Below are positions 1 to 64,000 of a stretch of 64,000 nucleotides of DNA, piece after piece. This stretch comes from Candidatus Roseilinea sp. Its GTDB lineage: Bacteria > Chloroflexota > Anaerolineae > J036 > Brachytrichaceae. The stretch spans positions 558,001 to 622,000 of the forward strand of contig BPHV01000002.1 of the NCBI GenBank assembly GCA_026003755.1, in the 5' to 3' direction. A program made the position numbers and the translations under genes. The notes beneath the pieces are model-generated. The model saw only the letters and a program-made list of their open reading frames with translations. It did not search any database and was not told where the DNA came from. Positions within the stretch are counted from its first letter, which is position 1; each line of letters starts with the position of its first letter.

Positions 1-974
1 CCATTCAGGTTGAGCACGCGCAGCCGCCCCATGCCGCGCGTGTTCATGCCGCCGATGCCGAGGGACTCAAACAGTTTTAAGCCGTTCTTTATGGTGTCTT
101 TTACTTTGTCGGGGTCGCCTTCGGGATGCTGCTCGTCCCTGAGCGGGATCACATACTCGGTTTGCTTTTTGCCATCCCGCTCAACCTCCCTGGCAATGCG
201 ATAGTATTTGGGATGGCTGACCACCACCTCAAAATAGAGCACGCTGGCGCGCGGGATGGCCTCGTAGGTGTAGAGCGCGCCTTCGGCGGCGGCGCCGGTG
301 GCGGGGTCAATGCTCACGGACGTGCGCACCTCCAGGTTGTCGTTGACGATGTGCCCGAACATCTTGTCCGAGACCAGGACGGCGCGGTCGAGAATGTCTT
401 GGGGCACTCCGGCCAGTTTGCCTGCATCGGGCGCAGGGTTGTTGCCCACCACCTCCAGCATCAGCCAGCCCAGGTTGAGGCGGCCGCTTGCTGTGATGCC
501 GCCGGCCACGCGCACCTGGCCGTCCAGTGGCTTGCTCTCCTGAATTTCAATCCCCAGGTCGCGCAGGACGCCGGGGCAGGTGACCCAGACCGGCCCGGCC
601 AGGGAGTGGACGGGGAAGAAGACCAGGCGCGCATCGGAGAACTGCGCCAGGCCCTGGAACCCACCGCCCGTCCCTTTGGCGAAGCCGAAGGTGACGCAGA
701 TGGGGCAATCGGGCTGGCCGCAGTGGCCCTGGTAGCCACGGGCTGTGTCGGGCTGTCCCTGCCCCGCGCAGCGAGGGAACTTGCCACTTTCCTGCATGGC
801 CGCGTAGGTGCGACAGGCGCCGGCCAGGCTGGTGCCGGGGATTTTGGGGAGATTGGTGCCCGGCTCGCGCACGATGGACATATCCACGCGCCCCAGGCGC
901 ATCCCGCCCGTGCCCACGTGGATAGGGTCCAGGGCCAGAGCAAAGTACTTGAGCGAATCCGGTTGGTAAGCCAT
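1..974 (-). CDS. cmr4: Cmr4-like RAMP (Cas7 backbone) of type III effector, C-terminus cut by window edge
   Basis: Reading from the ATG at 974, about 324 codons stay open to the left edge, so the C-terminus is missing. The protein starts MAYQPDSLKYFALALDPIHVG, followed by the glycine-rich TGG segment and IPGTSLAGACR, the usual opening of Cmr4/Csm3-type RAMP proteins. A Cys cluster (residues about 69-94, ending CPICVTFGFA) probably binds zinc, and SLGIGGMNTRGMGRLRVL near the cut end is the RAMP glycine-rich loop. In this family the protein polymerises along crRNA and carries the target-RNA cleaving Asp. It begins 11 bases after cas10 in the same operon; further subunits (Cmr3, Cmr5) are expected beyond the edge. 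Cmr4 rather than Csm3 is chosen because of the Cmr1-type partner upstream. Confidence 0.82.
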   Translation of the reverse strand, partial: MAYQPDSLKYFALALDPIHVGTGGMRLGRVDMSIVREPGTNLPKIPGTSLAGACRTYAAMQESGKFPRCAGQGQPDTARGYQGHCGQPDCPICVTFGFAKGTGGGFQGLAQFSDARLVFFPVHSLAGPVWVTCPGVLRDLGIEIQESKPLDGQVRVAGGITASGRLNLGWLMLEVVGNNPAPDAGKLAGVPQDILDRAVLVSDKMFGHIVNDNLEVRTSVSIDPATGAAAEGALYTYEAIPRASVLYFEVVVSHPKYYRIAREVERDGKKQTEYVIPLRDEQHPEGDPDKVKDTIKNGLKLFESLGIGGMNTRGMGRLRVLNLN

Positions 975-985
975 GTCGGTCCCCC

Positions 986-3589
986 TTAAACTTTTTGCTT
1001 GAGAATGCGGATATAGAGTTCCAGGCAGCGAAAGAACCGCCCGTTTTGGACATCTTCCGGTTTGACCACATCCGGCAGGGGGTTGCCCTGAGCGTCTTTC
1101 CGGTCAAACAGGCCCGCTTCTTTGAGGGTGGTCCGGACCAGGTGATCCAGTTCCTGGCCCATCCCCCACGAGGCACGCTTCGTCTCCAGCAAGGCCCATA
1201 CAGCGTGCAGGCCGGTGTCGGTGATGCCGCTTTGCTTCAGAGCAGCCCACATCTGGATCAGGCGCGGCAGTTCCTCCAGCAACATCACGTCCCGCTGAGG
1301 GTCAAAGCGAAAGCGCTGGGCGGTGCTTTCCAGGAAGAGATAAGCAAAACGTGATGGGGTGATGGACGTCACGTCGTCTTCTTCCAATTCTTCGACGTGC
1401 ACCAGCCAACGACCATTATGCTGAAAGCGATAGTTGCGTTGCTGCGGGGCGTTATCGGCAAAGTGTTCAACGAAAAAGTACGGATACCACTTATCCTCGG
1501 TCGTGTTATCGCCCATTTTGACTTTAAGAGAAATTCTTTGCTCGCCTTGTGAAAGATGCACAAGCTGACGTAGGTCCTGATCACCCCGGCAGCACTCGAC
1601 TTTCCACTGCTCTTCCCCCAGCGGCGTCTCCAGCATCCGCCGCGCCGCGTCCATCACCGCCAGGAGCGGGGTTTTGCGCGGGAAGAAAACGATGCCGAGA
1701 AAGAGCGGCAGGCGGTTGCGCACCTTGCCGAACTGTGTTTCGTACTCGGCGTGAATCTGATCGGCGATCTCCAGCGCGTCGGCGGCGGGGACGAAGGCCA
1801 GGAACTGGTCAGGGGAGGCGAGCAGCGGGAGATAGGGCGCATAGGTGCCCATATCGCCCGGCGCCGGCATCACACCCTGCACGGTAAAGGTGATTGGGCG
1901 GGAGGGGACATCCGGGTCGGCAACGGTGATCTGCTCCCCCTGCTGGATATTTCCCACCCATTGCAGGTTGCTGATGGTGACGAAATACTGCCCTTGCGCC
2001 TGCCAGAGCAGACTGATGGGCTTGCCGCCGACGGTGCCATCGTAGGGCACGTTCTCTTTCCAGCCTGTTCTCCGATCCGGAATCACCAGCCAGCGGACGA
2101 GGCGCACGGCATCACCCCTGCTGTAATCGTGCGGGGCCAGGATCTTCTGCTCCACCGTCTCCGTCCAGAATCTCTGGCAGGTCTCCCAGACGCGGCGCAG
2201 GCGGGCCGGGGAGGGATTCTTGGGCGTGAAAGTGTTGGTTTGCGGGTCGGTCTTGACCAGCATCGTCTGCACCAGGTCGCCGGAGAGCCAGTCGTCCAGG
2301 CCGAATTTGCCCACGATGAGCGCCACGCGGCCGTTGGCGTCGGCGAGTTCGTCCATCCAGATGGTGCGGTTTGGGTTGGCCTGCCATTCGGCGATGCGGG
2401 AGCCGCGGCGCTTTTCGCAGTGCGCGCAGGCTTCCCGGCCCTCGCGCATCGGGCGCAGGCGGCAGACGGGGCAGAGTTCCCAGTTTCCCTGGCCAACCTT
2501 TGTCCACTCCTGTTGCCAGTAAGTGTTCAGGTTCTGGCTATCAAAAGGCTGCGCCAGGGCTTCCAGCGCTTCCCTGCGGGCCTTGGCCAGGATGCCACTG
2601 AGTTGCTCGGTGGCGGTTGCCCCATCGCCCACGGTGACGGCGATGCGTGGGGCCAGTTCGGGTTCGACCGCTTCCACGCGGCGACGGATCTCCTGCGCCA
2701 GGTCAGCGGGCAGGTTGAGGTCGGGGAAGGTGAAGTAGATGCCGGTGGTATCGCGGTAGATTTCGTTGCTGAGCGGGTATTCTTCCTCCACCAGTTGCTT
2801 GACCGCTGCACAGGCCTGCTCCACGGCGCGCTGATAGCCGAGCAGGTCGGCAATTTTGACTGCTTTTGCGTAGAGGCCGAGCACGTCAAAGTTGACGCGC
2901 AGCAGGCGCCAGCGAGAATGTCTTATCCCAAGCAACTCTTCCGCAACCCGCGATTTGTAGAGACTACAAACTGCCCATCCCCAATCCCACAGAGTGACTT
3001 CGTTGACAGGACGTCGGGTATCTCCCCAGGCATTTGAGAAGACTTCGCGGATTGCAGATAGTACGTTTGCTCTATCGTTGGGCAGTGAAAGGTTTTGTAG
3101 TAGCAGTTTGACGGTTGACAAAAGTGGTCCGAGCAATTCCTGCGGTTCAATCGGTTCAAAGCCGAAAGCGGTGGCAATCCGATCGCAGGCTTGATCAAGT
3201 TGTTCTTGTTCTCCCAGCTCTTTATCCACATGGGCCAAAGCATGGCACTCTCCCAAACGCTGAACCAACCAACTGCTGTGCCGTTTTGCGCTTGAAGGAT
3301 CGCGGCCTTCCTGGCACAAGGTTTTCAAGTCCAGCGATTGGTCGCCAAACGTTACGTTAATCCCCTTCAGTGATCGGGCAAAGTCTCCAGGACTTAGAGA
3401 TCGGCCACGTTGCTGCCATTGCTGTTTTTTGGCTTGGGCCACAGTAGAACTTTTCTGCCAGGATGATGCAACAGCCGTATCAATACATTTCTGCCAGTCA
3501 TGCAGCAGCGCGGCGATTTCGGCCAAGAGCAGGGCGTCGCGGTTTTGTTTCAGCACCTCAAGGGAGTTCACTTTTCCCTCCTCAGCCAT
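986..3589 (-). CDS. csx11: Csx11-type Cas10 large subunit (type III-C/MTH326-like), HD present, GGDD absent
   Basis: 867 aa large subunit of a type III CRISPR effector. The N-terminus has an HD-nuclease-like motif (LLHDWQK, H30-D31). A CxxC-x11-CxxC zinc ribbon lies at about 373-391. Where Cas10 proteins carry the cyclase GGDD there is only VGKFGLDDWLSGD (about 426-438), followed by NPSPARLRRVWETCQRFW, a pattern I associate with the Csx11 family. Family knowledge: Csx11 belongs to the divergent Cas10 set in which the palm/cyclase domain is considered inactive, so cyclic oligoadenylate production is not expected. It starts directly after the stop of a 40-codon ORF (3590) and is followed 11 bases later by cmr4. 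Assignment to III-C rather than III-B is inferred from the missing GGDD and overall look. Confidence 0.85.
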   Translation of the reverse strand: MAEEGKVNSLEVLKQNRDALLLAEIAALLHDWQKCIDTAVASSWQKSSTVAQAKKQQWQQRGRSLSPGDFARSLKGINVTFGDQSLDLKTLCQEGRDPSSAKRHSSWLVQRLGECHALAHVDKELGEQEQLDQACDRIATAFGFEPIEPQELLGPLLSTVKLLLQNLSLPNDRANVLSAIREVFSNAWGDTRRPVNEVTLWDWGWAVCSLYKSRVAEELLGIRHSRWRLLRVNFDVLGLYAKAVKIADLLGYQRAVEQACAAVKQLVEEEYPLSNEIYRDTTGIYFTFPDLNLPADLAQEIRRRVEAVEPELAPRIAVTVGDGATATEQLSGILAKARREALEALAQPFDSQNLNTYWQQEWTKVGQGNWELCPVCRLRPMREGREACAHCEKRRGSRIAEWQANPNRTIWMDELADANGRVALIVGKFGLDDWLSGDLVQTMLVKTDPQTNTFTPKNPSPARLRRVWETCQRFWTETVEQKILAPHDYSRGDAVRLVRWLVIPDRRTGWKENVPYDGTVGGKPISLLWQAQGQYFVTISNLQWVGNIQQGEQITVADPDVPSRPITFTVQGVMPAPGDMGTYAPYLPLLASPDQFLAFVPAADALEIADQIHAEYETQFGKVRNRLPLFLGIVFFPRKTPLLAVMDAARRMLETPLGEEQWKVECCRGDQDLRQLVHLSQGEQRISLKVKMGDNTTEDKWYPYFFVEHFADNAPQQRNYRFQHNGRWLVHVEELEEDDVTSITPSRFAYLFLESTAQRFRFDPQRDVMLLEELPRLIQMWAALKQSGITDTGLHAVWALLETKRASWGMGQELDHLVRTTLKEAGLFDRKDAQGNPLPDVVKPEDVQNGRFFRCLELYIRILKQKV

Positions 3590-4055
<466 letters not shown>

Positions 4056-4478
4056 TCACCCCCCACCGATGATCTGCCGGGCCAGGGCAAGGGCTTCCTC
4101 GGCGATCTGCAGCGCCTGACGGGCGTCCTCTTCATCGAAAAGTTCCCAGGGGGTGCGGCCACCGACTTCATCGCCGTAGTCGGTCTGGATGTGAACATCC
4201 GGTCCAAGCAGTTCGGCCTTTTCGGTCAGAGCGCGCACCGCAGGGGACTGCGATGGAGGGAAGCGTCCTTGTTCCAGCGCGGCGCGCAAATGGACGGCCG
4301 GGTTATGGGTACGTCCGACCGGGCCAAGGAGCGCCAACACGGCCTTGGCTGCGTGCTCCACGGCCAGTTGACCATTGTCCAGGGCTGAGCGCCAGCGCTT
4401 GAGGTCCACATCTTGCCGCGCCTCTTCCAGAAAGCCTTCTGCCAGGCGCAGGCGATAGTGCGCTTCAGGGTTGTTCAT
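4056..4478 (-). CDS. HEPN-domain protein (putative RNase toxin)
   Basis: 140 aa from the ATG at 4478, chosen because it gives an ATGA overlap with the upstream MNT stop (4475); a longer reading frame from 4589 would run well inside that gene. All-helical protein with the HEPN layout: N-terminal YRLRLAEGFLEEA, central ALDNGQLAVEHAAKAVLAL, then GRTHNPAVHL, which satisfies the Rx4-6H RNase motif as R-x6-H. HEPN proteins of this size are usually toxins of HEPN/MNT pairs, cutting RNA unless held by the MNT partner. MNT genes flank it on both sides (4475-4945 and 3699-4052). Position inside a CRISPR effector operon suggests a role in, or addiction to, the type III system; that is inference. Confidence 0.78.
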   Translation of the reverse strand: MNNPEAHYRLRLAEGFLEEARQDVDLKRWRSALDNGQLAVEHAAKAVLALLGPVGRTHNPAVHLRAALEQGRFPPSQSPAVRALTEKAELLGPDVHIQTDYGDEVGGRTPWELFDEEDARQALQIAEEALALARQIIGGG

Positions 4479-4945
4479 ACGAACCCCTCCCATCCAGGCG
4501 TCAGAACCGGGGAGCCTCCGTGCCACATCAGGTCGCGGCCAATGCGCCGTCGTACCAGGCCCCAGGTCTGGATTTGCCTGCGCAGCCAATCCAGGCGGGG
4601 GGTAATGTAATTCTGACGATCAAACAAGACGATGCCATCGAGGGCGATGTCGAGGTAGAGCGCCGGCAGGCGCGACTCGAACTCTTGCGGCGTTTTGGCC
4701 AGCAAACTGATGCGCCCGCGCCAGGCTTCGGGAAGCAGGGCCCTGAGCGCAAAATGGCGGGTCAGGGTTTTGGGAGGCAGGTTGCGGGCAATAACCAGCA
4801 GGTCCCAATCGCTTTCCTCAGAAGCCTCCCCGCGCGCCTGAGAGCCGAAAAGCACAACGGCCAGCAGATCATCACCCAGGCTATCAGCAAGTGCTTCTAC
4901 TACTGGGGCGAGTCGCACAGACGGCTCTTCTTTAGAAGTTGACAC
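4475..4945 (-). CDS. nucleotidyltransferase-domain protein (MNT-like), larger copy
   Basis: About 156 aa from a GTG at 4945 (VSTSKEEPSV); an alternative start at 4987 would overlap the upstream RAMP gene by 56 bases instead of 14. The catalytic signature is complete: VVLFGSQARGEASEESDWDLLV, GS-x10-DxD. A long C-terminal part (FALRALLPEAWRGRISLLAKT onward, with YLDIALDGIVLFD) is typical of NTases that sit next to HEPN genes. Its stop overlaps the HEPN start (ATGA), so the two are probably made in fixed ratio. It is the first gene of the nested HEPN/MNT cassette. A role as HEPN antitoxin by AMPylation is family knowledge, not shown here. Confidence 0.75.
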   Translation of the reverse strand: MSTSKEEPSVRLAPVVEALADSLGDDLLAVVLFGSQARGEASEESDWDLLVIARNLPPKTLTRHFALRALLPEAWRGRISLLAKTPQEFESRLPALYLDIALDGIVLFDRQNYITPRLDWLRRQIQTWGLVRRRIGRDLMWHGGSPVLTPGWEGFV

Positions 4946-5954
4946 TTCCTGCCTCCTGCGCCAGTTGGCTGAGCCTTGTGAGAGCACCTGACCGTGTTGT
5001 CACTCTGCCTTCAATCTCATCTTTTGCCGTGCCGTAGCCGCTGGTGCGCTTGGCGGAGAAGCCGTAGGTGAGGAACAGGGCCTGCAGCCCTTCGGCGACG
5101 AGGCCCAGGTCGGCCTGTGCCTGCTGCTTGATTTCGTCTTCAGGCTTGCCGATCAGGTCAAAGGGGACGTAGAGCAGGGAGAAGGTGCCGCTGGCGCCGG
5201 CGGGGACGCATTCCAGGTAAATCGGGCGAGTGCCAGCCTTCGTTTCACGCGAGTGCGGGTTGATGACTTCCACGTCAATCAGGTTGAAGAACGTTGGATA
5301 GAACATTAACCGTCCGCTGTGGTGGGGCAATGGATCGGCAGGCTTTGCTTTGTAGTGCGTGCGCAGCAGGCGTTCATACTCAGCGCGGGCTTCGGGCTTG
5401 AGGGCGTCCAGGTAGGCGGCAAAGTCTTTGGTTTTGCCCGGCTCTTCGCCCTTTTCATCGCCGAAGAGCAGCGTCTGGGCGAATCGCTCCTGGGCAAACT
5501 GCTCCGGCGTCAGGCTGTCCTTCTTTTGCGCCAGGCGGATGTGCATCGCCGTCCAGCGCAGCAGGCCCTTCCAGGAAGCGGCGGACATCATCGGCACCTT
5601 GAAGACCTTGTCCTTGCGCACCGGGTTGACGCTCTCGGCCACGTAGAAGGGGTCGTCATCCTTGCTTATCCAGGGCTTGGCCAGGGTGAAGGTGAATTGC
5701 AGGAACCAGGAGCCGGAAGGGAGGAGGGTGAGGTCAGGCGGCTGAGGCGGATTGATTCCCAGATTGTTTAATTGCGCCTGCTGATGACTGATGAACTGAT
5801 TGAAAGTGCCAGGTGTCCGCTGCTTGCTCTTTTTGTCAAATGTCCCGTGTATCAGTTTCAGATAGGATGGTAAGGGGCTATCCTTTGTGACCAACAAGCG
5901 CAGTTGCGTGGCTTCGTTACCTTGCGGTTGGTCAATGTGCAGGTCGTAGCTCAT
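4932..5954 (-). CDS. RAMP-superfamily CRISPR protein, Cmr6-like
   Basis: 340 aa. RAMP features: SAASWKGLLRWTAMH (about residues 125-139), which matches the conserved insertion helix after the first strand, and a C-terminal glycine-rich loop FSAKRTSGYGTAK. Length and order after Cmr1 suggest the Cmr6 position, a terminal Cas7-type subunit of the backbone, but similarity to canonical Cmr6 is weak by eye. It overlaps cmr1 upstream by 23 bases and the first MNT gene downstream by 14 bases, so it bridges the CRISPR genes and the toxin-antitoxin cassette. Alternative: a subtype-specific Cas7 of III-C without a standard name. Confidence 0.72.
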   Translation of the reverse strand: MSYDLHIDQPQGNEATQLRLLVTKDSPLPSYLKLIHGTFDKKSKQRTPGTFNQFISHQQAQLNNLGINPPQPPDLTLLPSGSWFLQFTFTLAKPWISKDDDPFYVAESVNPVRKDKVFKVPMMSAASWKGLLRWTAMHIRLAQKKDSLTPEQFAQERFAQTLLFGDEKGEEPGKTKDFAAYLDALKPEARAEYERLLRTHYKAKPADPLPHHSGRLMFYPTFFNLIDVEVINPHSRETKAGTRPIYLECVPAGASGTFSLLYVPFDLIGKPEDEIKQQAQADLGLVAEGLQALFLTYGFSAKRTSGYGTAKDEIEGRVTTRSGALTRLSQLAQEAGSVNF

Positions 5955-6861
5955 GGAGCACCTCCTCGCCGGTTTTCACCGTGTAGTTTCCTTGGCCAAG
6001 CAACTGCTTGATTCGCTTTATAATCCCACCGCGCATTTGGGCATCCCTGGCATAGCCCCAAATGCGTCCGCCATCGGCGCGAAAGGAAAAGAGCTTTTTG
6101 CTGATAGCATCGCTCTGGGAAGTTCCCCTTTTGCCTTGAAGGAATTTTTGCACCTCGTCAGCACTTTCTAGAGGCCGGCCTTTACCATCCAGCCCCATCA
6201 GTGAATTCATTTTCAATCTTGATAAGAAGCCGCCGCTCACAAAAAAGAAATAGCGCAAATCAGGATGGCCTGAAACATTCTTCTTTTGACGGAATCTTTG
6301 TAAGAAGGCTTGAATATCATTTGGTCTTTGAAGTGTTGGGCTGGCGCCAATCCAAGAGATGATTCCGAAATCTTCCCCCATTGGTCCTTTCTGTGGCTTG
6401 AGCGTTGTTTTACCTCCCAACGCACCATATCTGGCGGCAATTTCCACAGATTTAGTCAGCAACCACTTTTCCTCTTCAGTGATTGGGCGCAGTTCCAGAA
6501 ATTCCAGGTGAAAGGTGATGTCTTTTTTCGCCAGAGCATCTTCAATGGGTTGTCCCTGCTCATTTAGCACACGCAACCGAAATTTTCGCCCCCAACCCGT
6601 GCAGCCGAACAGGTAACAGGCAGCGCACAGTTGTTTTTCGGGCGGATCGGGCTTGCGGGGGTCATACTCACAGCGCACCTTTGGATCTTCGCTCGTAGGG
6701 TCGCACGCATATCCGCCCAGGCCGCGCACCAGGGCTTCGTACCACCAGCGCAGCGAGCCGATAAGCCCCGTCTCGTGCAGGCGGTCGCAGGTTTGGTCCA
6801 CGCCGCCGGTCCAGAGCGGGGTTAATGTCTTCAGGGTGATGCGTTGAGAAGAAGAGACCAT
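5932..6861 (-). CDS. cmr1: Cmr1-like RAMP, first gene of type III effector operon
   Basis: The hallmark Cmr1 N-terminus is clear: ITLKTLTPLWTGGVDQ, then LIGSLRWWYEALVRGLGGYACDP, then CAACYLFGCTGWGRKFRL, which is the Cmr1 pattern of a target-binding RAMP with a small Cys cluster. FFFVSGGFL and GGRIWGYARDAQ further on fit RAMP beta strands and loops. In Cmr complexes this subunit caps the 3' end and helps bind target RNA. I chose the ATG at 6861 (309 aa), with AAAGGGA about 9 bases upstream. A GTG at 6882 would extend it by seven residues but would leave almost no 5' leader from the likely promoter. Nothing co-directional lies immediately upstream, so this gene starts the operon. Confidence 0.83.
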   Translation of the reverse strand: MVSSSQRITLKTLTPLWTGGVDQTCDRLHETGLIGSLRWWYEALVRGLGGYACDPTSEDPKVRCEYDPRKPDPPEKQLCAACYLFGCTGWGRKFRLRVLNEQGQPIEDALAKKDITFHLEFLELRPITEEEKWLLTKSVEIAARYGALGGKTTLKPQKGPMGEDFGIISWIGASPTLQRPNDIQAFLQRFRQKKNVSGHPDLRYFFFVSGGFLSRLKMNSLMGLDGKGRPLESADEVQKFLQGKRGTSQSDAISKKLFSFRADGGRIWGYARDAQMRGGIIKRIKQLLGQGNYTVKTGEEVLHELRPAH

Positions 6862-6890
6862 GCCTGATTCCCTTTGTCCCACCGTCGTTA

Positions 6891-6917
6891 ATTATGCCAA
6901 AATGCCCATCGTTCCAA
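6891..6917 (-). promoter_or_regulatory. putative promoter of the type III/HEPN-MNT operon
   Basis: On the minus strand TGGCATAAT (6899-6891) is an extended -10 element, with TTGGAA (6917-6912) 15 bases upstream as a weak -35. Transcription would start near 6884, about 22 bases before the chosen cmr1 ATG. A second TTGACA at 6937-6932 has no good -10 at standard spacing. Assigned from consensus only. Confidence 0.35.
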
Positions 6918-7052
6918 AAATCCCGCCGATCTGTCAAGTTATTGTAGATCGCGCAGTTGCTTTTTACATCTCAGGCGCCGGAGGTGAATTGCGATCCAGG
7001 CGGACCATACCCCGTCATCTGAAGCGGTCTAATCCTGCTCGCCCTTGGCACG

Positions 7053-8639
7053 CTACGCCACGAGCAACGCGTATTCCATTGAGTCGGCCAACGCCTGCCA
7101 TGAGGCATCTACGATGTTGGACGAGCAGCCGACCGTCGTCCAGGTGCGATGGCCGTTGGTCGAGTCAATCGTCACGCGCGTGGTGGCGCCGGTCGCTTTG
7201 TCGCTGTCAATGATGCGCACCTTGTAGTCCACCAAGCGCATCTTTTTCAGCTTGGGGTAGTGCGGCAACAGCGCCTTGCGCGTAGCCAGGTCGAGCGCGT
7301 TCACCGGCCCGTCGCCCTCCGCAGCGGTATGGGTGATCTCGTCGTCCACCTTGATCTTGACGGTCGCCTCGGCCAGCACGCCACGCCCGTCGCGATGCTC
7401 GACGACCACCATGTAATCCAGCAGCTCGAATAACTTGACGTAGCCGGGCTGCGCGCGGCGCAGCATGAGTTCCACGCTGGCGTCGGCGCCCTCGAAGAAG
7501 AAGCCGCGGTTCTCCATCTCCTTGATGCGCTGCAGCACTTGCCTGACCTCGACGCCGTCGGGGTTGAGGCCGAACTCTCTGGCTTTGTAGGCGATGTTGC
7601 CGCGGCCGCTCAGCTCGCTCACCAACACGCGCTTCTGGTTGCCCACGCGCGCCGGGTCAATGTGTTGGTAGCTCTCTTCCACCTTGAGGATGGCGGCGAC
7701 GTGGATGCCGCCTTTGTGCGCGAAGGCCGCCTGCCCGACGTAGGGGTGGCGGATGTCGAGGGTGAGGTTGGCGATCTCGAAGACGTAGCGCGCCAGTTCG
7801 GTGAGCCCTCGCAGTTGCTCGTCGCTCACGCAGTCGTCGTTCATCTTCAGCTTCAAGTTGGCCAGCGTGGTCACCAGGTCGCAGTTGCCCACCCGCTCGC
7901 CGATGCCGTTGATGGTGCCTTGCACCTGCGCGCAGCCGGCGCGCACCGCAGCCAGCGCATTGGCGACGGCCACGCCGGCGTCGTTGTGGGTGTGAATCCC
8001 AAACTTCACCTCCGACGCCCGACTCCCGACTTGACGCTCGCCGCGCTGCAACTCGCCGATCGTGAATCGCGTGATCTCCTCGATCTCCCAGGGCATGCTG
8101 CCGCCGTTGGTGTCGCACAACACCAGCCAATCGGCGCCGGCGTCGCGCGCGGCGCGCAGCGTGGCCAGCGCGTAGTCCTTGTCCAGCTTAAAGCCGTCGA
8201 AGAAATGCTCGGCGTCGTGCACCACCTCTCGGCCGCGCGCCTTGAAGAAGGCCACGCTGTCGCCGATCATCTTCAGATTCTCCTCCAGCGTCGTCTCCAG
8301 CACGTGCGTCACGTGCAAGGGGCTGGTCTTGGCGACCAGCGTGACCACCGGCGTGCCGGCGTCGAGCAACGCGCGAATCTGCGGGTCTTGCTCGACGTTG
8401 GCGTTGGCCTTGCGCGTGCTGCCAAAGGCGGCCAGCCGCGCATGTTTGAAGTCCAGCGTCTTCGCCCGCGCGAAGAACTCGGCGTCCTTCGGGTTGCTGC
8501 CGGGCCAGCCGCCCTCGATGTAGTGCATGCCGAATTCGTCCAGCCGCTGCGCGATGCGCAGCTTGTCCTCGACGGATAAGTTGACGCCCTCGCCCTGTGT
8601 GCCATCTCGCAGCGTCGTGTCGTAAAGCATCGTCGTCAT
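7053..8639 (-). CDS. cimA: (R)-citramalate synthase
   Basis: 528 aa from the ATG at 8639 (MTTMLYDTTLRDGTQGEG); a TTG three codons earlier is less likely. It condenses pyruvate and acetyl-CoA to citramalate, the threonine-independent entry to isoleucine synthesis. DTTLRDGTQ, GIHTHNDAGVAVANAL and [14 protein letters not shown] are the HMGL-like TIM-barrel motifs. NLTLDIRHPYVGQAAFAHKGGIHV and the C-terminal LeuA-type regulatory domain (about 390-528) identify the CimA branch rather than LeuA, and a separate leuA lies at 13106. The DGTQGEG N-terminus and EGGWPGSNPKD are typical of CimA. The gene has its own promoter and an isoleucine-rich leader peptide upstream, which fits feedback by Ile supply. 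Confidence 0.93.
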   Translation of the reverse strand: MTTMLYDTTLRDGTQGEGVNLSVEDKLRIAQRLDEFGMHYIEGGWPGSNPKDAEFFARAKTLDFKHARLAAFGSTRKANANVEQDPQIRALLDAGTPVVTLVAKTSPLHVTHVLETTLEENLKMIGDSVAFFKARGREVVHDAEHFFDGFKLDKDYALATLRAARDAGADWLVLCDTNGGSMPWEIEEITRFTIGELQRGERQVGSRASEVKFGIHTHNDAGVAVANALAAVRAGCAQVQGTINGIGERVGNCDLVTTLANLKLKMNDDCVSDEQLRGLTELARYVFEIANLTLDIRHPYVGQAAFAHKGGIHVAAILKVEESYQHIDPARVGNQKRVLVSELSGRGNIAYKAREFGLNPDGVEVRQVLQRIKEMENRGFFFEGADASVELMLRRAQPGYVKLFELLDYMVVVEHRDGRGVLAEATVKIKVDDEITHTAAEGDGPVNALDLATRKALLPHYPKLKKMRLVDYKVRIIDSDKATGATTRVTIDSTNGHRTWTTVGCSSNIVDASWQALADSMEYALLVA

Positions 8640-8695
8640 CAGAATCAACCTCGCTCGTTCATTCGATTTCTGTGTGGTCGCAAATCGAAATGAAC

Positions 8696-8722
8696 AGAGC
8701 CTTCCGGGTTGCGGAAGGCTCT
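8696..8722 (-). terminator. attenuator hairpin ahead of cimA
   Basis: Perfect 10-bp inverted repeat (8696-8705 with 8713-8722, AGAGCCTTCC/GGAAGGCTCT) with a 7-base loop, between the Ile-rich leader ORF and cimA. In the transcript it is followed by a mixed run (TGTTCATTTCGATTT) rather than a clean U tract, so termination may be weak. Its 5' arm plus loop (8706-8719) can pair at 11 of 14 positions with leader segment 8763-8776, a candidate antiterminator. Confidence 0.6.
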
Positions 8723-8755
8723 GCGATTTGCCTGCTCACGATATCACTGGCGCGA

Positions 8756-8854
8756 TCAGCTCGCCTGCCCCGACCCGTGCCCACGATTCGCGCTCCGAAT
8801 AATCGAAACGCGAATCGAAATAATGGCGATAGTCTGCAGAGCGATCGCGCGCAT
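8756..8854 (-). CDS. isoleucine-rich leader peptide of cimA (attenuation)
   Basis: 32-aa ORF, ATG at 8854, TGA at 8756-8758. It begins MRAIALQTIAIISIRVSII: seven Ile codons in 19 residues, all between residues 4 and 19, followed by a non-hydrophobic tail rich in Gly, Ser, Arg. CimA makes the isoleucine precursor, so the codon content matches the pathway end product. The start lies about 7 bases after the expected transcription start, and the ORF ends 34 bases before the hairpin at 8696-8722. The tail codons (8763-8776) overlap the candidate antiterminator strand. This is the arrangement of ribosome-mediated attenuators. A chance ORF is possible, but codon bias, promoter, hairpin and downstream gene all agree. 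Confidence 0.7.
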   Translation of the reverse strand: MRAIALQTIAIISIRVSIIRSANRGHGSGQAS

Positions 8855-8867
8855 TGTTCTGCTGAAA

Positions 8868-8895
8868 AGTCTACCCCTTCAGAGGCTGTTGTCAA
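8868..8895 (-). promoter_or_regulatory. cimA promoter
   Basis: TTGACA (8895-8890) and TAGACT (8873-8868) on the minus strand with a 16-base spacer, close to the housekeeping sigma consensus. Predicted start is near 8861, a few bases before the leader-peptide ATG at 8854. This makes cimA a separate transcription unit from the ilv-leu operon upstream, although read-through cannot be excluded. Confidence 0.6.
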
Positions 8896-8901
8896 CTCCG
8901 T

Positions 8902-9129
8902 TCAAGCCTGCTTCTCCGTCCTGGCGCTCTGCTTCTCGGATATGCGGGCGCCGACCGCCAGCAGCAACACCCCCTGGCAGGCGCGGCCTACCTTCCAACC
9001 GCACGAAACAGCCAAACGTTCTGGCCTGTCCTAGACAGCCTGGAAGGCTGTCCCACAGATGATGCCGACCAGCAACAGGATCGCGCCCGACGAGCTGAGC
9101 AGCAGGCCGAAGCGTCGCAGGAAGACCAC
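8902..9129 (-). pseudogene. small one-TM membrane protein gene interrupted by a 78-bp element
   Basis: From a GTG at 9129, with GGAGG about 10 bases upstream and 18 bases after the preceding gene's stop, the frame reads MVFLRRFGLLLSSSGAILLL and then enters an inserted segment and stops at 9031. If bases 8980-9057 are removed the frame joins to QGVLLLAVGARISEKQSART and ends at 8902. The restored protein is about 49 aa with one long hydrophobic helix. The insert is a multiple of three but carries an in-frame stop. As it stands a 32-aa truncated product is encoded. It is the last gene before the cimA promoter. Function unknown. Confidence 0.45.
8980..9057. mobile_element. 78-bp MITE/REP-like insertion
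   Basis: Boundaries are inferred because removing exactly this piece restores a continuous reading frame through a membrane helix. It contains a 7-bp stem with a 3-base loop (9035-9051, ACAGCCT/AGGCTGT), and its two ends are loosely inverted copies (GGCCTACCTTCC near the left, GGGACAGCCTTCC read inward from the right). No transposase is present, so mobilisation would be in trans. No second copy was noticed in this window. Confidence 0.4.
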
Positions 9130-9147
9130 GCCGATCCGTCCTCCGTG

Positions 9148-9708
9148 TCAGTCGCCCTTTGCGCAGTCCGCGGCGAGCATCGCCTCCAGCGCGGCAAAGT
9201 TGCGCCGGAAGCGTTCCGGGTTGCGCTTTAGGCTCTCGCGCTCCACGCGGGGCATGATGTTATTGAAGGCTTGGCGCAGCATGTCCATCTCGATCTGGCC
9301 GGATTGCAGCAGCGCCAGCACGTCCTGGAAGTCGCCTTCGCGCCCGCGTTCGATTTTGCTGAGCGCCGTGCTGTAGAGGTCGAAGTGAAAAACGTCCACC
9401 TGGCCGAAGCGGCCGACGTGCTTGGCGCGCTCCTTCCAGCCCGCCGGCAACGGGATGAAGTCGCCGGGCGAGGCTTGCTCGACGTTGATCTGCAGCTCCT
9501 CTTTCAGTCGGCGCACCACCTGGGCAAACTCGGCCTCATGTTCGTCGTCCACTTCGTAATGGATGTCAATATCGAGCGATTGATCGCGCAGCCCTTCATA
9601 CACCAACGTCGTGCCGCCGACGAGATATACCCGCGCCGGGTGACGAAACTCGATGCCGAGCTTCACCAAGAAGTAGTGCACGCGTAGGCGGTCTATTGGC
9701 GGGCGCAT
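9148..9708 (-). CDS. nucleotidyltransferase-fold protein (DUF6036/AbiEii-like)
   Basis: 186 aa from the ATG at 9708; a TTG at 9732 has a good GGGAGG ribosome site and is a real alternative. The core is VYLVGGTTLVYEGLRDQSLDIDIHYEV: GG-(T)-x9-DxD, the signature of nucleotidyltransferase-fold proteins of the AbiEii/DUF6036 group. It then has FHFDLYSTALSKIERGREGDF, in which the LxKxxR-type segment is common in that group. Such proteins are often toxins or antitoxin-like partners. It is preceded at 1 base by an unrecognised 197-aa gene, suggesting a two-gene module appended to the end of the leu operon. Substrate and role are unknown. Confidence 0.65.
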   Translation of the reverse strand: MRPPIDRLRVHYFLVKLGIEFRHPARVYLVGGTTLVYEGLRDQSLDIDIHYEVDDEHEAEFAQVVRRLKEELQINVEQASPGDFIPLPAGWKERAKHVGRFGQVDVFHFDLYSTALSKIERGREGDFQDVLALLQSGQIEMDMLRQAFNNIMPRVERESLKRNPERFRRNFAALEAMLAADCAKGD

Positions 9709-9709
9709 G

Positions 9710-10300
9710 TTACTGAGGGGTGTCGCCCCCAACTCCCGCCTCCCGATTCGCAGGAGCGGTATGGGCAGTCAGCGGCGGGAAGTCGGGCGTCGCGCACGGC
9801 TGCTCGCACAGCAGATCCACCACCTGCTCGTAGGACGACCAGTCGTTATAAGCGCTGCGCTCAGTGAGGGCGCGCAAGCCCAACTCGCCGAACATCGCGT
9901 CGGCCGGCGGCAGCCCCATCTCGCGCGCGAAGCGTTCCTGGATCAACGGCGTCTCGCCCAAGTGCATCTTCAGCCGCGTGCGCCACATGCGCTGCAAATA
10001 CATCGCGGCGAGGTACTGCTTCCGGATTTCAGCGCGCGCTGCGTCGTCGAGCGCGACCGACGCCTGCCCCTGGACGAGGGCGGCGGCGCGCTCGGCCAGG
10101 GTGGGATGCGCCAGCAACAGGGCGGCCAGCGCGAAGCGCAGGCGCGCATCCGGGGATGCCGCCAAGCCGGCGATCAGCTCATCGTCGTCCAGCGGGCGCT
10201 CATCGCCGCGCGGCGTGGGCGCAAGATAACACAGGCCGCGCGCGTGCAAGGCGGCGACCAGCTCCTCGCGGCTGGCGGGGGGAGGTGTCATCGCGTTCAT
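9710..10300 (-). CDS. unrecognised soluble protein paired with NTase-fold gene
   Basis: About 196 aa from the ATG at 10300 (MNAMTPPPASREELVAALHARG); a GTG at 10327 would add nine residues. I do not recognise the family. It is rich in Ala, Leu and Arg and looks helical and cytoplasmic: no signal peptide or membrane segment. The middle has an alpha-helical run (LRFALAALLLAHPTLAERAAAL) and KQYLAAMYLQRMWRTRLKMH, which recalls helical partner proteins of nucleotidyltransferases. The last 20 residues are low complexity. It ends 1 base before the NTase-fold gene, so the two are probably co-translated. It follows leuD by 60 bases without a visible terminator. Confidence 0.6.
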   Translation of the reverse strand: MNAMTPPPASREELVAALHARGLCYLAPTPRGDERPLDDDELIAGLAASPDARLRFALAALLLAHPTLAERAAALVQGQASVALDDAARAEIRKQYLAAMYLQRMWRTRLKMHLGETPLIQERFAREMGLPPADAMFGELGLRALTERSAYNDWSSYEQVVDLLCEQPCATPDFPPLTAHTAPANREAGVGGDTPQ

Positions 10301-10360
10301 GTCGTCATCGCCAGCGCGATTATCCACCCAATGCCGCGCAGGTTATCGCTTGCGCAGCGC

Positions 10361-10951
10361 TCACTTGTGATGAGCCGCCTCGAAAGCCAGGATTTGGTCG
10401 GTCATGCGCAACACGTAGCCGATCTCGTCCACGCCGTTCAGCAGGCACGCCTTGCTGAAGGCATCAATCGGGAAGCCGACGGCGCGCCCATCGGGCAGGG
10501 TGAGCGTTTGCGCCGCCAGGTCAATCGTCACCTCGCAATCGGGGTCTTCTTCGCACAAGCGGAAGAGCTGTTGGTGGGTCAGCTTATCTACGATCACCGG
10601 CAGCAGGCGATTCTTCAGCGCGTTGTTGCGGAAGATGTCGGCGAACGAAGTGCTGATCACCGCGCGGAAGCCGTAGCCGGTCAACGCCCAGGGCGCGTGC
10701 TCGCGCGACGAGCCGCATCCGAAGTTGTCGCCGACCAGCAGCACCTGGCGGCCCTTCATCTCCGGGCGGTTGAGCACGAAGTCGGGTTTGGGGGTCCCGT
10801 CGGCGTCGTAGCGCCAGTCGGCGAACAGGTTGTCGCCCAGGCCGGCCTTGTCGGTCACCTTCAGGAAGCGCGCGGGGATGATCTGGTCGGTGTCTATGTT
10901 GTCCACCGGCAGCGGAACGATCTTGCTGGTGAGCGTTGTGAAGCAGGTCAT
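10361..10951 (-). CDS. leuD: 3-isopropylmalate dehydratase small subunit
   Basis: 196 aa. LeuD swivel-domain protein: [16 protein letters not shown] at the start, [17 protein letters not shown] in the middle, and [10 protein letters not shown] after it, all family signatures that shape the substrate pocket. With LeuC it isomerises 2-isopropylmalate to 3-isopropylmalate in leucine synthesis, and in organisms with CimA it usually also handles citramalate. Length is normal (about 195-200). It starts 36 bases after the leuC stop on the same strand. Confidence 0.96.
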
Positions 10952-10987
10952 AGTTGCCGATAGCGGGTTACTCGTTGCGCGGAGCGG

Positions 10988-12406
10988 TTACTGCAGCAGC
11001 GTCCGCGCGTCGGTGATGACGCCGGTGATGGCGGTGGCGGCGGCGGTCAGCGGCGAGGCCAGGAAGGTGCGCCCGCCTTTGCCCTGGCGGCCCTCGAAGT
11101 TGCGATTGCTGGTGCTGATAGCGTACTGGCCGGGTTCGAGCTGGTCGCCGTTCATGGCGATGCACATGCTGCAGCCCGGCTCGCGCCACTCCGCGCCGGC
11201 GGCCAGGAAGATCTCGTGGAGTCCTTCGCGCTCGGCTTGCCGCTTCACCTGAGCGCTGCCGGGCACCACCATGACGCGCACGCCTTCCTTCACCTTGCGC
11301 CCCTTCAACAAACGGGCCGCTTCGCGCAAGTCGCTGATGCGCGAGTTGGTGCAACTGCCGATGAACACCACGTCCACCGGGTGGCCCAGCAACGGCTGGT
11401 TGGGCCGCAGGCCCATGTAGGCCAGCGCCTTCTGCAGCGCCGCTTTGTGCGCCGGATCGCCGACCTGGTCGGGGTCGGGCACGCGGCCGGTGATCGGCAT
11501 CCCCATGCCGGGGTTGGTGCCGTAGGTGATCATCGGCTCGAGCGCGCCGGCGTCGAGCGAGATCTCGGCGTCGTAGCGGGCGCCCTCATCCGTGGGGAGG
11601 GTGCGCCAGTAGGCCAGCGCGCGATCCCAATCTGCGCCCTTCGGGGCAAACTCGCGACCGGCCATCCACTCAAAGGTGGTGTCGTCGGGGGCGATCATGC
11701 CGGCGCGGCTGCCCCCCTCGATGCTCATATTGCAGATGGTCATCCGTTCTTCCATCGAGAGCCGGCGGATGGCCTCGCCGGTGTATTCAAACACATAGCC
11801 GGTGCCTGCGCCCACGCCGTACTTGGCGATGAGGCCCAGGATGATGTCCTTGGCCGTGACGCCGGGCTTGAGCGCGCCGTCAATGCGCACGTTCATCGTC
11901 TTGGGTTTGCGCTGCAACAGGCACTGGGTGGCCAGCACCATCTCCACCTCGCTGGTGCCGATGCCAAAGCCGAGCGCGCCGAAGGCGCCGTGGGTCGCGG
12001 TATGGCTATCGCCGCACACGATGGTCATGCCCGGCTGGGTCAGTCCCAGCTCCGGGCCGATCACGTGCACGATGCCTTGCTTGTCGGCACCGGTCTTGAT
12101 GCCGTAGAGCGTAATGCCGTTCTCGGCGGCGTTGCGCTCCATCATCTCGATCTGCTTGCGCGCCATCTCGTCCACAATCGGCAGGCGGCGGTCGTGCGTG
12201 GGGATGCCGTGATCGAGCGTGGCGAAGGTGCGGTCGGGCCGACGCACCTTCAAGCCGCGGCGCCGTAAGCCCTCGAAGGCCTGCGGCGAGGTCACCTCGT
12301 GCACCAGGTGGAGATCAATGTAGAGGACGGCCGGGCTGTCCGGCTCTTGCGCCACGACGTGCGCATCCCAAATCTTTTCAAAGAGCGTTCGAGGTCGGTC
12401 GTTCAT
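10988..12406 (-). CDS. leuC: 3-isopropylmalate dehydratase large subunit
   Basis: 472 aa, full length. Aconitase-family subunit: [47 protein letters not shown] and GCSMCIAMN provide the three cluster-binding cysteines of the 4Fe-4S centre (one in SCTNS, two in CSMC). Works with leuD, which follows. The start [14 protein letters not shown] sits 6 bases after the racemase-family gene. The final residues (ITDARTLLQ) are normal. Intact and probably functional. Confidence 0.97.
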
Positions 12407-12412
12407 AGCCGG

Positions 12413-13102
12413 TCAGGATTCTAAGAGATTGGATTGTGCTCCGGAAGATGAGGTGTCTGACAGGCGCGCCCGATACGCGCGCGCGGCGGCTTCCACCCCC
12501 AACCGGGGGCTGCTCAAGACGGGGCAGGGCAGGTCGGCGCACAGCGGCTCGGCGACGGCCATGCTGGCCTGCGCCAGCACGATCGCGTCGAACCGGTCGC
12601 GTGCGCAGGCTTCGGCCAAGGCGGCGGCGATCTCGCGGGCATAGCCGGCTGGGTCGCCGCGCTCGATCAACGGCCACGCCGATGGGATGAACAGCGCGCA
12701 GGTCTCGACCGCCTTGTCGGCTTGCCGCGCGACGTCCTGGATCAGCGCCTGGGTTGGGGCCAACGTGCTCTGCAGGGTGGCCGCGATGGCGATGCGGCGG
12801 CCCAGCGACACAGCGCGCTCGGCCATCGGGCGATCCACGCGCATCACGCACGCGCCGGATTGCTCGGCCAGCCCGCCGATCGAAGAGCAAGTGCACAGCA
12901 CGAAAGACTGCGGGCCGGTGAGCGGGGCGAGAGCGGCGCGCACGCGCGCGATCGTCGCCGGCGTCACGGCGCCGGCGTCGCGCACCTCGCGCAGGATCGC
13001 CTCATCCACGACGTGGCGCGCGGGTATGTCCGGCGCAAGTTGCTTGAGCAGCGCGTCGAATAGCGCGACGTTGGACGCGGCGGTGTGGAAGAGCGTGAGC
13101 AT
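12413..13102 (-). CDS. aspartate/glutamate racemase-superfamily protein
   Basis: 229 aa. Two-domain Asp/Glu/hydantoin racemase fold. The first active-site cysteine is in FVLCTCSSIGGLAE; the second, usually in a GCT-like motif near residue 190, is replaced here by VLAQASMAVAEPL. Enzymes with only one of the two cysteines include arylmalonate decarboxylase-type members, so racemisation is not assured. It sits between leuA (stop 13106, 3 bases away) and leuC (start 12406), inside a leucine operon where no racemase is needed. This placement suggests either a passenger gene or an unknown link to branched-chain metabolites. Substrate unknown. Confidence 0.72.
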   Translation of the reverse strand: MLTLFHTAASNVALFDALLKQLAPDIPARHVVDEAILREVRDAGAVTPATIARVRAALAPLTGPQSFVLCTCSSIGGLAEQSGACVMRVDRPMAERAVSLGRRIAIAATLQSTLAPTQALIQDVARQADKAVETCALFIPSAWPLIERGDPAGYAREIAAALAEACARDRFDAIVLAQASMAVAEPLCADLPCPVLSSPRLGVEAAARAYRARLSDTSSSGAQSNLLES

Positions 13103-13105
13103 GCG

Positions 13106-14691
13106 CTAGACGGACTCGGCCATGGGCCGGCGCGCCAGTTGCGTGCGCTGCAAGCCGCGATTCACCGCAGCCAGATAGGCCTTGCCGCTGGCGACGAGCG
13201 TGTCGGTATCGGCGCTGCGCCCGCTGAAGACGTACTTCTTGCCCTCGCTGTCGCTCATCTCCACGCGGATGGTGACGTGCGCGATGGCGTCTATCCCCTC
13301 GGTCACGGCATGTACGTGGAACTCCACGAGCTTAGCGTTGGCGCCGGTGATGCGATTGATGCAATTGCACACGGCGTTGACCGGCCCGTTGCCAAGCGCG
13401 GCGTCCTCGCGCCGTTCGCCATCCTGATCAATCAGGCGCACGCTGGCGACCGGCGTATTGCCCGTGCCGGTGGCGACGTGCAACTCGTCCAGTTTGAACA
13501 AATCGTTGCCCAAACTCTCAAACTGATCGGTGAGCAGCGCCTCAATGTCGGCGTCGCTGACCACCTTCTTCTTGTCACACAACGCCTTGAAGCGCTCGAA
13601 GGCCTTGTCCAGCTCGTCGCGGTTCAGGTCGTAGCCCATTTGCCGCAGCCGGTCGGCGAAGGCATGGCGGCCGCTGTGCTTGCCCAACACCAGGTTGGTG
13701 CTGTTCCAGCCCACGTCCTCCGGCCGCATGATCTCGTAGGTCAGCGGATTCTTCAACATGCCATCCTGGTGAATGCCGGCTTCGTGGGCGAAAGCGTTGG
13801 CACCGACGATGGCCTTGTTCGGTTGCACCGGGATCGACGTCAGGCTGCTCACCATCTTGCTGGTGCGCACCAACTGCGTGGTGTCGATGTTCGTGTAGAG
13901 TCCGCCGAAGAACTGCGGGCGGGTCTTCAGCGCCATCACCACTTCTTCGAGGCTGGTGTTGCCGGCGCGTTCCCCGATGCCGTTGATGGTGACCTCGGCC
14001 TGCCGCGCGCCGGCTTTGATGCCGGCCAACGTGTTGGCCGTGGCCATGCCCAGGTCGTTGTGGCAATGCACGCTGACGATCACCTTGCCCTCTTTGATGC
14101 CGGGGACGTTGTTGATGATGCCCTCGATGAGCTGGCCGTATTCCTGCGGCGTGCAGTAGCCCACGGTATCGGGGATGTTCAGCGTGGTTGCGCCGGCTTG
14201 CACGGCAACGCTCAGCACTTGCCAGAGGAACTCCGGGTCGCTGCGGCCGGCGTCCTCCGGCGAAAACTCCACATCGTCGCAGAAGCTCTTGGCATACGAG
14301 ACGAACTCGCCCACCTGCTCGATGCAGTCGTTGCGGCTGATCTTGAGCTTGTACTTCAAGTGGATGTCGCTGGTGGCCAGGAAGGTGTGGATGCGCGGCC
14401 GCTTGGCCCACTGCACGGCGCTCCACGCCTGTTCGATGTCCTTCTTGGCGCAACGGGCGAGGCTGGCGATCACAGGCGGTTGATCAAGCTGGCCAACCTC
14501 CTGAGCGATTCGGCTGACCGCCTCGAAGTCGCCGGGCGAGGCGATCGCAAAGCCGGCCTCGATGATGTCCACGCCCAGGCGGGCGAGCTGGCGCGCGATC
14601 TCCAGCTTTTCGGCCAGGTTCAGCGTTGCGCCGGGCGATTGCTCGCCGTCGCGCAGGGTGGTGTCGAAGATCAATACACGGTTTGGGTCGT

Positions 14692-14695
<4 letters not shown>
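13106..14695 (-). CDS. leuA: 2-isopropylmalate synthase
   Basis: 529 aa. Catalyses the first step of leucine synthesis from acetyl-CoA and 2-oxoisovalerate. Motifs: [35 protein letters not shown] (metal-binding HxH), [17 protein letters not shown], and [21 protein letters not shown]. The C-terminal regulatory dimer domain (about 395-529) that mediates leucine feedback is complete. The start codon overlaps the stop of the ABC ATPase gene upstream (ATGA at 14692-14695), so translation is coupled. Clearly distinct from cimA at 7053 by the DGEQSPG start and the MLKNP segment. Confidence 0.97.
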
Positions 14696-16326
<1,631 letters not shown>

Positions 16327-16363
16327 TGCCCGTCCCCTCATCCCCGGGTGGCCCTGTCTTCAA

Positions 16364-17937
<1,574 letters not shown>

Positions 17938-17956
17938 GGTGCTCCTGTACGAATGG

Positions 17957-19708
17957 CTAGCGCGCTTTCTCCTTCATGAATTCCATCCCGCCGCCGAGCG
18001 CCGCAGGCTGGATCGGGCGTCGGGTCATCTCGTTCAGCGACTTGCCGGGCTGGATCATGGGGAAGACGTTCGTCTCCTTCTCCACGACGAACTCGATCAG
18101 CACCGGGCCTTTGTGTTCACGGGCGCGGCGGATGACTTCGCGCGCCTCCTTGATGTTCGTCGCCCGCAAGCCGCACATGCCGTAGGCCTGCGCCAGCTTG
18201 ACGAAGTCCGGCGTCCACATCTCCACAGCGGAGTAGCGATGGTTGTGCATCAGCTCCTGCCACTGGCGCACCATGCCGAGGAAGTTGTTGTTGATGATGG
18301 CGATTTTGATGTCCAGCTTCTCCTGCATCACGGTGGCCAGCTCAGGGATGCTCATCTGGAAGCCGCCGTCGCCGGCGATGGCCCACACCTCATCATCCGG
18401 CCGGCCGAACTTGGCGCCGATCGCCGCCGGCAGCGCGAAGCCCATCGTGCCCAATCCGCCGCTGGTGATCAACTGGTTCTTGCGCGTGTGCTGGAAGTAT
18501 TGCGTCTCCCACATTTGGTGCTGGCCGACGTCGGTGCAGATGGTGCACTCGCCCTTCGTCTCCTCCCAGATCGCGCGCATCACATGCGGCGCAAGCAACA
18601 TGTCGTCCGGCAGCGCGACGTTGAGCACGTCGCGCGCCTGGGTGTCGGCGCGCCATTCGTTGATCTGCTCCATCCAGGCCGGGTAGCTGCGCTTCTCGAT
18701 CATCGGCGTCAGCTCACGCAGCACATCCTTGACGCTGGCGACGATGCCCACATCGGCCGGCACGTTCTTATTGATCTCGGCGGCGTCAATGTCCACGTGG
18801 ATCACGCGGGCGTTCTTGGCATAGGTCTTGAGGTTGCCGGTCACCCGGTCGTCGAAGCGCATGCCCAGGGCGATCAGCAGATCGGCGTTGGCGATGGCCT
18901 GATTGACATACGCTTCGCCATGCATGCCCATCATGCGCAAGTTCAGCGGATGGTCCTCGCTCAACACGCCGATGCCGAGCAGCGTGGTGGCTACCGGAAT
19001 GCCGGATTTCTCCACGAACGCGCGGAATTCCTCGTGGGCGTTGCCGTGCTTGATGCCCTGGCCGGCCAAGATGATCGGCCGGCGCGCGTGGTCAATCAGC
19101 TCTTTGGCGCGCTGCAACAGCGCCGGGATGTCCTGGCGCCCGTGGGGTTTGATGGCGCGATAGCCCCGCATCTGCACGCTGGCGATCGGCTCGTAGTCCA
19201 CCATCTTCTGCTGGACGTCCTTACAGATGTCCACCAGCACCGGGCCGGGCCGGCCGCTGCGCGCGATGTAGAACGCCTCGGCCATCACCTGCGGCAGCTC
19301 GTTCACGTCCATCACCAGGTAATTGTGCTTGGTGATCGGCAGCGTCACGCCGGTCACGTCGGTCTCCTGAAAGGCGTCCGAGCCGACGAGATAGGACGCG
19401 ACCTGGCCGGTGATGGCCACCACCGCCGACGAATCCATCATGGCGTTGGCCAGGCCGGTGACCAGGTTGGTTGCGCCGGGGCCAGATGTGGCCATACATA
19501 CGCCGACTTTGCCCGTAGCGCGGAAATAGGCGTCCGCAGCGAGCGCCGCGTTCTCTTCGTGGCGGACGAGGACGTGATGCACGCGGTCCTGATAGTCCAC
19601 CAGAGCATCGTAGGTGGGCAAAATGGCGCCGCCGGGGTAACCGAATACCACGTTCGTGCCTTGTTGAATGATCGTCTCCCAAATCACTTGTGCGCCGGTC
19701 AGTTTCAT
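17957..19708 (-). CDS. ilvB: acetolactate synthase large subunit
   Basis: 583 aa. ThDP-dependent enzyme making acetolactate and acetohydroxybutyrate for Val/Leu/Ile. VFGYPGGAILPTYDAL, VRHEENAALAADAYFRATGKVGVC with the catalytic Glu in HEENAA, SGPGATNLVTGLANA, and the ThDP/Mg motif GDGGFQMSIPELAT with NNNFLGMVRQWQ. The ATG at 19708 (MKLTGAQVIWETI) was chosen because GAGGAG lies six bases upstream; the ATG six bases earlier is too close to that site. First structural gene of the operon, preceded by a leader-peptide attenuator and a strong promoter. Confidence 0.97.
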   Translation of the reverse strand: MKLTGAQVIWETIIQQGTNVVFGYPGGAILPTYDALVDYQDRVHHVLVRHEENAALAADAYFRATGKVGVCMATSGPGATNLVTGLANAMMDSSAVVAITGQVASYLVGSDAFQETDVTGVTLPITKHNYLVMDVNELPQVMAEAFYIARSGRPGPVLVDICKDVQQKMVDYEPIASVQMRGYRAIKPHGRQDIPALLQRAKELIDHARRPIILAGQGIKHGNAHEEFRAFVEKSGIPVATTLLGIGVLSEDHPLNLRMMGMHGEAYVNQAIANADLLIALGMRFDDRVTGNLKTYAKNARVIHVDIDAAEINKNVPADVGIVASVKDVLRELTPMIEKRSYPAWMEQINEWRADTQARDVLNVALPDDMLLAPHVMRAIWEETKGECTICTDVGQHQMWETQYFQHTRKNQLITSGGLGTMGFALPAAIGAKFGRPDDEVWAIAGDGGFQMSIPELATVMQEKLDIKIAIINNNFLGMVRQWQELMHNHRYSAVEMWTPDFVKLAQAYGMCGLRATNIKEAREVIRRAREHKGPVLIEFVVEKETNVFPMIQPGKSLNEMTRRPIQPAALGGGMEFMKEKAR

Positions 19709-19772
19709 GTTCATCTCCTCTTCATTCAGCCCGCAGCCTTCCTCATACGACTTTAACGGCTCGCAGGTTAAC

Positions 19773-19803
19773 AAAAAAGCCCTCCGTTTAGGAGGGCTTT
19801 TCT
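19773..19803 (-). terminator. intrinsic terminator of the ilvB attenuator
   Basis: On the minus strand GCCCTCC - TAAAC - GGAGGGC followed by six T, with a run of A on the 5' side: a compact 7-bp GC stem extended by A-U pairs, with a proper U tract. It lies between the leader ORF (stop 19821) and ilvB (start 19708), so termination here silences the operon. Confidence 0.85.
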
Positions 19804-19850
19804 ATACCTATGGATGTGCGCTAGGCTCGCACAGTCGCCATCCTAAACGG
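19784..19850 (-). promoter_or_regulatory. antiterminator pairing of the ilvB attenuator
   Basis: RNA segment 19850-19841 (CCGUUUAGGA) is exactly complementary over 10 bases to 19793-19784 (UCCUAAACGG), which is the 5' arm plus loop of the terminator. The two structures exclude each other. The upstream strand lies in codons 27-29 of the leader ORF, behind the Leu/Val run. A third hairpin (19811-19843, core UGUGCG/CGCACA) sequesters the end of the antiterminator strand and holds the leader stop codon in its loop. Confidence 0.75.
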
Positions 19851-19928
19851 GTTATGCTCCAGGTCGCTAAGGACGAGGAGCGCGCTAATAACTAGGACGA
19901 CGACGAGCAAGCCGCTCATATTCAACAT
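19821..19928 (-). CDS. Leu/Val-rich leader peptide of the ilvB operon (attenuation)
   Basis: 35-aa ORF, ATG 19928, TAG at 19821-19823; a second in-frame ATG is at 19919. It starts MLNMSGLLVVVLVISALLVL: 12 of residues 7-20 are Leu, Val or Ile, the end products of the operon. The C-terminal part (DLEHNPFRMATVRA) is not biased; its codons 27-29 form the antiterminator strand. A stalled ribosome in the Leu/Val run would leave that strand free. An ordinary translating ribosome would clear the region and let the terminator at 19773-19803 form. The promoter's predicted start is at or within two bases of the first ATG, so the peptide is either leaderless or begins at the second ATG. Confidence 0.8.
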   Translation of the reverse strand: MLNMSGLLVVVLVISALLVLSDLEHNPFRMATVRA

Positions 19929-19932
19929 TGCC

Positions 19933-19962
19933 TTTATACCCGTTTGCCTGCCGACCTGTCAA
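19933..19962 (-). promoter_or_regulatory. ilvB operon promoter
   Basis: TTGACA (19962-19957) and TATAAA (19938-19933) on the minus strand with an 18-base spacer: near-consensus. Start of transcription expected about 19926-19928. It overlaps the divergent promoter of the GntR-family gene (19944-19972), and the -35 is 15 bases from the palindromic operator, so one regulator could control both. Confidence 0.75.
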
Positions 19963-19972
19963 CGACTACAAT
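19944..19972 (+). promoter_or_regulatory. promoter of the GntR-family regulator
   Basis: TTGCCT (19944-19949), 17-base spacer, TACAAT (19967-19972). Transcription would start near 19979, inside the palindrome at 19977-19991 and about 15 bases before the ATG at 19994. Overlaps the ilvB promoter on the opposite strand. Confidence 0.6.
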
Positions 19973-19976
19973 GGCC

Positions 19977-19991
19977 ACCTGTAAGACAGGT
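19977..19991. promoter_or_regulatory. palindromic operator, FadR/GntR type
   Basis: ACCTGT-AAG-ACAGGT, a perfect 6-3-6 inverted repeat ending 2 bases before the regulator's start codon and covering its predicted transcription start. The core TGTnnnACA matches the general FadR-subfamily operator form. A half site ACCTGTC occurs at 19954-19960, beside the ilvB -35. Autorepression is the simplest reading. Confidence 0.65.
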
Positions 19992-19993
19992 CT

Positions 19994-20731
19994 ATGCCGG
20001 AGACGCCCATCACGCATCCAGCGCCATCATCGGCGCTGCCGGCTCGGCTCGCCGATCACATCTTGTCCGAGCTGATTCAGCGCGGAGCAGGCCCGGGCGC
20101 ATTCTTGCCTTCGGAGGGCGAACTGGTCAACCGCTTCCAGGTTAGCCGGCCGGCCATCCGCGAGGCGCTCAAACAACTGGAAGGGCGAGGGCTGATCGAA
20201 GTGATCAACGGGCGCGGCGCGCGCATCCGCCCCTTGGGCGAGCAGCAGTTGCGCGCCTACTTCACCCACGCGATCGCGCTGCAGCGCGTGCCCTTTCGCG
20301 AGCTCATGGAAGCGCGCAAGCCGATCGAGATTCAGAGCGCGCGCCTGGCAGCCCAACGGCGCACGCCCGATCAGCTCGACGCGCTGCTGGACATCATCCG
20401 GCGCATGCGGCGCAACATCGGCAACGCCGACGTTTACGTGGACCTCGATCACGACCTGCACGCGCTGATCGCCGATGCCTCGGGCAATCTCATCATCGCG
20501 CATCTGGTGCGCTCCTTGCGCGGCGCGCTCAACGACCTGACGCACGAAACGCTGTATCGCCGGCGCAACCGGCAGCAACTGGAGCGGGTGCATGCGCTGC
20601 ATGAGTCCATCGTCACCGAGATCGGCTATCGCAACCCCGACGGCGCCGGCCACGCCATGGATATCCATTTCAGCGAGGCGTTGTCTTTTTTGATCCAGCG
20701 TCGGGAAGGCGGAGCAGCGCGCAGTCCATAA
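19994..20731 (+). CDS. GntR-family transcriptional regulator, FadR subfamily (FCD domain)
   Basis: 245 aa. N-terminal winged helix (about 17-85): LADHILSELIQRGAGPGAFLP, SEGELVNRFQVSRPAIREALKQLEGRGLIEV. The C-terminal helical FCD effector domain (about 95-235) carries FRELMEARKPIEIQSARLAA, the metal/ligand-type DLDHDLHALIADASGN, and a final His region ALHESIVTEI. It diverges from the ilvB operon and has a palindrome at its own start. Effectors of this subfamily are small organic acids; a keto acid or branched-chain intermediate would suit the context but is only inferred. Confidence 0.9.
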   Translation: MPETPITHPAPSSALPARLADHILSELIQRGAGPGAFLPSEGELVNRFQVSRPAIREALKQLEGRGLIEVINGRGARIRPLGEQQLRAYFTHAIALQRVPFRELMEARKPIEIQSARLAAQRRTPDQLDALLDIIRRMRRNIGNADVYVDLDHDLHALIADASGNLIIAHLVRSLRGALNDLTHETLYRRRNRQQLERVHALHESIVTEIGYRNPDGAGHAMDIHFSEALSFLIQRREGGAARSP

Positions 20732-20983
20732 GCCCAGGACGCGCAGATTCCCGTACGCGCGCCGCTAGGGCGATGCCCCCTACCCGCGGCAACGTCACTT
20801 TCGCATAATGACTGGCGCGCACCAACAGCGTGATGCCGCTTGGCTCGGCGTTGGCCATGCGTTTGCCACGCACGGCCATCACCGGGCGATGCTCGTCGCC
20901 CGCATCTCGGCGCTTCGACGCGCGCGCCGTGGGACTATGGGCGGCCCACCGTGTGAACTGCGCGACCACGAATGGGCGCAGCG

Positions 20984-21427
20984 TTAAGCCGCCGGCGCAG
21001 CCGCCTCTTCGATGATCCGATAGGTGTGCTGAATGGGCACCACGCGACCTAGCATGCCCTGAGCCGGACAGTATTTCGTCTCAGACAACTCAATCGCTCG
21101 CTCAACTGCCTCCGGAGCAACCCCGCGCCCGCGCACGACATACTCGACGAGGATCTCGGTAAAGACTTTGGGATGATCGGGCGCGCGTTCGGCGCGCACT
21201 TTAACCTCGAAGCCGGTCACTTCCTGACGCTTCTTCTTCAAGATGGACAGCACGTCCATCGCCGTACAGCCGGCCAAGCCGATGGCTAACAGCTCCATCG
21301 GGCGCAGCCCATCGTTGCTGCCGCCCACCGACGGATCGGCGCTGAGGTTCACGGTGAAACCGCTATCGGCACTGCCGACAAATGACAGGTCGTGCGTCCA
21401 TACGACAGAAGCGTTGATCGTCTCCAT
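20984..21427 (-). CDS. OsmC/Ohr-family protein
   Basis: 147 aa from the ATG at 21427, with AAAGG about 9 bases upstream. OsmC fold: GSADSGFTVNLSADPSVGG, then PMELLAIGLAGCTAMDVLSILKKKRQEVTGFEV and ELSETKYCPAQGML. The two cysteines (GCTAMD and KYCPA) are the peroxidase pair of OsmC/Ohr enzymes that reduce organic hydroperoxides. Closest in style to the YhfA-like OsmC branch rather than Ohr. Stands alone between convergent and divergent neighbours; no regulator next to it. About 250 bases between it and the GntR gene show nothing I can identify. Confidence 0.9.
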   Translation of the reverse strand: METINASVVWTHDLSFVGSADSGFTVNLSADPSVGGSNDGLRPMELLAIGLAGCTAMDVLSILKKKRQEVTGFEVKVRAERAPDHPKVFTEILVEYVVRGRGVAPEAVERAIELSETKYCPAQGMLGRVVPIQHTYRIIEEAAAPAA

Positions 21428-21618
21428 GTGCAAACACCTTTCTTTGACGAAATGCTGCCCAGTTGAAAACCCGGCACGATGATTGTAAGCGATGAAAGGG
21501 AACAGGCTGCGGAAGAGTCAGCCTATGATCATCTGCGCGCACACAGGCCGCGTTCCCGCGCTACAGCCACCGATTCAGCCCACGGGATGAAAGCGGTCGT
21601 CCGGCCTGGGTGACGCGT

Positions 21619-22824
21619 ATGATTGGCCTGGGCACCGTCCCCATGACGCACGAAGTGACCTTGACCGCGCTGGCGCCCACGGGCGAGGCCATCGGGCGTT
21701 TGCCGGATGGCCGGATCGCTTTTGTGCCGTTTGGCCTGCCGGGCGAGCGCGTGGCGATTCGCATCACGCATGAGCGGCGGCGTTTTGTGCGCGCCGCGTT
21801 GCACGGCGTGCTCTGCCCTTCTAAGGCGCGGGTGATGCCGATGTGCCCGCATTTCACGCGGTGCGGGGGATGTGACTGGCAGCATATCGCTTACCCGGCC
21901 CAGGTTGACTTCAAAACCGGCTTGGTGCGCGAACAATTGCATCGCCTAGGCGGCATCGCGGATCCCCCGCTGCAGCCATGCTTGCCTGCGCTCCATCCTT
22001 TTGGCTATCGCAATCGCATTCAGCTCGTCGCCAGTGATGACGGTGCGGGTTGGGGCTACCGGATGCGTCATGCGCACACCGTCACGCCAATCCAGGCCTG
22101 TCCCATAGCAACCCCTGCGTTGAACACGCTCATCGCGACGTTGCCGACGGCGAATGTCGCTTGCGCCGACCTTCGCCTGTTCGATGCTGGTCCGCGCGTG
22201 GTCGGCGCCCATCCTCACGCCCTGAACACCGACGGGACCATCACCCTGGGGAGGTGGCGCTACCTTGTGCCGGCGGAGGCTTTCTTCCAAGTCAATACCG
22301 CCATGGCCGAGGTGTTGGTGATGGAGGTGCAGCGCGCTTTGGACCCGCAACCGACGTGGCGCGTGCTGGACCTGTACTGTGGCGTTGGGCTGTTCACGCG
22401 TCCATTGGCCGAGCGGGTGGCCTATGTGTTGGGGGTCGAGCGCGATGCAGCGGCCGTGCGCGCTGCACGTCAGAACGTAGCCGGCTTGGCGGCCGAGGTG
22501 TGGGCTGCGGATGTCGGCGAAGCGCTGGCGCGCCCGGCGTTGCGTCGTGTGCGGTGGGATGCGGTGGTGCTTGATCCGCCACGAGCAGGGATGGCGCGTC
22601 TGGCGTTGGACCGCCTAATCGCTTTGCACGTGCCGCGCGCAGTTTACGTTTCGTGTGATCCGGCCACCCTGGCGCGCGACCTGCGCCGGTTGTTGGACGC
22701 CGGCTACGCGCTGGAAAGCGTTCAGCCGCTTGACCTGTTCCCACAGACGCGGCACGTGGAGGTGGTCGCGCGCCTGAGCTTGCCTGATGCGCGCGCTCAT
22801 GCGTCCGGCCCTGCGCGGAAGTAA
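21619..22824 (+). CDS. 23S rRNA (uracil-C5)-methyltransferase, RlmD/RumA family
   Basis: About 401 aa. N-terminal TRAM domain (THEVTLTALAPTGEAIGRLP, then VPFGLPGERVAIRI), then a 4Fe-4S Cys set (CPHFTRCGGCDWQH), a SAM-binding motif LDLYCGVGLFTRPLA, LDPPRAGM, and catalytic VYVSCDPATLARDL with the C-terminal HVEVVARL. The intact iron-sulfur cysteines point to the RlmD/RlmCD side rather than TrmA. A GTG at 21610 and ATGs at 21619 and 21643 are all possible starts; homology begins at THEV, so the shortest form would suffice. Confidence 0.9.
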   Translation: MIGLGTVPMTHEVTLTALAPTGEAIGRLPDGRIAFVPFGLPGERVAIRITHERRRFVRAALHGVLCPSKARVMPMCPHFTRCGGCDWQHIAYPAQVDFKTGLVREQLHRLGGIADPPLQPCLPALHPFGYRNRIQLVASDDGAGWGYRMRHAHTVTPIQACPIATPALNTLIATLPTANVACADLRLFDAGPRVVGAHPHALNTDGTITLGRWRYLVPAEAFFQVNTAMAEVLVMEVQRALDPQPTWRVLDLYCGVGLFTRPLAERVAYVLGVERDAAAVRAARQNVAGLAAEVWAADVGEALARPALRRVRWDAVVLDPPRAGMARLALDRLIALHVPRAVYVSCDPATLARDLRRLLDAGYALESVQPLDLFPQTRHVEVVARLSLPDARAHASGPARK

Positions 22825-23014
22825 CGCTCACCGCCGACGCGCCTGACATGGCTGCGCACGCGCTCGGGCATGAGTTCGGCATCGCCAAAGACGGCCCACA
22901 GTTGCGATGCGTAGCACACTTATCCAAGAGGAGCCAGAGGGGAGTTGCGGCTGCCCCCCCGCATAGGGTAACGCGCCCCGCACTTCGGATGCGGCATCGG
23001 TGTCGAGCGCGGCT

Positions 23015-23467
23015 TTAGCGTGCCCCATTGTGGGCGATGTAGGGCAGGTGGCGACGGTGCACCTGCTCGGCCACGATCAGGCGCACCGGGATGACCACGG
23101 GCGCCAGGTACACCTGTTGATTGGGGCGCAGCGTCAGTTGGGCGCGGTGCTCGCCGACGGACAAGCCCAGCGGCTGAACCTGCGCGACAAGCGCGTCGCC
23201 GTCCTGCTGCGCGGTAAGCCAGGGCGCGCTGCTTTGCACCTGCCATCCACCGGTGCAGGCGGCTCGCACAGTGCGGCGCTGCGCAGGCGGGGGCGGGCCG
23301 TTGTGCCCTGCCAGGAAGGTCATGTCGGAGGTGGCGACCTCGATGGAAGGAGGGTGCACCATGCCCGCGTAGATCGGCGAGACTGGGCGAAACCCACCTG
23401 TGGGCCGCCGATCATCGCCACAATGCCAGCGGTGGGGGAAATCCAGCGCTGGTTTGCCGGCCAGCAC
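23015..23467 (-). pseudogene. C-terminal remnant of a secreted BACON-domain protein
   Basis: The convincing part starts near IEVATSDMTFLAGHNG and runs through GGWQVQSSAPWLTAQQ, LSVGEHRAQLTLRP and VVIPVRLIVAE, the pattern of a BACON-like beta-sandwich. The CAP-domain protein at 61379-62590 has the same domain in the same position. It ends VHRRHLPYIAHNGAR, similar to the ends of two other secreted proteins in this window. No signal peptide or ribosome site is visible, and the frame before about 23360 looks non-coding, so the N-terminal part of the gene has been lost or shifted out of frame. Confidence 0.5.
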
Positions 23468-23477
23468 CAGGCCGAAT

Positions 23478-23498
23478 CGCGGTCGGCAGCCGACCGCG
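23478..23498. repeat. 21-bp near-perfect palindrome
   Basis: CGCGGTCGGC-A-GCCGACCGCG: 10-bp arms around one base, in the space between the decayed BACON fragment and the copper cluster. Could be an operator for the copper genes 77 bases downstream or a hairpin ending transcription from either side. No T tract on either strand. Confidence 0.4.
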
Positions 23499-23574
23499 GG
23501 GTGACTTTCATCACGCCAGGCTGGCGCCAGTATGCACTACTCGGCGCCGTTGCTTGAGTTATATTGCCGGTGGT

Positions 23575-23964
23575 ATGCGCGTGTTGCGCCAGGTGACCTT
23601 GCTGTTCATCGCAGGACTCGTCATCGCTGCGCCGATGTTGTGTTTGCAGTTCTGCGAACTGCAGCGCTACGTTGCCCGTCCGCGGACCTCGCTCGCCGAG
23701 ATGGCCCGCCTGCACGCGCTGAGCCTGTCCGAACGCAAGTCGCAGCGCGCGGATCACCACGGCGACGACCACGCGCCTTTGGTGCGCCTGAAGCAGATGG
23801 TGAACAGCGTCACGGAGTTTCTCCTGGCGCTGGGGGGCGCCATCGGCGCGTCAGTTGCTGTCTTGCGACTCATTGCCCCTCTCTTGCGTCTCAGCCAGCC
23901 GCTCCTGGCTGCGCCCGAACCGCCCCCACGCCTTCGCGCGATCCACCTCACCTTCACATCGTGA
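23575..23964 (+). CDS. small two-TM protein at head of copper cluster
   Basis: 129 aa from the ATG at 23575 (MRVLRQVTLLFIAGLVIAAP). First hydrophobic segment about 6-28 containing CLQFCEL (Cys pair), then a His/Asp-rich stretch (RADHHGDDH, about 62-70) and a second hydrophobic region (FLLALGGAIGASVAVLRLIAPLL). Two Cys and a His cluster in a membrane protein next to CopD and CopC suggest metal handling, but the family is not recognised. It is about 105 bases upstream of copD on the same strand. A shorter protein or a chance ORF is possible. Confidence 0.5.
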   Translation: MRVLRQVTLLFIAGLVIAAPMLCLQFCELQRYVARPRTSLAEMARLHALSLSERKSQRADHHGDDHAPLVRLKQMVNSVTEFLLALGGAIGASVAVLRLIAPLLRLSQPLLAAPEPPPRLRAIHLTFTS

Positions 23965-24069
23965 TGTCCCGCCGGCGCGCCGAGCGCGTGCGGCGCGTTC
24001 GAGGCGCATCACGAATGGCCTTCGCATACACGCGCTTGTGTCATCGCATCTCAGTCTCTAACCGGAGGC

Positions 24070-25116
24070 ATGATCAACGTATTGGAGCCGCCGACGCGGG
24101 CGGTGATCTATGTCGCGCTCATGCTCCTGGTCGGCTTGCCGATCGGACTGGCCGGCGTCGTGCTGCCGGTCTTCCGCCGGCACGGCGCCGTCACCCAGCC
24201 GATCCTGGCGCTTGCGCGGCGCAGTTTGATCGCAGCTTCGCTGGCGATGCTGGTCGGCGCAACGGCCTTCTTCGTCGCGCAAGTCATGCTGCTCGAACTG
24301 GAGTTCAGCAGCGTTACGGAGTGGGCCGAGTTCGTGCAGCGCTCGCTGCTCGGCCAGATGTGGCTGACCCGCGTGGCGCTGGGGTTGATCGCGCTGATCA
24401 TCCTGAAGTTCGGCGCGACTCCGGCAACCTGGCTGGCCGGCTGCGCGCTGATCGGGCTGGCGACGCAAGCCACACTCACCCGCACCAGCCACAGCGCGGC
24501 GATGGGCGAGGGATGGATGCCGGTCGCCGCCGACTTTGCGCACCTCTTCGCCGGCGCATTGTGGGGCGGCGGCTTGATCACCTTGCTCATCGCCACGCGT
24601 TGCGCGCCGCGCGAGGACATCGAGATGATGCGCGCACTGATCGGGCGCTTCTCGCCGTTCGGCATCGCCGGCGTTGCGCTTGCCGCCGGAACAGGCATCG
24701 CGCTCACATCGGTGCACATCGCCGACGCCGAAACGTTGCAGACATCCGACTACGGTCGGCTGATCCTGCTCAAGATCGTCCTCGCAGCAGGCGCCGTTGC
24801 GCTGGCGGCGCTGCACAAGTTCGTCACCCGACGGCGCATGAAGTCCCAGTCCGATGTGCAAGGCTTCAGCCGCACGTTGCTGGCCGAGTCAATCCTGGTG
24901 ATCGGCATCTTCGCCGGCGCGTCCCTGTTGGCTTCCACCTCGCCGCCGCACCATGGGGTAACTCACCAGATGCCCGACGGCTCGACGCACATGATGCTGA
25001 TGACGGATCCGGACTTTCAGCGCGCGTTGCAGATCGCCGCTCTGGCGATCCTCGCAGCGGGCGCCGTTGCGTTCGCGCTGGAATGGCGCGCACGCCCCCT
25101 ACCTCAGAACAGATGA
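24070..25116 (+). CDS. copD: CopD-type copper transport membrane protein
   Basis: 348 aa, about eight to nine membrane segments beginning VIYVALMLLVGLPIGLAGVVLP. The CopD domain is recognisable by LTRTSHSAAMGEGWMPVAADFAHLFAGALWGGGLITLL (about 137-174), whose His residues are thought to coordinate copper, and by RFSPFGIAGVALAAGTGI. A Met/His-rich loop (HHGVTHQMPDGSTHMMLM, about 297-314) near the end may bind Cu(I). The stop overlaps the start of the CopC-MbnP gene (ATGA at 25113-25116), so the two are coupled. The likely role is copper movement across the cytoplasmic membrane together with the CopC domain. Confidence 0.85.
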   Translation: MINVLEPPTRAVIYVALMLLVGLPIGLAGVVLPVFRRHGAVTQPILALARRSLIAASLAMLVGATAFFVAQVMLLELEFSSVTEWAEFVQRSLLGQMWLTRVALGLIALIILKFGATPATWLAGCALIGLATQATLTRTSHSAAMGEGWMPVAADFAHLFAGALWGGGLITLLIATRCAPREDIEMMRALIGRFSPFGIAGVALAAGTGIALTSVHIADAETLQTSDYGRLILLKIVLAAGAVALAALHKFVTRRRMKSQSDVQGFSRTLLAESILVIGIFAGASLLASTSPPHHGVTHQMPDGSTHMMLMTDPDFQRALQIAALAILAAGAVAFALEWRARPLPQNR

Positions 25117-26327
25117 AAAATTCGATTCGACTGGCGGCAGCCTTTGCACTTGCCGCATCGCTCATCCTGACGACGAACCGAACGACCCATGCGCACGCCA
25201 TGCTCGTCAGCGCCGAGCCGGCGCCGAACTCGACCATTGGCGTTTCGCCGAAACAGATCAAGTTGGTGTTCAGCGAAGAACTTCAGGCCGTTGGTCACTC
25301 GATCGCGCTGCTTGACGAAAAGAAGACCAAGATCGAACTCGGCAAGCCCATGCTCGATCCGGAGGACAAGGCCAAGAAGACGCTGATCGCCGAGGTGCCG
25401 ACCACGCTCGCCGTGGGCAGCTATACCGTGGAATGGAAGACGCTATCCACCGACGGTCACACCGAGAAAGGGAGCTTCAAATTCACCCTGGCTGAGATGG
25501 CCGAGATGACCTTGAAGTTCGCTTTCAAAGCAGGCAAAGAGCCGGTCGCCTGCGGCAAAGAGATCAAGAGCCTAGGTATGCGACGCACCACGGCGCAGAT
25601 CATGGATGCGCGCATGTATATCTCGAACATCCGCCTAATCGGCCCTGGGGGCGAAACGCCTTTTGTGCTTGTGCCAGACGGCAAGTGGCAGACCGATCGG
25701 ATCGCGCTGCTGGACTTTGAGGACGGCACCGCGATGTGCAAGGACACCGGCAACGCCGACCTGCGCGATGTGATCGTGGGCAAGGCGCCAGCCGGCAAGT
25801 ACACCGGTATCGTCTTCGACGTGGGCATCCCCTTCGAGCTCAACCACGCCGATGTGGCCGTGGAAGCCGCGCCGCTCAACATCCAGGCGCTGTGGTGGAA
25901 CTGGCAGACGGGCTACAAGTTCGTGCGGATTGACCTGGCCACCAACAGCGCGCCGCCCAACGACAAGTGGTTCATTCACCTGGGCAGCACCGGCTGCGGC
26001 AAGATGGAGAAGGGCCATAGCAGCGATCCGCACGGCATGGCCAATAAGCCGCCGGAGAGGCCCTGCAACAACCCCAACGTGGTCACCATTCGGTTAAACC
26101 GCTTTGACCCGAGCAAGGACCAGATCGTGGCCGACCTGGCCGGCCTGTTGACCAACGTCAACATCGCCCAATCCACGCCCAAGCCGGCCGGCTGCATGTC
26201 CGGCGTGGATGACCCCGATTGCCGCCGGCTGATCCCGAACTTCGGCCTCTCGCTGGCCAAAGGCCAGTGCGTGAATGGCTGCCGCGGCCAGCGCTTCTTC
26301 CGCGTGGAGGCCGCGCCGAAACCCTGA
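25113..26327 (+). CDS. CopC-MbnP fusion: secreted copper-binding protein (four-Cys metallo-mystery family)
   Basis: 404 aa. The true start is the ATG at 25113; the open frame before it is non-coding. Signal peptide about 1-27 ([11 protein letters not shown]...THA), leaving a mature N-terminus HAMLVSAEPAPNS, the N-terminal His of CopC. The second CopC site is STDGHTEKGSF. After residue about 130 an MbnP-like domain follows: MTLKFAFKAGKEPVACGK, ARMYISNIRLI, ALLDFEDGTAMCKD, ALWWNWQTGYKFVRID, HLGSTGCGKM, and late CMSGVDDPDC. In MbnP a Trp is oxidised to kynurenine by MbnH to build a copper site. The partner gene is at 27643. Fusion of the two copper domains in one chain is the unusual point. Confidence 0.85.
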   Translation: MKNSIRLAAAFALAASLILTTNRTTHAHAMLVSAEPAPNSTIGVSPKQIKLVFSEELQAVGHSIALLDEKKTKIELGKPMLDPEDKAKKTLIAEVPTTLAVGSYTVEWKTLSTDGHTEKGSFKFTLAEMAEMTLKFAFKAGKEPVACGKEIKSLGMRRTTAQIMDARMYISNIRLIGPGGETPFVLVPDGKWQTDRIALLDFEDGTAMCKDTGNADLRDVIVGKAPAGKYTGIVFDVGIPFELNHADVAVEAAPLNIQALWWNWQTGYKFVRIDLATNSAPPNDKWFIHLGSTGCGKMEKGHSSDPHGMANKPPERPCNNPNVVTIRLNRFDPSKDQIVADLAGLLTNVNIAQSTPKPAGCMSGVDDPDCRRLIPNFGLSLAKGQCVNGCRGQRFFRVEAAPKP

Positions 26328-26417
26328 TCCGTGATTGACAGGATGGGCGCGCCATGCACCCGTCCTGTCAATCGAGTCCGCAAACTTTTACAAATACCAA
26401 GGAGCGTAGCAACCGAC

Positions 26418-26918
26418 ATGACGAACACAAAGCACTACAAAGGCATCCGATACACGTTGCTGGCCGTCTCCGCCGGCGTTGCGCTGGCGTTGACGGCATG
26501 CGGGGGCGGCTCGGCTCCTGAGCCAACCCAGGCGCCGCCGTCTGCCCCCGCCGCCGAGCCGACCAAAGTGCCCGCCGATGTAGTGGCCAAAGGTAAGGAA
26601 GCCTTCAACAAATACGGCTGCCAGGCCTGCCACGCCATCCAAGGCTTCGCCGAGGGCGCAGTCGGGCCAGCGCTGGACAACCTGTATACCAACGCACAAA
26701 AGACCATCGCCAGCGCCGAGTACAAGAGCAGCGAGGGCAAGGCGACAACGGTCGAGGAGTACGTCCGCGAGTCCATCCTGAACCCGAACGCGTTTGTCGT
26801 CGCTCAGTGCCCCACCGGCCCCTGCCCCAAGGGCGTGATGATCCAGAACTTCAAGGACCAGATTAGCGCATCGGAATTGGAAGCGATGATCGGCTACTTG
26901 ATGACGCTGGGTCGCTGA
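26418..26918 (+). CDS. lipid-anchored monohaem cytochrome c
   Basis: 166 aa from the ATG at 26418. Lipobox LTAC with Cys28, then a Pro/Ala/Thr linker (about 31-52) and a class I cytochrome c domain: VAKGKEAFNKYGCQACHAIQG (haem CxxCH), AVGPALDNLY, and a late Met candidate in GVMIQNFKDQISASELEAMIGYLMTL, where the helix end is typical. An extra Cys pair (QCPTGPCPKGVM) precedes the Met. Likely electron carrier for the di-haem enzyme encoded downstream. AAGGAG lies upstream but 13 bases from the ATG, farther than usual. Confidence 0.85.
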   Translation: MTNTKHYKGIRYTLLAVSAGVALALTACGGGSAPEPTQAPPSAPAAEPTKVPADVVAKGKEAFNKYGCQACHAIQGFAEGAVGPALDNLYTNAQKTIASAEYKSSEGKATTVEEYVRESILNPNAFVVAQCPTGPCPKGVMIQNFKDQISASELEAMIGYLMTLGR

Positions 26919-26957
26919 TTCTCCAGCGGCAGATGGCGCACAGGGCAATGCGCCCCC

Positions 26958-27671
26958 ATGCGCCATCTGCCCCTTCACATGACGCAGCCCAAGCCCATCG
27001 GCTACGCCTTTCTCGCCGCGTTACTGTGCGCCGGGATGGTCGCCGGCGCGCCCTTCGCCGGCCGGTGGGCGCGGCTCGGCATCGCGCGGACGCGCATGCA
27101 CCTGCGCATGGCCTGGCGCGCCATCGCGTCGCTGGCCATGCCGGAAAACCCCGACGCCCCATTGCAGCGAGCAATTCATCTTCGCACGCCATCACGTCCG
27201 CCGAACGTGACCTTCGTGAACGGTCACATGGATCCTTTTACGCTGGATGAGCTGCGCGGCTACGGGGTGTTGCTGTTCTTCGGCACGCTCGACTGCGACG
27301 GGGAGTGCTTGTATGTGCTAAAGCAATTCGCACGCGTGAAAGCCGCGCTCGGCGCGCAGGCTGCACGCGTGCGATTCGTGGTGATCAGCGTGGACAGCGG
27401 GCGAGGCCGCTCACGCTCGCTGCTGCGGCTGGTGCGCTCGTACGACCCGGACTTCATGGCGCTGACGGCAGATGCGCCGACGGTCGTGCCTTTCGCGCAC
27501 AAGCACGGCGTGACCATGCTGCGGTCCCCGCACCACGTCGGCGGCGCGCTCGTCCCGCTCACGCCCTACATCATCTACCTGAACCCGCAAGGGCTTTGGA
27601 CGATGGGCTTCCCGCTAGGCATGTCGGCCGAGGAGATCGCCGATGAGATCATTTACTCGCTGGGGTTGTGA
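26958..27671 (+). CDS. SCO1/SenC-type copper chaperone, membrane anchored
   Basis: 237 aa; an ATG at 26979 would shorten it by seven. One N-terminal membrane anchor (IGYAFLAALLCAGMVAGAPFAG). Thioredoxin-like domain with the SCO copper motif CxxxC in FFGTLDCDGECLYVLKQF, VVISVDSGRGR, and the conserved distal His in RSPHHVGGALVPLTPYIIYLNPQG. SCO proteins deliver copper to cytochrome oxidase or related sites. Here the neighbours suggest copper loading of the CopC-MbnP protein or its partner. The last 29 bases overlap the next gene. Confidence 0.82.
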   Translation: MRHLPLHMTQPKPIGYAFLAALLCAGMVAGAPFAGRWARLGIARTRMHLRMAWRAIASLAMPENPDAPLQRAIHLRTPSRPPNVTFVNGHMDPFTLDELRGYGVLLFFGTLDCDGECLYVLKQFARVKAALGAQAARVRFVVISVDSGRGRSRSLLRLVRSYDPDFMALTADAPTVVPFAHKHGVTMLRSPHHVGGALVPLTPYIIYLNPQGLWTMGFPLGMSAEEIADEIIYSLGL

Positions 27672-29229
27672 AGCCTTGCGCCGCTCGCCCGGCGCGCTGA
27701 TGATTGCGCTGGCCCTGGCGTGCATCGGTTCGGGCTTGATCGCGATGCTCCAGCCACAGCCGGCCGTCGCATCGCCGCGCGCGTGGGTGTGGGCTTTGCC
27801 TTCGCACGTGCCGCCGCCGCGCGTGCCGGAATGGAACCCGATGACGCCGGAGAAGTTCGAGCTGGGCCGCCACCTGTTCTACGACGCGCGTCTCTCCGGC
27901 AACGGCAGGCAATCGTGCGCGACATGCCACCAACAGCGCCTCGCTTTCACCGACGGCCTGCCCCAGAGCATCGGCAGCACCGGCGAGATTCACCCGCGCA
28001 ACGCGCAGTCGCTCGCCAACGTCGCCTGGTTCTCAACGCTGACGTGGGCCAACCCGCTGCTCACCGAGATCGAGAAGCAAATCCCGATCCCGATGTTCGG
28101 CGAATTCCCGGTCGAGCTGGGCATCACCGGCAAAGAGCAGGAAGTGCTCGACCGCTTCCGCGCCGACCCGCAGTATCGCCGAATGTTCGCGGCGGCCTTC
28201 CCCGGCGAAGCCGAGCCGATGACCTGGAAGAACATCACCTATGCGTTGGCGACGTTCATCCGTGGCCTCACCTCCTTCGATTCGCCCTACGATCGCTACC
28301 TGGCCGGCGACCAGACCGCGCTCAGCCCGTCCGCCATCCGCGGCATGCAGATGTTCTTCTCCGAGGATTTAGAGTGCCATCACTGCCACACCGGCTTCAA
28401 CCTGAGCGCTTCGACCACCTTCTCCGGCGCAGTCTTCATCGAGCGGCCATTCTTCAACACCGGCCTGTACAACATTGACGGCAAGGGCGCCTACCCGCCA
28501 GACAATGAGGGGGTAAAGGAATTGACCAACGACCCGACCGACATGGGGCGCTTCCGGCCGCCGTCGCTGCGCAACGTGGCGCTCACCGCGCCTTACATGC
28601 ACGACGGCAGCATAGCCACGCTAGAAGAAGTGATCCGCTTCTACGAGCGCGGCGGGCGCAAGATCACCAGCGGCCCATACGCCGGCGATGGGCGGCTCAG
28701 CCCGTTGAAGAATGGCCTGGTGTCCGGCTTCACGCTCACCGATGCGCAGCGGCGAGACCTAATCGCCTTTTTGGAGAGCTTGACGGATTGGAATTTCGTC
28801 ACGAACCCGCGCTTCAGCGATCCGTTCGCGCCGGCGTCGGCGGCGCAGGCCACCACGACACCGCGACCGGACGCAACGCCGGTAGCCGTTGCGCCATCGC
28901 CTACTCCACCGCCGATCTTCAGCCGGCAGGTGTATCGCGCGCGCCTGAACGCCGTCCTGACGGACCTCGGCGCGCTGAGGACGTGGGTGCGACGCGGCCA
29001 CCGCGCCGAGGCGCAGCGCTGGGCGCGGCAGGTGCACGATCGCCTACATGCACTGCGCGCGACCTCGCATCACCTCGGGGTCGGCGCCGCGCATGACCGC
29101 GCCGAGGCGCACCTACACGGCCAGGTGCTCGCCCGGCTCACATCGGAGGATGCCCGCCCAGCAGCGATCATCGCGGCTATCCGCGACCTGGAAGCTGTGC
29201 TGCGCACGATGGCGCAGGCGGCCGGCTGA
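27643..29229 (+). CDS. MbnH-like di-haem cytochrome c peroxidase-family enzyme with C-terminal extension
   Basis: 528 aa. N-terminal hydrophobic anchor (ALMIALALACIGSGLIAML). Two haem motifs: SCATCHQQRLAFTDG and ECHHCHTGFNLS. MauG/MbnH features include ELGRHLFYDARLSGNGRQSC, RNAQSLANVAWF, LNIDGKGAYPP-type GLYNIDGKG and FRPPSLRNVALTAPYMHDGSI. In the MbnP/MbnH pair this enzyme makes the kynurenine of the copper site; a CopC-MbnP gene is two genes upstream. After about residue 395 there is a Pro/Thr linker (ATTTPRPDATPVAVAPSPTPPP) and a 110-residue helical domain not found in the core family and not recognised. It overlaps the SCO gene by 29 bases. Confidence 0.85.
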   Translation: MRSFTRWGCEALRRSPGALMIALALACIGSGLIAMLQPQPAVASPRAWVWALPSHVPPPRVPEWNPMTPEKFELGRHLFYDARLSGNGRQSCATCHQQRLAFTDGLPQSIGSTGEIHPRNAQSLANVAWFSTLTWANPLLTEIEKQIPIPMFGEFPVELGITGKEQEVLDRFRADPQYRRMFAAAFPGEAEPMTWKNITYALATFIRGLTSFDSPYDRYLAGDQTALSPSAIRGMQMFFSEDLECHHCHTGFNLSASTTFSGAVFIERPFFNTGLYNIDGKGAYPPDNEGVKELTNDPTDMGRFRPPSLRNVALTAPYMHDGSIATLEEVIRFYERGGRKITSGPYAGDGRLSPLKNGLVSGFTLTDAQRRDLIAFLESLTDWNFVTNPRFSDPFAPASAAQATTTPRPDATPVAVAPSPTPPPIFSRQVYRARLNAVLTDLGALRTWVRRGHRAEAQRWARQVHDRLHALRATSHHLGVGAAHDRAEAHLHGQVLARLTSEDARPAAIIAAIRDLEAVLRTMAQAAG

Positions 29230-29322
29230 TCAGAAAGATCGGCACGCCCGCGAAGCCTGGGACGCCTATGGGCGCGAGACGAAGCGCTTCGTAGACCCTA
29301 ATCGCAAGCCGAGCGATTAGCA

Positions 29323-29348
29323 GCACCGTGTGAACTCAAGCACGGTGC
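29323..29348. terminator. hairpin between convergent genes
   Basis: 8-bp perfect stem GCACCGTG/CACGGTGC with a 10-base loop, 94 bases after the MbnH-like gene and 23 bases after the convergent alpha-2-macroglobulin gene. No U tract on either side, so it may act as a weak bidirectional terminator or an mRNA 3' end stabiliser. Confidence 0.45.
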
Positions 29349-29370
29349 ACACGCCTCGCCGGGAGATGCG

Positions 29371-32300
29371 CTAGCGCTCGATTGCGAACGCCGCGCCGTC
29401 GCTCCGCCCGAATACCTCGGGGAAGTAGGTCTGCTCGGCCGAGGCCGGCATGACCTTGAACTGGCCGGCGATGCTGGGCCGGATGACGTAGGTGTATTCG
29501 TACGTGCCGGCGGGCAGGTAGCTGGCGAAGACGGCCATGCGGTCGTCGTAGATCTCCCGGTGGGTGAAGTACCACCAGCCCCAACCCATCTTGCTGCCAA
29601 AGGCGGGCGCCCCTAGCAGGTCGTCCTGAGCCAGTGTTTGACTAGTGCGCAGCGAGGTGTCCACCACCTCGGCGCCGCTCGGCAGTGGGTCGGTGACGCG
29701 CACATAGTACAGGTCGCTCGGCGCGACGATCGTCAGCCGCACGCGCACGTTCTGCCCGATCTTCGCGCCGGCAATGGCCGGGCAGGGCTGATCCGGCGCC
29801 GGCGCGCAGTCGGCCAGCTCATACTTGCGCGCGATCACGATGCCGCGATTGACAGCCGGCGCCGAATCGGCGGGCAAATAGGCGCGCAGGCGCGCGGTGT
29901 AATACAGGCGTCCCTCGCCTGCGCCGCGCTCGAAGGCCAGCTCGTTGGCCTGCGCACGCAGCAGGTTCACGACGGTGACGAACGCCTCCGCCGACTCGCC
30001 TTGCGGATTCGCCTGGCCGCGCAACAAGCCTTGGTCGTTCAACGTGACGCGCCAATCGAAGGCGCTGCTGCGCTCGCCGGTCGCTTCGATCCAAGCGGCA
30101 AAGGCGACGATCGCCCATGTGGTTTCCTGCGTGCTGGACCAGCCGCTGCCGGCGCGCGCCGCCATCAGCCAGCGCACGGCGCCGGGCGCGAGTGCGTTGC
30201 GCGGTTCGAGCCGGGCTAACGCTGCCAGCACGATGGCCGTGCTGCGCGTGTCGCTGAAGAAGTTGGCCCAGTCGCGCTCGCGCTCCTGCCACGAGACGCC
30301 GGTCGCGCTGGGGATTGCCGCAGACTGGATGTCCGCCAGCAGCGTCTTGATTCGGCTATCGCCGGGGTTCACCTTGTCGAGCGCCATGGCCAGCAGCGCC
30401 TGGCCATAGTGGCTGAGCTTGGCGCGGATCTCGTAGAGCGCGCCCAGCCGGCCGCCGTCGCCGCGGCCGGCTTCGGCCTGCACGAACAAGATGTAGGCCT
30501 GCCGATTGGCGGCCGTCGCGTCGGCCAGCGCGCTGGGCGGTTTGAGCTGCTCGCTCAAGTAGTTGTGCGCGCGGTTCAGCGTGCTTTCGTCCACCAGGAA
30601 GCCGGCCTGCCGTGCGCGCGACATGGCCAGCACGACATGGGCGCTGATGAGCGGGTCACTCGCGCCGCCGCTCCACCATCCCCAACCGCCGTCGCTGTTT
30701 TGCTGACTGTAGAGGCGTTGCAGCATTGCTGCGACGTTGTTCTGCAACGTGGCGGGGGCTTCGGCCTGGATGCCGGCCTGCGCCAGCGCCAGGCGCACGA
30801 TCAAGCGTGAGGCCGTCCAGTCGGCGCTCTCGTAGGGATGGGCTTCCAGCGCCTCCACGCCCTTCGCCGCAGCAGCGCCGAGGCCGGTATCCACGCGGAC
30901 GGTCAAATCGCCCTGGCCGGTGTCCAACCGTGGCGGCAGCGCAATCAGCTCGAGTTTACGCCCCGGCTCGCCCAGGTCGCCCGCTGTGCCAACCGTCTCC
31001 GGCGCGGCATAGCGCAGGATGGGAATGCCGTTCGGCACGCCGAAGACGCTGGGCTGCGCGCTATCCTGCAAGCCGCCGCCGGACACCGTCATGGTGATCT
31101 CGGACGCGGCCGCTGCGCCGACCGACGGCTCTTGCACGGTCACCGTCCAATCCACGCGCGCCGTGCCGCCGGCCTTCACGTTGACCCGCTGGATGGCGCT
31201 CCCCCCAACGAGGGTGAGGCCGGTGGAGACGAAGGCGACCTGCGCGTCGAGGTCGGCCGTGGTGTTGTTGTTCACCACCGCGCCGATGGTGACCGTGTCG
31301 CCGGCGACGAAGAAGCGCGGGGTCACCGGTCGCACAAGCAGCGGTTTGGTCGAAACGATCTCGTTGATTGCCTCGCCGACGCGCGTATCGGGGGTGAGGG
31401 CGCGCGCAGTCATCCGCCACGTCGTCAGGTTGTCGGGCAGGGTGATCTGAACGCGCGCCCGGCCATCGGCGCCGGTCTGCACCACGGCGTTCCAGTAAGC
31501 GGTGTCCTTGAAGTTGCGGCGGGTGAATAGCGCGTCGGCGAGCGCTTCGCCGCCCCCGCCGCCGCCTTTGCCTTCTGTCGTCGCCTTTGCGGTGATGCGA
31601 TCCACGTTCACGTTGAGCGTGCTCGCCGTGCGCACGCTGAGCGGGCGCCGGCCGTAGAACGCGTCGAGGATCGGTTCGACGTTCGCATCGGCCAGGCTGA
31701 GCACAGCTTTATCCACCAGGGCAAGCGAAAGTTCGGCCTGGACTGGGTTGCCGGCCACGTCGGTGACGCGAATATCATAGGTGACCGTGTCGCGCGGGGC
31801 ATATTGCGCCCGGTCAGGCGTGATCTCGATGTTGAGGGCGAACTGAGTCGGCTCCACTGCGAACTGGGTGTAACCCAAGCGGTAGGCGGGCACAGGGTTG
31901 TCGCCGCCCACCCCCTTGACGAGCATCACCGAGACGTAGACGTTCGGCGCGAAGCTCGGCTCGATGGGGATGTCGAGCACATCGCTGTTGCTGCGCAAGG
32001 TGAGGGTCTTGCGTTGGATGAAGCCGCCGCGCTCGATGGTGAGTAGCGCCGTGGCGGCGCCTTGGAAGGGCGACGGCACCAGCACGCGCGCCGTCTCGCC
32101 CACTTGATAGCTGCGCTTGTCGGCCTTCAGCTCGATGCGGTCGTTGTTCTCCACGCGCCAGGCCACATATTCGCCGGCCGACGAGACATAGACCGGCACG
32201 CCGGCCGCTACGGCAGGCTCTGCGCCGGTGGGGCTGGCAGCGACGATGTGATACTCGCCGCCTTCTTGCGGTCGGAAGCCAGCCATCGCCCGGCCCTCAG

Positions 32301-35300
32301 CGTCGGTGGTGACGGCGATCGAGAACACCTCGGTGTCGTTGGGCACAGAGGTGTAGTACAGACCGCCGTAAGGATCCTGCTCCTGCGTAGTGAACCACTC
32401 GCGGCGGTTGAATGTCACGACGACTGGCCGGTTCGGCACGGGCTGGCCGTCCCAGTCTACCGAGATTACCTCGGCCACGACTTCTTCGCCGGAAGCAAAG
32501 ACATAGCCGCGCGGCGCAATGCCGATGTAGGACGAGCCTTTGTGCGCGACGACGCCGACCCGCGCCGAGACGCTCTGGTCATTCACATCGGTCACGCTCA
32601 CCTCCAGGGTGAAGCGGGCGCTGGTCTTGCGCTTGCTGAGGTCGGCCGGCAAGCGCAGCGTGAAGCGGCCCTGCGCGTCGGTGACGCCCTCGCCGCCCGC
32701 GATTAACTCGCTGAAGCCGAAGAAGCTGCGCAGGCTGTAATCGAAGTCGCCAAAGGTATAGCCGCCTGCGCCGGTGTAGCGGTCGAAGAAGTAATCCGTC
32801 GCAAGCAACGACCAGCGCACTTTCGCACCCGCGACGCTCCCGCCGAAGAAATATTTGGCGTCGAAGATGGCGTTGATCATCTCGCCATCGAGGTAGTCGG
32901 TCTTGTCGGTCGCAGCCGTCACCTCGAATTCCGGCGCGCGATACGCAGCGACGAGGAACGACACACCGTAGTAGCTGCACGGCGGATCATCCTTGCCGGG
33001 ATTTGGCCTGGGGACACAGACCTGGATGTAGTACTGGCCGGTGGCGGCGCCGTTGTCCAGCGCGAACTGGCCGTTGAAGCCGCCGTTGGCGTCCAACGAC
33101 GTGGTCGCGCTGAACACCTGTTGACCTTGGCCGTTGAAGATGGCCAGGCCGACTTGGGTCACGTCGGCCGGCACGGTGTAGCGCGCGTCGTCGTCGCGAC
33201 GCACGATGCCCTTATAGAACACCATCTGGCCGGGGCGATAGATCGGGCGGTCGGTGTAAACGTAGGCGAAGAACGGCTCGGCCTGGTAGCGTCCGGGCAG
33301 GTTGAAGTCGTAGATGTCAATGCCGTAGGACATTTCGCTCCAGACGACGCCAAACGGGCCTAATCCGCCCGGCTCGCCCACCAGCGCGTATAGCGTCTGA
33401 TAGGGCCGGTAGCTTTCAGGGAAGGTGACGAAGGCTTGGCCGGCTTCTTCGCCGGCGCCGGTGACGCCGGAAGCGACCTCGGCAAACCCAGCGTCGCGAA
33501 AGGAGACGGCCACGCCCGGCAGGGGCGCGCCCGTATTCAGGTTCGTCACCCAGGCCAACCCTTCGCGGTCGCCGCGTTTTAGGCCGATGTGCACGTTCGT
33601 GACGATGAGGATGTGGCGCACAGGCTGGAATTCGGGGTCGAGGGCGACCAACTCCGGCGCGCTCACTTCGAGCAGGTAGATGCCGGTCGGCAATGCGCCG
33701 CCGTCCTCGCCGAGCGAGACCTTGTAGTTGGCCGATTCGTTCAAGCCGGCCGATGTCATCACCGACCACTGACGCACCGTCTGATCAGCATTGGGCTTGA
33801 AGGCGCGCAGGTTTTCATACGCGTTGAACGCACCGGTGAGGTCGTAGAACTGTTGCGGCGTGAGCGACGCCAGCGCAAAATCCAGCCGGGTGACGTTGCG
33901 ATAGAGCACGAACAACTGCGTGGGCTGCGCGGCGTTGTATGTGCCGACCAATCCGTTGCTCTGCACGATCACCCGCGGCGGCAGCGGGCCGGTTGAGAAG
34001 CGCACCTCGACATCCTGCCCGATCTTGGCGCCGTAGATGTCGGTCGCTTCGCCGCCGACGCGCGCGCGATAAACCGTGGATGGTTTGAGGTTGACGTTCA
34101 GCGAGAACTCGTTGCTGAACTCATCATAGTAGCTGTATACGCCGGTCAGCGTGACCGGCGGATCGAACGATAGGTTCGCGATGACGGTAGGCACAGACAT
34201 CGGCGCGCTGAAGCGGATGGAGAAGCCGCCGTCGGCCGGAGCGCGATCCTGACCGTTGGCTGGGCGCGTACTCACGACGGACGGCGCGGGGACAGCTCGG
34301 AAGGTGGTGGTCACTTCTTCGAACGTCGCGCCCGATCCGATAGCAGCGCGCGCGCCGGCCTTCACGCGCACGGTGTAGGTCTGCCCGCGCTGATAATCCT
34401 CTGCGGGCACAAAGGCCATCACCTCGCCGGCGGCTTGCGGGGGCGGCATGGGCGGTGATTCGCCGGGTTGTTCTGGTGTGAACGCATCGGGGGGCGGCTC
34501 ATCGGCCCAGCGGAACGCCCCGCGCACCGGCGGCTCTATGACGAACGCGGCCTCGGCGCTGGCGCGATCCATCTTCTGGCTGAAGGTCACGCTGATCGGT
34601 TGGCGCAGGCCAATGCCCTGCGCGCCGTCAGACGGCGCGATGAATTTGACGACCGGCGCGGCCACGCTGAACGTCCAAACGTAGTCGCGCTCCAGCAAGG
34701 CGCCGGTGGCGTCTCGCAGGCCGGCGGCGACGCGGCCTTCGTAGATCGCGCCGGCTTGCAGCGGCCGTGAGGGCTGAAAGACGTAGATGCTGGTATTGAG
34801 CCACTGCCCACGGCCAGGGATCGGCGGATTGAACGTGACAGGCTTAGGCAGGCCGGCCTGCTGGTCGAGCAGGGTGAGCGGAACCACCGGCCGGTTGAAC
34901 AGCACGGTGATCGTCGCGTCGGCGGCGACATCCTGCGCGTTGGCGGCCGGGATCGTCTGGGCGACGGCCAGCGCGCCGATGGTGTTGACGGTGAACGACT
35001 CCGGCCGGGCCAGCCCCAGGCCCTTGGCGCTCCGCGCGTCGGTCGAAAGCGAGACCGTGTAGCGCGCCGCTCGCGCCCAGTTCTGGCTCGGCTTGAACGC
35101 AGCGCGGTTGTCGCCCATCCATTCGAGTCTGCCGGCGACGGCGACGCCATCGCTGCTCTGCACGCGCAGGGCGCGCTCTACCGAGCGCCGGTCCATCGGC
35201 TGGTCGAAGATCAGCTCGATGGGCTTGTCCACCGGCAGTTCCTCACCCCGGACAGGAATGCGGTCCACCAGAATGGGGTTGGCGAGCGGGCGTGGGGTGG

Positions 35301-35460
35301 GCGATGGGCCGGGCGTGGCCGACGGGTTGATCTGAACGGTGACCTGCGGCGTGACATTCGGCTCGGTGGTGAGCTCGGGTGCAGGCTGGCTGCATCCGGC
35401 GAGCGTGATCGAAGCAACGAGCAAGAGGCTTACGAGGCGGACGAGTTGATGCTTATGCAT
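29371..35460 (-). CDS. giant alpha-2-macroglobulin-like lipoprotein, thioester absent
   Basis: 2029 aa from the ATG at 35460. Lipobox LAGC, Cys23, then a Thr/Pro linker. Bacterial Ig-like/MG domains follow in series (repeated VRFSAPMSVPTV, VTFSQKMDR type segments), then MG domains with FFAYVYTDRPIYRPGQMVFYKGI, the macroglobulin landmark of YfaS-type proteins, and the complement-like region (NLTTWRMTARALTPDTRVGE). The helical TED domain is present (NSDGGWGWWSGGASDP), but where YfaS-type proteins have a CxEQ thioester after PYG, the sequence is HPYESADWTASRL (near residue 1543), so covalent trapping is not possible. The C-terminus ends in a macroglobulin receptor-like domain. Probably a periplasmic or cell-surface protease-trapping or scaffold protein. 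Confidence 0.88.
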   Translation of the reverse strand: MHKHQLVRLVSLLLVASITLAGCSQPAPELTTEPNVTPQVTVQINPSATPGPSPTPRPLANPILVDRIPVRGEELPVDKPIELIFDQPMDRRSVERALRVQSSDGVAVAGRLEWMGDNRAAFKPSQNWARAARYTVSLSTDARSAKGLGLARPESFTVNTIGALAVAQTIPAANAQDVAADATITVLFNRPVVPLTLLDQQAGLPKPVTFNPPIPGRGQWLNTSIYVFQPSRPLQAGAIYEGRVAAGLRDATGALLERDYVWTFSVAAPVVKFIAPSDGAQGIGLRQPISVTFSQKMDRASAEAAFVIEPPVRGAFRWADEPPPDAFTPEQPGESPPMPPPQAAGEVMAFVPAEDYQRGQTYTVRVKAGARAAIGSGATFEEVTTTFRAVPAPSVVSTRPANGQDRAPADGGFSIRFSAPMSVPTVIANLSFDPPVTLTGVYSYYDEFSNEFSLNVNLKPSTVYRARVGGEATDIYGAKIGQDVEVRFSTGPLPPRVIVQSNGLVGTYNAAQPTQLFVLYRNVTRLDFALASLTPQQFYDLTGAFNAYENLRAFKPNADQTVRQWSVMTSAGLNESANYKVSLGEDGGALPTGIYLLEVSAPELVALDPEFQPVRHILIVTNVHIGLKRGDREGLAWVTNLNTGAPLPGVAVSFRDAGFAEVASGVTGAGEEAGQAFVTFPESYRPYQTLYALVGEPGGLGPFGVVWSEMSYGIDIYDFNLPGRYQAEPFFAYVYTDRPIYRPGQMVFYKGIVRRDDDARYTVPADVTQVGLAIFNGQGQQVFSATTSLDANGGFNGQFALDNGAATGQYYIQVCVPRPNPGKDDPPCSYYGVSFLVAAYRAPEFEVTAATDKTDYLDGEMINAIFDAKYFFGGSVAGAKVRWSLLATDYFFDRYTGAGGYTFGDFDYSLRSFFGFSELIAGGEGVTDAQGRFTLRLPADLSKRKTSARFTLEVSVTDVNDQSVSARVGVVAHKGSSYIGIAPRGYVFASGEEVVAEVISVDWDGQPVPNRPVVVTFNRREWFTTQEQDPYGGLYYTSVPNDTEVFSIAVTTDAEGRAMAGFRPQEGGEYHIVAASPTGAEPAVAAGVPVYVSSAGEYVAWRVENNDRIELKADKRSYQVGETARVLVPSPFQGAATALLTIERGGFIQRKTLTLRSNSDVLDIPIEPSFAPNVYVSVMLVKGVGGDNPVPAYRLGYTQFAVEPTQFALNIEITPDRAQYAPRDTVTYDIRVTDVAGNPVQAELSLALVDKAVLSLADANVEPILDAFYGRRPLSVRTASTLNVNVDRITAKATTEGKGGGGGGEALADALFTRRNFKDTAYWNAVVQTGADGRARVQITLPDNLTTWRMTARALTPDTRVGEAINEIVSTKPLLVRPVTPRFFVAGDTVTIGAVVNNNTTADLDAQVAFVSTGLTLVGGSAIQRVNVKAGGTARVDWTVTVQEPSVGAAAASEITMTVSGGGLQDSAQPSVFGVPNGIPILRYAAPETVGTAGDLGEPGRKLELIALPPRLDTGQGDLTVRVDTGLGAAAAKGVEALEAHPYESADWTASRLIVRLALAQAGIQAEAPATLQNNVAAMLQRLYSQQNSDGGWGWWSGGASDPLISAHVVLAMSRARQAGFLVDESTLNRAHNYLSEQLKPPSALADATAANRQAYILFVQAEAGRGDGGRLGALYEIRAKLSHYGQALLAMALDKVNPGDSRIKTLLADIQSAAIPSATGVSWQERERDWANFFSDTRSTAIVLAALARLEPRNALAPGAVRWLMAARAGSGWSSTQETTWAIVAFAAWIEATGERSSAFDWRVTLNDQGLLRGQANPQGESAEAFVTVVNLLRAQANELAFERGAGEGRLYYTARLRAYLPADSAPAVNRGIVIARKYELADCAPAPDQPCPAIAGAKIGQNVRVRLTIVAPSDLYYVRVTDPLPSGAEVVDTSLRTSQTLAQDDLLGAPAFGSKMGWGWWYFTHREIYDDRMAVFASYLPAGTYEYTYVIRPSIAGQFKVMPASAEQTYFPEVFGRSDGAAFAIER

Positions 35461-35645
35461 AGGTTCGCATGAATGAAACACTCCCCTCTCAACAACGCGT
35501 CGTGCGCTTAGAAGCTCGGTAAAGATGCGCCTTCAATAAGCCAATAGCCACGCATCGCTGCTGTAGGCAAACAGATTATCCCCCAAAAGCGGGACGATTC
35601 AAGCGCTTGTGCAACGCCGCGTCTTTCATCCGCTAGAATGCGCTG

Positions 35646-36299
35646 ATGATGGTTGAACGACTCAACCGCGTCACCTCCGGCTTCGAGCGTCACTGGCTGG
35701 CTGTCCTGGTTGGCATCCTGCTGACCTATTCGCTGCTGCCGTTCGGCGCGCCGGTGCTAAAGAAGCTCGGCCTGGACGCGCTGGCGCAGGTGATCTACCA
35801 GCCATACAAGCTGATGTGCCACACCTACGGCTTTCGCTCATTCTTCCTGTTCGGCGAGCGATTTGTCTACAGCCGCTCTGAATTCGAGCAGGCATCGGGC
35901 ATAGACACCGGCACATTCATCGGCCTGTTGCAGGCGCGCGACTTTCAAGGCGACGCGCGCATGGGCTATAAAGTCGCGCTCTGCCAGCGCGATGTGGCGA
36001 TCTACTTCGCGATGGGCATCAACGGCATCGCTTACGCGCTGGTGCGCCGCCGCGCTCGGCCCATGCCGTGGTTCATGTTCGTGCTGCTCGGCGTTGTGCC
36101 CATCGGCGTTGACGGATTCTCTCAGTTGCTCAGCCAGCCGCCGTTCAACCTCTTCCCTTACCGCGAGAGCACTTGGGGGCTGCGCCTGATCACCGGCGCG
36201 TTATTTGGATGCAGCCTGGCATGGCTGATCTTCCCGCTGATCGAGAGCGCGTTCAGGCCGCTGCTGGCAGCGCCACGCACTGCCGCGCGCAGCGATTGA
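35646..36299 (+). CDS. DUF2085 membrane protein
   Basis: 217 aa, four or five membrane segments (WLAVLVGILLTYSLLPFGA, VAIYFAMGINGIAYAL, WFMFVLLGVVPIGVDGFSQLL, LITGALFGCSLAWLIFPLI). DUF2085 signatures: YKLMCHTYGFRSFFLFG and KVALCQRDVAIYF, with conserved Cys residues outside or in the membrane. Function unknown. A TAGAAT -10 (35634-35639) lies only seven bases before the ATG, so the transcript may be leaderless. It is followed 9 bases later by a TlpA-like thioredoxin gene, which suggests a link to disulfide or redox handling. Confidence 0.82.
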   Translation: MMVERLNRVTSGFERHWLAVLVGILLTYSLLPFGAPVLKKLGLDALAQVIYQPYKLMCHTYGFRSFFLFGERFVYSRSEFEQASGIDTGTFIGLLQARDFQGDARMGYKVALCQRDVAIYFAMGINGIAYALVRRRARPMPWFMFVLLGVVPIGVDGFSQLLSQPPFNLFPYRESTWGLRLITGALFGCSLAWLIFPLIESAFRPLLAAPRTAARSD

Positions 36300-36308
36300 G
36301 GTGTGCAC

Positions 36309-36878
36309 GTGCGAACGCGCTCCTTCCCTTTCGGTTTAATCTTGCTCAGCGCAGCCGCGGCGCTGGTTGGCGTTGGGCTGGCGGCGCTGGTTTTGAGCAG
36401 CAGCGCGGCGCGGGAGAATGGGTTGCCGATTCTTTCCCCATCCACACGCGCGTTGCTGCGCGAAGGCGCGCCCGCGCCGGAATTTACGCTCAAGACGCTC
36501 GACGGCCGGCCGGTCGCGCTATCCGATCTGCGCGGCAAGGTGACGCTGATTAATTTCTGGGCATCCTGGTGCCCCCCTTGCCTAGAGGAGACGCCGGCAT
36601 TGATCGCCGCTTACGAAGAACTCAAACGGACGAATCCCAACATCGAGTTCATCGGCATCGGCACGAACGACGATCGCGCCAACCTGGAGAAGTTCGCCGA
36701 GAACAACCGCATCCCGTATATCATCGTCGAAGACCCAGATGGCGAGGTGAGCGACGCCTATGGCGTGCTCGGCATGCCCACCACCGTGTTCGTAGACAGC
36801 AGCGGCGTGGTGCGGCGCATCTGGAACGGCGCGATCAAGAAGGAACAGGTAATCGAGATTATGCGTGGGATGAGGTAG
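36309..36878 (+). CDS. TlpA/ResA-type membrane-anchored thioredoxin
   Basis: About 189 aa from a GTG at 36309, preferred over the GTG at 36303 because GAGGTG is then five bases upstream. N-terminal anchor (FGLILLSAAAALVGVGLAALVL), then an AhpC/TlpA domain: APAPEFTLKTLDGRPVALSDL, active-site FWASWCPPCLEETPAL (CxxC), GIGTNDDRANLEKFAE and the cis-Pro loop VLGMPTTVFVDSSG. Reduces disulfides on the outside of the membrane, typically in cytochrome c maturation. This would suit the several c-type cytochromes nearby. Confidence 0.9.
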   Translation: MRTRSFPFGLILLSAAAALVGVGLAALVLSSSAARENGLPILSPSTRALLREGAPAPEFTLKTLDGRPVALSDLRGKVTLINFWASWCPPCLEETPALIAAYEELKRTNPNIEFIGIGTNDDRANLEKFAENNRIPYIIVEDPDGEVSDAYGVLGMPTTVFVDSSGVVRRIWNGAIKKEQVIEIMRGMR

Positions 36879-36884
36879 GTAGTC

Positions 36885-36923
36885 ATTGGTCATTGGAGAT
36901 TGGAGATTGGAGATTGGAGATTG
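36885..36923. repeat. heptanucleotide tandem repeat (ATTGGAG)
   Basis: Four exact copies of ATTGGAG (36892-36919) plus a partial ATTG, preceded by one altered copy ATTGGTC. It sits in the 63 bases between the TlpA-like gene and the MTAP start, immediately upstream of the MTAP ribosome-binding area, so copy-number change would alter the leader length, not a reading frame. Confidence 0.8.
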
Positions 36924-36941
36924 CTAAACTATCGCTGTCCA

Positions 36942-37821
36942 ATGACCCAGTTATCTCATGCTCCCATTACCTTGGCCGTCATCGGCGGCAGCGGGCTATA
37001 TGCCATGCCCGGTCTCACCGATGTCGAAGAGGTCACAATCCCTACGCCGTTCGGCGACCCGTCGGACGCAATTGTGCTTGGCACCTATCATGGTTGCCGC
37101 ATCGCCTTCCTGCCCCGTCATGGGCGCGGGCACCGCTATAACCCCAGCGAAGTGCCCTATCGCGCCAACATCTGGGCGCTCAAGTCGCTGGGCGTAAAGC
37201 ACGTCGTCAGCGTGAGCGCATGCGGCAGCCTGCGCGAGCACCTGCGCCCGCGCGACATCGTCATCCCCGATCAGTTGTTCGATTTTCACCAAGGGCAAGC
37301 GCGCTTATTCGTTCTTCGAGGGCGGCATGGTCGGCCACGTTTCGGTCGGCGAGCCGTTCTCAAAGTCGCTCAGCGCGGCGTTGGCCAGAGCGGTGCGCGA
37401 AGCCGGCGGGACGGCGCACGAAGGCGGCGTGTTCATCACCATTGAAGGCCCACGCTTTAGCACCAAAGCCGAAAGCCGCGCCTTCCGTGCATGGGGATGT
37501 GACATCATCGGCATGACCGCCTGCCCAGAAGCCTTCCTCGCCCGCGAGGCCGAGCTCGACTTCGCCATCATGGCTCATGTCACCGATTACGACGTGTGGC
37601 ACGAAGAAGAGGGCGAAGTGACGGTGGACATGGTGATCCAGCGGCTGAACGACAACCTGGCGCTGGCGCAACGTGCGATCGCCAACCTGGCGCCGGTCGT
37701 CCCGACGTTGCCACACGAGAGCGCCGGGGCGATGAGATACGCCGTCATGACCGCGCGCGACCGCATCTCCCCCGAAGCGCGTGAAAGGTTGCGCCTGCTG
37801 GTGGGCGACTATTTGTCGTAA
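36942..37821 (+). pseudogene. mtnP: S-methyl-5'-thioadenosine phosphorylase, +1 frameshift
   Basis: From the ATG at 36942 the first half reads [48 protein letters not shown] and [11 protein letters not shown], then leaves frame at a run of four T (37283-37286). Removing one T gives [19 protein letters not shown] and continues through [15 protein letters not shown] and GMTACPEAFLAREAEL to the stop at 37821. Full corrected length is about 292 aa, normal for MTAP, the phosphorolytic enzyme that salvages adenine and methylthioribose-1-phosphate. Given five similar +1 events downstream, a sequencing error is more likely than a dead gene. Confidence 0.85.
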
Positions 37822-37844
37822 GTCGCAAGCCGAGGGTGTAGAGT

Positions 37845-38489
37845 CTAATTCAGCTTCTCTCGCAGCGCGTCAATCGCCGCTTTAAGTTCCGACTCGCGGA
37901 AGCTAATGGTCAGATCGCTCCGCGTGCGTTCGAGCACGCCGCGCACCATGTCGGTGTTGCGACGCAGCCCGCCGGTGATCGCCTCTGGGAAGTCCATCGT
38001 CACCAACACATCGTAGATCTCGTCCATCGCAGCAAGCAGGCGTTCGGCCTCTTGGCTGTGGCCCCCGCGGATCTCGTCCAGCACGCGCCGACGCAGCTCG
38101 CCGGCAGCCTCGGCCAGGCCATTGAGATACGCTGCATATTCCACGCCGATCTCCTCCGGCGCAGGGACGGTTTTATCTTGTGCGATGGCCAGCGCGATAT
38201 GCGCTTCGGCCAGCTCCTTCAACGCATCTTGCGTGTATCCGCTAAAGCATAAATCGGGATACGGTTTGACGATCACGACGAGTTCGTCGGCCGCGCGACG
38301 CGCTTCACCGAGCAAGCGGTCGGCTTCATCCCACTCGTCGCGGTGCGACGCGCGGATGGCGAGTGAGCAATAACGAATTAATTCCCTCGAAAGGTTCACC
38401 GCTCTATCGCGCGCTGCATTCTTAGCCAGCAAACTTTCGCGGATGCGCTCTCCGATCTTTGCTAGTGGGCTGTTGGCCATACGCTTCAT
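37845..38489 (-). CDS. translin-family protein
   Basis: 214 aa (ATG 38489; MANSP at 38480 is an alternative; neither has a clear ribosome site). All-helical. RAVNLSRELIRYCSLAIRASHRDEWDEADRLLGEARRAADEL, YPDLCFSGYTQDALKELAEAHIAL, and EYLNGLAEAAGELRRRVLDEIRGG-type and AMDEIYDVLVTMDFPEAITGGLRRNTDMVRGVLERTRSDL segments are the translin pattern known from eukaryotes, archaea and a few bacteria. Eukaryotic translin binds nucleic acid and works with TRAX as an RNase. The role in bacteria is not settled. Database entries sometimes mislabel this family as haloacid dehalogenase. Confidence 0.82.
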   Translation of the reverse strand: MKRMANSPLAKIGERIRESLLAKNAARDRAVNLSRELIRYCSLAIRASHRDEWDEADRLLGEARRAADELVVIVKPYPDLCFSGYTQDALKELAEAHIALAIAQDKTVPAPEEIGVEYAAYLNGLAEAAGELRRRVLDEIRGGHSQEAERLLAAMDEIYDVLVTMDFPEAITGGLRRNTDMVRGVLERTRSDLTISFRESELKAAIDALREKLN

Positions 38490-39033
38490 TCTAATGAATT
38501 TAGTCCGTAGTCCGTCGTAGGGCTGTTGCTATTGGGGATAGTCGTCCGGGTGACCTATATCTGGCTCCGATATGTATTCGCGCCCTAAATGTAGGCTTAA
38601 CATTGCCGTCGCGCGCGCGACGGGCGCGAGTAGCGATGTGTATTGAGGTTGTTCACACCCTGGGATAACTCCCACATTTAGGGTGTGGAAGTGTGGATTC
38701 GCGGACTAAATCCACACCCTGTGGGAGAAAGGCCCTGTGAACGGTGTGAAGATGTGGATCGAGCGGTTCGCTTGTAAATAGGGTGAGTTGCTTTTGCGAC
38801 CGACCAGCGTTGTGGAATCGCACAGAACTTTACGTGGACTTCGTGGATAATATCCAAGGACTACGCGACCTGTCGGGCGCGCGCCGCGGAACGTGCATGC
38901 CCATAATATGTTATCAGCCGGCTTGCGTGACTGTTCGGAACGGTGCGACAAGAAGAGCGCGGCGGACTATCGCCCGCAGGCAGAGAGGCGCTCGGCCGGT
39001 CGGCTGTCGGGGTTATCTGAAGCTGTCTCTATT
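38490..39033. other. 544-bp intergenic region with CCACACCC-type inverted repeats
   Basis: Divergent spacer between the translin and LCP genes. Around 38650-38760 several copies of CACACCC/GGGTGTG occur, including an exact 9-bp inverted repeat GTGTGGATT/AATCCACAC (38691-38699 and 38709-38717) and AGGGTGTGGA/TCCACACCCT (38680-38689 and 38711-38720). Some resemble DnaA boxes with one or two mismatches (CGTGGATAA near 38840). No ORF with convincing composition; LCP coding sequence starts at 39034 although an open frame extends back to 38893. Confidence 0.5.
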
Positions 39034-40818
39034 ATGAAGTCCGATACCGCTCGCCGGCGCGGCTTGCGGCGCACCGGCTTTTACTGGATGATAGCAGCTT
39101 GGCTGGGCGCGGCATCGGCCGTGACGGCGTGCGGCAATTCGGCCGATCGGGCCCCCACTATTGCGCCGACCGTCACTGCGATCGTCCCATCGTCCACGCC
39201 CATCGTCATCACGATGAGCGCCTCGCCCACCGCCGTGCCGATTCCACCGCCCACGGCTACCATGCCGCCCATGCCCACCGAGCTGCCGGCTGCAACGCGC
39301 GCGCCCCAGCCCCTGCCGTCGCCTTCGCCGACCGCCAAGCCGGCTATCGAACTCGGCGCGTTCGTCGGCACTGACGTTGCGCTGCCGACAGTGCCGGTCT
39401 CTGCGACCACCGGTATTACAGCAACCGGTCTGCTTTCGCTCACCGAGGTCCCGCCGCCGGTCGCGCCGGTGAAATTGCCGCCCGGCGTGATCAACATTGC
39501 GCTGCTCGGCGTGGACATGCGCCCTGTTGAAAAGGGGATGTTGACCGACGTCATCATCATCGCCAGCATTAACCCGAACATCCCGGCTGTGACGCTGCTG
39601 TCCATCCCGCGCGATACGCTGGTGTATATCCCCAATCGGCGCATGGCCAAGGTCAACACGGCGTTTGCCGCCGGCCCGGACGTATTCAAGCAGACCATCA
39701 AGTACAACTTTGGCCTGAACGTGGACTACTACGCCACGATCAATTTTGCCGGCCTGGTGAACGCTGTCAATACGCTAGGCGGCATCGAGGTCATCGCCAC
39801 CTGCCCGCTCTACCAAGTCTTCCCGAAGGATCCGTATTATTCCGCCGATCCGGTTACGCCGCTGACCGTCACCGCGCCCTATACTGACGCTTTCACCGGC
39901 GAGGTGTGGCAACCCGGACAGGCGGTGCCGACGCAGACGATCAATATTCCCCGCCCTGGCGTATACAAGCTGAACGGCTTGCAGGCCTTGGCTTATGCGC
40001 GGGCGCGCTACGGTGTGCCGGGCGGCGATGTGGATCGCACCCGCCGAGCGCAGCGCGTGTTGCGCGCACTGCTTCACAAAGCGCGCAGCAGCAGCCTGAT
40101 CGCGATCACCCGCCTGCCGGCGTTGCTCAACCAATTCGCCCGCAACGTCAAGACCGACCTCACCCTCGACCAAATTCTGTCGCTGGCGGCTCAGGCCGAT
40201 CGCTTTGACGATAGCATCATTCGCAGTCGCTATTTCGACGATGTCGGGATGACCAGCACGACGCTGCCGGTGGTCGGCGCCGTGCTCATCCCCAACCGAG
40301 ACAACATCACGCCATACCTGCAAATGGCCTTGAACGTGCCGCTCAACCAGCAGGCCGGCAGCGGCATCGCCGTCGAGGTATGGAACGGCACACGTCAGGC
40401 CGATTTCGGCATCGTGGCTGCCGACCGGTTGCGCGAGTTGGGCTTTAATGTGGTCAGCATCCGAGATGCCGATGGCGTCTATTCCAGGACGCAGGTGGTT
40501 GACTTCACGACGACGGCGAAAGGTAGCGCGATCCCGCTGCTGCAACGCGCGCTCGGCGTCCGCCCGGAGGCCGTCATCGCCCAGCCCAATCCGGATGGGC
40601 CGCGCTACCGCATCATCGCCGGTCAGGACTTCGACCCATGTTACTACAAGACCACGCCGGCCAACGTGCGCGCCGTGCCATCGCCGATTCAGCCTACGAA
40701 CGGACAGAACACGCCGCCGAAGGGGGATGCCCCGGCGCCGCCTGCGGAGGGCGCGCCGGCTGATCCGAATGCGCCGCCGGCAGAGCCAACGCCCACACCT
40801 GTGCCGGAAGGGGGATGA
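39034..40818 (+). CDS. LytR-CpsA-Psr (LCP) family lipoprotein with LytR_C domain
   Basis: 594 aa. Starts MKSDTARRRGLRRTG with a membrane segment and a lipobox-like VTAC (Cys33), then a long Thr/Pro-rich spacer to about residue 150. LCP domain: VINIALLGVDMRP, TDVIIIASINP, LLSIPRDTLVYIP, KVNTAFAAG, with the Arg residues that bind polyprenyl phosphate, NTLGGIEVIATCPL, and ARARYGVPGGDVDRTRRAQRVL. C-terminal LytR_C domain (IAVEVWNGTRQADFGIVAADRL). The end is Pro-rich. LCP proteins attach polymers to the cell envelope; the acceptor in this lineage is unknown. The ATG at 39034 is chosen because upstream codons lack membrane-protein sense. Confidence 0.87.
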   Translation: MKSDTARRRGLRRTGFYWMIAAWLGAASAVTACGNSADRAPTIAPTVTAIVPSSTPIVITMSASPTAVPIPPPTATMPPMPTELPAATRAPQPLPSPSPTAKPAIELGAFVGTDVALPTVPVSATTGITATGLLSLTEVPPPVAPVKLPPGVINIALLGVDMRPVEKGMLTDVIIIASINPNIPAVTLLSIPRDTLVYIPNRRMAKVNTAFAAGPDVFKQTIKYNFGLNVDYYATINFAGLVNAVNTLGGIEVIATCPLYQVFPKDPYYSADPVTPLTVTAPYTDAFTGEVWQPGQAVPTQTINIPRPGVYKLNGLQALAYARARYGVPGGDVDRTRRAQRVLRALLHKARSSSLIAITRLPALLNQFARNVKTDLTLDQILSLAAQADRFDDSIIRSRYFDDVGMTSTTLPVVGAVLIPNRDNITPYLQMALNVPLNQQAGSGIAVEVWNGTRQADFGIVAADRLRELGFNVVSIRDADGVYSRTQVVDFTTTAKGSAIPLLQRALGVRPEAVIAQPNPDGPRYRIIAGQDFDPCYYKTTPANVRAVPSPIQPTNGQNTPPKGDAPAPPAEGAPADPNAPPAEPTPTPVPEGG

Positions 40819-40934
40819 CGCGATGGTGCCGATAGCGACTTCGACGGCGCATTGCGCGAAGCCGACCTCGTCGTCCGCTCGTTCGACGAAGCAACCCTCG
40901 AGCGCGTGCAGGCCTGGCGCAACGCGGCTTCGGC

Positions 40935-42097
40935 CTACAGAGATGCCAACCGGTAATAGCCCTCGGCGGCGCCGAAGAGCTGGTCTAGGCTGAGCGACTC
41001 ATCGGCGATGTGCGCGTCGGTCTCCAGGCCTGGGCCGAAGCCCAGGGTGGGAATGCCCAGCATACCGGCGCTGCGCGCGGCGTTCGTGCAGAAGCGATAG
41101 TAACCGATCGGCGCTTCGGGCAGCGCCGCGCGCGCCATGCGCGCGAAGGGATGCTCGGCGTCGAACTTCCAGGCCGGCATGAACTTCAACGCGCTGCGCG
41201 TGACGCCGGTGTAGGTGGTGATGCTGCCTGCGTCCACTTCGGCGCGGGCGTTGAACGCCGGGTCTTCGCGTCGCAGGCGGGTGATGGCCTCTTGGATCGG
41301 CGCGATCACATCGTCCACGCCTTCGCCGACCAGCAGGCGGCGATCGGCGCGCACCCGACAGCGCGCCGGTAGCACGCTCACGCTGGGAAACGGATCGCTG
41401 ATGATCTCGGTTGGCTCAAGGATGCCGGGGCCGAGGTCGGCGTCGCAAGGTGGTTGCCATTCCTGTAGGGCCGCGATCAGCCGAGCCATGTGCTTGAGCG
41501 CGTTCACGCCGCGCGATGGATCGCTGGCGTGGGCGGGCACGCCCTCGGTGGTGATGAATACCTCGTCCGCCGATGTTCAACCGCAGCGCAGTGCTCTCGC
41601 AGATCACCACGTAGGCCGGCCGATAGACATCCAGCACTTCGGCGAGCGCCAACCCTTCGATCTGCTCTTCATTGACGCTGGCACACACCAGCACATCGCG
41701 GCGCAGCCGCCCGTCTTGTTGGGCGAATGCTGCCGCGCACAGGCTGGCCGCCAGCGCGCCCTTCATGTCGCTGGCGCCGCGTCCCCAAATTCGCCCATCG
41801 CTCACCTCGCCGCCGAAGGGGGTCCTTCGTCCAATAGCCGGCGGCTGCGACGGTGTCCATGTGCGAGTCGAAGAGCAGCGCACCTTCGCTCGACGGCGCA
41901 GCCGGCCGCAAACGCCCCACCACGTTGCCCAGCGCGTCGGCCTTCACCTCGTCATAGCCGAGCGCCGTCATCGCGCGCGCCACGACGTCGGCGACGTCGC
42001 GTTCTTCGCCGGAGAGGCTTTTGCAGCGGATCAGGTCGCGGGCTAGCGCGACGATGCGCTCGCGGCGCGCTTCGCCCAGCGGAGACCGGGCCTTCAT
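40935..42097 (-). pseudogene. M20-family deacetylase/peptidase (ArgE/DapE-like), two +1 frameshifts
   Basis: Corrected frame: [44 protein letters not shown] (metal His), [16 protein letters not shown] (metal Asp), [13 protein letters not shown] (catalytic Glu), then GVPAHASDPSRGVNALKHMARL, TNAARSAGMLGIPTLGFGPG and a final metal His in LETDAHIADESLSL. The frame is lost at a run of five G (41818-41822 on the plus strand; four expected) and again near 41566-41573. Both are single-base additions. Corrected length is about 387 aa, full length for the family. The start overlaps the dCTP deaminase stop (ATGA). Substrate not determinable; acetylornithine, succinyl-diaminopimelate or a dipeptide are options. 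Confidence 0.8.
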
Positions 42098-42667
42098 CGT
42101 CCTCCTCCTTGCTCGATGCGCGGCAGGGTGACGCCGGTCTGGCCCTGGTATTTGCCTTTCTTGTCGCGGTAGCTCTGCTCGCACACGCCATCCCCCGCCA
42201 AAAAGATGAGCTGGGCGATCCCTTCGTTGGCGTACACTTTGGCCGGCAGCGGCGTGGTATTGCTGATCTCCAACGTCAGGTAGCCCTCCCACTCCGGCTC
42301 CAACGGGGGTAACGTTGACGATCAGGCCGCAGCGGGCGTAGGTGCTCTTCCCCAGGCACACCACCAGCACCTCGCGTGGGATGCGGAAGTATTCCACCGT
42401 GCGGCTGAGCACAAACGAGTTGGGTGGAATGATGCACACGTCGCCCTTGAAGTCCACAAACGATTGCGGCACGAAGTTCTTCGGGTCCACGATGGCCGAG
42501 TTGACGTTGGTGAAGATCTTGAACTCGTCGCTCACACGGATGTCGTAGCCATAGGACGACAGCCCATAGCTCACCACGCCTTGCCGGACGGAATTTTCGA
42601 CGAACGGCTCGATCATGCGATGTTCGAGCGCCATGCGGCGGATCCAATGATCGGGTTTGATGCCCAT
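42094..42667 (-). pseudogene. dcd: dCTP deaminase, +1 frameshift
   Basis: From the ATG at 42667: [88 protein letters not shown]. It then leaves frame in five consecutive C on the coding strand (42305-42309). Dropping one gives [35 protein letters not shown] and ends [14 protein letters not shown], the normal C-terminus. It deaminates dCTP to dUTP for thymidylate synthesis. Corrected length is about 190 aa, normal. As an essential-type gene it is probably intact in the organism. Confidence 0.87.
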
Positions 42668-42680
42668 GTCAACGTTCAAA

Positions 42681-44456
42681 TCACATGCGCTCCGGCGCGC
42701 TCATCCCCATCAGCTTCAACGTCTTCGCCAGCGTCAACTGCGTAGCGCGCGCCAGCCTCATGCGCGCGCGGGCCACCTCCGGCGGGCTGCCCTTGATCCG
42801 GCATTCCTCGTAGAACTTGCTGAAGGCCTGCGTCACCTCGCGGGCATACGTGGTGTAGTGATGCGGCTGCAGCGTCGTTGCCACCAGCTCGACGATTTCC
42901 GGCAACTGCAGCAGCTTGCGGATGAGGGCTTGCTCGGCGGGGTGCTCGTAGCAATATGCGCTTGGCGCCGGATGCGATCCTGGGTCGCCGATTTCTACGC
43001 CCCAGTTTTCCTCGGCCGCCTTGCGCTCGATGGCGCAGATGCGCGCGTGTCCATACTGCACGTAATAGACCGGGTTCTTCTCGTTTTGTTCCTTCAGCAC
43101 GTCCAGGTCGAAGGTGAACTTGGTGTCCACGCTGCGCGAGAGCATGATGTAGCGAAAGGCGTCGGGGCCGATCTCGTCCACCACGTCGTCAATCAGCAGC
43201 GCGTTGCCCTTGCGCTTGCCCATGCGCACTTCCTGGCCGCTGCGCAACAGGGTGATGAAGCGGTAGATCAGGATGCGGATCGAGCCTTCCGGCAGCCCGA
43301 GGGCGCGCGCAGCGGCGTGCAGGCGCGGCGCGTCGGCCTGGTGGTCTTCGCCCCACACGTAGATGGCCGGGTTGAAGCCGCGCAGCATCACCTTGTGCCA
43401 CATGTAGGGGATGTCGCTGGCGAAGTAAGTCGGTCGCTCCTCGGGATCATGGATCACCTTCGGCGAGCGAATCAGCACGGCCTGCACCGGAAGCGCTCGG
43501 CCGCTTTCGTCCCTGTCCGCGGCGTATTCTTCGTCGGTGCGGCGCTGACCCTGGCCGCTGCGGATGGGCGAGCCATCCTCGCTGAACCACAGCGCGCCGT
43601 CGTGTTCGATCACCAGCCCTTTGGCGCGTAGGCGCTCGATCATCTCGTGGCCTAGGCCGCTGGTCCACAGGCTCTTCTCGCTGAAGAAGTTGTCGTAGCG
43701 GATGTTCAGCCGCGCCAGCGTGCGCTTGATGTTGGCCATCACCGCTTCGATGCCGAGCCGTCCCAGCGCGCGCACCGCTTCATCTTTGGGCAGGCGCAGG
43801 TATTTGTCGCCTTCGCGCTCGGCGATGATGCGGGCCACCTCTTGCACGTCCTCGCCCTGATAGCCGCGCTCGGGCATTGGCTCATCCACGCCCAGCGCCT
43901 GCGCATAGCGCGCATACACGCTCGCGCCAAAGACGCGCACCTGCGAGCCGGCATCGTTGATGTACCACTCGCGATGCACCTGATAGCCGGCCGCCTCCAG
44001 CGTGTTGGCCAGTGTGTCGCCCACCACCACGTTGCGGCCGGTGCCGATTGTGGCGTAGCCGGTGGGGTTAGCGCTGCCGTGCTCCACCTGCGCCTTGCGC
44101 CCTCGCCCCAGGTCAATCTCCCCCCAGCGCGCACCGCGTTCGAGGATGACGTCAACTTGCTGTGAGAGATAGGCGGGCGTCAGGCGAAAGTTGATGAAGC
44201 CTTGCGCGACTTCGACGGAGAAAGGCGCGCTCGGCATGGCGCGCAGGTGTCGGGCGATCGTCTCGGCAATCGTCGCGGGCGGCATCTTGGCCACGCGCGC
44301 CAGTTGCATGGCCGCGTTGGTCGCGTAGTCGCCCATCTCCGGCTGGCGCGGATGTTCCACGGCGATCGTCGGTATGGCGCAGGCAGGCAGTTCGCCGGCT
44401 TGCTGGGCGCGGCCGATGGCGTCAGCGATGCAACGAATGAGGTGGTCTCGGATCAT
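42681..44456 (-). CDS. argS: arginyl-tRNA synthetase, atypical HIGH motif
   Basis: 591 aa from the ATG at 44456 ([22 protein letters not shown]); the longer open frame to 45134 is non-coding. N-terminal additional domain ([30 protein letters not shown]). Catalytic domain: [28 protein letters not shown], in which the usual LHVGH is ATIGT, so the first HIGH histidine is Thr. [16 protein letters not shown] and [21 protein letters not shown] follow. The KMSKS region is [21 protein letters not shown]. The anticodon-binding domain is helical ([13 protein letters not shown] onward). Length and remaining motifs are complete, so the enzyme is likely active. Confidence 0.92.
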
Positions 44457-44531
44457 AGCGGCAGCGTGATAGGCGCGTATTCTAACAACGCTGCTTTTCA
44501 GCCAGACCTCTCTGGTGTTTACTTGTCGCCT

Positions 44532-45318
44532 ATGACAACCCCAGCCTTCGACTATCGTCGGATGTTCGACCTGACCGGCCGCACCGCGCTCGTGGTGGGC
44601 GCCGGCAGCGGCATCGGCGAAGCCAGCGCGCATGGGCTGGCCGCGCATGGCGCGCGCGTGATCTGCGCCGACCTCGACCTGACCGCTGCGCAGCGCGTGG
44701 CGCAGGACATCGGCGCCGCTGCCGGCGCACTCCAGCTCGACATGCGCGACGCTTCGGCCATCGCCGCCGCGCTGCAGGATGCCCCGCCGCTCGACGTGTT
44801 GGTGAGCACGCCCAGCATCAACGTGCGCAAGCCGTTGCTGGCAATCAGCGACGAGGAATTCGACCGGGTGATCGGTCTGAACTTGCGCGGCACGTTCATG
44901 CTGATGCGCCACGTGGCGCGCGACATGGCCGAGCGCGGGGCGCGGCAGCATCATCGTCTTCAGCAGCATTCGCGGCGAGGTGGTGGAGCCGGGACAGGGC
45001 GTATATGCGGCCACCAAAGCCGGCGTGCGCCAATTGTGCCGCGCCCTGGCCGCCGAGCTGGGGCCGCGCGGCGTGCGCGTGAACCTGATCGCCCCCGGCG
45101 TGGTGGAGACCCCGCTCACCGCCCCAATCCGCAATCATCCCGACTGGTATCGCGCCTATGCCGAGAAAAACGCCTTGCGCCGCTGGGCGCAGCCGCATGA
45201 GATGGCCGGCGCAGTGGTATATCTCGCCTCCGATGCCAGCTCATACGTCACGGGCGCGGTGCTCTACGTGGACGCGGGCTGGACGGCGCAGGATGGCCGC
45301 TTTACGCCGCCGCTCTAG
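44532..45318 (+). pseudogene. short-chain dehydrogenase/reductase, +1 frameshift
   Basis: From the ATG at 44532: FDLTGRTALVVGAGSGIGEASAHGLAAHGARVICADLD (NAD(P)-binding GxxxGxG), LDVLVSTPSINVRKPLLAIS, NLRGTFMLMRHVARDMAERG. The frame breaks at four G (44937-44940); with three G it reads GRGSIIVFSSIRGEVVEPGQGVYAATKAGVRQL (catalytic Ser and YxxxK) and continues to LIAPGVVETPL, VVYLASDASSYVTGAVLYVDAGW and the stop at 45318. About 261 aa corrected, normal for classical SDRs. Substrate unknown. It is divergent from argS, 75 bases away. Confidence 0.85.
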
Positions 45319-45354
45319 CGCCGAATCGAATTTTGATGAACGCTGAGACGACGC

Positions 45355-46623
45355 ATGATTTCCGATCTCGAACGCCGCGTGCTCGACTGCATTGACGACG
45401 AGGAATTGATCGGCTGGGTTCAGGCGCTGACGCGCATCCCCAGCGTGTGGAAGCCCGAGCAGGGCATCGGCGAGGAAGCTGCTGCGCGCTGGGTGGAGGC
45501 GCATTGTCGCGACATCGGCTTGCAAACCCGCTTCGAGTTCGTCGTCCCCGGCCGACCGAACGTCATCGCCGCCTACGCCTCGTCGCCTGATTTCTCGATA
45601 GAGGAGTTGCTGCGGCCGCCCGCTTCGCCCCATACGCGGAAGTGGCTGATGTTCGAGGGTCACACCGACGTGGTGACCGAAGGCGACCCGACCCAGTGGA
45701 CGGATCCGCCGTTCAGCGCCGTTATCCGCGACGGGCGCATCTACGGGCGCGGCGCAAACGACATGAAGGCCGGCTTGTGCTGCGCGCTGGCCGCGATCAA
45801 GGCCATCGTTCGCAGCGGCGTTGACTTGAACGGGGGCATCCTGCTGGGCGCCGTGTGCGACGAGGAGGGCGGCATGATCGGCATCAAGCACTTTGTGGAG
45901 CGCGGCTGGGCCGATCACGTGACGGCATGTATCGTGTGCGAGCCGGAGGAGAATCACCTGTGCATCGCGCAGAAGGGCGTGATGTGGGTGCGCTGCATGA
46001 TACGCGGCGTGATGAGCCACGGCGCCATGCCGTTGACCGGCGTAAATGCCATGTATCCCATGGCCCGCTTTCTCACTATGGTGCAAGCGCTGGAGGAGCG
46101 CGAAATCGTCCGACATGGCCGGCATGAGTTCCTCGGCCAACCCAGCATCACGCCGACCATCGTCATGTCGCCGGCGCGCGGCGAAGGCGAGCCGCAAGCC
46201 AACGTCATGCCGGGCGCCGCCGAGTGCGTGCTCGACATCCGCCTGATTCCCGGCCAAGACCCCGACGCGCTCGCGCGGCGCGTCGAGCAAATGCTCGCCG
46301 CCTGCGTCGCAGTGGACGACCGGCTGCGCTATGCGTTTGAAGTGGTCGAGGTGCGCCACCCCACCCACACCGAACGCGACCATCCGATCGTGCAGTCGCT
46401 CGCTTCTGCCTATGCCGATTTGACCGGCGCCCCGCCGATCTACGGCGGCGTGCCCGGCAGCACCGACGGCACCATCCTGCACGCCTGCAAGGGCATCCCC
46501 ATCGTCACGTGTGGGCCGGGCGACATTCACATCCCGCATCACGTGGACGAATGGGTGAGCATCGCGGAGATCAAGCTGGCCGCGCGGATGTATGCGCTGG
46601 CGGCGATGCGGTATCTCGGATAA
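45355..46623 (+). CDS. M20-family zinc peptidase/deacylase (ArgE/DapE/CPG2 family)
   Basis: 422 aa, intact. Metal ligands and catalytic residues: FEGHTDVVTEGDP (His, Asp), GRGANDMKAGLCCALAA (bridging Asp), LLGAVCDEEGGMIG (general base Glu), ACIVCEPEENHLC, and GDIHIPHHVDEWVSIAEI (last His). Dimerisation domain with MSHGAMPLTGVNAMYPMARFL. Similar to acetylornithine/succinyl-diaminopimelate deacetylases but also to peptidases; substrate not determined. Followed at 3 bases by an S58 peptidase gene, so both may act in peptide degradation. Confidence 0.87.
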   Translation: MISDLERRVLDCIDDEELIGWVQALTRIPSVWKPEQGIGEEAAARWVEAHCRDIGLQTRFEFVVPGRPNVIAAYASSPDFSIEELLRPPASPHTRKWLMFEGHTDVVTEGDPTQWTDPPFSAVIRDGRIYGRGANDMKAGLCCALAAIKAIVRSGVDLNGGILLGAVCDEEGGMIGIKHFVERGWADHVTACIVCEPEENHLCIAQKGVMWVRCMIRGVMSHGAMPLTGVNAMYPMARFLTMVQALEEREIVRHGRHEFLGQPSITPTIVMSPARGEGEPQANVMPGAAECVLDIRLIPGQDPDALARRVEQMLAACVAVDDRLRYAFEVVEVRHPTHTERDHPIVQSLASAYADLTGAPPIYGGVPGSTDGTILHACKGIPIVTCGPGDIHIPHHVDEWVSIAEIKLAARMYALAAMRYLG

Positions 46624-46626
46624 AGC

Positions 46627-47613
46627 ATGAACACCACCTTGACTGCCATTCCCGGATTGCAGGTAGGCCATTGGACGCACCTGGCCGCCGGCACCGGTTG
46701 CACCGTCGTGCTCTGCCCCACCGGCGCAGTGGCCGGCGTGGATGTTCGCGGCGGCGCGCCGGGCACCCGCGAGACGGCGCTGCTGGCGCCGACCTGCAGC
46801 GTGGAGCGCGTGCATGCCGTGTTGTTGAGCGGCGGCAGCGCCTTCGGCCTGGCCGCCGCCGACGGCGTGATGCGCTGGCTGGAGGAACGCGGCTACGGCT
46901 TCGATGCGGGCGCGGCGAAGGTGCCCATCGTGCCGGCAGCAGTCTTGTTTGACCTGCCCGTCGGTCGCGCCGACGTGCGCCCCGACGCCGCCGCCGGCTA
47001 CGCCGCCTGTCAGGCCGCCACAGATGCCCCGGTCGTCCAGGGCAACGTCGGCGCAGGGACCGGCGCAAGCTGCGGCAAGGCCCTTGGCTTCGGGCGCGCC
47101 ACCAAAACCGGCCTCGGCTCGGCCGCCCTGCGCCTAGACGACGGCCTCATCGTCGCCGCCCTGGTTGCCGTCAACGCCTTCGGCGACGTGATTGACCCGC
47201 AGAGCGGGCGCATCCTCGCCGGCGCGCGCCCGCTGGATGACGGCGGCTTCGCCGACACGATGGCTTACCTGGCCCACGCCGACCGCCTGGCTATTGCGCG
47301 CCTGGCCGAGCGCTTCGCCGGCCAGAACACCACCCTGGCCGTGGTCGCCACCAACGCCGCGCTGTCCAAGCCCCACGCCACTAAAGTCGCCCAGATGGCC
47401 CACGACGGATTGGCCCGCGTCATCCGCCCCATCCACACCATGCTGGACGGCGACACCATCTTCGCCCTCTCCCTGGGCGAGCACCCCGCCGACGTGAGCG
47501 TGATCGGCGCGTGGGCGGCGGAAGCCGTAGCGCAGGCCGTCGTCAATGCGGTGTGGGCCGCCGAGCCGCTGGCCGGCCTGCCGTGCGCGCGCGACCTCTC
47601 GCCCACCTCATGA
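46627..47613 (+). CDS. P1/S58-family peptidase (DmpA-like)
   Basis: 328 aa. N-terminal nucleophile peptidase family: IPGLQVGHWTHLAAGTGCTVVL, GGAPGTRETALLAP, VHAVLLSGGSAFGLAAADGVMRWLEERGYGF, QGNVGAGTGASCGKALGFGRATKTGLGSAA, VAALVAVNAFGDVIDP, and NTTLAVVATNAALSKPHATKVAQMAHDGLARVIRPIHTMLDGDTIFAL. In DmpA-type enzymes autoproteolysis occurs before a Ser in the segment equivalent to VVATNAALS. Here the residue following N is Ala rather than a Gly-Ser, so self-processing is uncertain and this may belong to the P1 peptidase-like branch without cleavage. Follows the M20 gene by 3 bases. Confidence 0.87.
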   Translation: MNTTLTAIPGLQVGHWTHLAAGTGCTVVLCPTGAVAGVDVRGGAPGTRETALLAPTCSVERVHAVLLSGGSAFGLAAADGVMRWLEERGYGFDAGAAKVPIVPAAVLFDLPVGRADVRPDAAAGYAACQAATDAPVVQGNVGAGTGASCGKALGFGRATKTGLGSAALRLDDGLIVAALVAVNAFGDVIDPQSGRILAGARPLDDGGFADTMAYLAHADRLAIARLAERFAGQNTTLAVVATNAALSKPHATKVAQMAHDGLARVIRPIHTMLDGDTIFALSLGEHPADVSVIGAWAAEAVAQAVVNAVWAAEPLAGLPCARDLSPTS

Positions 47614-47669
47614 AGCCAAGCCAGCCCTCCGCAGGCCAAAGGTAAACGCTCACCCACCGCTGCACACGC

Positions 47670-48594
47670 ATGACGGTCAACGCGTTAATCACCGGCGGGG
47701 CCGGATTCATCGGCTCGCACATCGTCGAAACGTTGCGCGAGGCCGGCTTCCGCGTGAGCGTCCTCGACGACCTCAGCCGCGGCCAACGCGCGCACGTGCC
47801 CGCCGATGTCACCCTGCACCACGTGGACATCTGCGATCAAGGCGCGGTGGAGGCCGTCGTCCGCGCCGAGCGCCCAGAGGTGATTCTGCATCAAGCCGCA
47901 CGCGCGGACGTGCGCGAGAGCTTCGCCGTGCCGCACCTCTACCTCAACGTCAACGTCACCGGCACGCTCAACATCCTTGAGGCAGCGCGTCGTTGGGGGG
48001 GTGCGCAAGGTGATCTTTGCCTCGACCGGCGGGGCGATCTACGGCGACGCCGCTCAGCGGCCCACCCCGGAGACCGCCCCCACCTTGCCGCTTGACATCT
48101 ACGGCGTGAGCAAACTGGCTGGCGAGGGGCTGATGCGCAGTTACGCCCGCGCACACGCCTTGGAGGTCTGCATCTTGCGCTACGGCAACGTGTACGGCCC
48201 GCGCCAAGGCAGCCGCGGGGAGGCTGGGGTGGTGTCTATTTTTGCCCAGCGCATGTTGCGCCAACAAGCGGTGGTGATCTACGGGGATGGGGAGCAGACG
48301 CGCGATTTCGTTTACGTCGGCGACGTCGCGCGCGCCAATCTGTTGGCCATCACCCGCGGCCAGGGCATCTACAACATCGCCACCGGACACCCCACCTCGG
48401 TGAACGCGCTGTTCAAGTCGCTGGCGCGCCTGTGCGACTACCCGCATGCGCCCGTTTATGCCCCGGCGCAGACGGGCGAGGTGCGCCACAGCCAATTGGA
48501 CATCAGCCGGGCCGCCGCGGAGCTGGGCTGGCAACCGCAGATCTCGCTCGAAAGCGGGTTACGGCGCACCGTGGCTGCCCTCCGGCAGGGGTGA
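47670..48594 (+). pseudogene. NAD-dependent epimerase/dehydratase, UDP-glucose 4-epimerase-like, +1 frameshift
   Basis: From the ATG at 47670: [76 protein letters not shown]. The frame breaks in seven G (47995-48001); with six it reads VRKVIFASTGGAIYGDAAQRPTPE and continues LDIYGVSKLAGEGLMRSYA (YxxxK), LRYGNVYGPRQ, DGEQTRDFVYVGDVARANLLA to the end at 48594. Corrected length is about 308 aa, normal for extended SDR epimerases. Probably makes UDP-galactose or a related sugar nucleotide for envelope polymers. Confidence 0.87.
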
Positions 48595-48674
48595 GGCGCA
48601 GGGCGAGGCGGCGCGCGTCCCACACGGCAGCATCGAACATCCGCGCGGCGTTGCGCTAGCCGCGGGCAACCACG

Positions 48675-48712
48675 GCGCGGCGCCCTGAGGCTTGAGGCCA
48701 CGGGCGCCGCGC
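48675..48712. terminator. strong hairpin between convergent genes
   Basis: 11-bp perfect stem GCGCGGCGCCC/GGGCGCCGCGC with a 16-base loop, centred between the epimerase stop (48594) and the convergent ECF S-component stop (48742). Very GC-rich without a T tract; likely bidirectional terminator. Confidence 0.6.
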
Positions 48713-48741
48713 ACATCGGTTTGCCTGCTCGGCAGGCCGGG

Positions 48742-49302
48742 CTAGGCGGCGCGCGCCTTCAACGCGGACTCCACCGCCACGACCACGATGGGGATGAGGA
48801 CGGCGCAGCCGACCAGCTCGATCAGCGCCTGGGGCAGGATGGCGGGGATGATTGAAGCCGGCACCTGGCCCAGCAGGATGGCGATCCCCACCGCCGTCAC
48901 GGTGTTGGTGAGCGCACCGGCGGCGCCGGCTGCAGCGCTGGCCACCACGGTGTTGGTGGTGTCTCCATCGGCGCGCTTGAGCGCGCGGAAGACCGCCCAT
49001 GCCACCAGCGCAAACGCCAACCGCGGCACGATGAGCGTGATGGGGCCGAACGCTGCGGTCGCCGGCAAAATCAAGTAGAGCACGCCCATGATCAACCCGG
49101 CGAACAGCCCGACGATCGGCCCGCCGATGATCGCGCCCAGGATCACCGGGATCAGGAGCGTGGTCATGGCGCCGCTCAAGTTGGGCACGGGGATCGAGCC
49201 GATGCCGACCACCTGCAAAGCCACTACCATCGCGCCGAAGACTGCGGCCAACACCACCGTCCGGGTGTTGACCGACCAAGGATGAGAAGAGGTCGAGAGC
49301 AT
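48742..49302 (-). CDS. ECF transporter S component (substrate unknown)
   Basis: 186 aa, about six membrane helices: TVVLAAVFGAMVVALQVVGIG, GAMTTLLIPVILGAIIGGPIVGLFAGLIMGVLYL, GPITLIVPRLAFALVAWAVF, NTVVASAAAGAAGALTNTVTAVGIAIL, and LPQALIELVGCAVLIPIVVVAVE. The AAxFGAM-like N-terminal helix and NTVTAVGIAILL match ECF S components of the ThiW/CbrT style. It is divergent from the ATPase and T genes at 49468-51739, which probably drive it. AAGGAG lies 11 bases before the ATG. Substrate class (vitamin or cofactor precursor) cannot be told; no riboswitch was recognised in the 165-base spacer. Confidence 0.8.
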   Translation of the reverse strand: MLSTSSHPWSVNTRTVVLAAVFGAMVVALQVVGIGSIPVPNLSGAMTTLLIPVILGAIIGGPIVGLFAGLIMGVLYLILPATAAFGPITLIVPRLAFALVAWAVFRALKRADGDTTNTVVASAAAGAAGALTNTVTAVGIAILLGQVPASIIPAILPQALIELVGCAVLIPIVVVAVESALKARAA

Positions 49303-49437
49303 AGTATAGGGTTCTCCTTTTAATGAAATTCATCGCATCGCGCCGGCGCGCAACGCACGCCGGGCGAATCCTCGCTCACATCAGAAACGGCCGCCCACTG
49401 TTGGGCGCTTGCCAAAGCTGGCGCGCCGGCACCTGTT

Positions 49438-49446
49438 TGATACAAT
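49438..49446 (+). promoter_or_regulatory. extended -10 promoter of the ECF ATPase operon
   Basis: TG-A-TACAAT, an extended -10, 22 bases before the ATG at 49468. No strong -35 at 16-18 bases, as is common for extended -10 promoters. Confidence 0.4.
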
Positions 49447-49467
49447 GCCTGTCCGCTGGGCCGCTGA

Positions 49468-51057
49468 ATGGATCAGCCAAATGCTTCACATCACGCCGCG
49501 GTGTGCATCACCGATCTGAGTTATACCTACGCGCGCCGCGAGCAGCCGGCCTTGCGCAACGTCGGGCTTGAACTTCGGGCCGGCGAGGTGACGCTGATCG
49601 TGGGTCGCAGTGGCAGCGGCAAAACCACGCTCACCCGCTGCATCAACGGCCTCATCCCACACCGCTACAAAGCGGGAACACTCTCCGGCCACGTCCTTTA
49701 CTACGGGGAGTCTACGGCCCGGTGGTCATTAGCGCAACTGGCGCGCCGCATCGGGACCGTGCTGCAAGACCCCGACAAGCAGATCGTGGCGGCGCGGGTG
49801 TGGAACGAGATCGCTTTCGGGTTGGAGAACCTGGGATTACCGCGGGAGGAGATCATCGCCCGCGTGAGCGCGGTGGCGCGCCAGTTGCGCATCGAGCCTT
49901 TGCTGGAGCGACCGACGCACGCCCTGAGCGGCGGGGAACAACAAAAAGTGGTGATCGCCGCTACGCTGGCGATGCGTCCGCGGGTGCTGCTGCTCGATGA
50001 GCCGCTGGCTTCGCTCGACCTGCCCTCGGCGCGCCGGGCGCTGGCGCTCTTTCGCCGGCTGGCCGACGACGGTCTGGCCATCGCGCTGGTGGAGCACCGC
50101 GTGCACGAGGCATTGCGCATCGCGCCGGAGCGGTGCGTGGCGCTGCGCGACGGCGCAGTGGCCTTCAACGGCGACGCGGCCGGCTTTCACGCGTGGCGCA
50201 GTCGGCCGGACGAAGGCGTCGCTGCGCCGAGTGCGCCGCCGGCGCCCCCGCCGCCGGAGGCGCAGGGGCCGGCCCTGCTGACCTTCCGCGACGTGCACTA
50301 TGCCTACCCCGGCGCCGCCGAGCCGCAACTGCGCGGGGTGTCGTTCGAGGTGCGCGCCGGCGAGGTGATCGCCTTGATCGGCCCCAACGGCGCCGGCAAG
50401 TCCACCCTATGCCGCACCGCCCTCGGCCTGCTGCGCCCGACGCGTGGCCAGGTCTTGCTCGGCGGGGCCGATGCTGCACGTTTGAGCGTGGCGCAGATCG
50501 CCCGTCGGGTAGGCTACGTCTTCCAGAATCCGGCTGCCATGCTGTTTGCTCCCACCTTGCGCGAGGAGCTGAGCTTCGGGCCGCGCAACGTGGGCATGGC
50601 GGAGGACCGCATCGGCGCTGCCATCGGCCAGGCCCTGGAGCTTGTGGGGTTGAGCCACCTGTCGCTCGATCAATCGCCGTTTGGGCTAAGCTTCGGCCAG
50701 CAGAAGCGCGTGGCGGTGGCCAGCGTGCTGGCCATGCAGCCGGAGGTGCTGATCCTGGACGAACCCACCGCCGGCTTGGACGACGACACCGCCGAGGACC
50801 TGCTGCGCCGATTGCTGTGCGCCCCGCACGGGCCGCGCGCCATCCTGATGGTGACGCACGACTTCGCCCTGGCGCGCCGGTTCGCCCACCGTGCCCTGCT
50901 GATGCACGCCGGGCGCATCGTCGCCGACGGGCCGCCGTCAGTAGTGCTGGATGACGAAGCGACGTTGCGCCGGGCGGAGTTGGCGTGGGCGGACCCGGAC
51001 GTGGCCCAAGACGCCCGGCCTCAAGGATGGGACGATGATGACGGCGCAAATGTTTGA
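49468..51057 (+). CDS. fused ECF transporter ATPase (EcfA-EcfA')
   Basis: 529 aa holding two ABC ATPases. Domain 1 (about 10-235): Walker A GRSGSGKT, signature LSGGEQQKVVIAATL, Walker B RVLLLDEPLASLD. Domain 2 (about 270-510): Walker A GPNGAGKST, signature LSFGQQKRVAVASVL, Walker B VLILDEPTAGLD. Linker Pro/Ala rich. The ECF Q-loop segments (VLQDPDKQIVAARVWNEIAFGLENLG and VFQNPAAMLFAPTLREELSFGPRNVG) are typical. It powers uptake through EcfT, which overlaps its 3' end by 23 bases. Confidence 0.9.
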   Translation: MDQPNASHHAAVCITDLSYTYARREQPALRNVGLELRAGEVTLIVGRSGSGKTTLTRCINGLIPHRYKAGTLSGHVLYYGESTARWSLAQLARRIGTVLQDPDKQIVAARVWNEIAFGLENLGLPREEIIARVSAVARQLRIEPLLERPTHALSGGEQQKVVIAATLAMRPRVLLLDEPLASLDLPSARRALALFRRLADDGLAIALVEHRVHEALRIAPERCVALRDGAVAFNGDAAGFHAWRSRPDEGVAAPSAPPAPPPPEAQGPALLTFRDVHYAYPGAAEPQLRGVSFEVRAGEVIALIGPNGAGKSTLCRTALGLLRPTRGQVLLGGADAARLSVAQIARRVGYVFQNPAAMLFAPTLREELSFGPRNVGMAEDRIGAAIGQALELVGLSHLSLDQSPFGLSFGQQKRVAVASVLAMQPEVLILDEPTAGLDDDTAEDLLRRLLCAPHGPRAILMVTHDFALARRFAHRALLMHAGRIVADGPPSVVLDDEATLRRAELAWADPDVAQDARPQGWDDDDGANV

Positions 51058-51739
51058 CCCCCGCGCGCGCGTGACCTTCTACGCTTGCCTGACCACGGCG
51101 GTGCTGGTGGCGAACGATTGGCGCGCCCTGGCCGGCCTGGCTGCGCTGGCGTTGGCTGTGATGGGCGTGGCGCGCCTGCCGTGGGCGCGCATGCGGCCTA
51201 TCTGGATCGGCGCGTTGCTCTTCATCGCGTTCATCACCGCGCTGAACCTGCTCTTTCGCACGCCGCTGGAGGCGGCGCAGCAAGCCCTGCGCGCCCTGGC
51301 CATGGCGGCCGCTTCGCTGGCCGTGATGCTCACCTTCGACCCAGCCCAACTCGGCGTCACCTTCCGCCGCATGGGCCTGCCCGACACGTTCGCCTTCGCG
51401 CTCGACCTCACCCTGCGCTTCGTGCCCACGCTCATCCGCGACTTTCGCATCACCATAGACGCTCAACGGGCGCGCGGCTACGAGCTGGAATCGCGCGATC
51501 GTAGCCTGAAAGCGATGCTCACCGTGGGGCGCCGCTTTGCCCCGCTCATCGTGCCGGTGGTGGTGCGCGCCGTGCTGGACGCCGAGGAGCGCGCCAACGC
51601 CATGGACCTGCGCGCCTTCGGCACCGGGCCACGCACCTGGGCGCAGACGCTGCACCTGCGATGGCGCGACGGCGCGCTGATCGTCGCATCGTTCGCCCTG
51701 CTGGCCGGCGGCGTCGCGTCGCGGCTGCTGTTGGGCTGA
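51035..51739 (+). CDS. ECF transporter T component
   Basis: 234 aa (MMTAQMFDPRARVTFYACL). About five membrane segments. Coupling helices with the Ala-Arg-Gly type signatures: LRFVPTLIRDFRITIDAQRARGYELESRD and VVRAVLDAEERANAMDLRAFGTG. The DPRAR start is common to EcfT (where it reads DPRxK). Starts inside the ATPase gene; the stop is 9 bases from the convergent antiporter gene, with no obvious terminator. Confidence 0.88.
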   Translation: MMTAQMFDPRARVTFYACLTTAVLVANDWRALAGLAALALAVMGVARLPWARMRPIWIGALLFIAFITALNLLFRTPLEAAQQALRALAMAAASLAVMLTFDPAQLGVTFRRMGLPDTFAFALDLTLRFVPTLIRDFRITIDAQRARGYELESRDRSLKAMLTVGRRFAPLIVPVVVRAVLDAEERANAMDLRAFGTGPRTWAQTLHLRWRDGALIVASFALLAGGVASRLLLG

Positions 51740-51747
51740 GCCGCGCT

Positions 51748-53196
51748 TCAACTCTTGAGGATCTGCTGGCGGGCGGATTCTGCATCCTCTTTGCTTGCTA
51801 ACAGCGTGAGCGTGTCGTCGGCTTCGATCACCGTGCTGCCGGTCGGCACGATATGACCGCCGTTGCGCGTGATCAACACAATGAGCGCGCCACGCGGGAG
51901 GTGCAAGTCCACGATTTGCTTGCCCACCGCCGGCGAAGAAGCGCTGATGCGGATTTCTACCGGCCGGGCGTTCGAGCCATCTATCACGCGAATCGTCGGT
52001 GGCACGCGCCGCTCTTCGGGCAGGTTCAACCCCAGCCAATTCGCCACCAGCGACACGGTGGTGCCTTGGAGCAGGACCGAGGTCAGCACCACGAAGAAGA
52101 CCAGGTTGAAGATCAAGTCCGCCTGCGGCAAGCCGGCCACCAGCGGGAAGGTGGCCAGCACGATCGGCGCGGCGCCGCGCAGGCCCGCCCACGACACCAG
52201 CGCCAGTTCGCGCAGTGACATGCGCGCCCAGAACAGCGAGAGCAACACCGCCGCCGGACGCGCCACGAAGACCAAAAAGGCCGCGCTCAGCAGGGCCACG
52301 CCGGTGAGCGGGAGCAACTGCGAAGGGAAGACCAACAGGCCGAGGGTGAGGAACATGGCGATCTGCATCAGCCAGGCCAGGCCATCATGAAAGCGCGATA
52401 GGCTGCCTTTGTGGATGAAGTCTTGGTTGCCCATGAACAGGCCGCACACGTACACCGCCAGGAAGCCATTGCCCCCGGCCAGCGTCGTGGCGCTATACGC
52501 GATCAGCACAAGGGCGATGGTGATGACGACGTACAAGCCATCCGCTTGCAGGCGGATGCGGTTCATCACGCGCACGCCGAGGTAACCGCTCATCAGCCCG
52601 AATGCAGCGCCGAGCGACATCTGCAAGGCGAACATCGGCGCCAGGCCGAGCGCGCTTGCGCCCGGCGTGGTCAGCAGGCTGATCATGCCGATCGTGAGAA
52701 AGACCGCCATCGGATCGTTGCTGCCGGACTCCAATTCGATCAGTGGCTCGAGGTTGCCGGCCAGGCGGGTGGCGCGCATACGCATCAGGCTGAACACCGC
52801 CGCGGCGTCGGTGGACGAGATGACAGCGCCGAACAACAGCCCCTCCAGGAGCGAAAAGCCCAGCGCGGCCGTCGCGAATAGCCCTACGGCCAATGCGGTG
52901 ATGAGCACCCCCACCGTAGCCAGCGCCACGCCGTGCCACACGACCGGCCTCACTTCAATCCACGCCGTGTCCAGGCCGCCCGAAAACAGGATGAAGATGA
53001 ACGCAACCACGCCCACCGCCTGCGCCAGCCGCGCGTCATCGAAGTAGATGCCGCCGAGGCCTTCCGATCCGGCCAGCATGCCGATGGCGAGGAACAACAC
53101 CAATGACGGCACGCCGAGCACGCTGGACGCCTTGCTCGCCAGCACGCTCAGCGCCAGCAGGCCGGCGATGATGAGCAGAAGCTGTTCGATGGGCAT
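51748..53196 (-). CDS. K+/H+ antiporter, NhaP2/CvrA type (CPA1 with TrkA_C)
   Basis: 482 aa, 12-13 membrane helices. PIEQLLLIIAGLLALSVLASKASSVLGVP, LFLAIGMLAGSEGLGGI, IFILFSGGLDT, GAVISSTDAAAVFSLMR, LIELESGSNDPMAVFLTIG (ND motif for proton/cation), ELALVSWAGLRGAAPIVLATFPLVAG. C-terminal TrkA_C domain (about 400-480: RPVEIRISASSPAVGKQIVDLHLP, IEADDTLTLLAS) for regulation by nucleotides. Probable role in K+ extrusion and pH homeostasis. Confidence 0.9.
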   Translation of the reverse strand: MPIEQLLLIIAGLLALSVLASKASSVLGVPSLVLFLAIGMLAGSEGLGGIYFDDARLAQAVGVVAFIFILFSGGLDTAWIEVRPVVWHGVALATVGVLITALAVGLFATAALGFSLLEGLLFGAVISSTDAAAVFSLMRMRATRLAGNLEPLIELESGSNDPMAVFLTIGMISLLTTPGASALGLAPMFALQMSLGAAFGLMSGYLGVRVMNRIRLQADGLYVVITIALVLIAYSATTLAGGNGFLAVYVCGLFMGNQDFIHKGSLSRFHDGLAWLMQIAMFLTLGLLVFPSQLLPLTGVALLSAAFLVFVARPAAVLLSLFWARMSLRELALVSWAGLRGAAPIVLATFPLVAGLPQADLIFNLVFFVVLTSVLLQGTTVSLVANWLGLNLPEERRVPPTIRVIDGSNARPVEIRISASSPAVGKQIVDLHLPRGALIVLITRNGGHIVPTGSTVIEADDTLTLLASKEDAESARQQILKS

Positions 53197-53267
53197 GAGG
53201 GCGCCATTTTAAGGATGGTCGAACACTCAGCGGGGCGGAGCCAAACGCCGGCGGCGGGCTGGGTTGC

Positions 53268-54917
53268 TCAACGCATCACGATCGGCGCGAACGACTTGTG
53301 AGGGTACGCGGAATCAGGCACATACTCAAAGGCGCCCAGGTCACACGCGCCAAAGCGCCCCACGCCGCGCTGGTCTTGCGGCGGGCAGTTCACACCGGCG
53401 TCAATCGCCGGGCTGCCGCTCAACAGTGCCAGCGTTGGCAGCGGCCCGCCGTTGTTAGCGACGCCGGCCGCGAGCAGTGGGTTGGCCCGTGTGATGCCGG
53501 TGATGCAATCGGACCCGCTCGGGCTTTGCAGGTTGGGGCTGCCGCTTAGCGCGCCGAAGCACTGCGTGGACGTGTGGCTGCCGCCGAGCTGGTTGTCGGC
53601 GATGATCAGGTTGCGCAGTTGCGCGTTGGCCGGCGAGCCGCTGGCGTTGTAGATCCCGCCGCCGAACTCGTCGGCGTGGTTATAGGCTATCGTCAGGTTG
53701 ATGGCGGTGACTTGCCCGCCCTCGATGTGCAGACCGCCGCCGCTGCCTCGGTGGGCCGCGAACGCGTCGGCGCGGTTATGGGCGATGGTGAGGTTGACCA
53801 GCGTGGCGGTGCTCCAGGTGGTGTAGGTGGTGCTTTGCGCGATGCGAATCGCGCCGCCGTTTTGCTCGGAGCGGTTGCCGACAAAAGTGGAGTTGCGCAG
53901 CGTGAGTGGGCCGTTGTGGTGCATCAGCGCGCCGCCGTTGGCGCTGACGCCGCCGTAGCGGGCATACACCGTGTTGCTCATGAACAAGTTGCCCTCGATG
54001 GTCGAGCGGTCGGGGTAGTAGAGGTAGGTGTACACGGCGCCGCCGTGGTTGCGCGCCTGGTTACCGATGAAGGCGCTGTCGCGGATGACCACCTCGCCGC
54101 CGATCCCCTGATTACCGATGCCGGAATGACGGCTGGCGCCGTCGTTGTAGATGGCGCCGCCGAAGCCGAAGTTGACGCTGGCGTTGCTGCCCGGCGTGCT
54201 GTCGTTGTCGCGGAAGGTGGAGCGCAGCACGGTGATCGGGCAACGCAGGTTGTTGATCGCGCCGCCGTTGATCCCCCGATTGCGCTCGAACAGACTGTCC
54301 TCAATGTGTAACGCGCCGTAGTGCATCGAGATCGCGCCGCCGCCCCCTTCTTTGTTCTCGGAGGTGCTGTCGTTGTCGCGGAACACGCTGTTGTGGATGC
54401 GGACGCGCGCGTTGTAGCCGACGGCGCGGAGCGCCCCGCCGCGATTGCTATAGCCGTTCGCCAGCGTGAGGTTGCGCAGCGTCAACGTGACAGGCGTGCT
54501 CGTGCTGTTCAAGTAACTCACGTCGAAGAAGAGAATGCGCACGCTGCCGCCGCCGCTGAGCGTGACCTTGCCGCCTTGGGCGGGGCCGCCGCCGTCAATC
54601 TCGGTCGTTTTGGAGATCGTGAGCGAGCTGGTCAGGGTAATGGTGACCGGGTTCGAGCCGCAATTGAAGGTGACCACCCCGCCGCCGGCGAGCGCAGCCT
54701 GCAGCGCGGCCTCGGTGCAACTGGCCGGCGTGCCGCTGCCCACCACGCCGCCGGCGTGGGCCTCCGCAGCCGCCCAGAGCGAGGCGATACAAGCAAAGCC
54801 CAGAAGGGTCATCCTGCCGGGGATGCGGCAGGAATAACGAGGCGCGCGGGTCTGCTGTGGGCGATGGCCGCTGAATCGCTGCAGCAAACGATCCGGAAAG
54901 AACGCTGGACTGCGCAT
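53268..54917 (-). CDS. secreted right-handed parallel beta-helix protein
   Basis: 549 aa; a signal peptide RMTLLGFACIASLWAAAEAHA suggests the true start may be the ATG at 54812 (514 aa). Start of the mature part GGVVGSGTPASCTEAALQAALAGGGVVTFNCGSNP is typical of proteins with polymorphic-outer-membrane or choice-of-anchor-Q repeats. Repeated coils such as NLTLANGYSNRGGALRA, DSLFERNRGINGGAINN, NSTFVGNRSEQNGGAIRIA, NLTIAHNRADAF and NLTIAYNHADEFGGGIYNASG form the helix. AIDAGVNCPPQDQRGVGRFGACDLGAFEY is the closing choice-of-anchor segment. It ends AYPHKSFAPIVMR, similar to other secreted proteins here. Adhesin or polysaccharide-binding role likely; no catalytic triad seen. Confidence 0.85.
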   Translation of the reverse strand: MRSPAFFPDRLLQRFSGHRPQQTRAPRYSCRIPGRMTLLGFACIASLWAAAEAHAGGVVGSGTPASCTEAALQAALAGGGVVTFNCGSNPVTITLTSSLTISKTTEIDGGGPAQGGKVTLSGGGSVRILFFDVSYLNSTSTPVTLTLRNLTLANGYSNRGGALRAVGYNARVRIHNSVFRDNDSTSENKEGGGGAISMHYGALHIEDSLFERNRGINGGAINNLRCPITVLRSTFRDNDSTPGSNASVNFGFGGAIYNDGASRHSGIGNQGIGGEVVIRDSAFIGNQARNHGGAVYTYLYYPDRSTIEGNLFMSNTVYARYGGVSANGGALMHHNGPLTLRNSTFVGNRSEQNGGAIRIAQSTTYTTWSTATLVNLTIAHNRADAFAAHRGSGGGLHIEGGQVTAINLTIAYNHADEFGGGIYNASGSPANAQLRNLIIADNQLGGSHTSTQCFGALSGSPNLQSPSGSDCITGITRANPLLAAGVANNGGPLPTLALLSGSPAIDAGVNCPPQDQRGVGRFGACDLGAFEYVPDSAYPHKSFAPIVMR

Positions 54918-55016
54918 GGTTTGCCCTGATAATCTTAACCCAACTCGCGCGTGTCTCCGTGGCAGGACGAGGCCGTTTTGTGGCGGCGGGCTTGGCCTAG
55001 ACCTGCGCCGGATGGG

Positions 55017-55916
55017 CTACAGGAGCGGGCGCGCGCCGGGTGGGCCAGGCGGCAAGTCGCGCGCCGTGTAGCGGTGCGGATAGCATATCTGGTTTGGGCG
55101 CGGACGAATGAGATAGTCGCGCGCGATGCGTTCGCCCTCGGCTAGCATCGCGTCGGTCTTTGAGAAATCGCCCAGCGGGAGGCTGGCATACGCTGGCAGT
55201 GCGATGTGATACACAACAACGCCGGGTGTTTGCACTGCGATCTCCAGCTCGCGCAGTGCTAGGCTGTAGAGCGGGCGCTTGATCGCGTAGCCGGCGATCT
55301 CGAAGGCGCCTCTGAGCGATGCGTCGGCATCCACCTCGAACGACAGGTCGAGCGCCCAGATCTCGGTGGCACCGCGCGCCAGCGCTACCAGGATCGGCAG
55401 GTTGGAGATCACGCCGCCGTCTACGAACGCCTGGCCCGCATGATACGTAGGCGGGAAGAAGCCGGGCACGGCGGCGCTGGTGAGCACGGCGTCAATCAAC
55501 GGCGCGCTCGGATCGTCGCCGTAGAGATAAAGCGTGAGCGTCCGCAGGTGGCAGATGGTCACGTAGAGCGGGATCTGCAAGTCGCCGAAAGTGCGCACGC
55601 GACTGGGCAGCGTCTGTTCGATATAGGCGCGGATGCGTCGGCTATCGGCCAGATGATCGCTGCCGTACAGCGCCTTGAGCATCGAGCGCAGTGGTGAGCT
55701 GCTGAATAGCCTGCGCCGACCGGCATCGCGCCAGAGCTGGATCATGCGCTCGGCCTGAGCGAGCGTCGGCTCGGCGGCGAGATAGGCGCCGTGCAGCGCG
55801 CCCACCGAGGTGCCGACGACCATATCGGGGACGATGCCGTGTTGCAGCAGCGCCGCGATGGCACCGGCCTGCAACGGCCCGCGGTTACCGCCGCCGGAGA
55901 GGACAAACGCGCGCAC
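55017..55916 (-). CDS. patatin-like phospholipase/acyl hydrolase
   Basis: 299 aa, GTG start at 55916 (VRAFVLSGGGNRGPLQAG). Catalytic dyad: oxyanion loop GGGNRGPLQ, nucleophile in VVGTSVGALHGAYLA (GxSxG), Asp in AFVDGGVISNLP (DGG). No signal peptide, so the enzyme works on cytoplasmic or inner-leaflet lipids. The start is 48 bases after the FtsH-like gene stop; they may be co-transcribed. Confidence 0.9.
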   Translation of the reverse strand: MRAFVLSGGGNRGPLQAGAIAALLQHGIVPDMVVGTSVGALHGAYLAAEPTLAQAERMIQLWRDAGRRRLFSSSPLRSMLKALYGSDHLADSRRIRAYIEQTLPSRVRTFGDLQIPLYVTICHLRTLTLYLYGDDPSAPLIDAVLTSAAVPGFFPPTYHAGQAFVDGGVISNLPILVALARGATEIWALDLSFEVDADASLRGAFEIAGYAIKRPLYSLALRELEIAVQTPGVVVYHIALPAYASLPLGDFSKTDAMLAEGERIARDYLIRPRPNQICYPHRYTARDLPPGPPGARPLL

Positions 55917-55963
55917 CGAGGGCGGAGGTCAGACCGTGCGAAGCGATCTGACCTCTGGAGCGT

Positions 55964-58075
55964 TCATTTCTGTTCGGGCGAGGGCGGCTGCTGATCCTGA
56001 CCGTGGACGATCTCAGGGGTGAAATCGCCGACGCCGTTGCTGATCAACGTCGGCCCCTCGCTAGGTGGATTGTCCGCGTCTGCGCCGACGGTCGCAGGTG
56101 TGGGTTGATGCGATGCATTGCCGTTCGACGCGCCGTTGATGATCACCACGGGCTCGTCTTCGGCGACGGGGCGATTCATCCCGTTTGCTTCGACGGCCGT
56201 CGGCACCGGCTCGTTCAACAACTGGCCGCCGCTCTTGCCGTTGCGCAACTCGGCCAGCGTCTGAGCGCGAATGGCGGCGAGCGTGCGCGGGATGATCTCC
56301 TCTTCCTTGAATGCTTCCAGGCTCTGGTTAGCCTCGATGATCTCGACGACTTCCTTGCCGTTCAAAGTGTTCCTGGCAAGGAGTTCTTCGGCGAGCGCGG
56401 TCACCTCTTTCCAGTGCCGGCGGAGCAGTTTCTCGGTCACTTGCTCCATCTGCAGCCAGTATTTCTCCAGCACATCATCCTGCGCCATGGCGGAGGCCAT
56501 GTTGTCGGCACCGAACGCTCCGAAGCGCATCGCCATGCGCGGGCCGAAGTAACCGTACACCGCCAGCTTCCACAGGTTGATCTGCACGTTGCGGTAGTCG
56601 CCGCCGGTGGAAGCGAACATCTCGCCGGTCAGGATCTTCTCGGCAGCGCGGCCGGCCAGCGACACGATGATCTCGTAGGCGTAGCGCATCACCGGCTCGA
56701 CGTGCTGATCCACCGTGTCCACCGGCATGACGTGGCCCTGCGCGCCGCTGGAGAGCCGCACGATGGTGGCGCGGACGATCTTCTGATCGGGCATGACGTA
56801 GTATTGGGCGACGGCATGGCCGGCTTCGTGATAGGCCAGCACGCGGCGTTGAGATTCATCCATCTCTTCCACCGGCGTCTCGATGCCGATCGTCTGCTCC
56901 ATGAACGCCTTGTCAATGTCCCGTTGGCTCACCTTCTTGCGCCCGTCGAAGAACGCCAGTCGGACGGCGTCTTTGGTAATGGCGCCGGCGATGTCGGCGG
57001 GGGTCATGCCGGCCGTGTCGGCGACGATCGCCTCGACGTCCACCGTGTCATCGTGCTGGATCTTGCTCAAGTAGCCCTGGATGATCAGGCGGCGGCTGGC
57101 GCGGTCAGGCGGCTCGACGGCGATCTTGGTGTCCAGCCGGCCGGAGCGGGTGAGCGCCGGGTCCAGCACGTCGGGGCGGTTGGTGCTGCCCATCCACATC
57201 ACGTGCCAGTTGCGCTTGGGGCGATACTCGCGGCCGAACATGCGATACACGCGCCGCCAGAACTTCTCGCTGCGCGAGGGCTGGTTCATGCCGTCCATCT
57301 GGCTGAGCAGCGTGGAGAGCGCGAACATGCCCAGTCCGAAGCCGGTGAAGCTGCCGACCAGCGGCCCGCTGCCGCGCACGCCGCCGCGGTTCATGCCCAC
57401 CGCGTCAATCTCGTCGATGTAGGCCACGCAGGCGCCGTACTTCTTGGCCAGATCGCGCGCCCACTTGCAGAAACGAAGCACCTTCAGGATGTCCATGCCC
57501 CAGAACATGCCCTGGAAGCTGGTGCCCTGCGCGCTAATGAACGCCATGCCCGACTCGCCGGCGATGGCCTTGGCCAGCATCGTCTTGCCGGTGCCGGGAG
57601 GGCCGTAGAGCAGCAAGCCGCTGATGTACTTGCCGCCCATCTTCTCGAATTCCTTGCGATCGCGCAGCAGGCTCATCCACTGCTTCACCAGCTTGACGAG
57701 CTGCGGCTGGCCCCAGTAATCATCGAAGGTGACGGTGGTATCGTCGCCGGGGCGGATGATCTCCACCTGGGGGCGGGAGAGGAACCAGAACAGCAAGCCG
57801 AACTGCAGCACGATGCTGAGCAGCACAGCCATGATGCGCAACGAGAGGTCAATGGCTAGCCCCACGGCGCTGAAGAACATGTTCAGCGACACGTCGTCAA
57901 TGGTGGCCAGCATGTAGATCGTGACGCCCAGGCTGACCAGGATGAAGATTTTGATGAAGCTGCGGATCGCCCGGCGCAAGCGGTTCGGCCAACGGTTATA
58001 GGGGATGTCGATCTTTTTCTTTTGCTTCTTGGGTTTGGGATCGGACACACTCAGTGGGCCAGAAAGGCTCGCCAT
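55964..58075 (-). CDS. FtsH-like membrane AAA+ metalloprotease, divergent
   Basis: 703 aa. Two or three N-terminal hydrophobic segments (about 37-58, 66-100). AAA domain: Walker A GPPGTGKT (158-165), pore-loop region SFQGMFWGMD (186-195) in place of the usual FVG-type loop, Walker B VAYIDEID, SRH with GRLD, Zn site HEAGH (416-420) and third ligand in STGGDYRN (Asp493). The C-terminal tail (about 620-703) is polar and unlike FtsH. AAGGAG lies seven bases before the ATG. The protein may degrade membrane or specific soluble proteins. Confidence 0.87.
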   Translation of the reverse strand: MASLSGPLSVSDPKPKKQKKKIDIPYNRWPNRLRRAIRSFIKIFILVSLGVTIYMLATIDDVSLNMFFSAVGLAIDLSLRIMAVLLSIVLQFGLLFWFLSRPQVEIIRPGDDTTVTFDDYWGQPQLVKLVKQWMSLLRDRKEFEKMGGKYISGLLLYGPPGTGKTMLAKAIAGESGMAFISAQGTSFQGMFWGMDILKVLRFCKWARDLAKKYGACVAYIDEIDAVGMNRGGVRGSGPLVGSFTGFGLGMFALSTLLSQMDGMNQPSRSEKFWRRVYRMFGREYRPKRNWHVMWMGSTNRPDVLDPALTRSGRLDTKIAVEPPDRASRRLIIQGYLSKIQHDDTVDVEAIVADTAGMTPADIAGAITKDAVRLAFFDGRKKVSQRDIDKAFMEQTIGIETPVEEMDESQRRVLAYHEAGHAVAQYYVMPDQKIVRATIVRLSSGAQGHVMPVDTVDQHVEPVMRYAYEIIVSLAGRAAEKILTGEMFASTGGDYRNVQINLWKLAVYGYFGPRMAMRFGAFGADNMASAMAQDDVLEKYWLQMEQVTEKLLRRHWKEVTALAEELLARNTLNGKEVVEIIEANQSLEAFKEEEIIPRTLAAIRAQTLAELRNGKSGGQLLNEPVPTAVEANGMNRPVAEDEPVVIINGASNGNASHQPTPATVGADADNPPSEGPTLISNGVGDFTPEIVHGQDQQPPSPEQK

Positions 58076-58114
58076 GAACGGACTCCTTACTACTCTTCAA
58101 ATTACGGCTCTTTG

Positions 58115-58142
58115 ATTGTAGTATTGCTCCAGATCGGAACAA
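58115..58142 (-). promoter_or_regulatory. promoter of the FtsH-like gene
   Basis: Minus strand TTGTTC (58142-58137), 16-base spacer, TACAAT (58120-58115); predicted start near 58108, about 33 bases before the ATG at 58075. Confidence 0.4.
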
Positions 58143-58174
58143 GCCCAATTGGTTTAGAGTTTGGTGAGAAGATC

Positions 58175-59713
58175 GTGATAATCTTGCTCGGCTTAGGTCC
58201 CGGAAGCGCAAACCTTCTGACGCGGGAAGCCTGGGAGGTGCTCAGCGCGGTGGAGCGTGTCTACCTGAGAACACGACATCACCCGGCCGTCGCTGGACTA
58301 CCGGCTCACCTCGCGCTACAAGACTTCGACGCGCTCTACGAGAGCGCGACCCGCTTCGACGACGTGTATGCCCAAATTGCTGAGGCGATCATCGCAGCGG
58401 CTCAGACGACTTCAGGCGATGTGGTGTACGCCGTGCCGGGTCACCCCCTCGTCGGCGAGGCCAGCGTATGGCTGATCCTGCGGCGCGCCCGGCAGCTTGG
58501 CATCCGTACCCGCATCGTCGGCGGGATGAGCTTCATCGAATCCACGCTGGAAGCGCTGAGTGTAGTTTCGAGTTCGGATCACACCCCGACCGCACCGACT
58601 CGACCCTCAACCCACCCCCTTCAACCCCTTTCGCTCGACCCGCTGGACGGCTTGCAAATCGGCGACGCGCTCGAAATCGCCGCGCGCCATCATCCCCCGC
58701 TGAACCCGGATCGGCCGGCGCTGATCGCCCAAATCCACTCGCGCGCCGTCGCCTCCGACGTCAAGCTCACGCTGATGAACCAGTATCCGCCGCAACATCC
58801 CGTCTTCGTCGTTCGCGGCGCCGACAGCGAGGGGGGAGCAGCGCCCGTCGCATCGCCTTGCCTCCTCGTCCCCCTGTCTGAGCTCGACCACGCCGAACGC
58901 TTCGACCATCTGACGTCGCTCTACGTGCCGCCGCTGCCGCGCCCGGGCGGCCTCGAGTCGCTCCAGGAGACAATCGCGCACCTGCGTGCGCCGGAGGGTT
59001 GCCCATGGGATCGCGAACAGACGCACGAGTCGCTGCGCGGCACGCTGCTTGAGGAGACCTACGAGGTGTTGACGGCGATTGACGCCGGCGACCTGGAAGC
59101 GCTCAGGGAAGAGCTAGGCGATTTGTTGCTCAACGTGGTGCTGCAGTGCCAAATTGCCACCGAAGCCGAGGAATTTCGCATGGGCGACGTGATCGCCGAA
59201 GTGGATGCCAAGCTCCGCCGCCGGCATCCCCACGTGTTCGGCGATGTGGTCGTCAACAATGCCGAGGAGGTCATCGCCAATTGGCATGCCATCAAGCGCC
59301 AGGAGAAGGCGGCCACGGTTGAGGCGGGCGGTTCGGCGCTCGATGGCATCGCGCCGGCGCTGCCCGCCCTAGCCCAGGCGCAGAAATTGGCCCATCGCGC
59401 GGAGAAGGCCGGCTTTCGGTGGGACGACCACGGCGACCGGCTGGCCAAGGTGCGCGAGGAGCTGGAGGAAGCAGCCAACGCCCGCGACGACGCGCATCGT
59501 GCCGAGGAGATCGGCGACCTGCTGTTCACCATCGCCAACTGGGCTGATGGCTATGGGATTGACGTCGAGACCGCAGCGCGCGAGGCCAACCGCAAGTTCG
59601 CCCGCCGGTTCCGCGCGTTGGAGCGGATCATCCGCGAGCGTGGGCTTGCGTTGAGCGCGATGAGCCAGGCCGAAATGCGCGCGATCTGGCAGGAGATCAA
59701 GCGGCTGGAATGA
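58175..59713 (+). CDS. mazG: tetrapyrrole methylase-MazG fusion (YabN-like nucleoside triphosphate pyrophosphohydrolase)
   Basis: 512 aa from a GTG at 58175 (VIILLGLGPGSANLLTREA), with GGTGAG upstream. N-terminal SAM-dependent tetrapyrrole methylase-like domain (GLGPGSANLL, YAVPGHPLVGEASVWLI, about 1-220). The MazG domains follow: LLEETYEVLTAIDAGDLEALREELGDLLLNVVLQ and AKVREELEEAANARDDAHRAEEIGDLLFTIANWAD, carrying the EExxE...ExxD metal motif. Family knowledge: removes non-canonical nucleotides and hydrolyses NTPs. The stop overlaps the phosphoesterase start by 4 bases. Confidence 0.92.
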   Translation: MIILLGLGPGSANLLTREAWEVLSAVERVYLRTRHHPAVAGLPAHLALQDFDALYESATRFDDVYAQIAEAIIAAAQTTSGDVVYAVPGHPLVGEASVWLILRRARQLGIRTRIVGGMSFIESTLEALSVVSSSDHTPTAPTRPSTHPLQPLSLDPLDGLQIGDALEIAARHHPPLNPDRPALIAQIHSRAVASDVKLTLMNQYPPQHPVFVVRGADSEGGAAPVASPCLLVPLSELDHAERFDHLTSLYVPPLPRPGGLESLQETIAHLRAPEGCPWDREQTHESLRGTLLEETYEVLTAIDAGDLEALREELGDLLLNVVLQCQIATEAEEFRMGDVIAEVDAKLRRRHPHVFGDVVVNNAEEVIANWHAIKRQEKAATVEAGGSALDGIAPALPALAQAQKLAHRAEKAGFRWDDHGDRLAKVREELEEAANARDDAHRAEEIGDLLFTIANWADGYGIDVETAAREANRKFARRFRALERIIRERGLALSAMSQAEMRAIWQEIKRLE

Positions 59714-60543
59714 AATTAGCCATCCTTAGCGACATCCACGGCAACTATCCGGCGCTGCTCAACGCCGTCGAACATGTCGAGGCGTGGCGACCGGATGTGG
59801 TGGTCGTCGCCGGCGACACCGTCAACCGGGGGCCTCGTTCGGCCGATTGTCTGAACCTCGTACTGGCCAAAGCGCGCGCGGCGGGCTGGCTCATGGTCAT
59901 CGGCAACCACGAGGAGTACGTGATCGCCCAGAGCAAGCCGGATTGCCCGACGGACGGCCCCCAGGCCGAGATCCAGCGCGCCTCGCGCTGGACGTATGAG
60001 CAATTGAATCGCGACGTATCAGCGTTGGAAGCCATGCCGTTTGCGCGCGAGCTGCCTGGGCCGGCCGGCGACGCGCGCATCACGCATGCCTCGATGCTCG
60101 GCACCCGCGATGGCGTATATCCTCAGACGACTGATGACGAACTCCCGCCCAAGCTGGGGCAGCCGCTGCCGGCGGTGTTCTGCGTCGGGCACACGCACCA
60201 GCCGCTCACGCGGACGCTGAACGGCACGCTGGTCGTCAACGCTGGCTCGGTGGGCCTGCCGTTCGACGGCGACTGGCGTTTGAGCTACGCGCAGGTGACC
60301 TGGCACAGCGGCCGTTGGCATGCCCGCATCGTGCGCTTAGCATACGACCGGCAGCAGGCCGAGCGTGATTTTTACGAGACCGGTTTCCTGGATGAAGGGG
60401 GAGCATTGGCGCGCGTGATGCTGCGCGAACTCCAAATCGCCTCGGGTTTGATCTACAGTTGGGCAAAGGAGTTCGAGCAACCGGTGCGCAGCGGGGAGAT
60501 CACCCTCGAGCAGTCCGTCGAGCGATTTCTCCGGCGATACTAG
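59710..60543 (+). CDS. calcineurin-like metallophosphoesterase (YfcE/MJ0936 type)
   Basis: 277 aa. Motifs in order: LAILSDIHGNYPALLNAVEH (DxH), VVVAGDTVNRGP (GDxxxRG-like), MVIGNHEEYVIAQ (GNHE), ITHASM, and VFCVGHTHQPLTRTLNGTLVVNAGSVGLPFDGD (GHTH). Binds two metals; phosphodiesterase role, cyclic or other nucleotides possible. The ATG overlaps the mazG stop (ATGA), suggesting shared function in nucleotide clean-up. A 60-residue C-terminal helical extension is present. Confidence 0.9.
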   Translation: MKLAILSDIHGNYPALLNAVEHVEAWRPDVVVVAGDTVNRGPRSADCLNLVLAKARAAGWLMVIGNHEEYVIAQSKPDCPTDGPQAEIQRASRWTYEQLNRDVSALEAMPFARELPGPAGDARITHASMLGTRDGVYPQTTDDELPPKLGQPLPAVFCVGHTHQPLTRTLNGTLVVNAGSVGLPFDGDWRLSYAQVTWHSGRWHARIVRLAYDRQQAERDFYETGFLDEGGALARVMLRELQIASGLIYSWAKEFEQPVRSGEITLEQSVERFLRRY

Positions 60544-60549
60544 CGGCAC

Positions 60550-61218
60550 ATGACCACGACATCCGACATCTTCGTCACGGTGGACATCGTGATCTTCACC
60601 CTCCGCGATGGCGATTTGCAAGTGTTGCTGGTGAAGCGCAACACGCCGCCTTTCGAGGGTCGCTGGGCGATTCCGGGCGGCTTTGTGCAACACGACGAAT
60701 CGCTCGAAGACGCCGCGGCGCGCGTATTGTTCGACGAAGCCGGCGTGCGCGGCGTGCACATCGAGCAGCTCTACACCTTCGGCCGGGTGGATCGCGACCC
60801 GCGCGGGCGCATGGTGACCGTGGCGTACTTCGCGCTGGTGCCCGCCCCGCTGGCGCTGCACGCCGGCGGCAGCACCAGCGACGCGCAATGGCAGTCCGTC
60901 TACGACCTGCCGGAGATGGCCTTCGATCACGCCGAGATCGTCCACTATGCGCTCCGGCGATTGCGCTACAAGCTGGAATACACCGCGGTCGGCTTTCGGT
61001 TGCTCCCCTCGGTGTTCACCCTCAGCCAACTGCAACAGGCATACGAGACGGTCCTGGGCGAGCGGTTGGACAAGCGCAACTTCCGCCGGCGCATCCTGCA
61101 GGCGCGGGTCATCGAGGAGACCGGCATGATGCACAGCGGCGAAGGCCGCCCCGCAAAATTGTATCGCTATCGCGAAGACGCCGTGGCTGAGGTCAAAGCG
61201 CGCCGACTCTTTCCATAG
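60550..61218 (+). CDS. Nudix hydrolase/NrtR-like regulator
   Basis: 222 aa. Nudix domain (about 5-135): PFEGRWAIPGGFVQHDESLEDAAARVLFDEAGV. Compared with the Nudix box (G-x5-E-x7-REUxEExGU), the first Glu of the last block is Val and the second is Asp, so metal binding is reduced. The C-terminal winged-helix-like domain (FRLLPSVFTLSQLQQAYETVLGERLDKRNFRRRILQ) is the NrtR-type DNA-binding arrangement. NrtR regulators control NAD or pentose pathways by ADP-ribose sensing. Hydrolase activity is possible, regulator more likely. Located 6 bases after the phosphoesterase. Confidence 0.8.
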   Translation: MTTTSDIFVTVDIVIFTLRDGDLQVLLVKRNTPPFEGRWAIPGGFVQHDESLEDAAARVLFDEAGVRGVHIEQLYTFGRVDRDPRGRMVTVAYFALVPAPLALHAGGSTSDAQWQSVYDLPEMAFDHAEIVHYALRRLRYKLEYTAVGFRLLPSVFTLSQLQQAYETVLGERLDKRNFRRRILQARVIEETGMMHSGEGRPAKLYRYREDAVAEVKARRLFP

Positions 61219-61378
61219 GCCCGCCGCTCCTTCCTCCAACCGTGCATGCGCCAGCGCCGATGGCCCACCGGGGTTCGGCGATTTACGCAGCGCACATTAC
61301 AATCAACGGCGGCTCGGATTAGCCTGGTGCATTGACTGACCAGCAACCGCCTTACAAACACATACGGGAGGAGTGCTC

Positions 61379-62590
61379 ATGACACGGTGGGTAAGGTGTG
61401 GCGCAAAGAACGTGATCGGCGCTGTGTGGCTGGCGCTCTTGCCGCTGACGTCGCACGCGCTCGATGTTGACGTTGTCATCGGCGAACCTGTGAGCGTGGA
61501 ATACGACGCATCCACTGCCGCCCAGCCTTTGTTCAGCGGTTGCTCGCCCATTACGGTGACGCCGGCCAACGCTGATTTCGAGCAGCAGGTGGTCGAGCGC
61601 GTCAACGACCATCGCGCCTCAATCGGCCGACCGCCCCTCAAGCGCGTCGCACCGCTGGAGTTGGCTGCCCGCTATCACGCCCACGACATGCGCGATGATG
61701 ACTACTTCGCACACGATTCCTATGACCGTGTCAACGGCCAGCTCGTTGTCGCCTGCTGGACTTGGCAGCGGATTGGGAACTTTTACCTAAACTGGACTTA
61801 CATAGGCGAGAACATCGCCGCCGGCTACTCCACCCCCAGCGAGGTGATGGCGGCCTGGCTCGGCTCATCCGGCCACCGCGGCAATATTGAGTCCGTGGAG
61901 TTTTGGGAGCTTGGGGTGGGCTATGCCGCGGGCGGCTCATACTATCACTACTGGGTGCAGAACTTCGGCCGCAGGCAAGACGTCTATCCGCTGGTGATTC
62001 AGCGCGAATACTCGCGCACGGCCACCCCGACCGTGTCGGTGTTCATCTACGGCAATTGGCAGCAGATGCGCCTGCGTAACGACGACGGCCCATGGGGCGC
62101 CTGGCAACCTTTCTCCAACTCGTTCACCTGGACGCTCAATTGGATTCAAGGAATGCGCCAGGTTTGCGCGGAACTCCAATCCGGCAGCAAGACGACCACC
62201 AGTTGCGACACCATCGAATTGACCACCGGCGGGCCGGTGCTGTCGGCCCAGCCCGCCCAGGTGAACTTCGTGTATGTGCTCGCGACGGGCCAGCGCTTTC
62301 CGCAGTCCGCCCCGCTCCTGGTGACGAACGCCGGCTCGAACCAAGTGCTAAACTGGCAGGTTGGGACATCCCCACCCTGGCTCACGGTGACCCCTGCCTC
62401 TGGCAGCACGCCCTACCCGAACGTCCAACTGAGCTTGCAGGTGAGCCAAGTGCCAAGCACCCCCGGCTCATATACCGGCACGTTGAAGTTGAACGCCACC
62501 AACGTCAGCACCACGGCCACGGTCAACGTCAGCCTGCGCGTGGTGAATAGCCTGCCGCACCACCGCTTCATGCCCGCAGTGCTGCGCTGA
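61379..62590 (+). CDS. secreted CAP/SCP-like protein with C-terminal BACON-type domain
   Basis: 403 aa from the ATG at 61379 with GGAGGAG five bases upstream. Signal peptide VIGAVWLALLPLTSHA. CAP domain (about 60-200): FEQQVVERVNDHRASIGRPPL, LAARYHAHDMRDDDYFAHDS, GENIAAGYSTPSEVMAAWLGSSGHRGNI, WELGVGYAAGGSYYHYWVQNFG, with the conserved His/Glu cavity. Then a beta-rich part and a BACON-like domain (VLNWQVGTSPPWLTVTPASG ... VNVSLRVVN), ending LPHHRFMPAVLR. CAP proteins are extracellular; function here unknown. The same BACON-plus-tail arrangement is seen in the remnant at 23015. Confidence 0.88.
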   Translation: MTRWVRCGAKNVIGAVWLALLPLTSHALDVDVVIGEPVSVEYDASTAAQPLFSGCSPITVTPANADFEQQVVERVNDHRASIGRPPLKRVAPLELAARYHAHDMRDDDYFAHDSYDRVNGQLVVACWTWQRIGNFYLNWTYIGENIAAGYSTPSEVMAAWLGSSGHRGNIESVEFWELGVGYAAGGSYYHYWVQNFGRRQDVYPLVIQREYSRTATPTVSVFIYGNWQQMRLRNDDGPWGAWQPFSNSFTWTLNWIQGMRQVCAELQSGSKTTTSCDTIELTTGGPVLSAQPAQVNFVYVLATGQRFPQSAPLLVTNAGSNQVLNWQVGTSPPWLTVTPASGSTPYPNVQLSLQVSQVPSTPGSYTGTLKLNATNVSTTATVNVSLRVVNSLPHHRFMPAVLR

Positions 62591-62641
62591 CTGCCCCATG
62601 CGCAGGTCGGCCAGCACGGCAAGCGCGAGCCGGTCGGCAAC

Positions 62642-64000
62642 CTAGCGAAACGCTCGCCGGGCCAGCGTGCTTAGCCCGTCCACGATGACAGTCAGGACAA
62701 ACAGCGCGATGAGCGTCGCCAGCACGCCGGCGTAATCGAAGCTGCTCAGTTGCTCGGTCAGCAACCGCCCCAAGCCACCTGCGCCGACGAAGCCGACGAT
62801 CACCGTCTCGCGCATCGCGATCTCCCAGCGATAAAAGATATAGGCCAGGGCCTGGGGCAGGGTGATGGGTAAGAGGCCGTAGAGAAAAGCCTGGGCGGGC
62901 GGGGCGCCGGCGCTTTTCAGCGCGTGCGAGGGCTGCGCATCGGCGTTCTCCACTGCTTCGGCGATCAGCCGGCCGAGGACGCCCAGATTGTGCACGGCAA
63001 TCGCCAACGCACCGGGCAGCGGGCCGGGGAAGATCACGAACAAGATCAGCAACGCCCACACCGGCGCCGGGATGGCACGGCAGCACAGCAGCACAAAGCG
63101 CGCGAGGCTGTAAACAAGCCAGGCGCCGCGCGTCCGGCGGGCCGGCCGGGCCGCCACGTAGGCCAGCCCCAGGCCAAACGCGCCCGCCACCGCGATGGCA
63201 ACCACCGACATCGCCAGCGTCTGCGCCGACAGGCCCAGCAGCGTCCCCACAACAGCCGGCGAGAGGTCGGGCGGCATCATCTGGTCGAACAAATCGGCGA
63301 GGAGCATGCCCGTGCGCGGCGCAAAGAGCTTGCCAAAATCTGGCCGGATATACCCCACCGACAGCGGCACGAGCAGCGCAGCGACGGCCAGCAAAGCGAG
63401 CAGCGCGCGCGAGGCAGGCGTGGCGCGCGCGCGGGCAGCCGCCGCCGTCGCGCAGTCGGCGGCCATGTCCACCTCCAGCCGTGCAGGCGCGCCGAGCGCA
63501 CGTCGAATACGCGCGCTGAGCCAATCGGTCAGGCCGCTCAGCACGAGCAGCGCCGCCATCAACGTCCACATCTCGGCATAGCGCAACGATTGCAGGCTGA
63601 GCAAAATCTGGTAGCCTAGGCCGCCGGCGCCGATCACCCCCAGCACGGTGGCCGAGCGAATGGCGCACTCCAAACGGTAGAACGCATACGCGAGCAGGTT
63701 GGGCAAGGCGCGCGGCAGCACGCCGTAGAGCATGGCCTGCGCCGGCGTTGCCCCGCTGTTGAGCAGGGCCGCCAAGGCGTCGCGCGGCATCTCGTCTATG
63801 ATCTCTGAGAACACTTTGGCGGTGATCGCCCCAAACGGAATGCCCAACGCCAAGATCGCCACCAGCGGATCGAGGCCGAGGATGCGCACCAGGAACAGGC
63901 CCCAGATCGCCTCGTGAACGGCGCGCGGCACAGCCAACGCGCCGCGCGCGATAAGCCAGGGCGAGCGGAACAGCGCTCGCCCTTTCCAGCCGCGCGCTAT
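62642..64000 (-). CDS. phnE: duplicated PhnE-like ABC permease (phosphonate type), N-terminus past window edge
   Basis: Open frame through the right edge, at least 452 aa. Two permease halves of the PhnE kind: ALAALLNSGATPAQAMLYGVLPRALPNLLAYAFYRLECAIRSATVLGVIGAGGLGYQIL and SHALKSAGAPPAQAFLYGLLPITLPQALAYIFYRWEIAMRETVIVGFVGAGGLGRLL are the EAA loops and following helices. The first half starts before the edge. The C-terminal half has a complete set of helices. A single-chain pair of TM domains would make a full channel without a second subunit. Likely partners PhnC (ATPase) and PhnD (binding protein) are not in the window. Confidence 0.85.
   Translation of the reverse strand: MARGWKGRALFRSPWLIARGALAVPRAVHEAIWGLFLVRILGLDPLVAILALGIPFGAITAKVFSEIIDEMPRDALAALLNSGATPAQAMLYGVLPRALPNLLAYAFYRLECAIRSATVLGVIGAGGLGYQILLSLQSLRYAEMWTLMAALLVLSGLTDWLSARIRRALGAPARLEVDMAADCATAAAARARATPASRALLALLAVAALLVPLSVGYIRPDFGKLFAPRTGMLLADLFDQMMPPDLSPAVVGTLLGLSAQTLAMSVVAIAVAGAFGLGLAYVAARPARRTRGAWLVYSLARFVLLCCRAIPAPVWALLILFVIFPGPLPGALAIAVHNLGVLGRLIAEAVENADAQPSHALKSAGAPPAQAFLYGLLPITLPQALAYIFYRWEIAMRETVIVGFVGAGGLGRLLTEQLSSFDYAGVLATLIALFVLTVIVDGLSTLARRAFR

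Follow-up and report, generated by a model that had tools for sequence, protein, structure and literature searches.

Upstream of the citramalate synthase gene cimA in a genome of Candidatus Roseilinea we find what is, as read from the sequence, a classical three-helix leader-peptide attenuator specific for isoleucine (Ile). The arrangement is kept throughout one family of Chloroflexota, the Roseilinea lineage; its mechanism is a known one while its target gene is new. We consider it highly likely that the element is a ribosome-mediated transcription attenuator which governs cimA through the supply of charged isoleucyl-tRNA. Such a leader would very probably let the cell switch the pathway on only when Ile runs short. 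The window, i.e. the whole stretch of DNA that was analysed, is 64,000 nucleotides long, and all positions below refer to it unless another contig is named.

cimA lies on the minus strand at 7053-8639, with its ATG at 8639, and encodes the enzyme that opens an alternative route to Ile. Its product scores 676 bits against TIGR00977 (cut-off 450), and no isopropylmalate synthase model comes near that score. The idea that citramalate is the only route to Ile here was dropped because relatives encode a threonine deaminase scoring over the TIGR01127 cut-off. The gene matching that model in the window’s genome (G000 contig C4:270628-271744) is split over two frames, probably by a frameshift or a sequencing error, and is intact in relatives. 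Contig C4 of the same genome also carries a further, incomplete copy of the 3’ part of cimA (L274:1726-2686), which is 97.9% identical to window positions 7038-7997, contains a stop codon and is either a decayed duplicate or an assembly artefact. Directly 3’ of cimA are genes resembling those of a Type III CRISPR-Cas system (Cas10/Cmr2 palm domain, RAMP proteins; 986-6882, minus strand), and between leuD and cimA (9148-10327, minus strand) are genes for a DUF6036 nucleotidyltransferase and for a protein with no family match.

The predicted leader peptide is encoded by a short ORF of 32 codons, MRAIALQTIAIISIRVSIIRSANRGHGSGQAS, at 8854-8756 on the minus strand, and it carries codons for the end product of the pathway, Ile. 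A sequence-only reading of the window had pointed to this ORF and to seven Ile among its first 19 residues; both are present exactly where it placed them, the Ile codons being numbers 4, 9, 11, 12, 14, 18 and 19. To place this enrichment in context, all 1690 start codons that open ORFs of 19-60 codons on either strand of the whole window were compared. Only the cimA leader has at least six Ile within its first 19 codons (1/1690), and the binomial probability of such richness is about 2.5e-6. On that count, and on the leader homologues found in relatives (see below), a chance ORF was rejected. The coding signal from within-genus substitutions is mild, with 34 synonymous and 43 nonsynonymous changes in frame against 25:47 and 19:48 in the two other frames.

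Upstream of the ORF, the sigma-70-type promoter named in the same reading, TTGACA-16-TAGACT, is found on the minus strand at 8868-8895 (TTGACA at 8895-8890, a 16-nt spacer, TAGACT at 8873-8868). It matches the consensus at 10/12 positions, and a promoter scan returned this one site against 0.0 expected. Of the 26 relatives, 16 have a similar TTGACA-16-TAnACT-like promoter 38-43 nt ahead of the start codon of the leader. From this spacing, transcripts are expected to have about 6 nt ahead of the ATG, and the ORF would thus be near-leaderless, without an evident Shine-Dalgarno site.

Between the ORF and cimA lies a GC-rich, terminator-like hairpin, GCAGAGCCTTCCG CAACC CGGAAGGCTCTGT (8694-8724, minus strand; -23.5 kcal/mol). 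A hairpin of 10 bp had been described here: the hairpin stands, its length does not, since it comprises 11 bp (CAGAGCCTTCC-GCAACCC-GGAAGGCTCTG, 8723-8695), or 13 bp if the loop is taken as 5 nt. The T-rich tail that follows, TTCATTTC (8687-8694, minus strand), is a poor U-tract, and the hairpin was not called by a stricter terminator scan. Directly behind it, a second inverted repeat, TTCATTTCGATTT...AAATCGAATGAA (8657-8694, minus strand), is clear only in the window’s genome and its nearest relative. The tail of the leader ORF at 8763-8776 (minus strand; core GGGTCGGGGCAGGC), hereafter strand 2, can pair with the 5’ arm and loop of the hairpin (8719-8706) at 11 of 14 positions, as had been claimed, with an energy of -18.3 kcal/mol; this is the putative 5’ strand of the antiterminator. 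Two further elements had gone unmentioned in the sequence-only reading. One is a strong inner hairpin over the last Ile codons (CGATTCGCGTTTCGA/TCGGAGCGCGAATCG, 8784-8817, minus strand), which relatives keep with changed sequence. The other is an outer helix in which strand 1, at the start of the ORF (8836-8850, minus strand), pairs with strand 2. The fold of the whole leader has a z-score of -6.45.

We then turned to the family. A search of 60 related genomes yielded 26 cimA genes with upstream sequence, all from the same family and representing 8 genera, Ca. Roseilinea among them. In each of the 26, cimA is preceded by a leader ORF with Ile codons and by a GC-rich terminator hairpin; the outcome named beforehand as refuting the sequence-only reading, relatives that lack any Ile-rich ORF at the corresponding position, did not occur. 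The number of Ile codons per leader ranges from 3 to 11 (just 3-4 in the leaders of genus g8, Roseilinea), and Ile makes up on average 0.68 of the Ile, Leu and Val codons. The hairpins differ in sequence, with energies of -15.7 to -26.7 kcal/mol, and the T-run behind them is canonical in most genera and weak in the window’s genus. The geometry is likewise maintained. In 18/26 leaders, 18-22 nt separate the end of the last Ile codon from strand 2, which lies downstream, and the leader stop codon falls between -5 and +24 nt from the end of the antiterminator strand in 26/26, a position from which a finishing ribosome would mask that strand.

Energies of the antiterminator in single genomes were mostly no better than those of shuffled sequences, a comparison that is uninformative in these GC-rich leaders. 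Swap tests between genera were therefore used, so that support for the antiterminator comes from the family. Strand 2 from one genome was matched to the terminator arm from a different one, the energies were double-centred, and own pairs were compared with permuted ones; the windows were a fixed 42 nt ending at the stop codon, so that sites were not chosen by eye. With 12 divergent sequences the antiterminator reached p=0.0002, and with a single sequence from each of the 8 genera p=0.009. The sequestering helix of strands 1 and 2 gave 0/20000 and 5e-5 and thus covaries more strongly than the antiterminator. Joint changes of strand 2 and its partner are directly visible: GAATCG goes with CGATTC in g3, GAATC with GATTC in g6, GGATC with GATCC in g7 and GGGT with ACCC in g1. 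Together, these tests indicate an antiterminator that uses the 5’ arm of the terminator, making the two structures mutually exclusive, although it is weak in the window’s own sequence.

When the transcript was folded as far as the terminator loop (partition function), with the ribosome footprint masked, the mean antiterminator probability was 0.06 for the free RNA, 0.45-0.50 with the ribosome on the Ile codons, and 0 with the ribosome at the stop codon (0 by construction). In the window copy, the stalled-state probability is just 0.03-0.05 because other pairings compete. Given this weak antiterminator and the weak U-tract, the case for the window’s own attenuator leans on its homology with the rest of the family, in which these elements take their canonical form.

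These data bear on three other explanations. Firstly, the ORF could be spurious, and the hairpin could simply end a transcript from upstream or act on cimA as a constitutive brake. Strong hairpins upstream of genes are indeed common and the synonymous bias of the leader is only mild, but an Ile ORF at a near-fixed distance from the antiterminator strand and the hairpin in 26/26 relatives, covariation of the helices alternative to the terminator, and an Ile richness reached in the window by the cimA leader alone make this quite unlikely. Secondly, stalling on the leader could control initiation of cimA translation instead of termination. Leader control at the translational level is known in other bacteria, and the weak U-tract of the window would fit it. 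In most relatives, however, a T-run follows a canonical hairpin, and the hairpin does not include the Shine-Dalgarno-like stretch of cimA, which comes after it; we regard such translational attenuation as very unlikely. Thirdly, control by a T-box or another tRNA- or metabolite-binding RNA, with an incidental ORF, is scarcely credible: T-boxes have been reported in Dehalococcoides, likewise Chloroflexota, where they go with the genes of Ile-tRNA synthetase and with Trp genes (PMC2494555), but Rfam returned no match at the gathering threshold or at E up to 1, and with only about 6 nt between the predicted start of transcription and the ORF there is no room for a stem I. Covariance models of the Rfam amino acid leaders (Leu, Trp, His, Thr leader and ilvB types) and of the T-box found no match, on which ground a T-box, a riboswitch or an Rfam leader was rejected, and 19 cimA loci from other lineages gave no amino-acid leader or T-box match either.

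Attenuation of the citramalate route by Ile, as proposed in the sequence-only reading, thus gains support from the 26 relatives and from the covarying antiterminator and sequestering helices, and suggests the following model. Transcription would start about 6 nt before the leader ORF, which would then be translated from an almost leaderless end. When Ile is sufficient, the ribosome would reach the stop codon and cover the antiterminator strand (8776-8763), the terminator (8724-8694) would form, and transcription would halt before cimA. When Ile is scarce, we infer that the ribosome comes to a halt at the Ile codons and breaks up the pairing of strand 1 with strand 2. Strand 2, freed about 21 nt beyond the last of these codons, would capture the 5’ arm and loop of the terminator, and with the antiterminator formed the polymerase would read on into cimA, so that expression would respond to the state of Ile-tRNA. 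If the leader is not translated at all, strand 1 would sequester strand 2 and the terminator would win.

A second leader lies 11 kb from the first, before ilvB (19821-19928, minus strand). Its peptide, MLNMSGLLVVVLVISALLVLSDLEHNPFRMATVRA, contains 8 Leu, 6 Val and 1 Ile, in line with the earlier proposal of a separate unit with a different specificity, Leu/Val there against Ile at cimA. The design is the same: a near-leaderless start, a terminator of the GCCCTCC/GGAGGGC type (AGCCCTCCTAAACGGAGGGCTTTTTT, near 19780) and, at the tail of the ORF, an antiterminator strand, CGTTTAGGATGGC, which is a near-perfect partner of GCCCTCCTAAACG. A scan of the window for other leaders found only this one; its filter missed the cimA leader, probably owing to the weak T-run. 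A Leu/Val-rich leader precedes ilvB throughout the family. The Ile share of branched-chain codons in ilvB leaders is 0.13 in the family compared with 0.28 in eight outgroup families, a difference with p=0.003 (one-sided Mann-Whitney, genus means) that comes from few groups and hand-picked ORFs and ignores kinship. This lower share is suggestive, but only suggestive, of a move of Ile sensing from ilvB to cimA. In most of the eight outgroup families, cimA is found on the contig of the ilvB leader, downstream of it and in the same orientation. A possible, still tentative reading is that an ancestral branched-chain attenuator of an ilv-leu-cimA operon was split in two, the ilvB leader losing most of its Ile and keeping Leu/Val, and cimA gaining an Ile-only, near-leaderless leader. 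If so, it would be the first time that a control dedicated to the citramalate route is seen, and the codon sensors would be an example of subfunctionalisation. As they stand, the two neighbouring attenuators would share out the end products, with Ile assigned to cimA, which we take to be the Ile-committed step, and Leu/Val to ilvB.

Outside the family but within the class, 113 further cimA upstream regions were examined at the same threshold. Only two contain an Ile-rich leader, and about 110 other cimA genes have none. The two come from two unrelated Anaerolineae families: L043, with the leader MVGNTVPSRIIIIAIPLIIRSGALAVGTEPA, and L269, a contig that also bears the handle L137, with the leader MSAGLIASPNSIIIRIIAGISISIIRYMETLAVGRE. 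In L137, the strands identified by eye (CTTCTCCCAAC, GTTGGGAGAG and TTCTCCCAACC) look near-perfect in both the 1:2 and the 2:terminator-arm pairing. Because they share only the design, these leaders look like independent origins. An Ile-rich ORF before cimA in L149, an AT-rich MAG, is a weak, unconfirmed candidate. In at least some other families, cimA follows leuD directly, and the leader there, if any, would therefore lie before ilvB. Several further families of the class (L084, L089, L086, L098, L097, L076 and L079) do have leaders rich in Ile, Leu and Val ahead of ilvB, and leader-peptide attenuation looks common there.

Full-text literature searches, with most subscription papers outside their scope, turned up no report of an attenuator for cimA or for the citramalate pathway, in agreement with the sequence-only reading, and no amino-acid leader peptide in Chloroflexota. 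Among the nearest known counterparts are the leader-peptide attenuators of the ilvGMEDA, ilvBN, leu, thr and trp operons of Gammaproteobacteria. The cimA leader resembles them in its end-product codons, in its competing 1:2, 2:3 and 3:4 helices and in a stop codon that lets the finishing ribosome mask strand 2. It differs in its Ile-dominated instead of mixed codons, its near-leaderless start, its phylum and its target, cimA being absent from those operons; no homology of sequence is implied.

Beyond that group, candidate ilvB leader peptides have been described in Actinobacteria (PMC1262725) and an ilvBNC attenuator in Corynebacterium glutamicum (PMC11857589). These share with the present leader branched-chain codons in an ORF ahead of a gene for branched-chain biosynthesis, and a terminator, an antiterminator and an anti-antiterminator, but there runs of Ile, Val and Leu precede ilvB, whereas here cimA alone stands under Ile codons and ilvB has a separate Leu/Val leader. 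The histidine leader peptides before hisS/hisZ in Firmicutes (PMC2965389) are likewise attenuators outside Proteobacteria and Actinobacteria, and differ in amino acid, gene and phylum. The survey that reported them, in 2010, gave them as the only leader-peptide systems then known besides those of Proteobacteria and Actinobacteria (PMC2965389), and Chloroflexota are probably a new phylum for this type of control. The small ORFs upstream of cimA, identified here in 26 genomes, are easily overlooked; the attenuator would offer a compact Ile sensor, give the citramalate route to Ile a regulatory logic of its own and let Chloroflexota join the phyla with classical leader-peptide attenuation.

Follow-up and report, generated by a model that had tools for sequence, protein, structure and literature searches.

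Two kinds of copper protein are among the closest parallels to the locus reported here. The first is the MbnP-MbnH pair of Methylosinus trichosporium OB3b (PDB 7l6g and 6e1c). In the 2021 work on Methylosinus MbnP, the first Trp of a WxW motif is reportedly converted to kynurenine, on which copper binding is said to depend, and a His and a Met reportedly serve the Cu(I) site. The second is CopC of the C0-1 class (5icu, 6nfq), found with the membrane protein CopD. Its Cu(II) site, according to the available part of PMC12362106, consists of the N-terminal His and a DxH motif. The same partial text describes YcnJ of Bacillus subtilis, a CopC-CopD-YtkA fusion; in this multi-domain copper protein, CopC serves as the outer module and binds Cu(II). 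On leader ORFs, the excerpts available of PMC9973294 describe CutF, which is exported by Sec, has CxxxC and a proline-rich C-terminus and, as a nascent chain, senses copper and controls how the following gene is translated; CutF-like proteins are there termed scarce in Chloroflexota. Operons headed by DUF2946 ORFs include MbnPH-like, SCO and CopC genes, and the portion available of the source (PMC9426467) gives MbnP and CopC as separate neighbours of the DUF2946 genes, not fused.

The window analysed is a 64,000-nt stretch of Candidatus Roseilinea sp. (contig BPHV01000002.1, positions 558,001 to 622,000). It carries six genes in the order leader ORF, copD, copC-mbnP, cytochrome c, SCO and mbnH (Table 1), followed by a large convergent gene (29371-35481, minus strand). 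The initial annotation had proposed that CopC and an MbnP-like domain share one secreted chain and that an MbnH-like gene lies in the same cluster. Both proposals were borne out: the two domains of the putatively secreted chain exceed their Pfam cut-offs, the MbnP part also exceeds that of TIGR04052, and the mbnH product scores far above the TIGR04039 cut-off. The overlapping copD, the SCO and cytochrome c genes and the leader ORF are additions to that annotation. The copD-like product matches PF05425 (58.4 bits, cut-off 32.1) and, at 106.5 bits, stays under the 195 required for the NF033808 equivalog. The same six-gene order is kept in six other genomes of the genus (L024-L029), with mbnH cut by a contig end in L025, and L004 has the first five genes before its contig ends.

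Table 1. Features of the copC-mbnP locus (positions in the window).
Feature	Position	Strand	Remarks
Candidate copper-sensing leader ORF	23575..23964	+	129 aa; CxxxC (LCLQFC), His-rich middle, C-terminal ...EPPPRLRAIHLTFTS
Hairpin over stop codon of leader	23957..24017	+	arms CGTGATG/CATCACG
copD-like membrane protein	24070..25116	+	348 aa; last 4 nt overlap the start of the fusion
copC-mbnP fusion	25113-26327	+	one open frame, ATG 25113 to stop at 26327; 404 aa
Putative Sec signal peptide of fusion	25113..25193	+	residues 1-27, ends T-H-A; inferred cleavage before His28
CopC domain	25194..25490	+	residues 28-126, PF04234; His28 / Asp114 / His116
MbnP domain	25503..26306	+	residues 131-398, TIGR04052 / PF20243
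WxW motif	25896..25904	+	W262-N263-W264, inside ALWWNWQTGYKF segment
Cytochrome c lipoprotein	26331..26918	+	likely start ATG 26418, lipobox LTAC; PF00034 30.5 bits (cut-off 21.3)
SCO1/SenC-type protein	26958..27671	+	CxxxC (CDGEC); PF02630 45.1 bits (cut-off 22.8)
MbnH di-haem enzyme	27643..29229	+	TIGR04039 506.2 bits (cut-off 362.85)

Like the OB3b system, the locus has a whole MbnP domain with WxW and conserved Cys, His and Met residues, and an mbnH gene nearby; unlike it, the MbnP of the fusion has no signal of its own, forms the C-terminal half of a CopC chain and belongs to a copD-SCO-cytochrome c set. The CopC half shares its fold and the N-terminal His plus DxH with the C0-1 class, and here too a copD gene adjoins, by overlap; however, this CopC neither ends nor joins CopD but runs on into MbnP. 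YcnJ is alike in using CopC as the outer module, whereas its partner domains are CopD and YtkA, not MbnP.

Profile searches recovered both domains on the chain: CopC (PF04234, E 1.4e-20, 74.6 bits, cut-off 23.3), then a gap of about four residues, then a complete MbnP domain (PF20243 over residues 131-363, E 2.5e-40, 138.8 bits, cut-off 27; TIGR04052 over residues 132-398, 256.3 bits, cut-off 140). The CopC half remains below the stand-alone CopC equivalog NF033814 (79.7 bits against a cut-off of 95), so that by profile the chain carries a CopC domain and yet is not classed with that equivalog. MbnP 7l6g is the best PDB sequence match (E 2.3e-36), with CopC entries next. An AlphaFold model built with 64 sequences has a mean pLDDT of 88.7 and a pTM of 0.82; only in the signal peptide and one loop (299-306) do segments fall below 50. 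This model is confident even though five stand-alone CopC rows of alignment A2 are misaligned onto the MbnP part. Foldseek with the model placed six 7l6g chains on top and CopC next; the matches listed in the structure search barely test parts of the fusion outside residues 25-128, save that the 7l6g match spans 128-404 (VIA-align Z 32.7, rmsd 2.3, 260 residues). A 931-aa ORF at 23532-26327 was rejected as a separate protein, being merely the upstream open extension of the fusion's own frame.

The CopC half aligns with CopC structures at Z of about 16-17 over residues 28-128 (6nfq: Z 16.4, rmsd 1.3 over 97 residues), and these alignments start at residue 28, which corresponds to residue 1 of 7bk5. 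The N-terminal His attributed to CopC in the initial annotation is thus located at His28, directly after the putative Sec signal. As judged from sequence, this half has the features of the C0-1 class, a putative mature N-terminal His and DxH; its only Met residues are M30 and M80, with no Met-rich Cu(I) motif. In the alignment with 6nfr, Phe replaces the His of DxH, and the Foldseek matches include the CopC mutants D83A and D83N, which fits the DxH positions being site residues.

On the whole we favour, with moderate confidence, the reading that the fusion is an exported two-site copper protein. Its CopC half would capture extracytoplasmic Cu(II) and work with CopD, whose gene overlaps; a role in serving CopD is suggested because the function of B. 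subtilis YcnJ needs the His residues of CopC (PMC12362106, in part). MbnH would oxidise Trp262 of the MbnP half to kynurenine, enabling that half to hold one Cu(I). SCO and cytochrome c may provide the thiol or electron chemistry by which copper is reduced and passed on, the fusion would hold both sites together for handover between the domains, and the CutF-type leader probably sets expression by copper. The copper would go to uptake and to the assembly of cuproenzymes such as haem-copper oxidase. According to the available part of PMC8446752, respiration in Roseilinea uses haem-copper reductases of the A and B families, and these are a plausible destination.

A second reading, which we regard as possible although we do not lean towards it, is that the fusion couples expression and localisation only, CopC and MbnP binding copper independently and without exchange. 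The distribution of the fusion bears on this. Among 41 genomes searched, it is present in eight of nine Candidatus Roseilinea genomes and in none of 32 other relatives. The ninth genome of the genus (G008) does not count as fusion-free: its contig ends just upstream of SCO, leaving the place unassembled, and it has mbnH and SCO. A class sample gave six fused genomes of 249, all of the genus, and two others with stand-alone MbnP; in a phylum sample by family, MbnP occurred in 5 of 301, two of them of the genus and three stand-alone. Among loci from named genomes (80 of 240 relatives), six are fused, all from genomes already among the eight above, and 74 lack CopC in the same chain. Elsewhere, no fusion was found in the genomes with a match in Myxococcota (80/193), Cyanobacteriota (11/146), Bacteroidota (4/247), Deinococcota (23/111) or, with CopC-only matches included, Pseudomonadota (18/349) and Acidobacteriota (13/199); for some genomes of Myxococcota and Pseudomonadota at most 5 or 9 candidates were scored, and a very divergent CopC half could escape. 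The survey called for by the initial annotation therefore found the fusion to be uncommon and, in the data searched, confined to one genus, from which it follows that the two halves usually work without it.

Several candidate fusions were rejected in this survey. Three weak Myxococcota matches (G664, G629, G686) are coiled-coil lipoproteins with a divergent MbnP-like domain and not CopC; L114, a lipoprotein with 137 aa ahead of its MbnP domain, shows an upstream start artefact and no CopC by Pfam; and the long N-termini of L070, L078, L100, L110, L111 and L113 contain no CopC. The 127-aa N-terminus of L109 gave no CopC by phmmer, the sole check applied to it, and the Acidobacteriota match G1341 (23-159) is a 193-aa frame with an internal stop. 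Meanwhile, other MbnP arrangements were observed. A Chloroflexi bin encodes a 569-aa tandem MbnP-MbnP protein (L043, 3520-5226), with two MbnP stretches by Pfam. Some Myxococcota have a second MbnP-like lipoprotein that is divergent, carries an SWMWF motif and has a coiled-coil-like N-terminus (L127, 5701-6849 and 4622-6016; L129, 5362-6477 and 4277-5365; L128, 3701-4849); in L127 and L129 this second gene adjoins a divergent MbnH-like enzyme and faces the canonical pair.

The sister lineage also speaks for coupling without exchange. On a tree of 59 MbnP domains the seven fusion sequences group as a single clade (100/100) with L040, of the same family, as its sister (100/98), and the fusion, as read from this tree, arose once. 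The cluster of the sister genus (L040 / L030) has the same MbnP, MbnH, CopD and CopC functions adjoining, but as separate genes: in L040 mbnP, mbnH, copD and copC are four genes on one strand, and its MbnP has a lipoprotein-type signal. Because L040 keeps them as adjacent separate genes, the fusion probably joined two halves that already stood side by side. CopC lies within the examined flanks of six of the 74 non-fusion loci (L040, L048, L053, L056, L064, L071). In L053 (3411-5795 and 5881-6783) a CopC-CopD fusion directly precedes mbnP-mbnH, and in L056 (4606-6858), a Deinococcota MAG, copC, copD and mbnP stand in series; these two arrangements are further links between the CopC/CopD and MbnP systems.

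Against coupling alone, the fusion retains intact sites in all eight genomes with the place assembled, His28, Asp114 and His116 being present in every fusion sequence, and the linker is only about four residues. In addition, the CopC half is under purifying selection: its dN/dS is 0.07-0.18 in six of seven comparisons; the seventh, to L034, gave 0.40 at a dS of merely 0.04. Points against the two-site reading that we favour are that this half is less conserved among fusions (76-96% identity) than the MbnP half (87-96%), that it scores below NF033814 and that the fusion occurs in one genus alone.

The direction of transport is a separate matter, as the gene set gives no decision between uptake and detoxification. 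The fusion could be a copper-resistance or sequestration protein, made at high copper, that binds excess outside the cell, and the leader ORF is pertinent here. Located 105 nt before copD, it is shorter than 150 aa, has a Sec-type N-terminus (by eye) and a Cys motif, ends in a C-terminal proline-rich motif (PPPR) and stands upstream of a copper gene, as in the CutF-like layout. It occurs in all eight genomes with the place assembled (66-85% identity), with PPP(R/K) in 8/8 and CxxxC in the seven not cut at a contig end. The leader of the window matched no Pfam or NCBIfam family (one Oleosin hit at E 3.8), and since no DUF2946 (PF11162) match appeared at E up to 10, we call it CutF-type by layout and do not class it as DUF2946. 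Its position before a copper gene set agrees with the DUF2946-led operons in the available part of PMC9426467. According to the excerpts of PMC9973294, the R. capsulatus CutF leader raises expression with copper, as resistance would have it, while the CruR leader represses with copper. Also at odds with resistance, YcnJ (CopC-CopD) serves copper limitation in B. subtilis (PMC12362106, in part), and Pfam, NCBIfam and gene-order comparison identified neither an efflux pump nor a multicopper oxidase among the six genes. We therefore consider a resistance role unlikely.

The hairpin over the stop codon of the leader is conserved and folds in all seven sequences tested, with weak statistics (z -2.1 in the window and between -0.6 and -1.8 in the remaining sequences). 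The GGAGG before copD lies outside it, and the whole intergenic stretch there has a folding z of -0.57; the hairpin is suggestive only. Similar candidate leaders, with a metal-binding motif and C-terminal PPPR, precede stand-alone mbnP genes of other Chloroflexota (L040, 3463-4119; L044, 5390-5788; L048, 1102-1680; L050, 5339-5794; L052, 4973-5803), the printed part of L050 having C...H instead of CxxxC.

It could also be argued that the MbnP half here lacks the kynurenine modification and serves a structural or a different redox function instead; for MbnP of Chloroflexota, we know of no modification data. The conservation of the site makes this quite improbable. W262, W264, H245 and H289 are invariant in all 59 MbnP sequences aligned, and W262 is presumably the kynurenine site of the fusion. 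The Trp-rich segment noticed at the outset is thus present. The four-Cys pattern given with it was too low a count: the Cys are there, but the MbnP part has eight (147, 209, 295, 318, 361, 370, 386, 390), the first six of which are invariant in 59/59. Met362 is found in 55 of the 59 and in every fusion. Furthermore, mbnH lies in the same gene set and is present in all nine genomes of the genus; the product in the window has CxxCH at 92 and 245 and matches PDB 6e1c at E 8.2e-132. This MbnH also has a His-rich, helical-looking C-terminal extension (28840-29229, after about residue 400), which is absent from L029 and has no match in Pfam or among PDB sequences.

That two genes were joined by an assembly or frame artefact has next to no probability, as the same continuous frame is intact in all eight genomes with the place assembled and the other seven fusions are 83-96% identical to that of the window (L034, NK_OTU-006: 96% over residues 1-404), so the fusion is neither chance nor assembly error.

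The initial annotation knew of no such fusion, and we found none in the literature searched, where a single paper names both MbnP and CopC; as that literature did not include the paper on the MbnP structure or the review of the CopC family, an earlier description is possible. None of its parts is new in itself; what is new is the domain architecture of the joined chain, which belongs to known copper systems. Beyond the exported two-site protein that we favour, a bolder version, which we put forward as speculative and rather doubtful, is a self-contained module for copper acquisition: a single polypeptide, matured by MbnH, would relay copper internally, reducing it and handing it over between the Cu(II) site of CopC and a Cu(I) site that depends on kynurenine, and would feed CopD, with a leader that senses copper as a nascent chain for its switch.

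With the fusion, capture of Cu(II), holding of Cu(I) and transfer could be tested together in a single protein, which may be sturdy enough for structural work because a hot spring is the source of at least one named relative (PMC8446752, in its available part). The joining of CopC and MbnP in one lineage suggests that the two, which are normally separate, act together. The fusion also ties MbnP-MbnH pairs to CopC-CopD; together with the overlapping copD and the SCO gene, it is "Rosetta stone" evidence that the kynurenine-dependent MbnP works with CopC/CopD.
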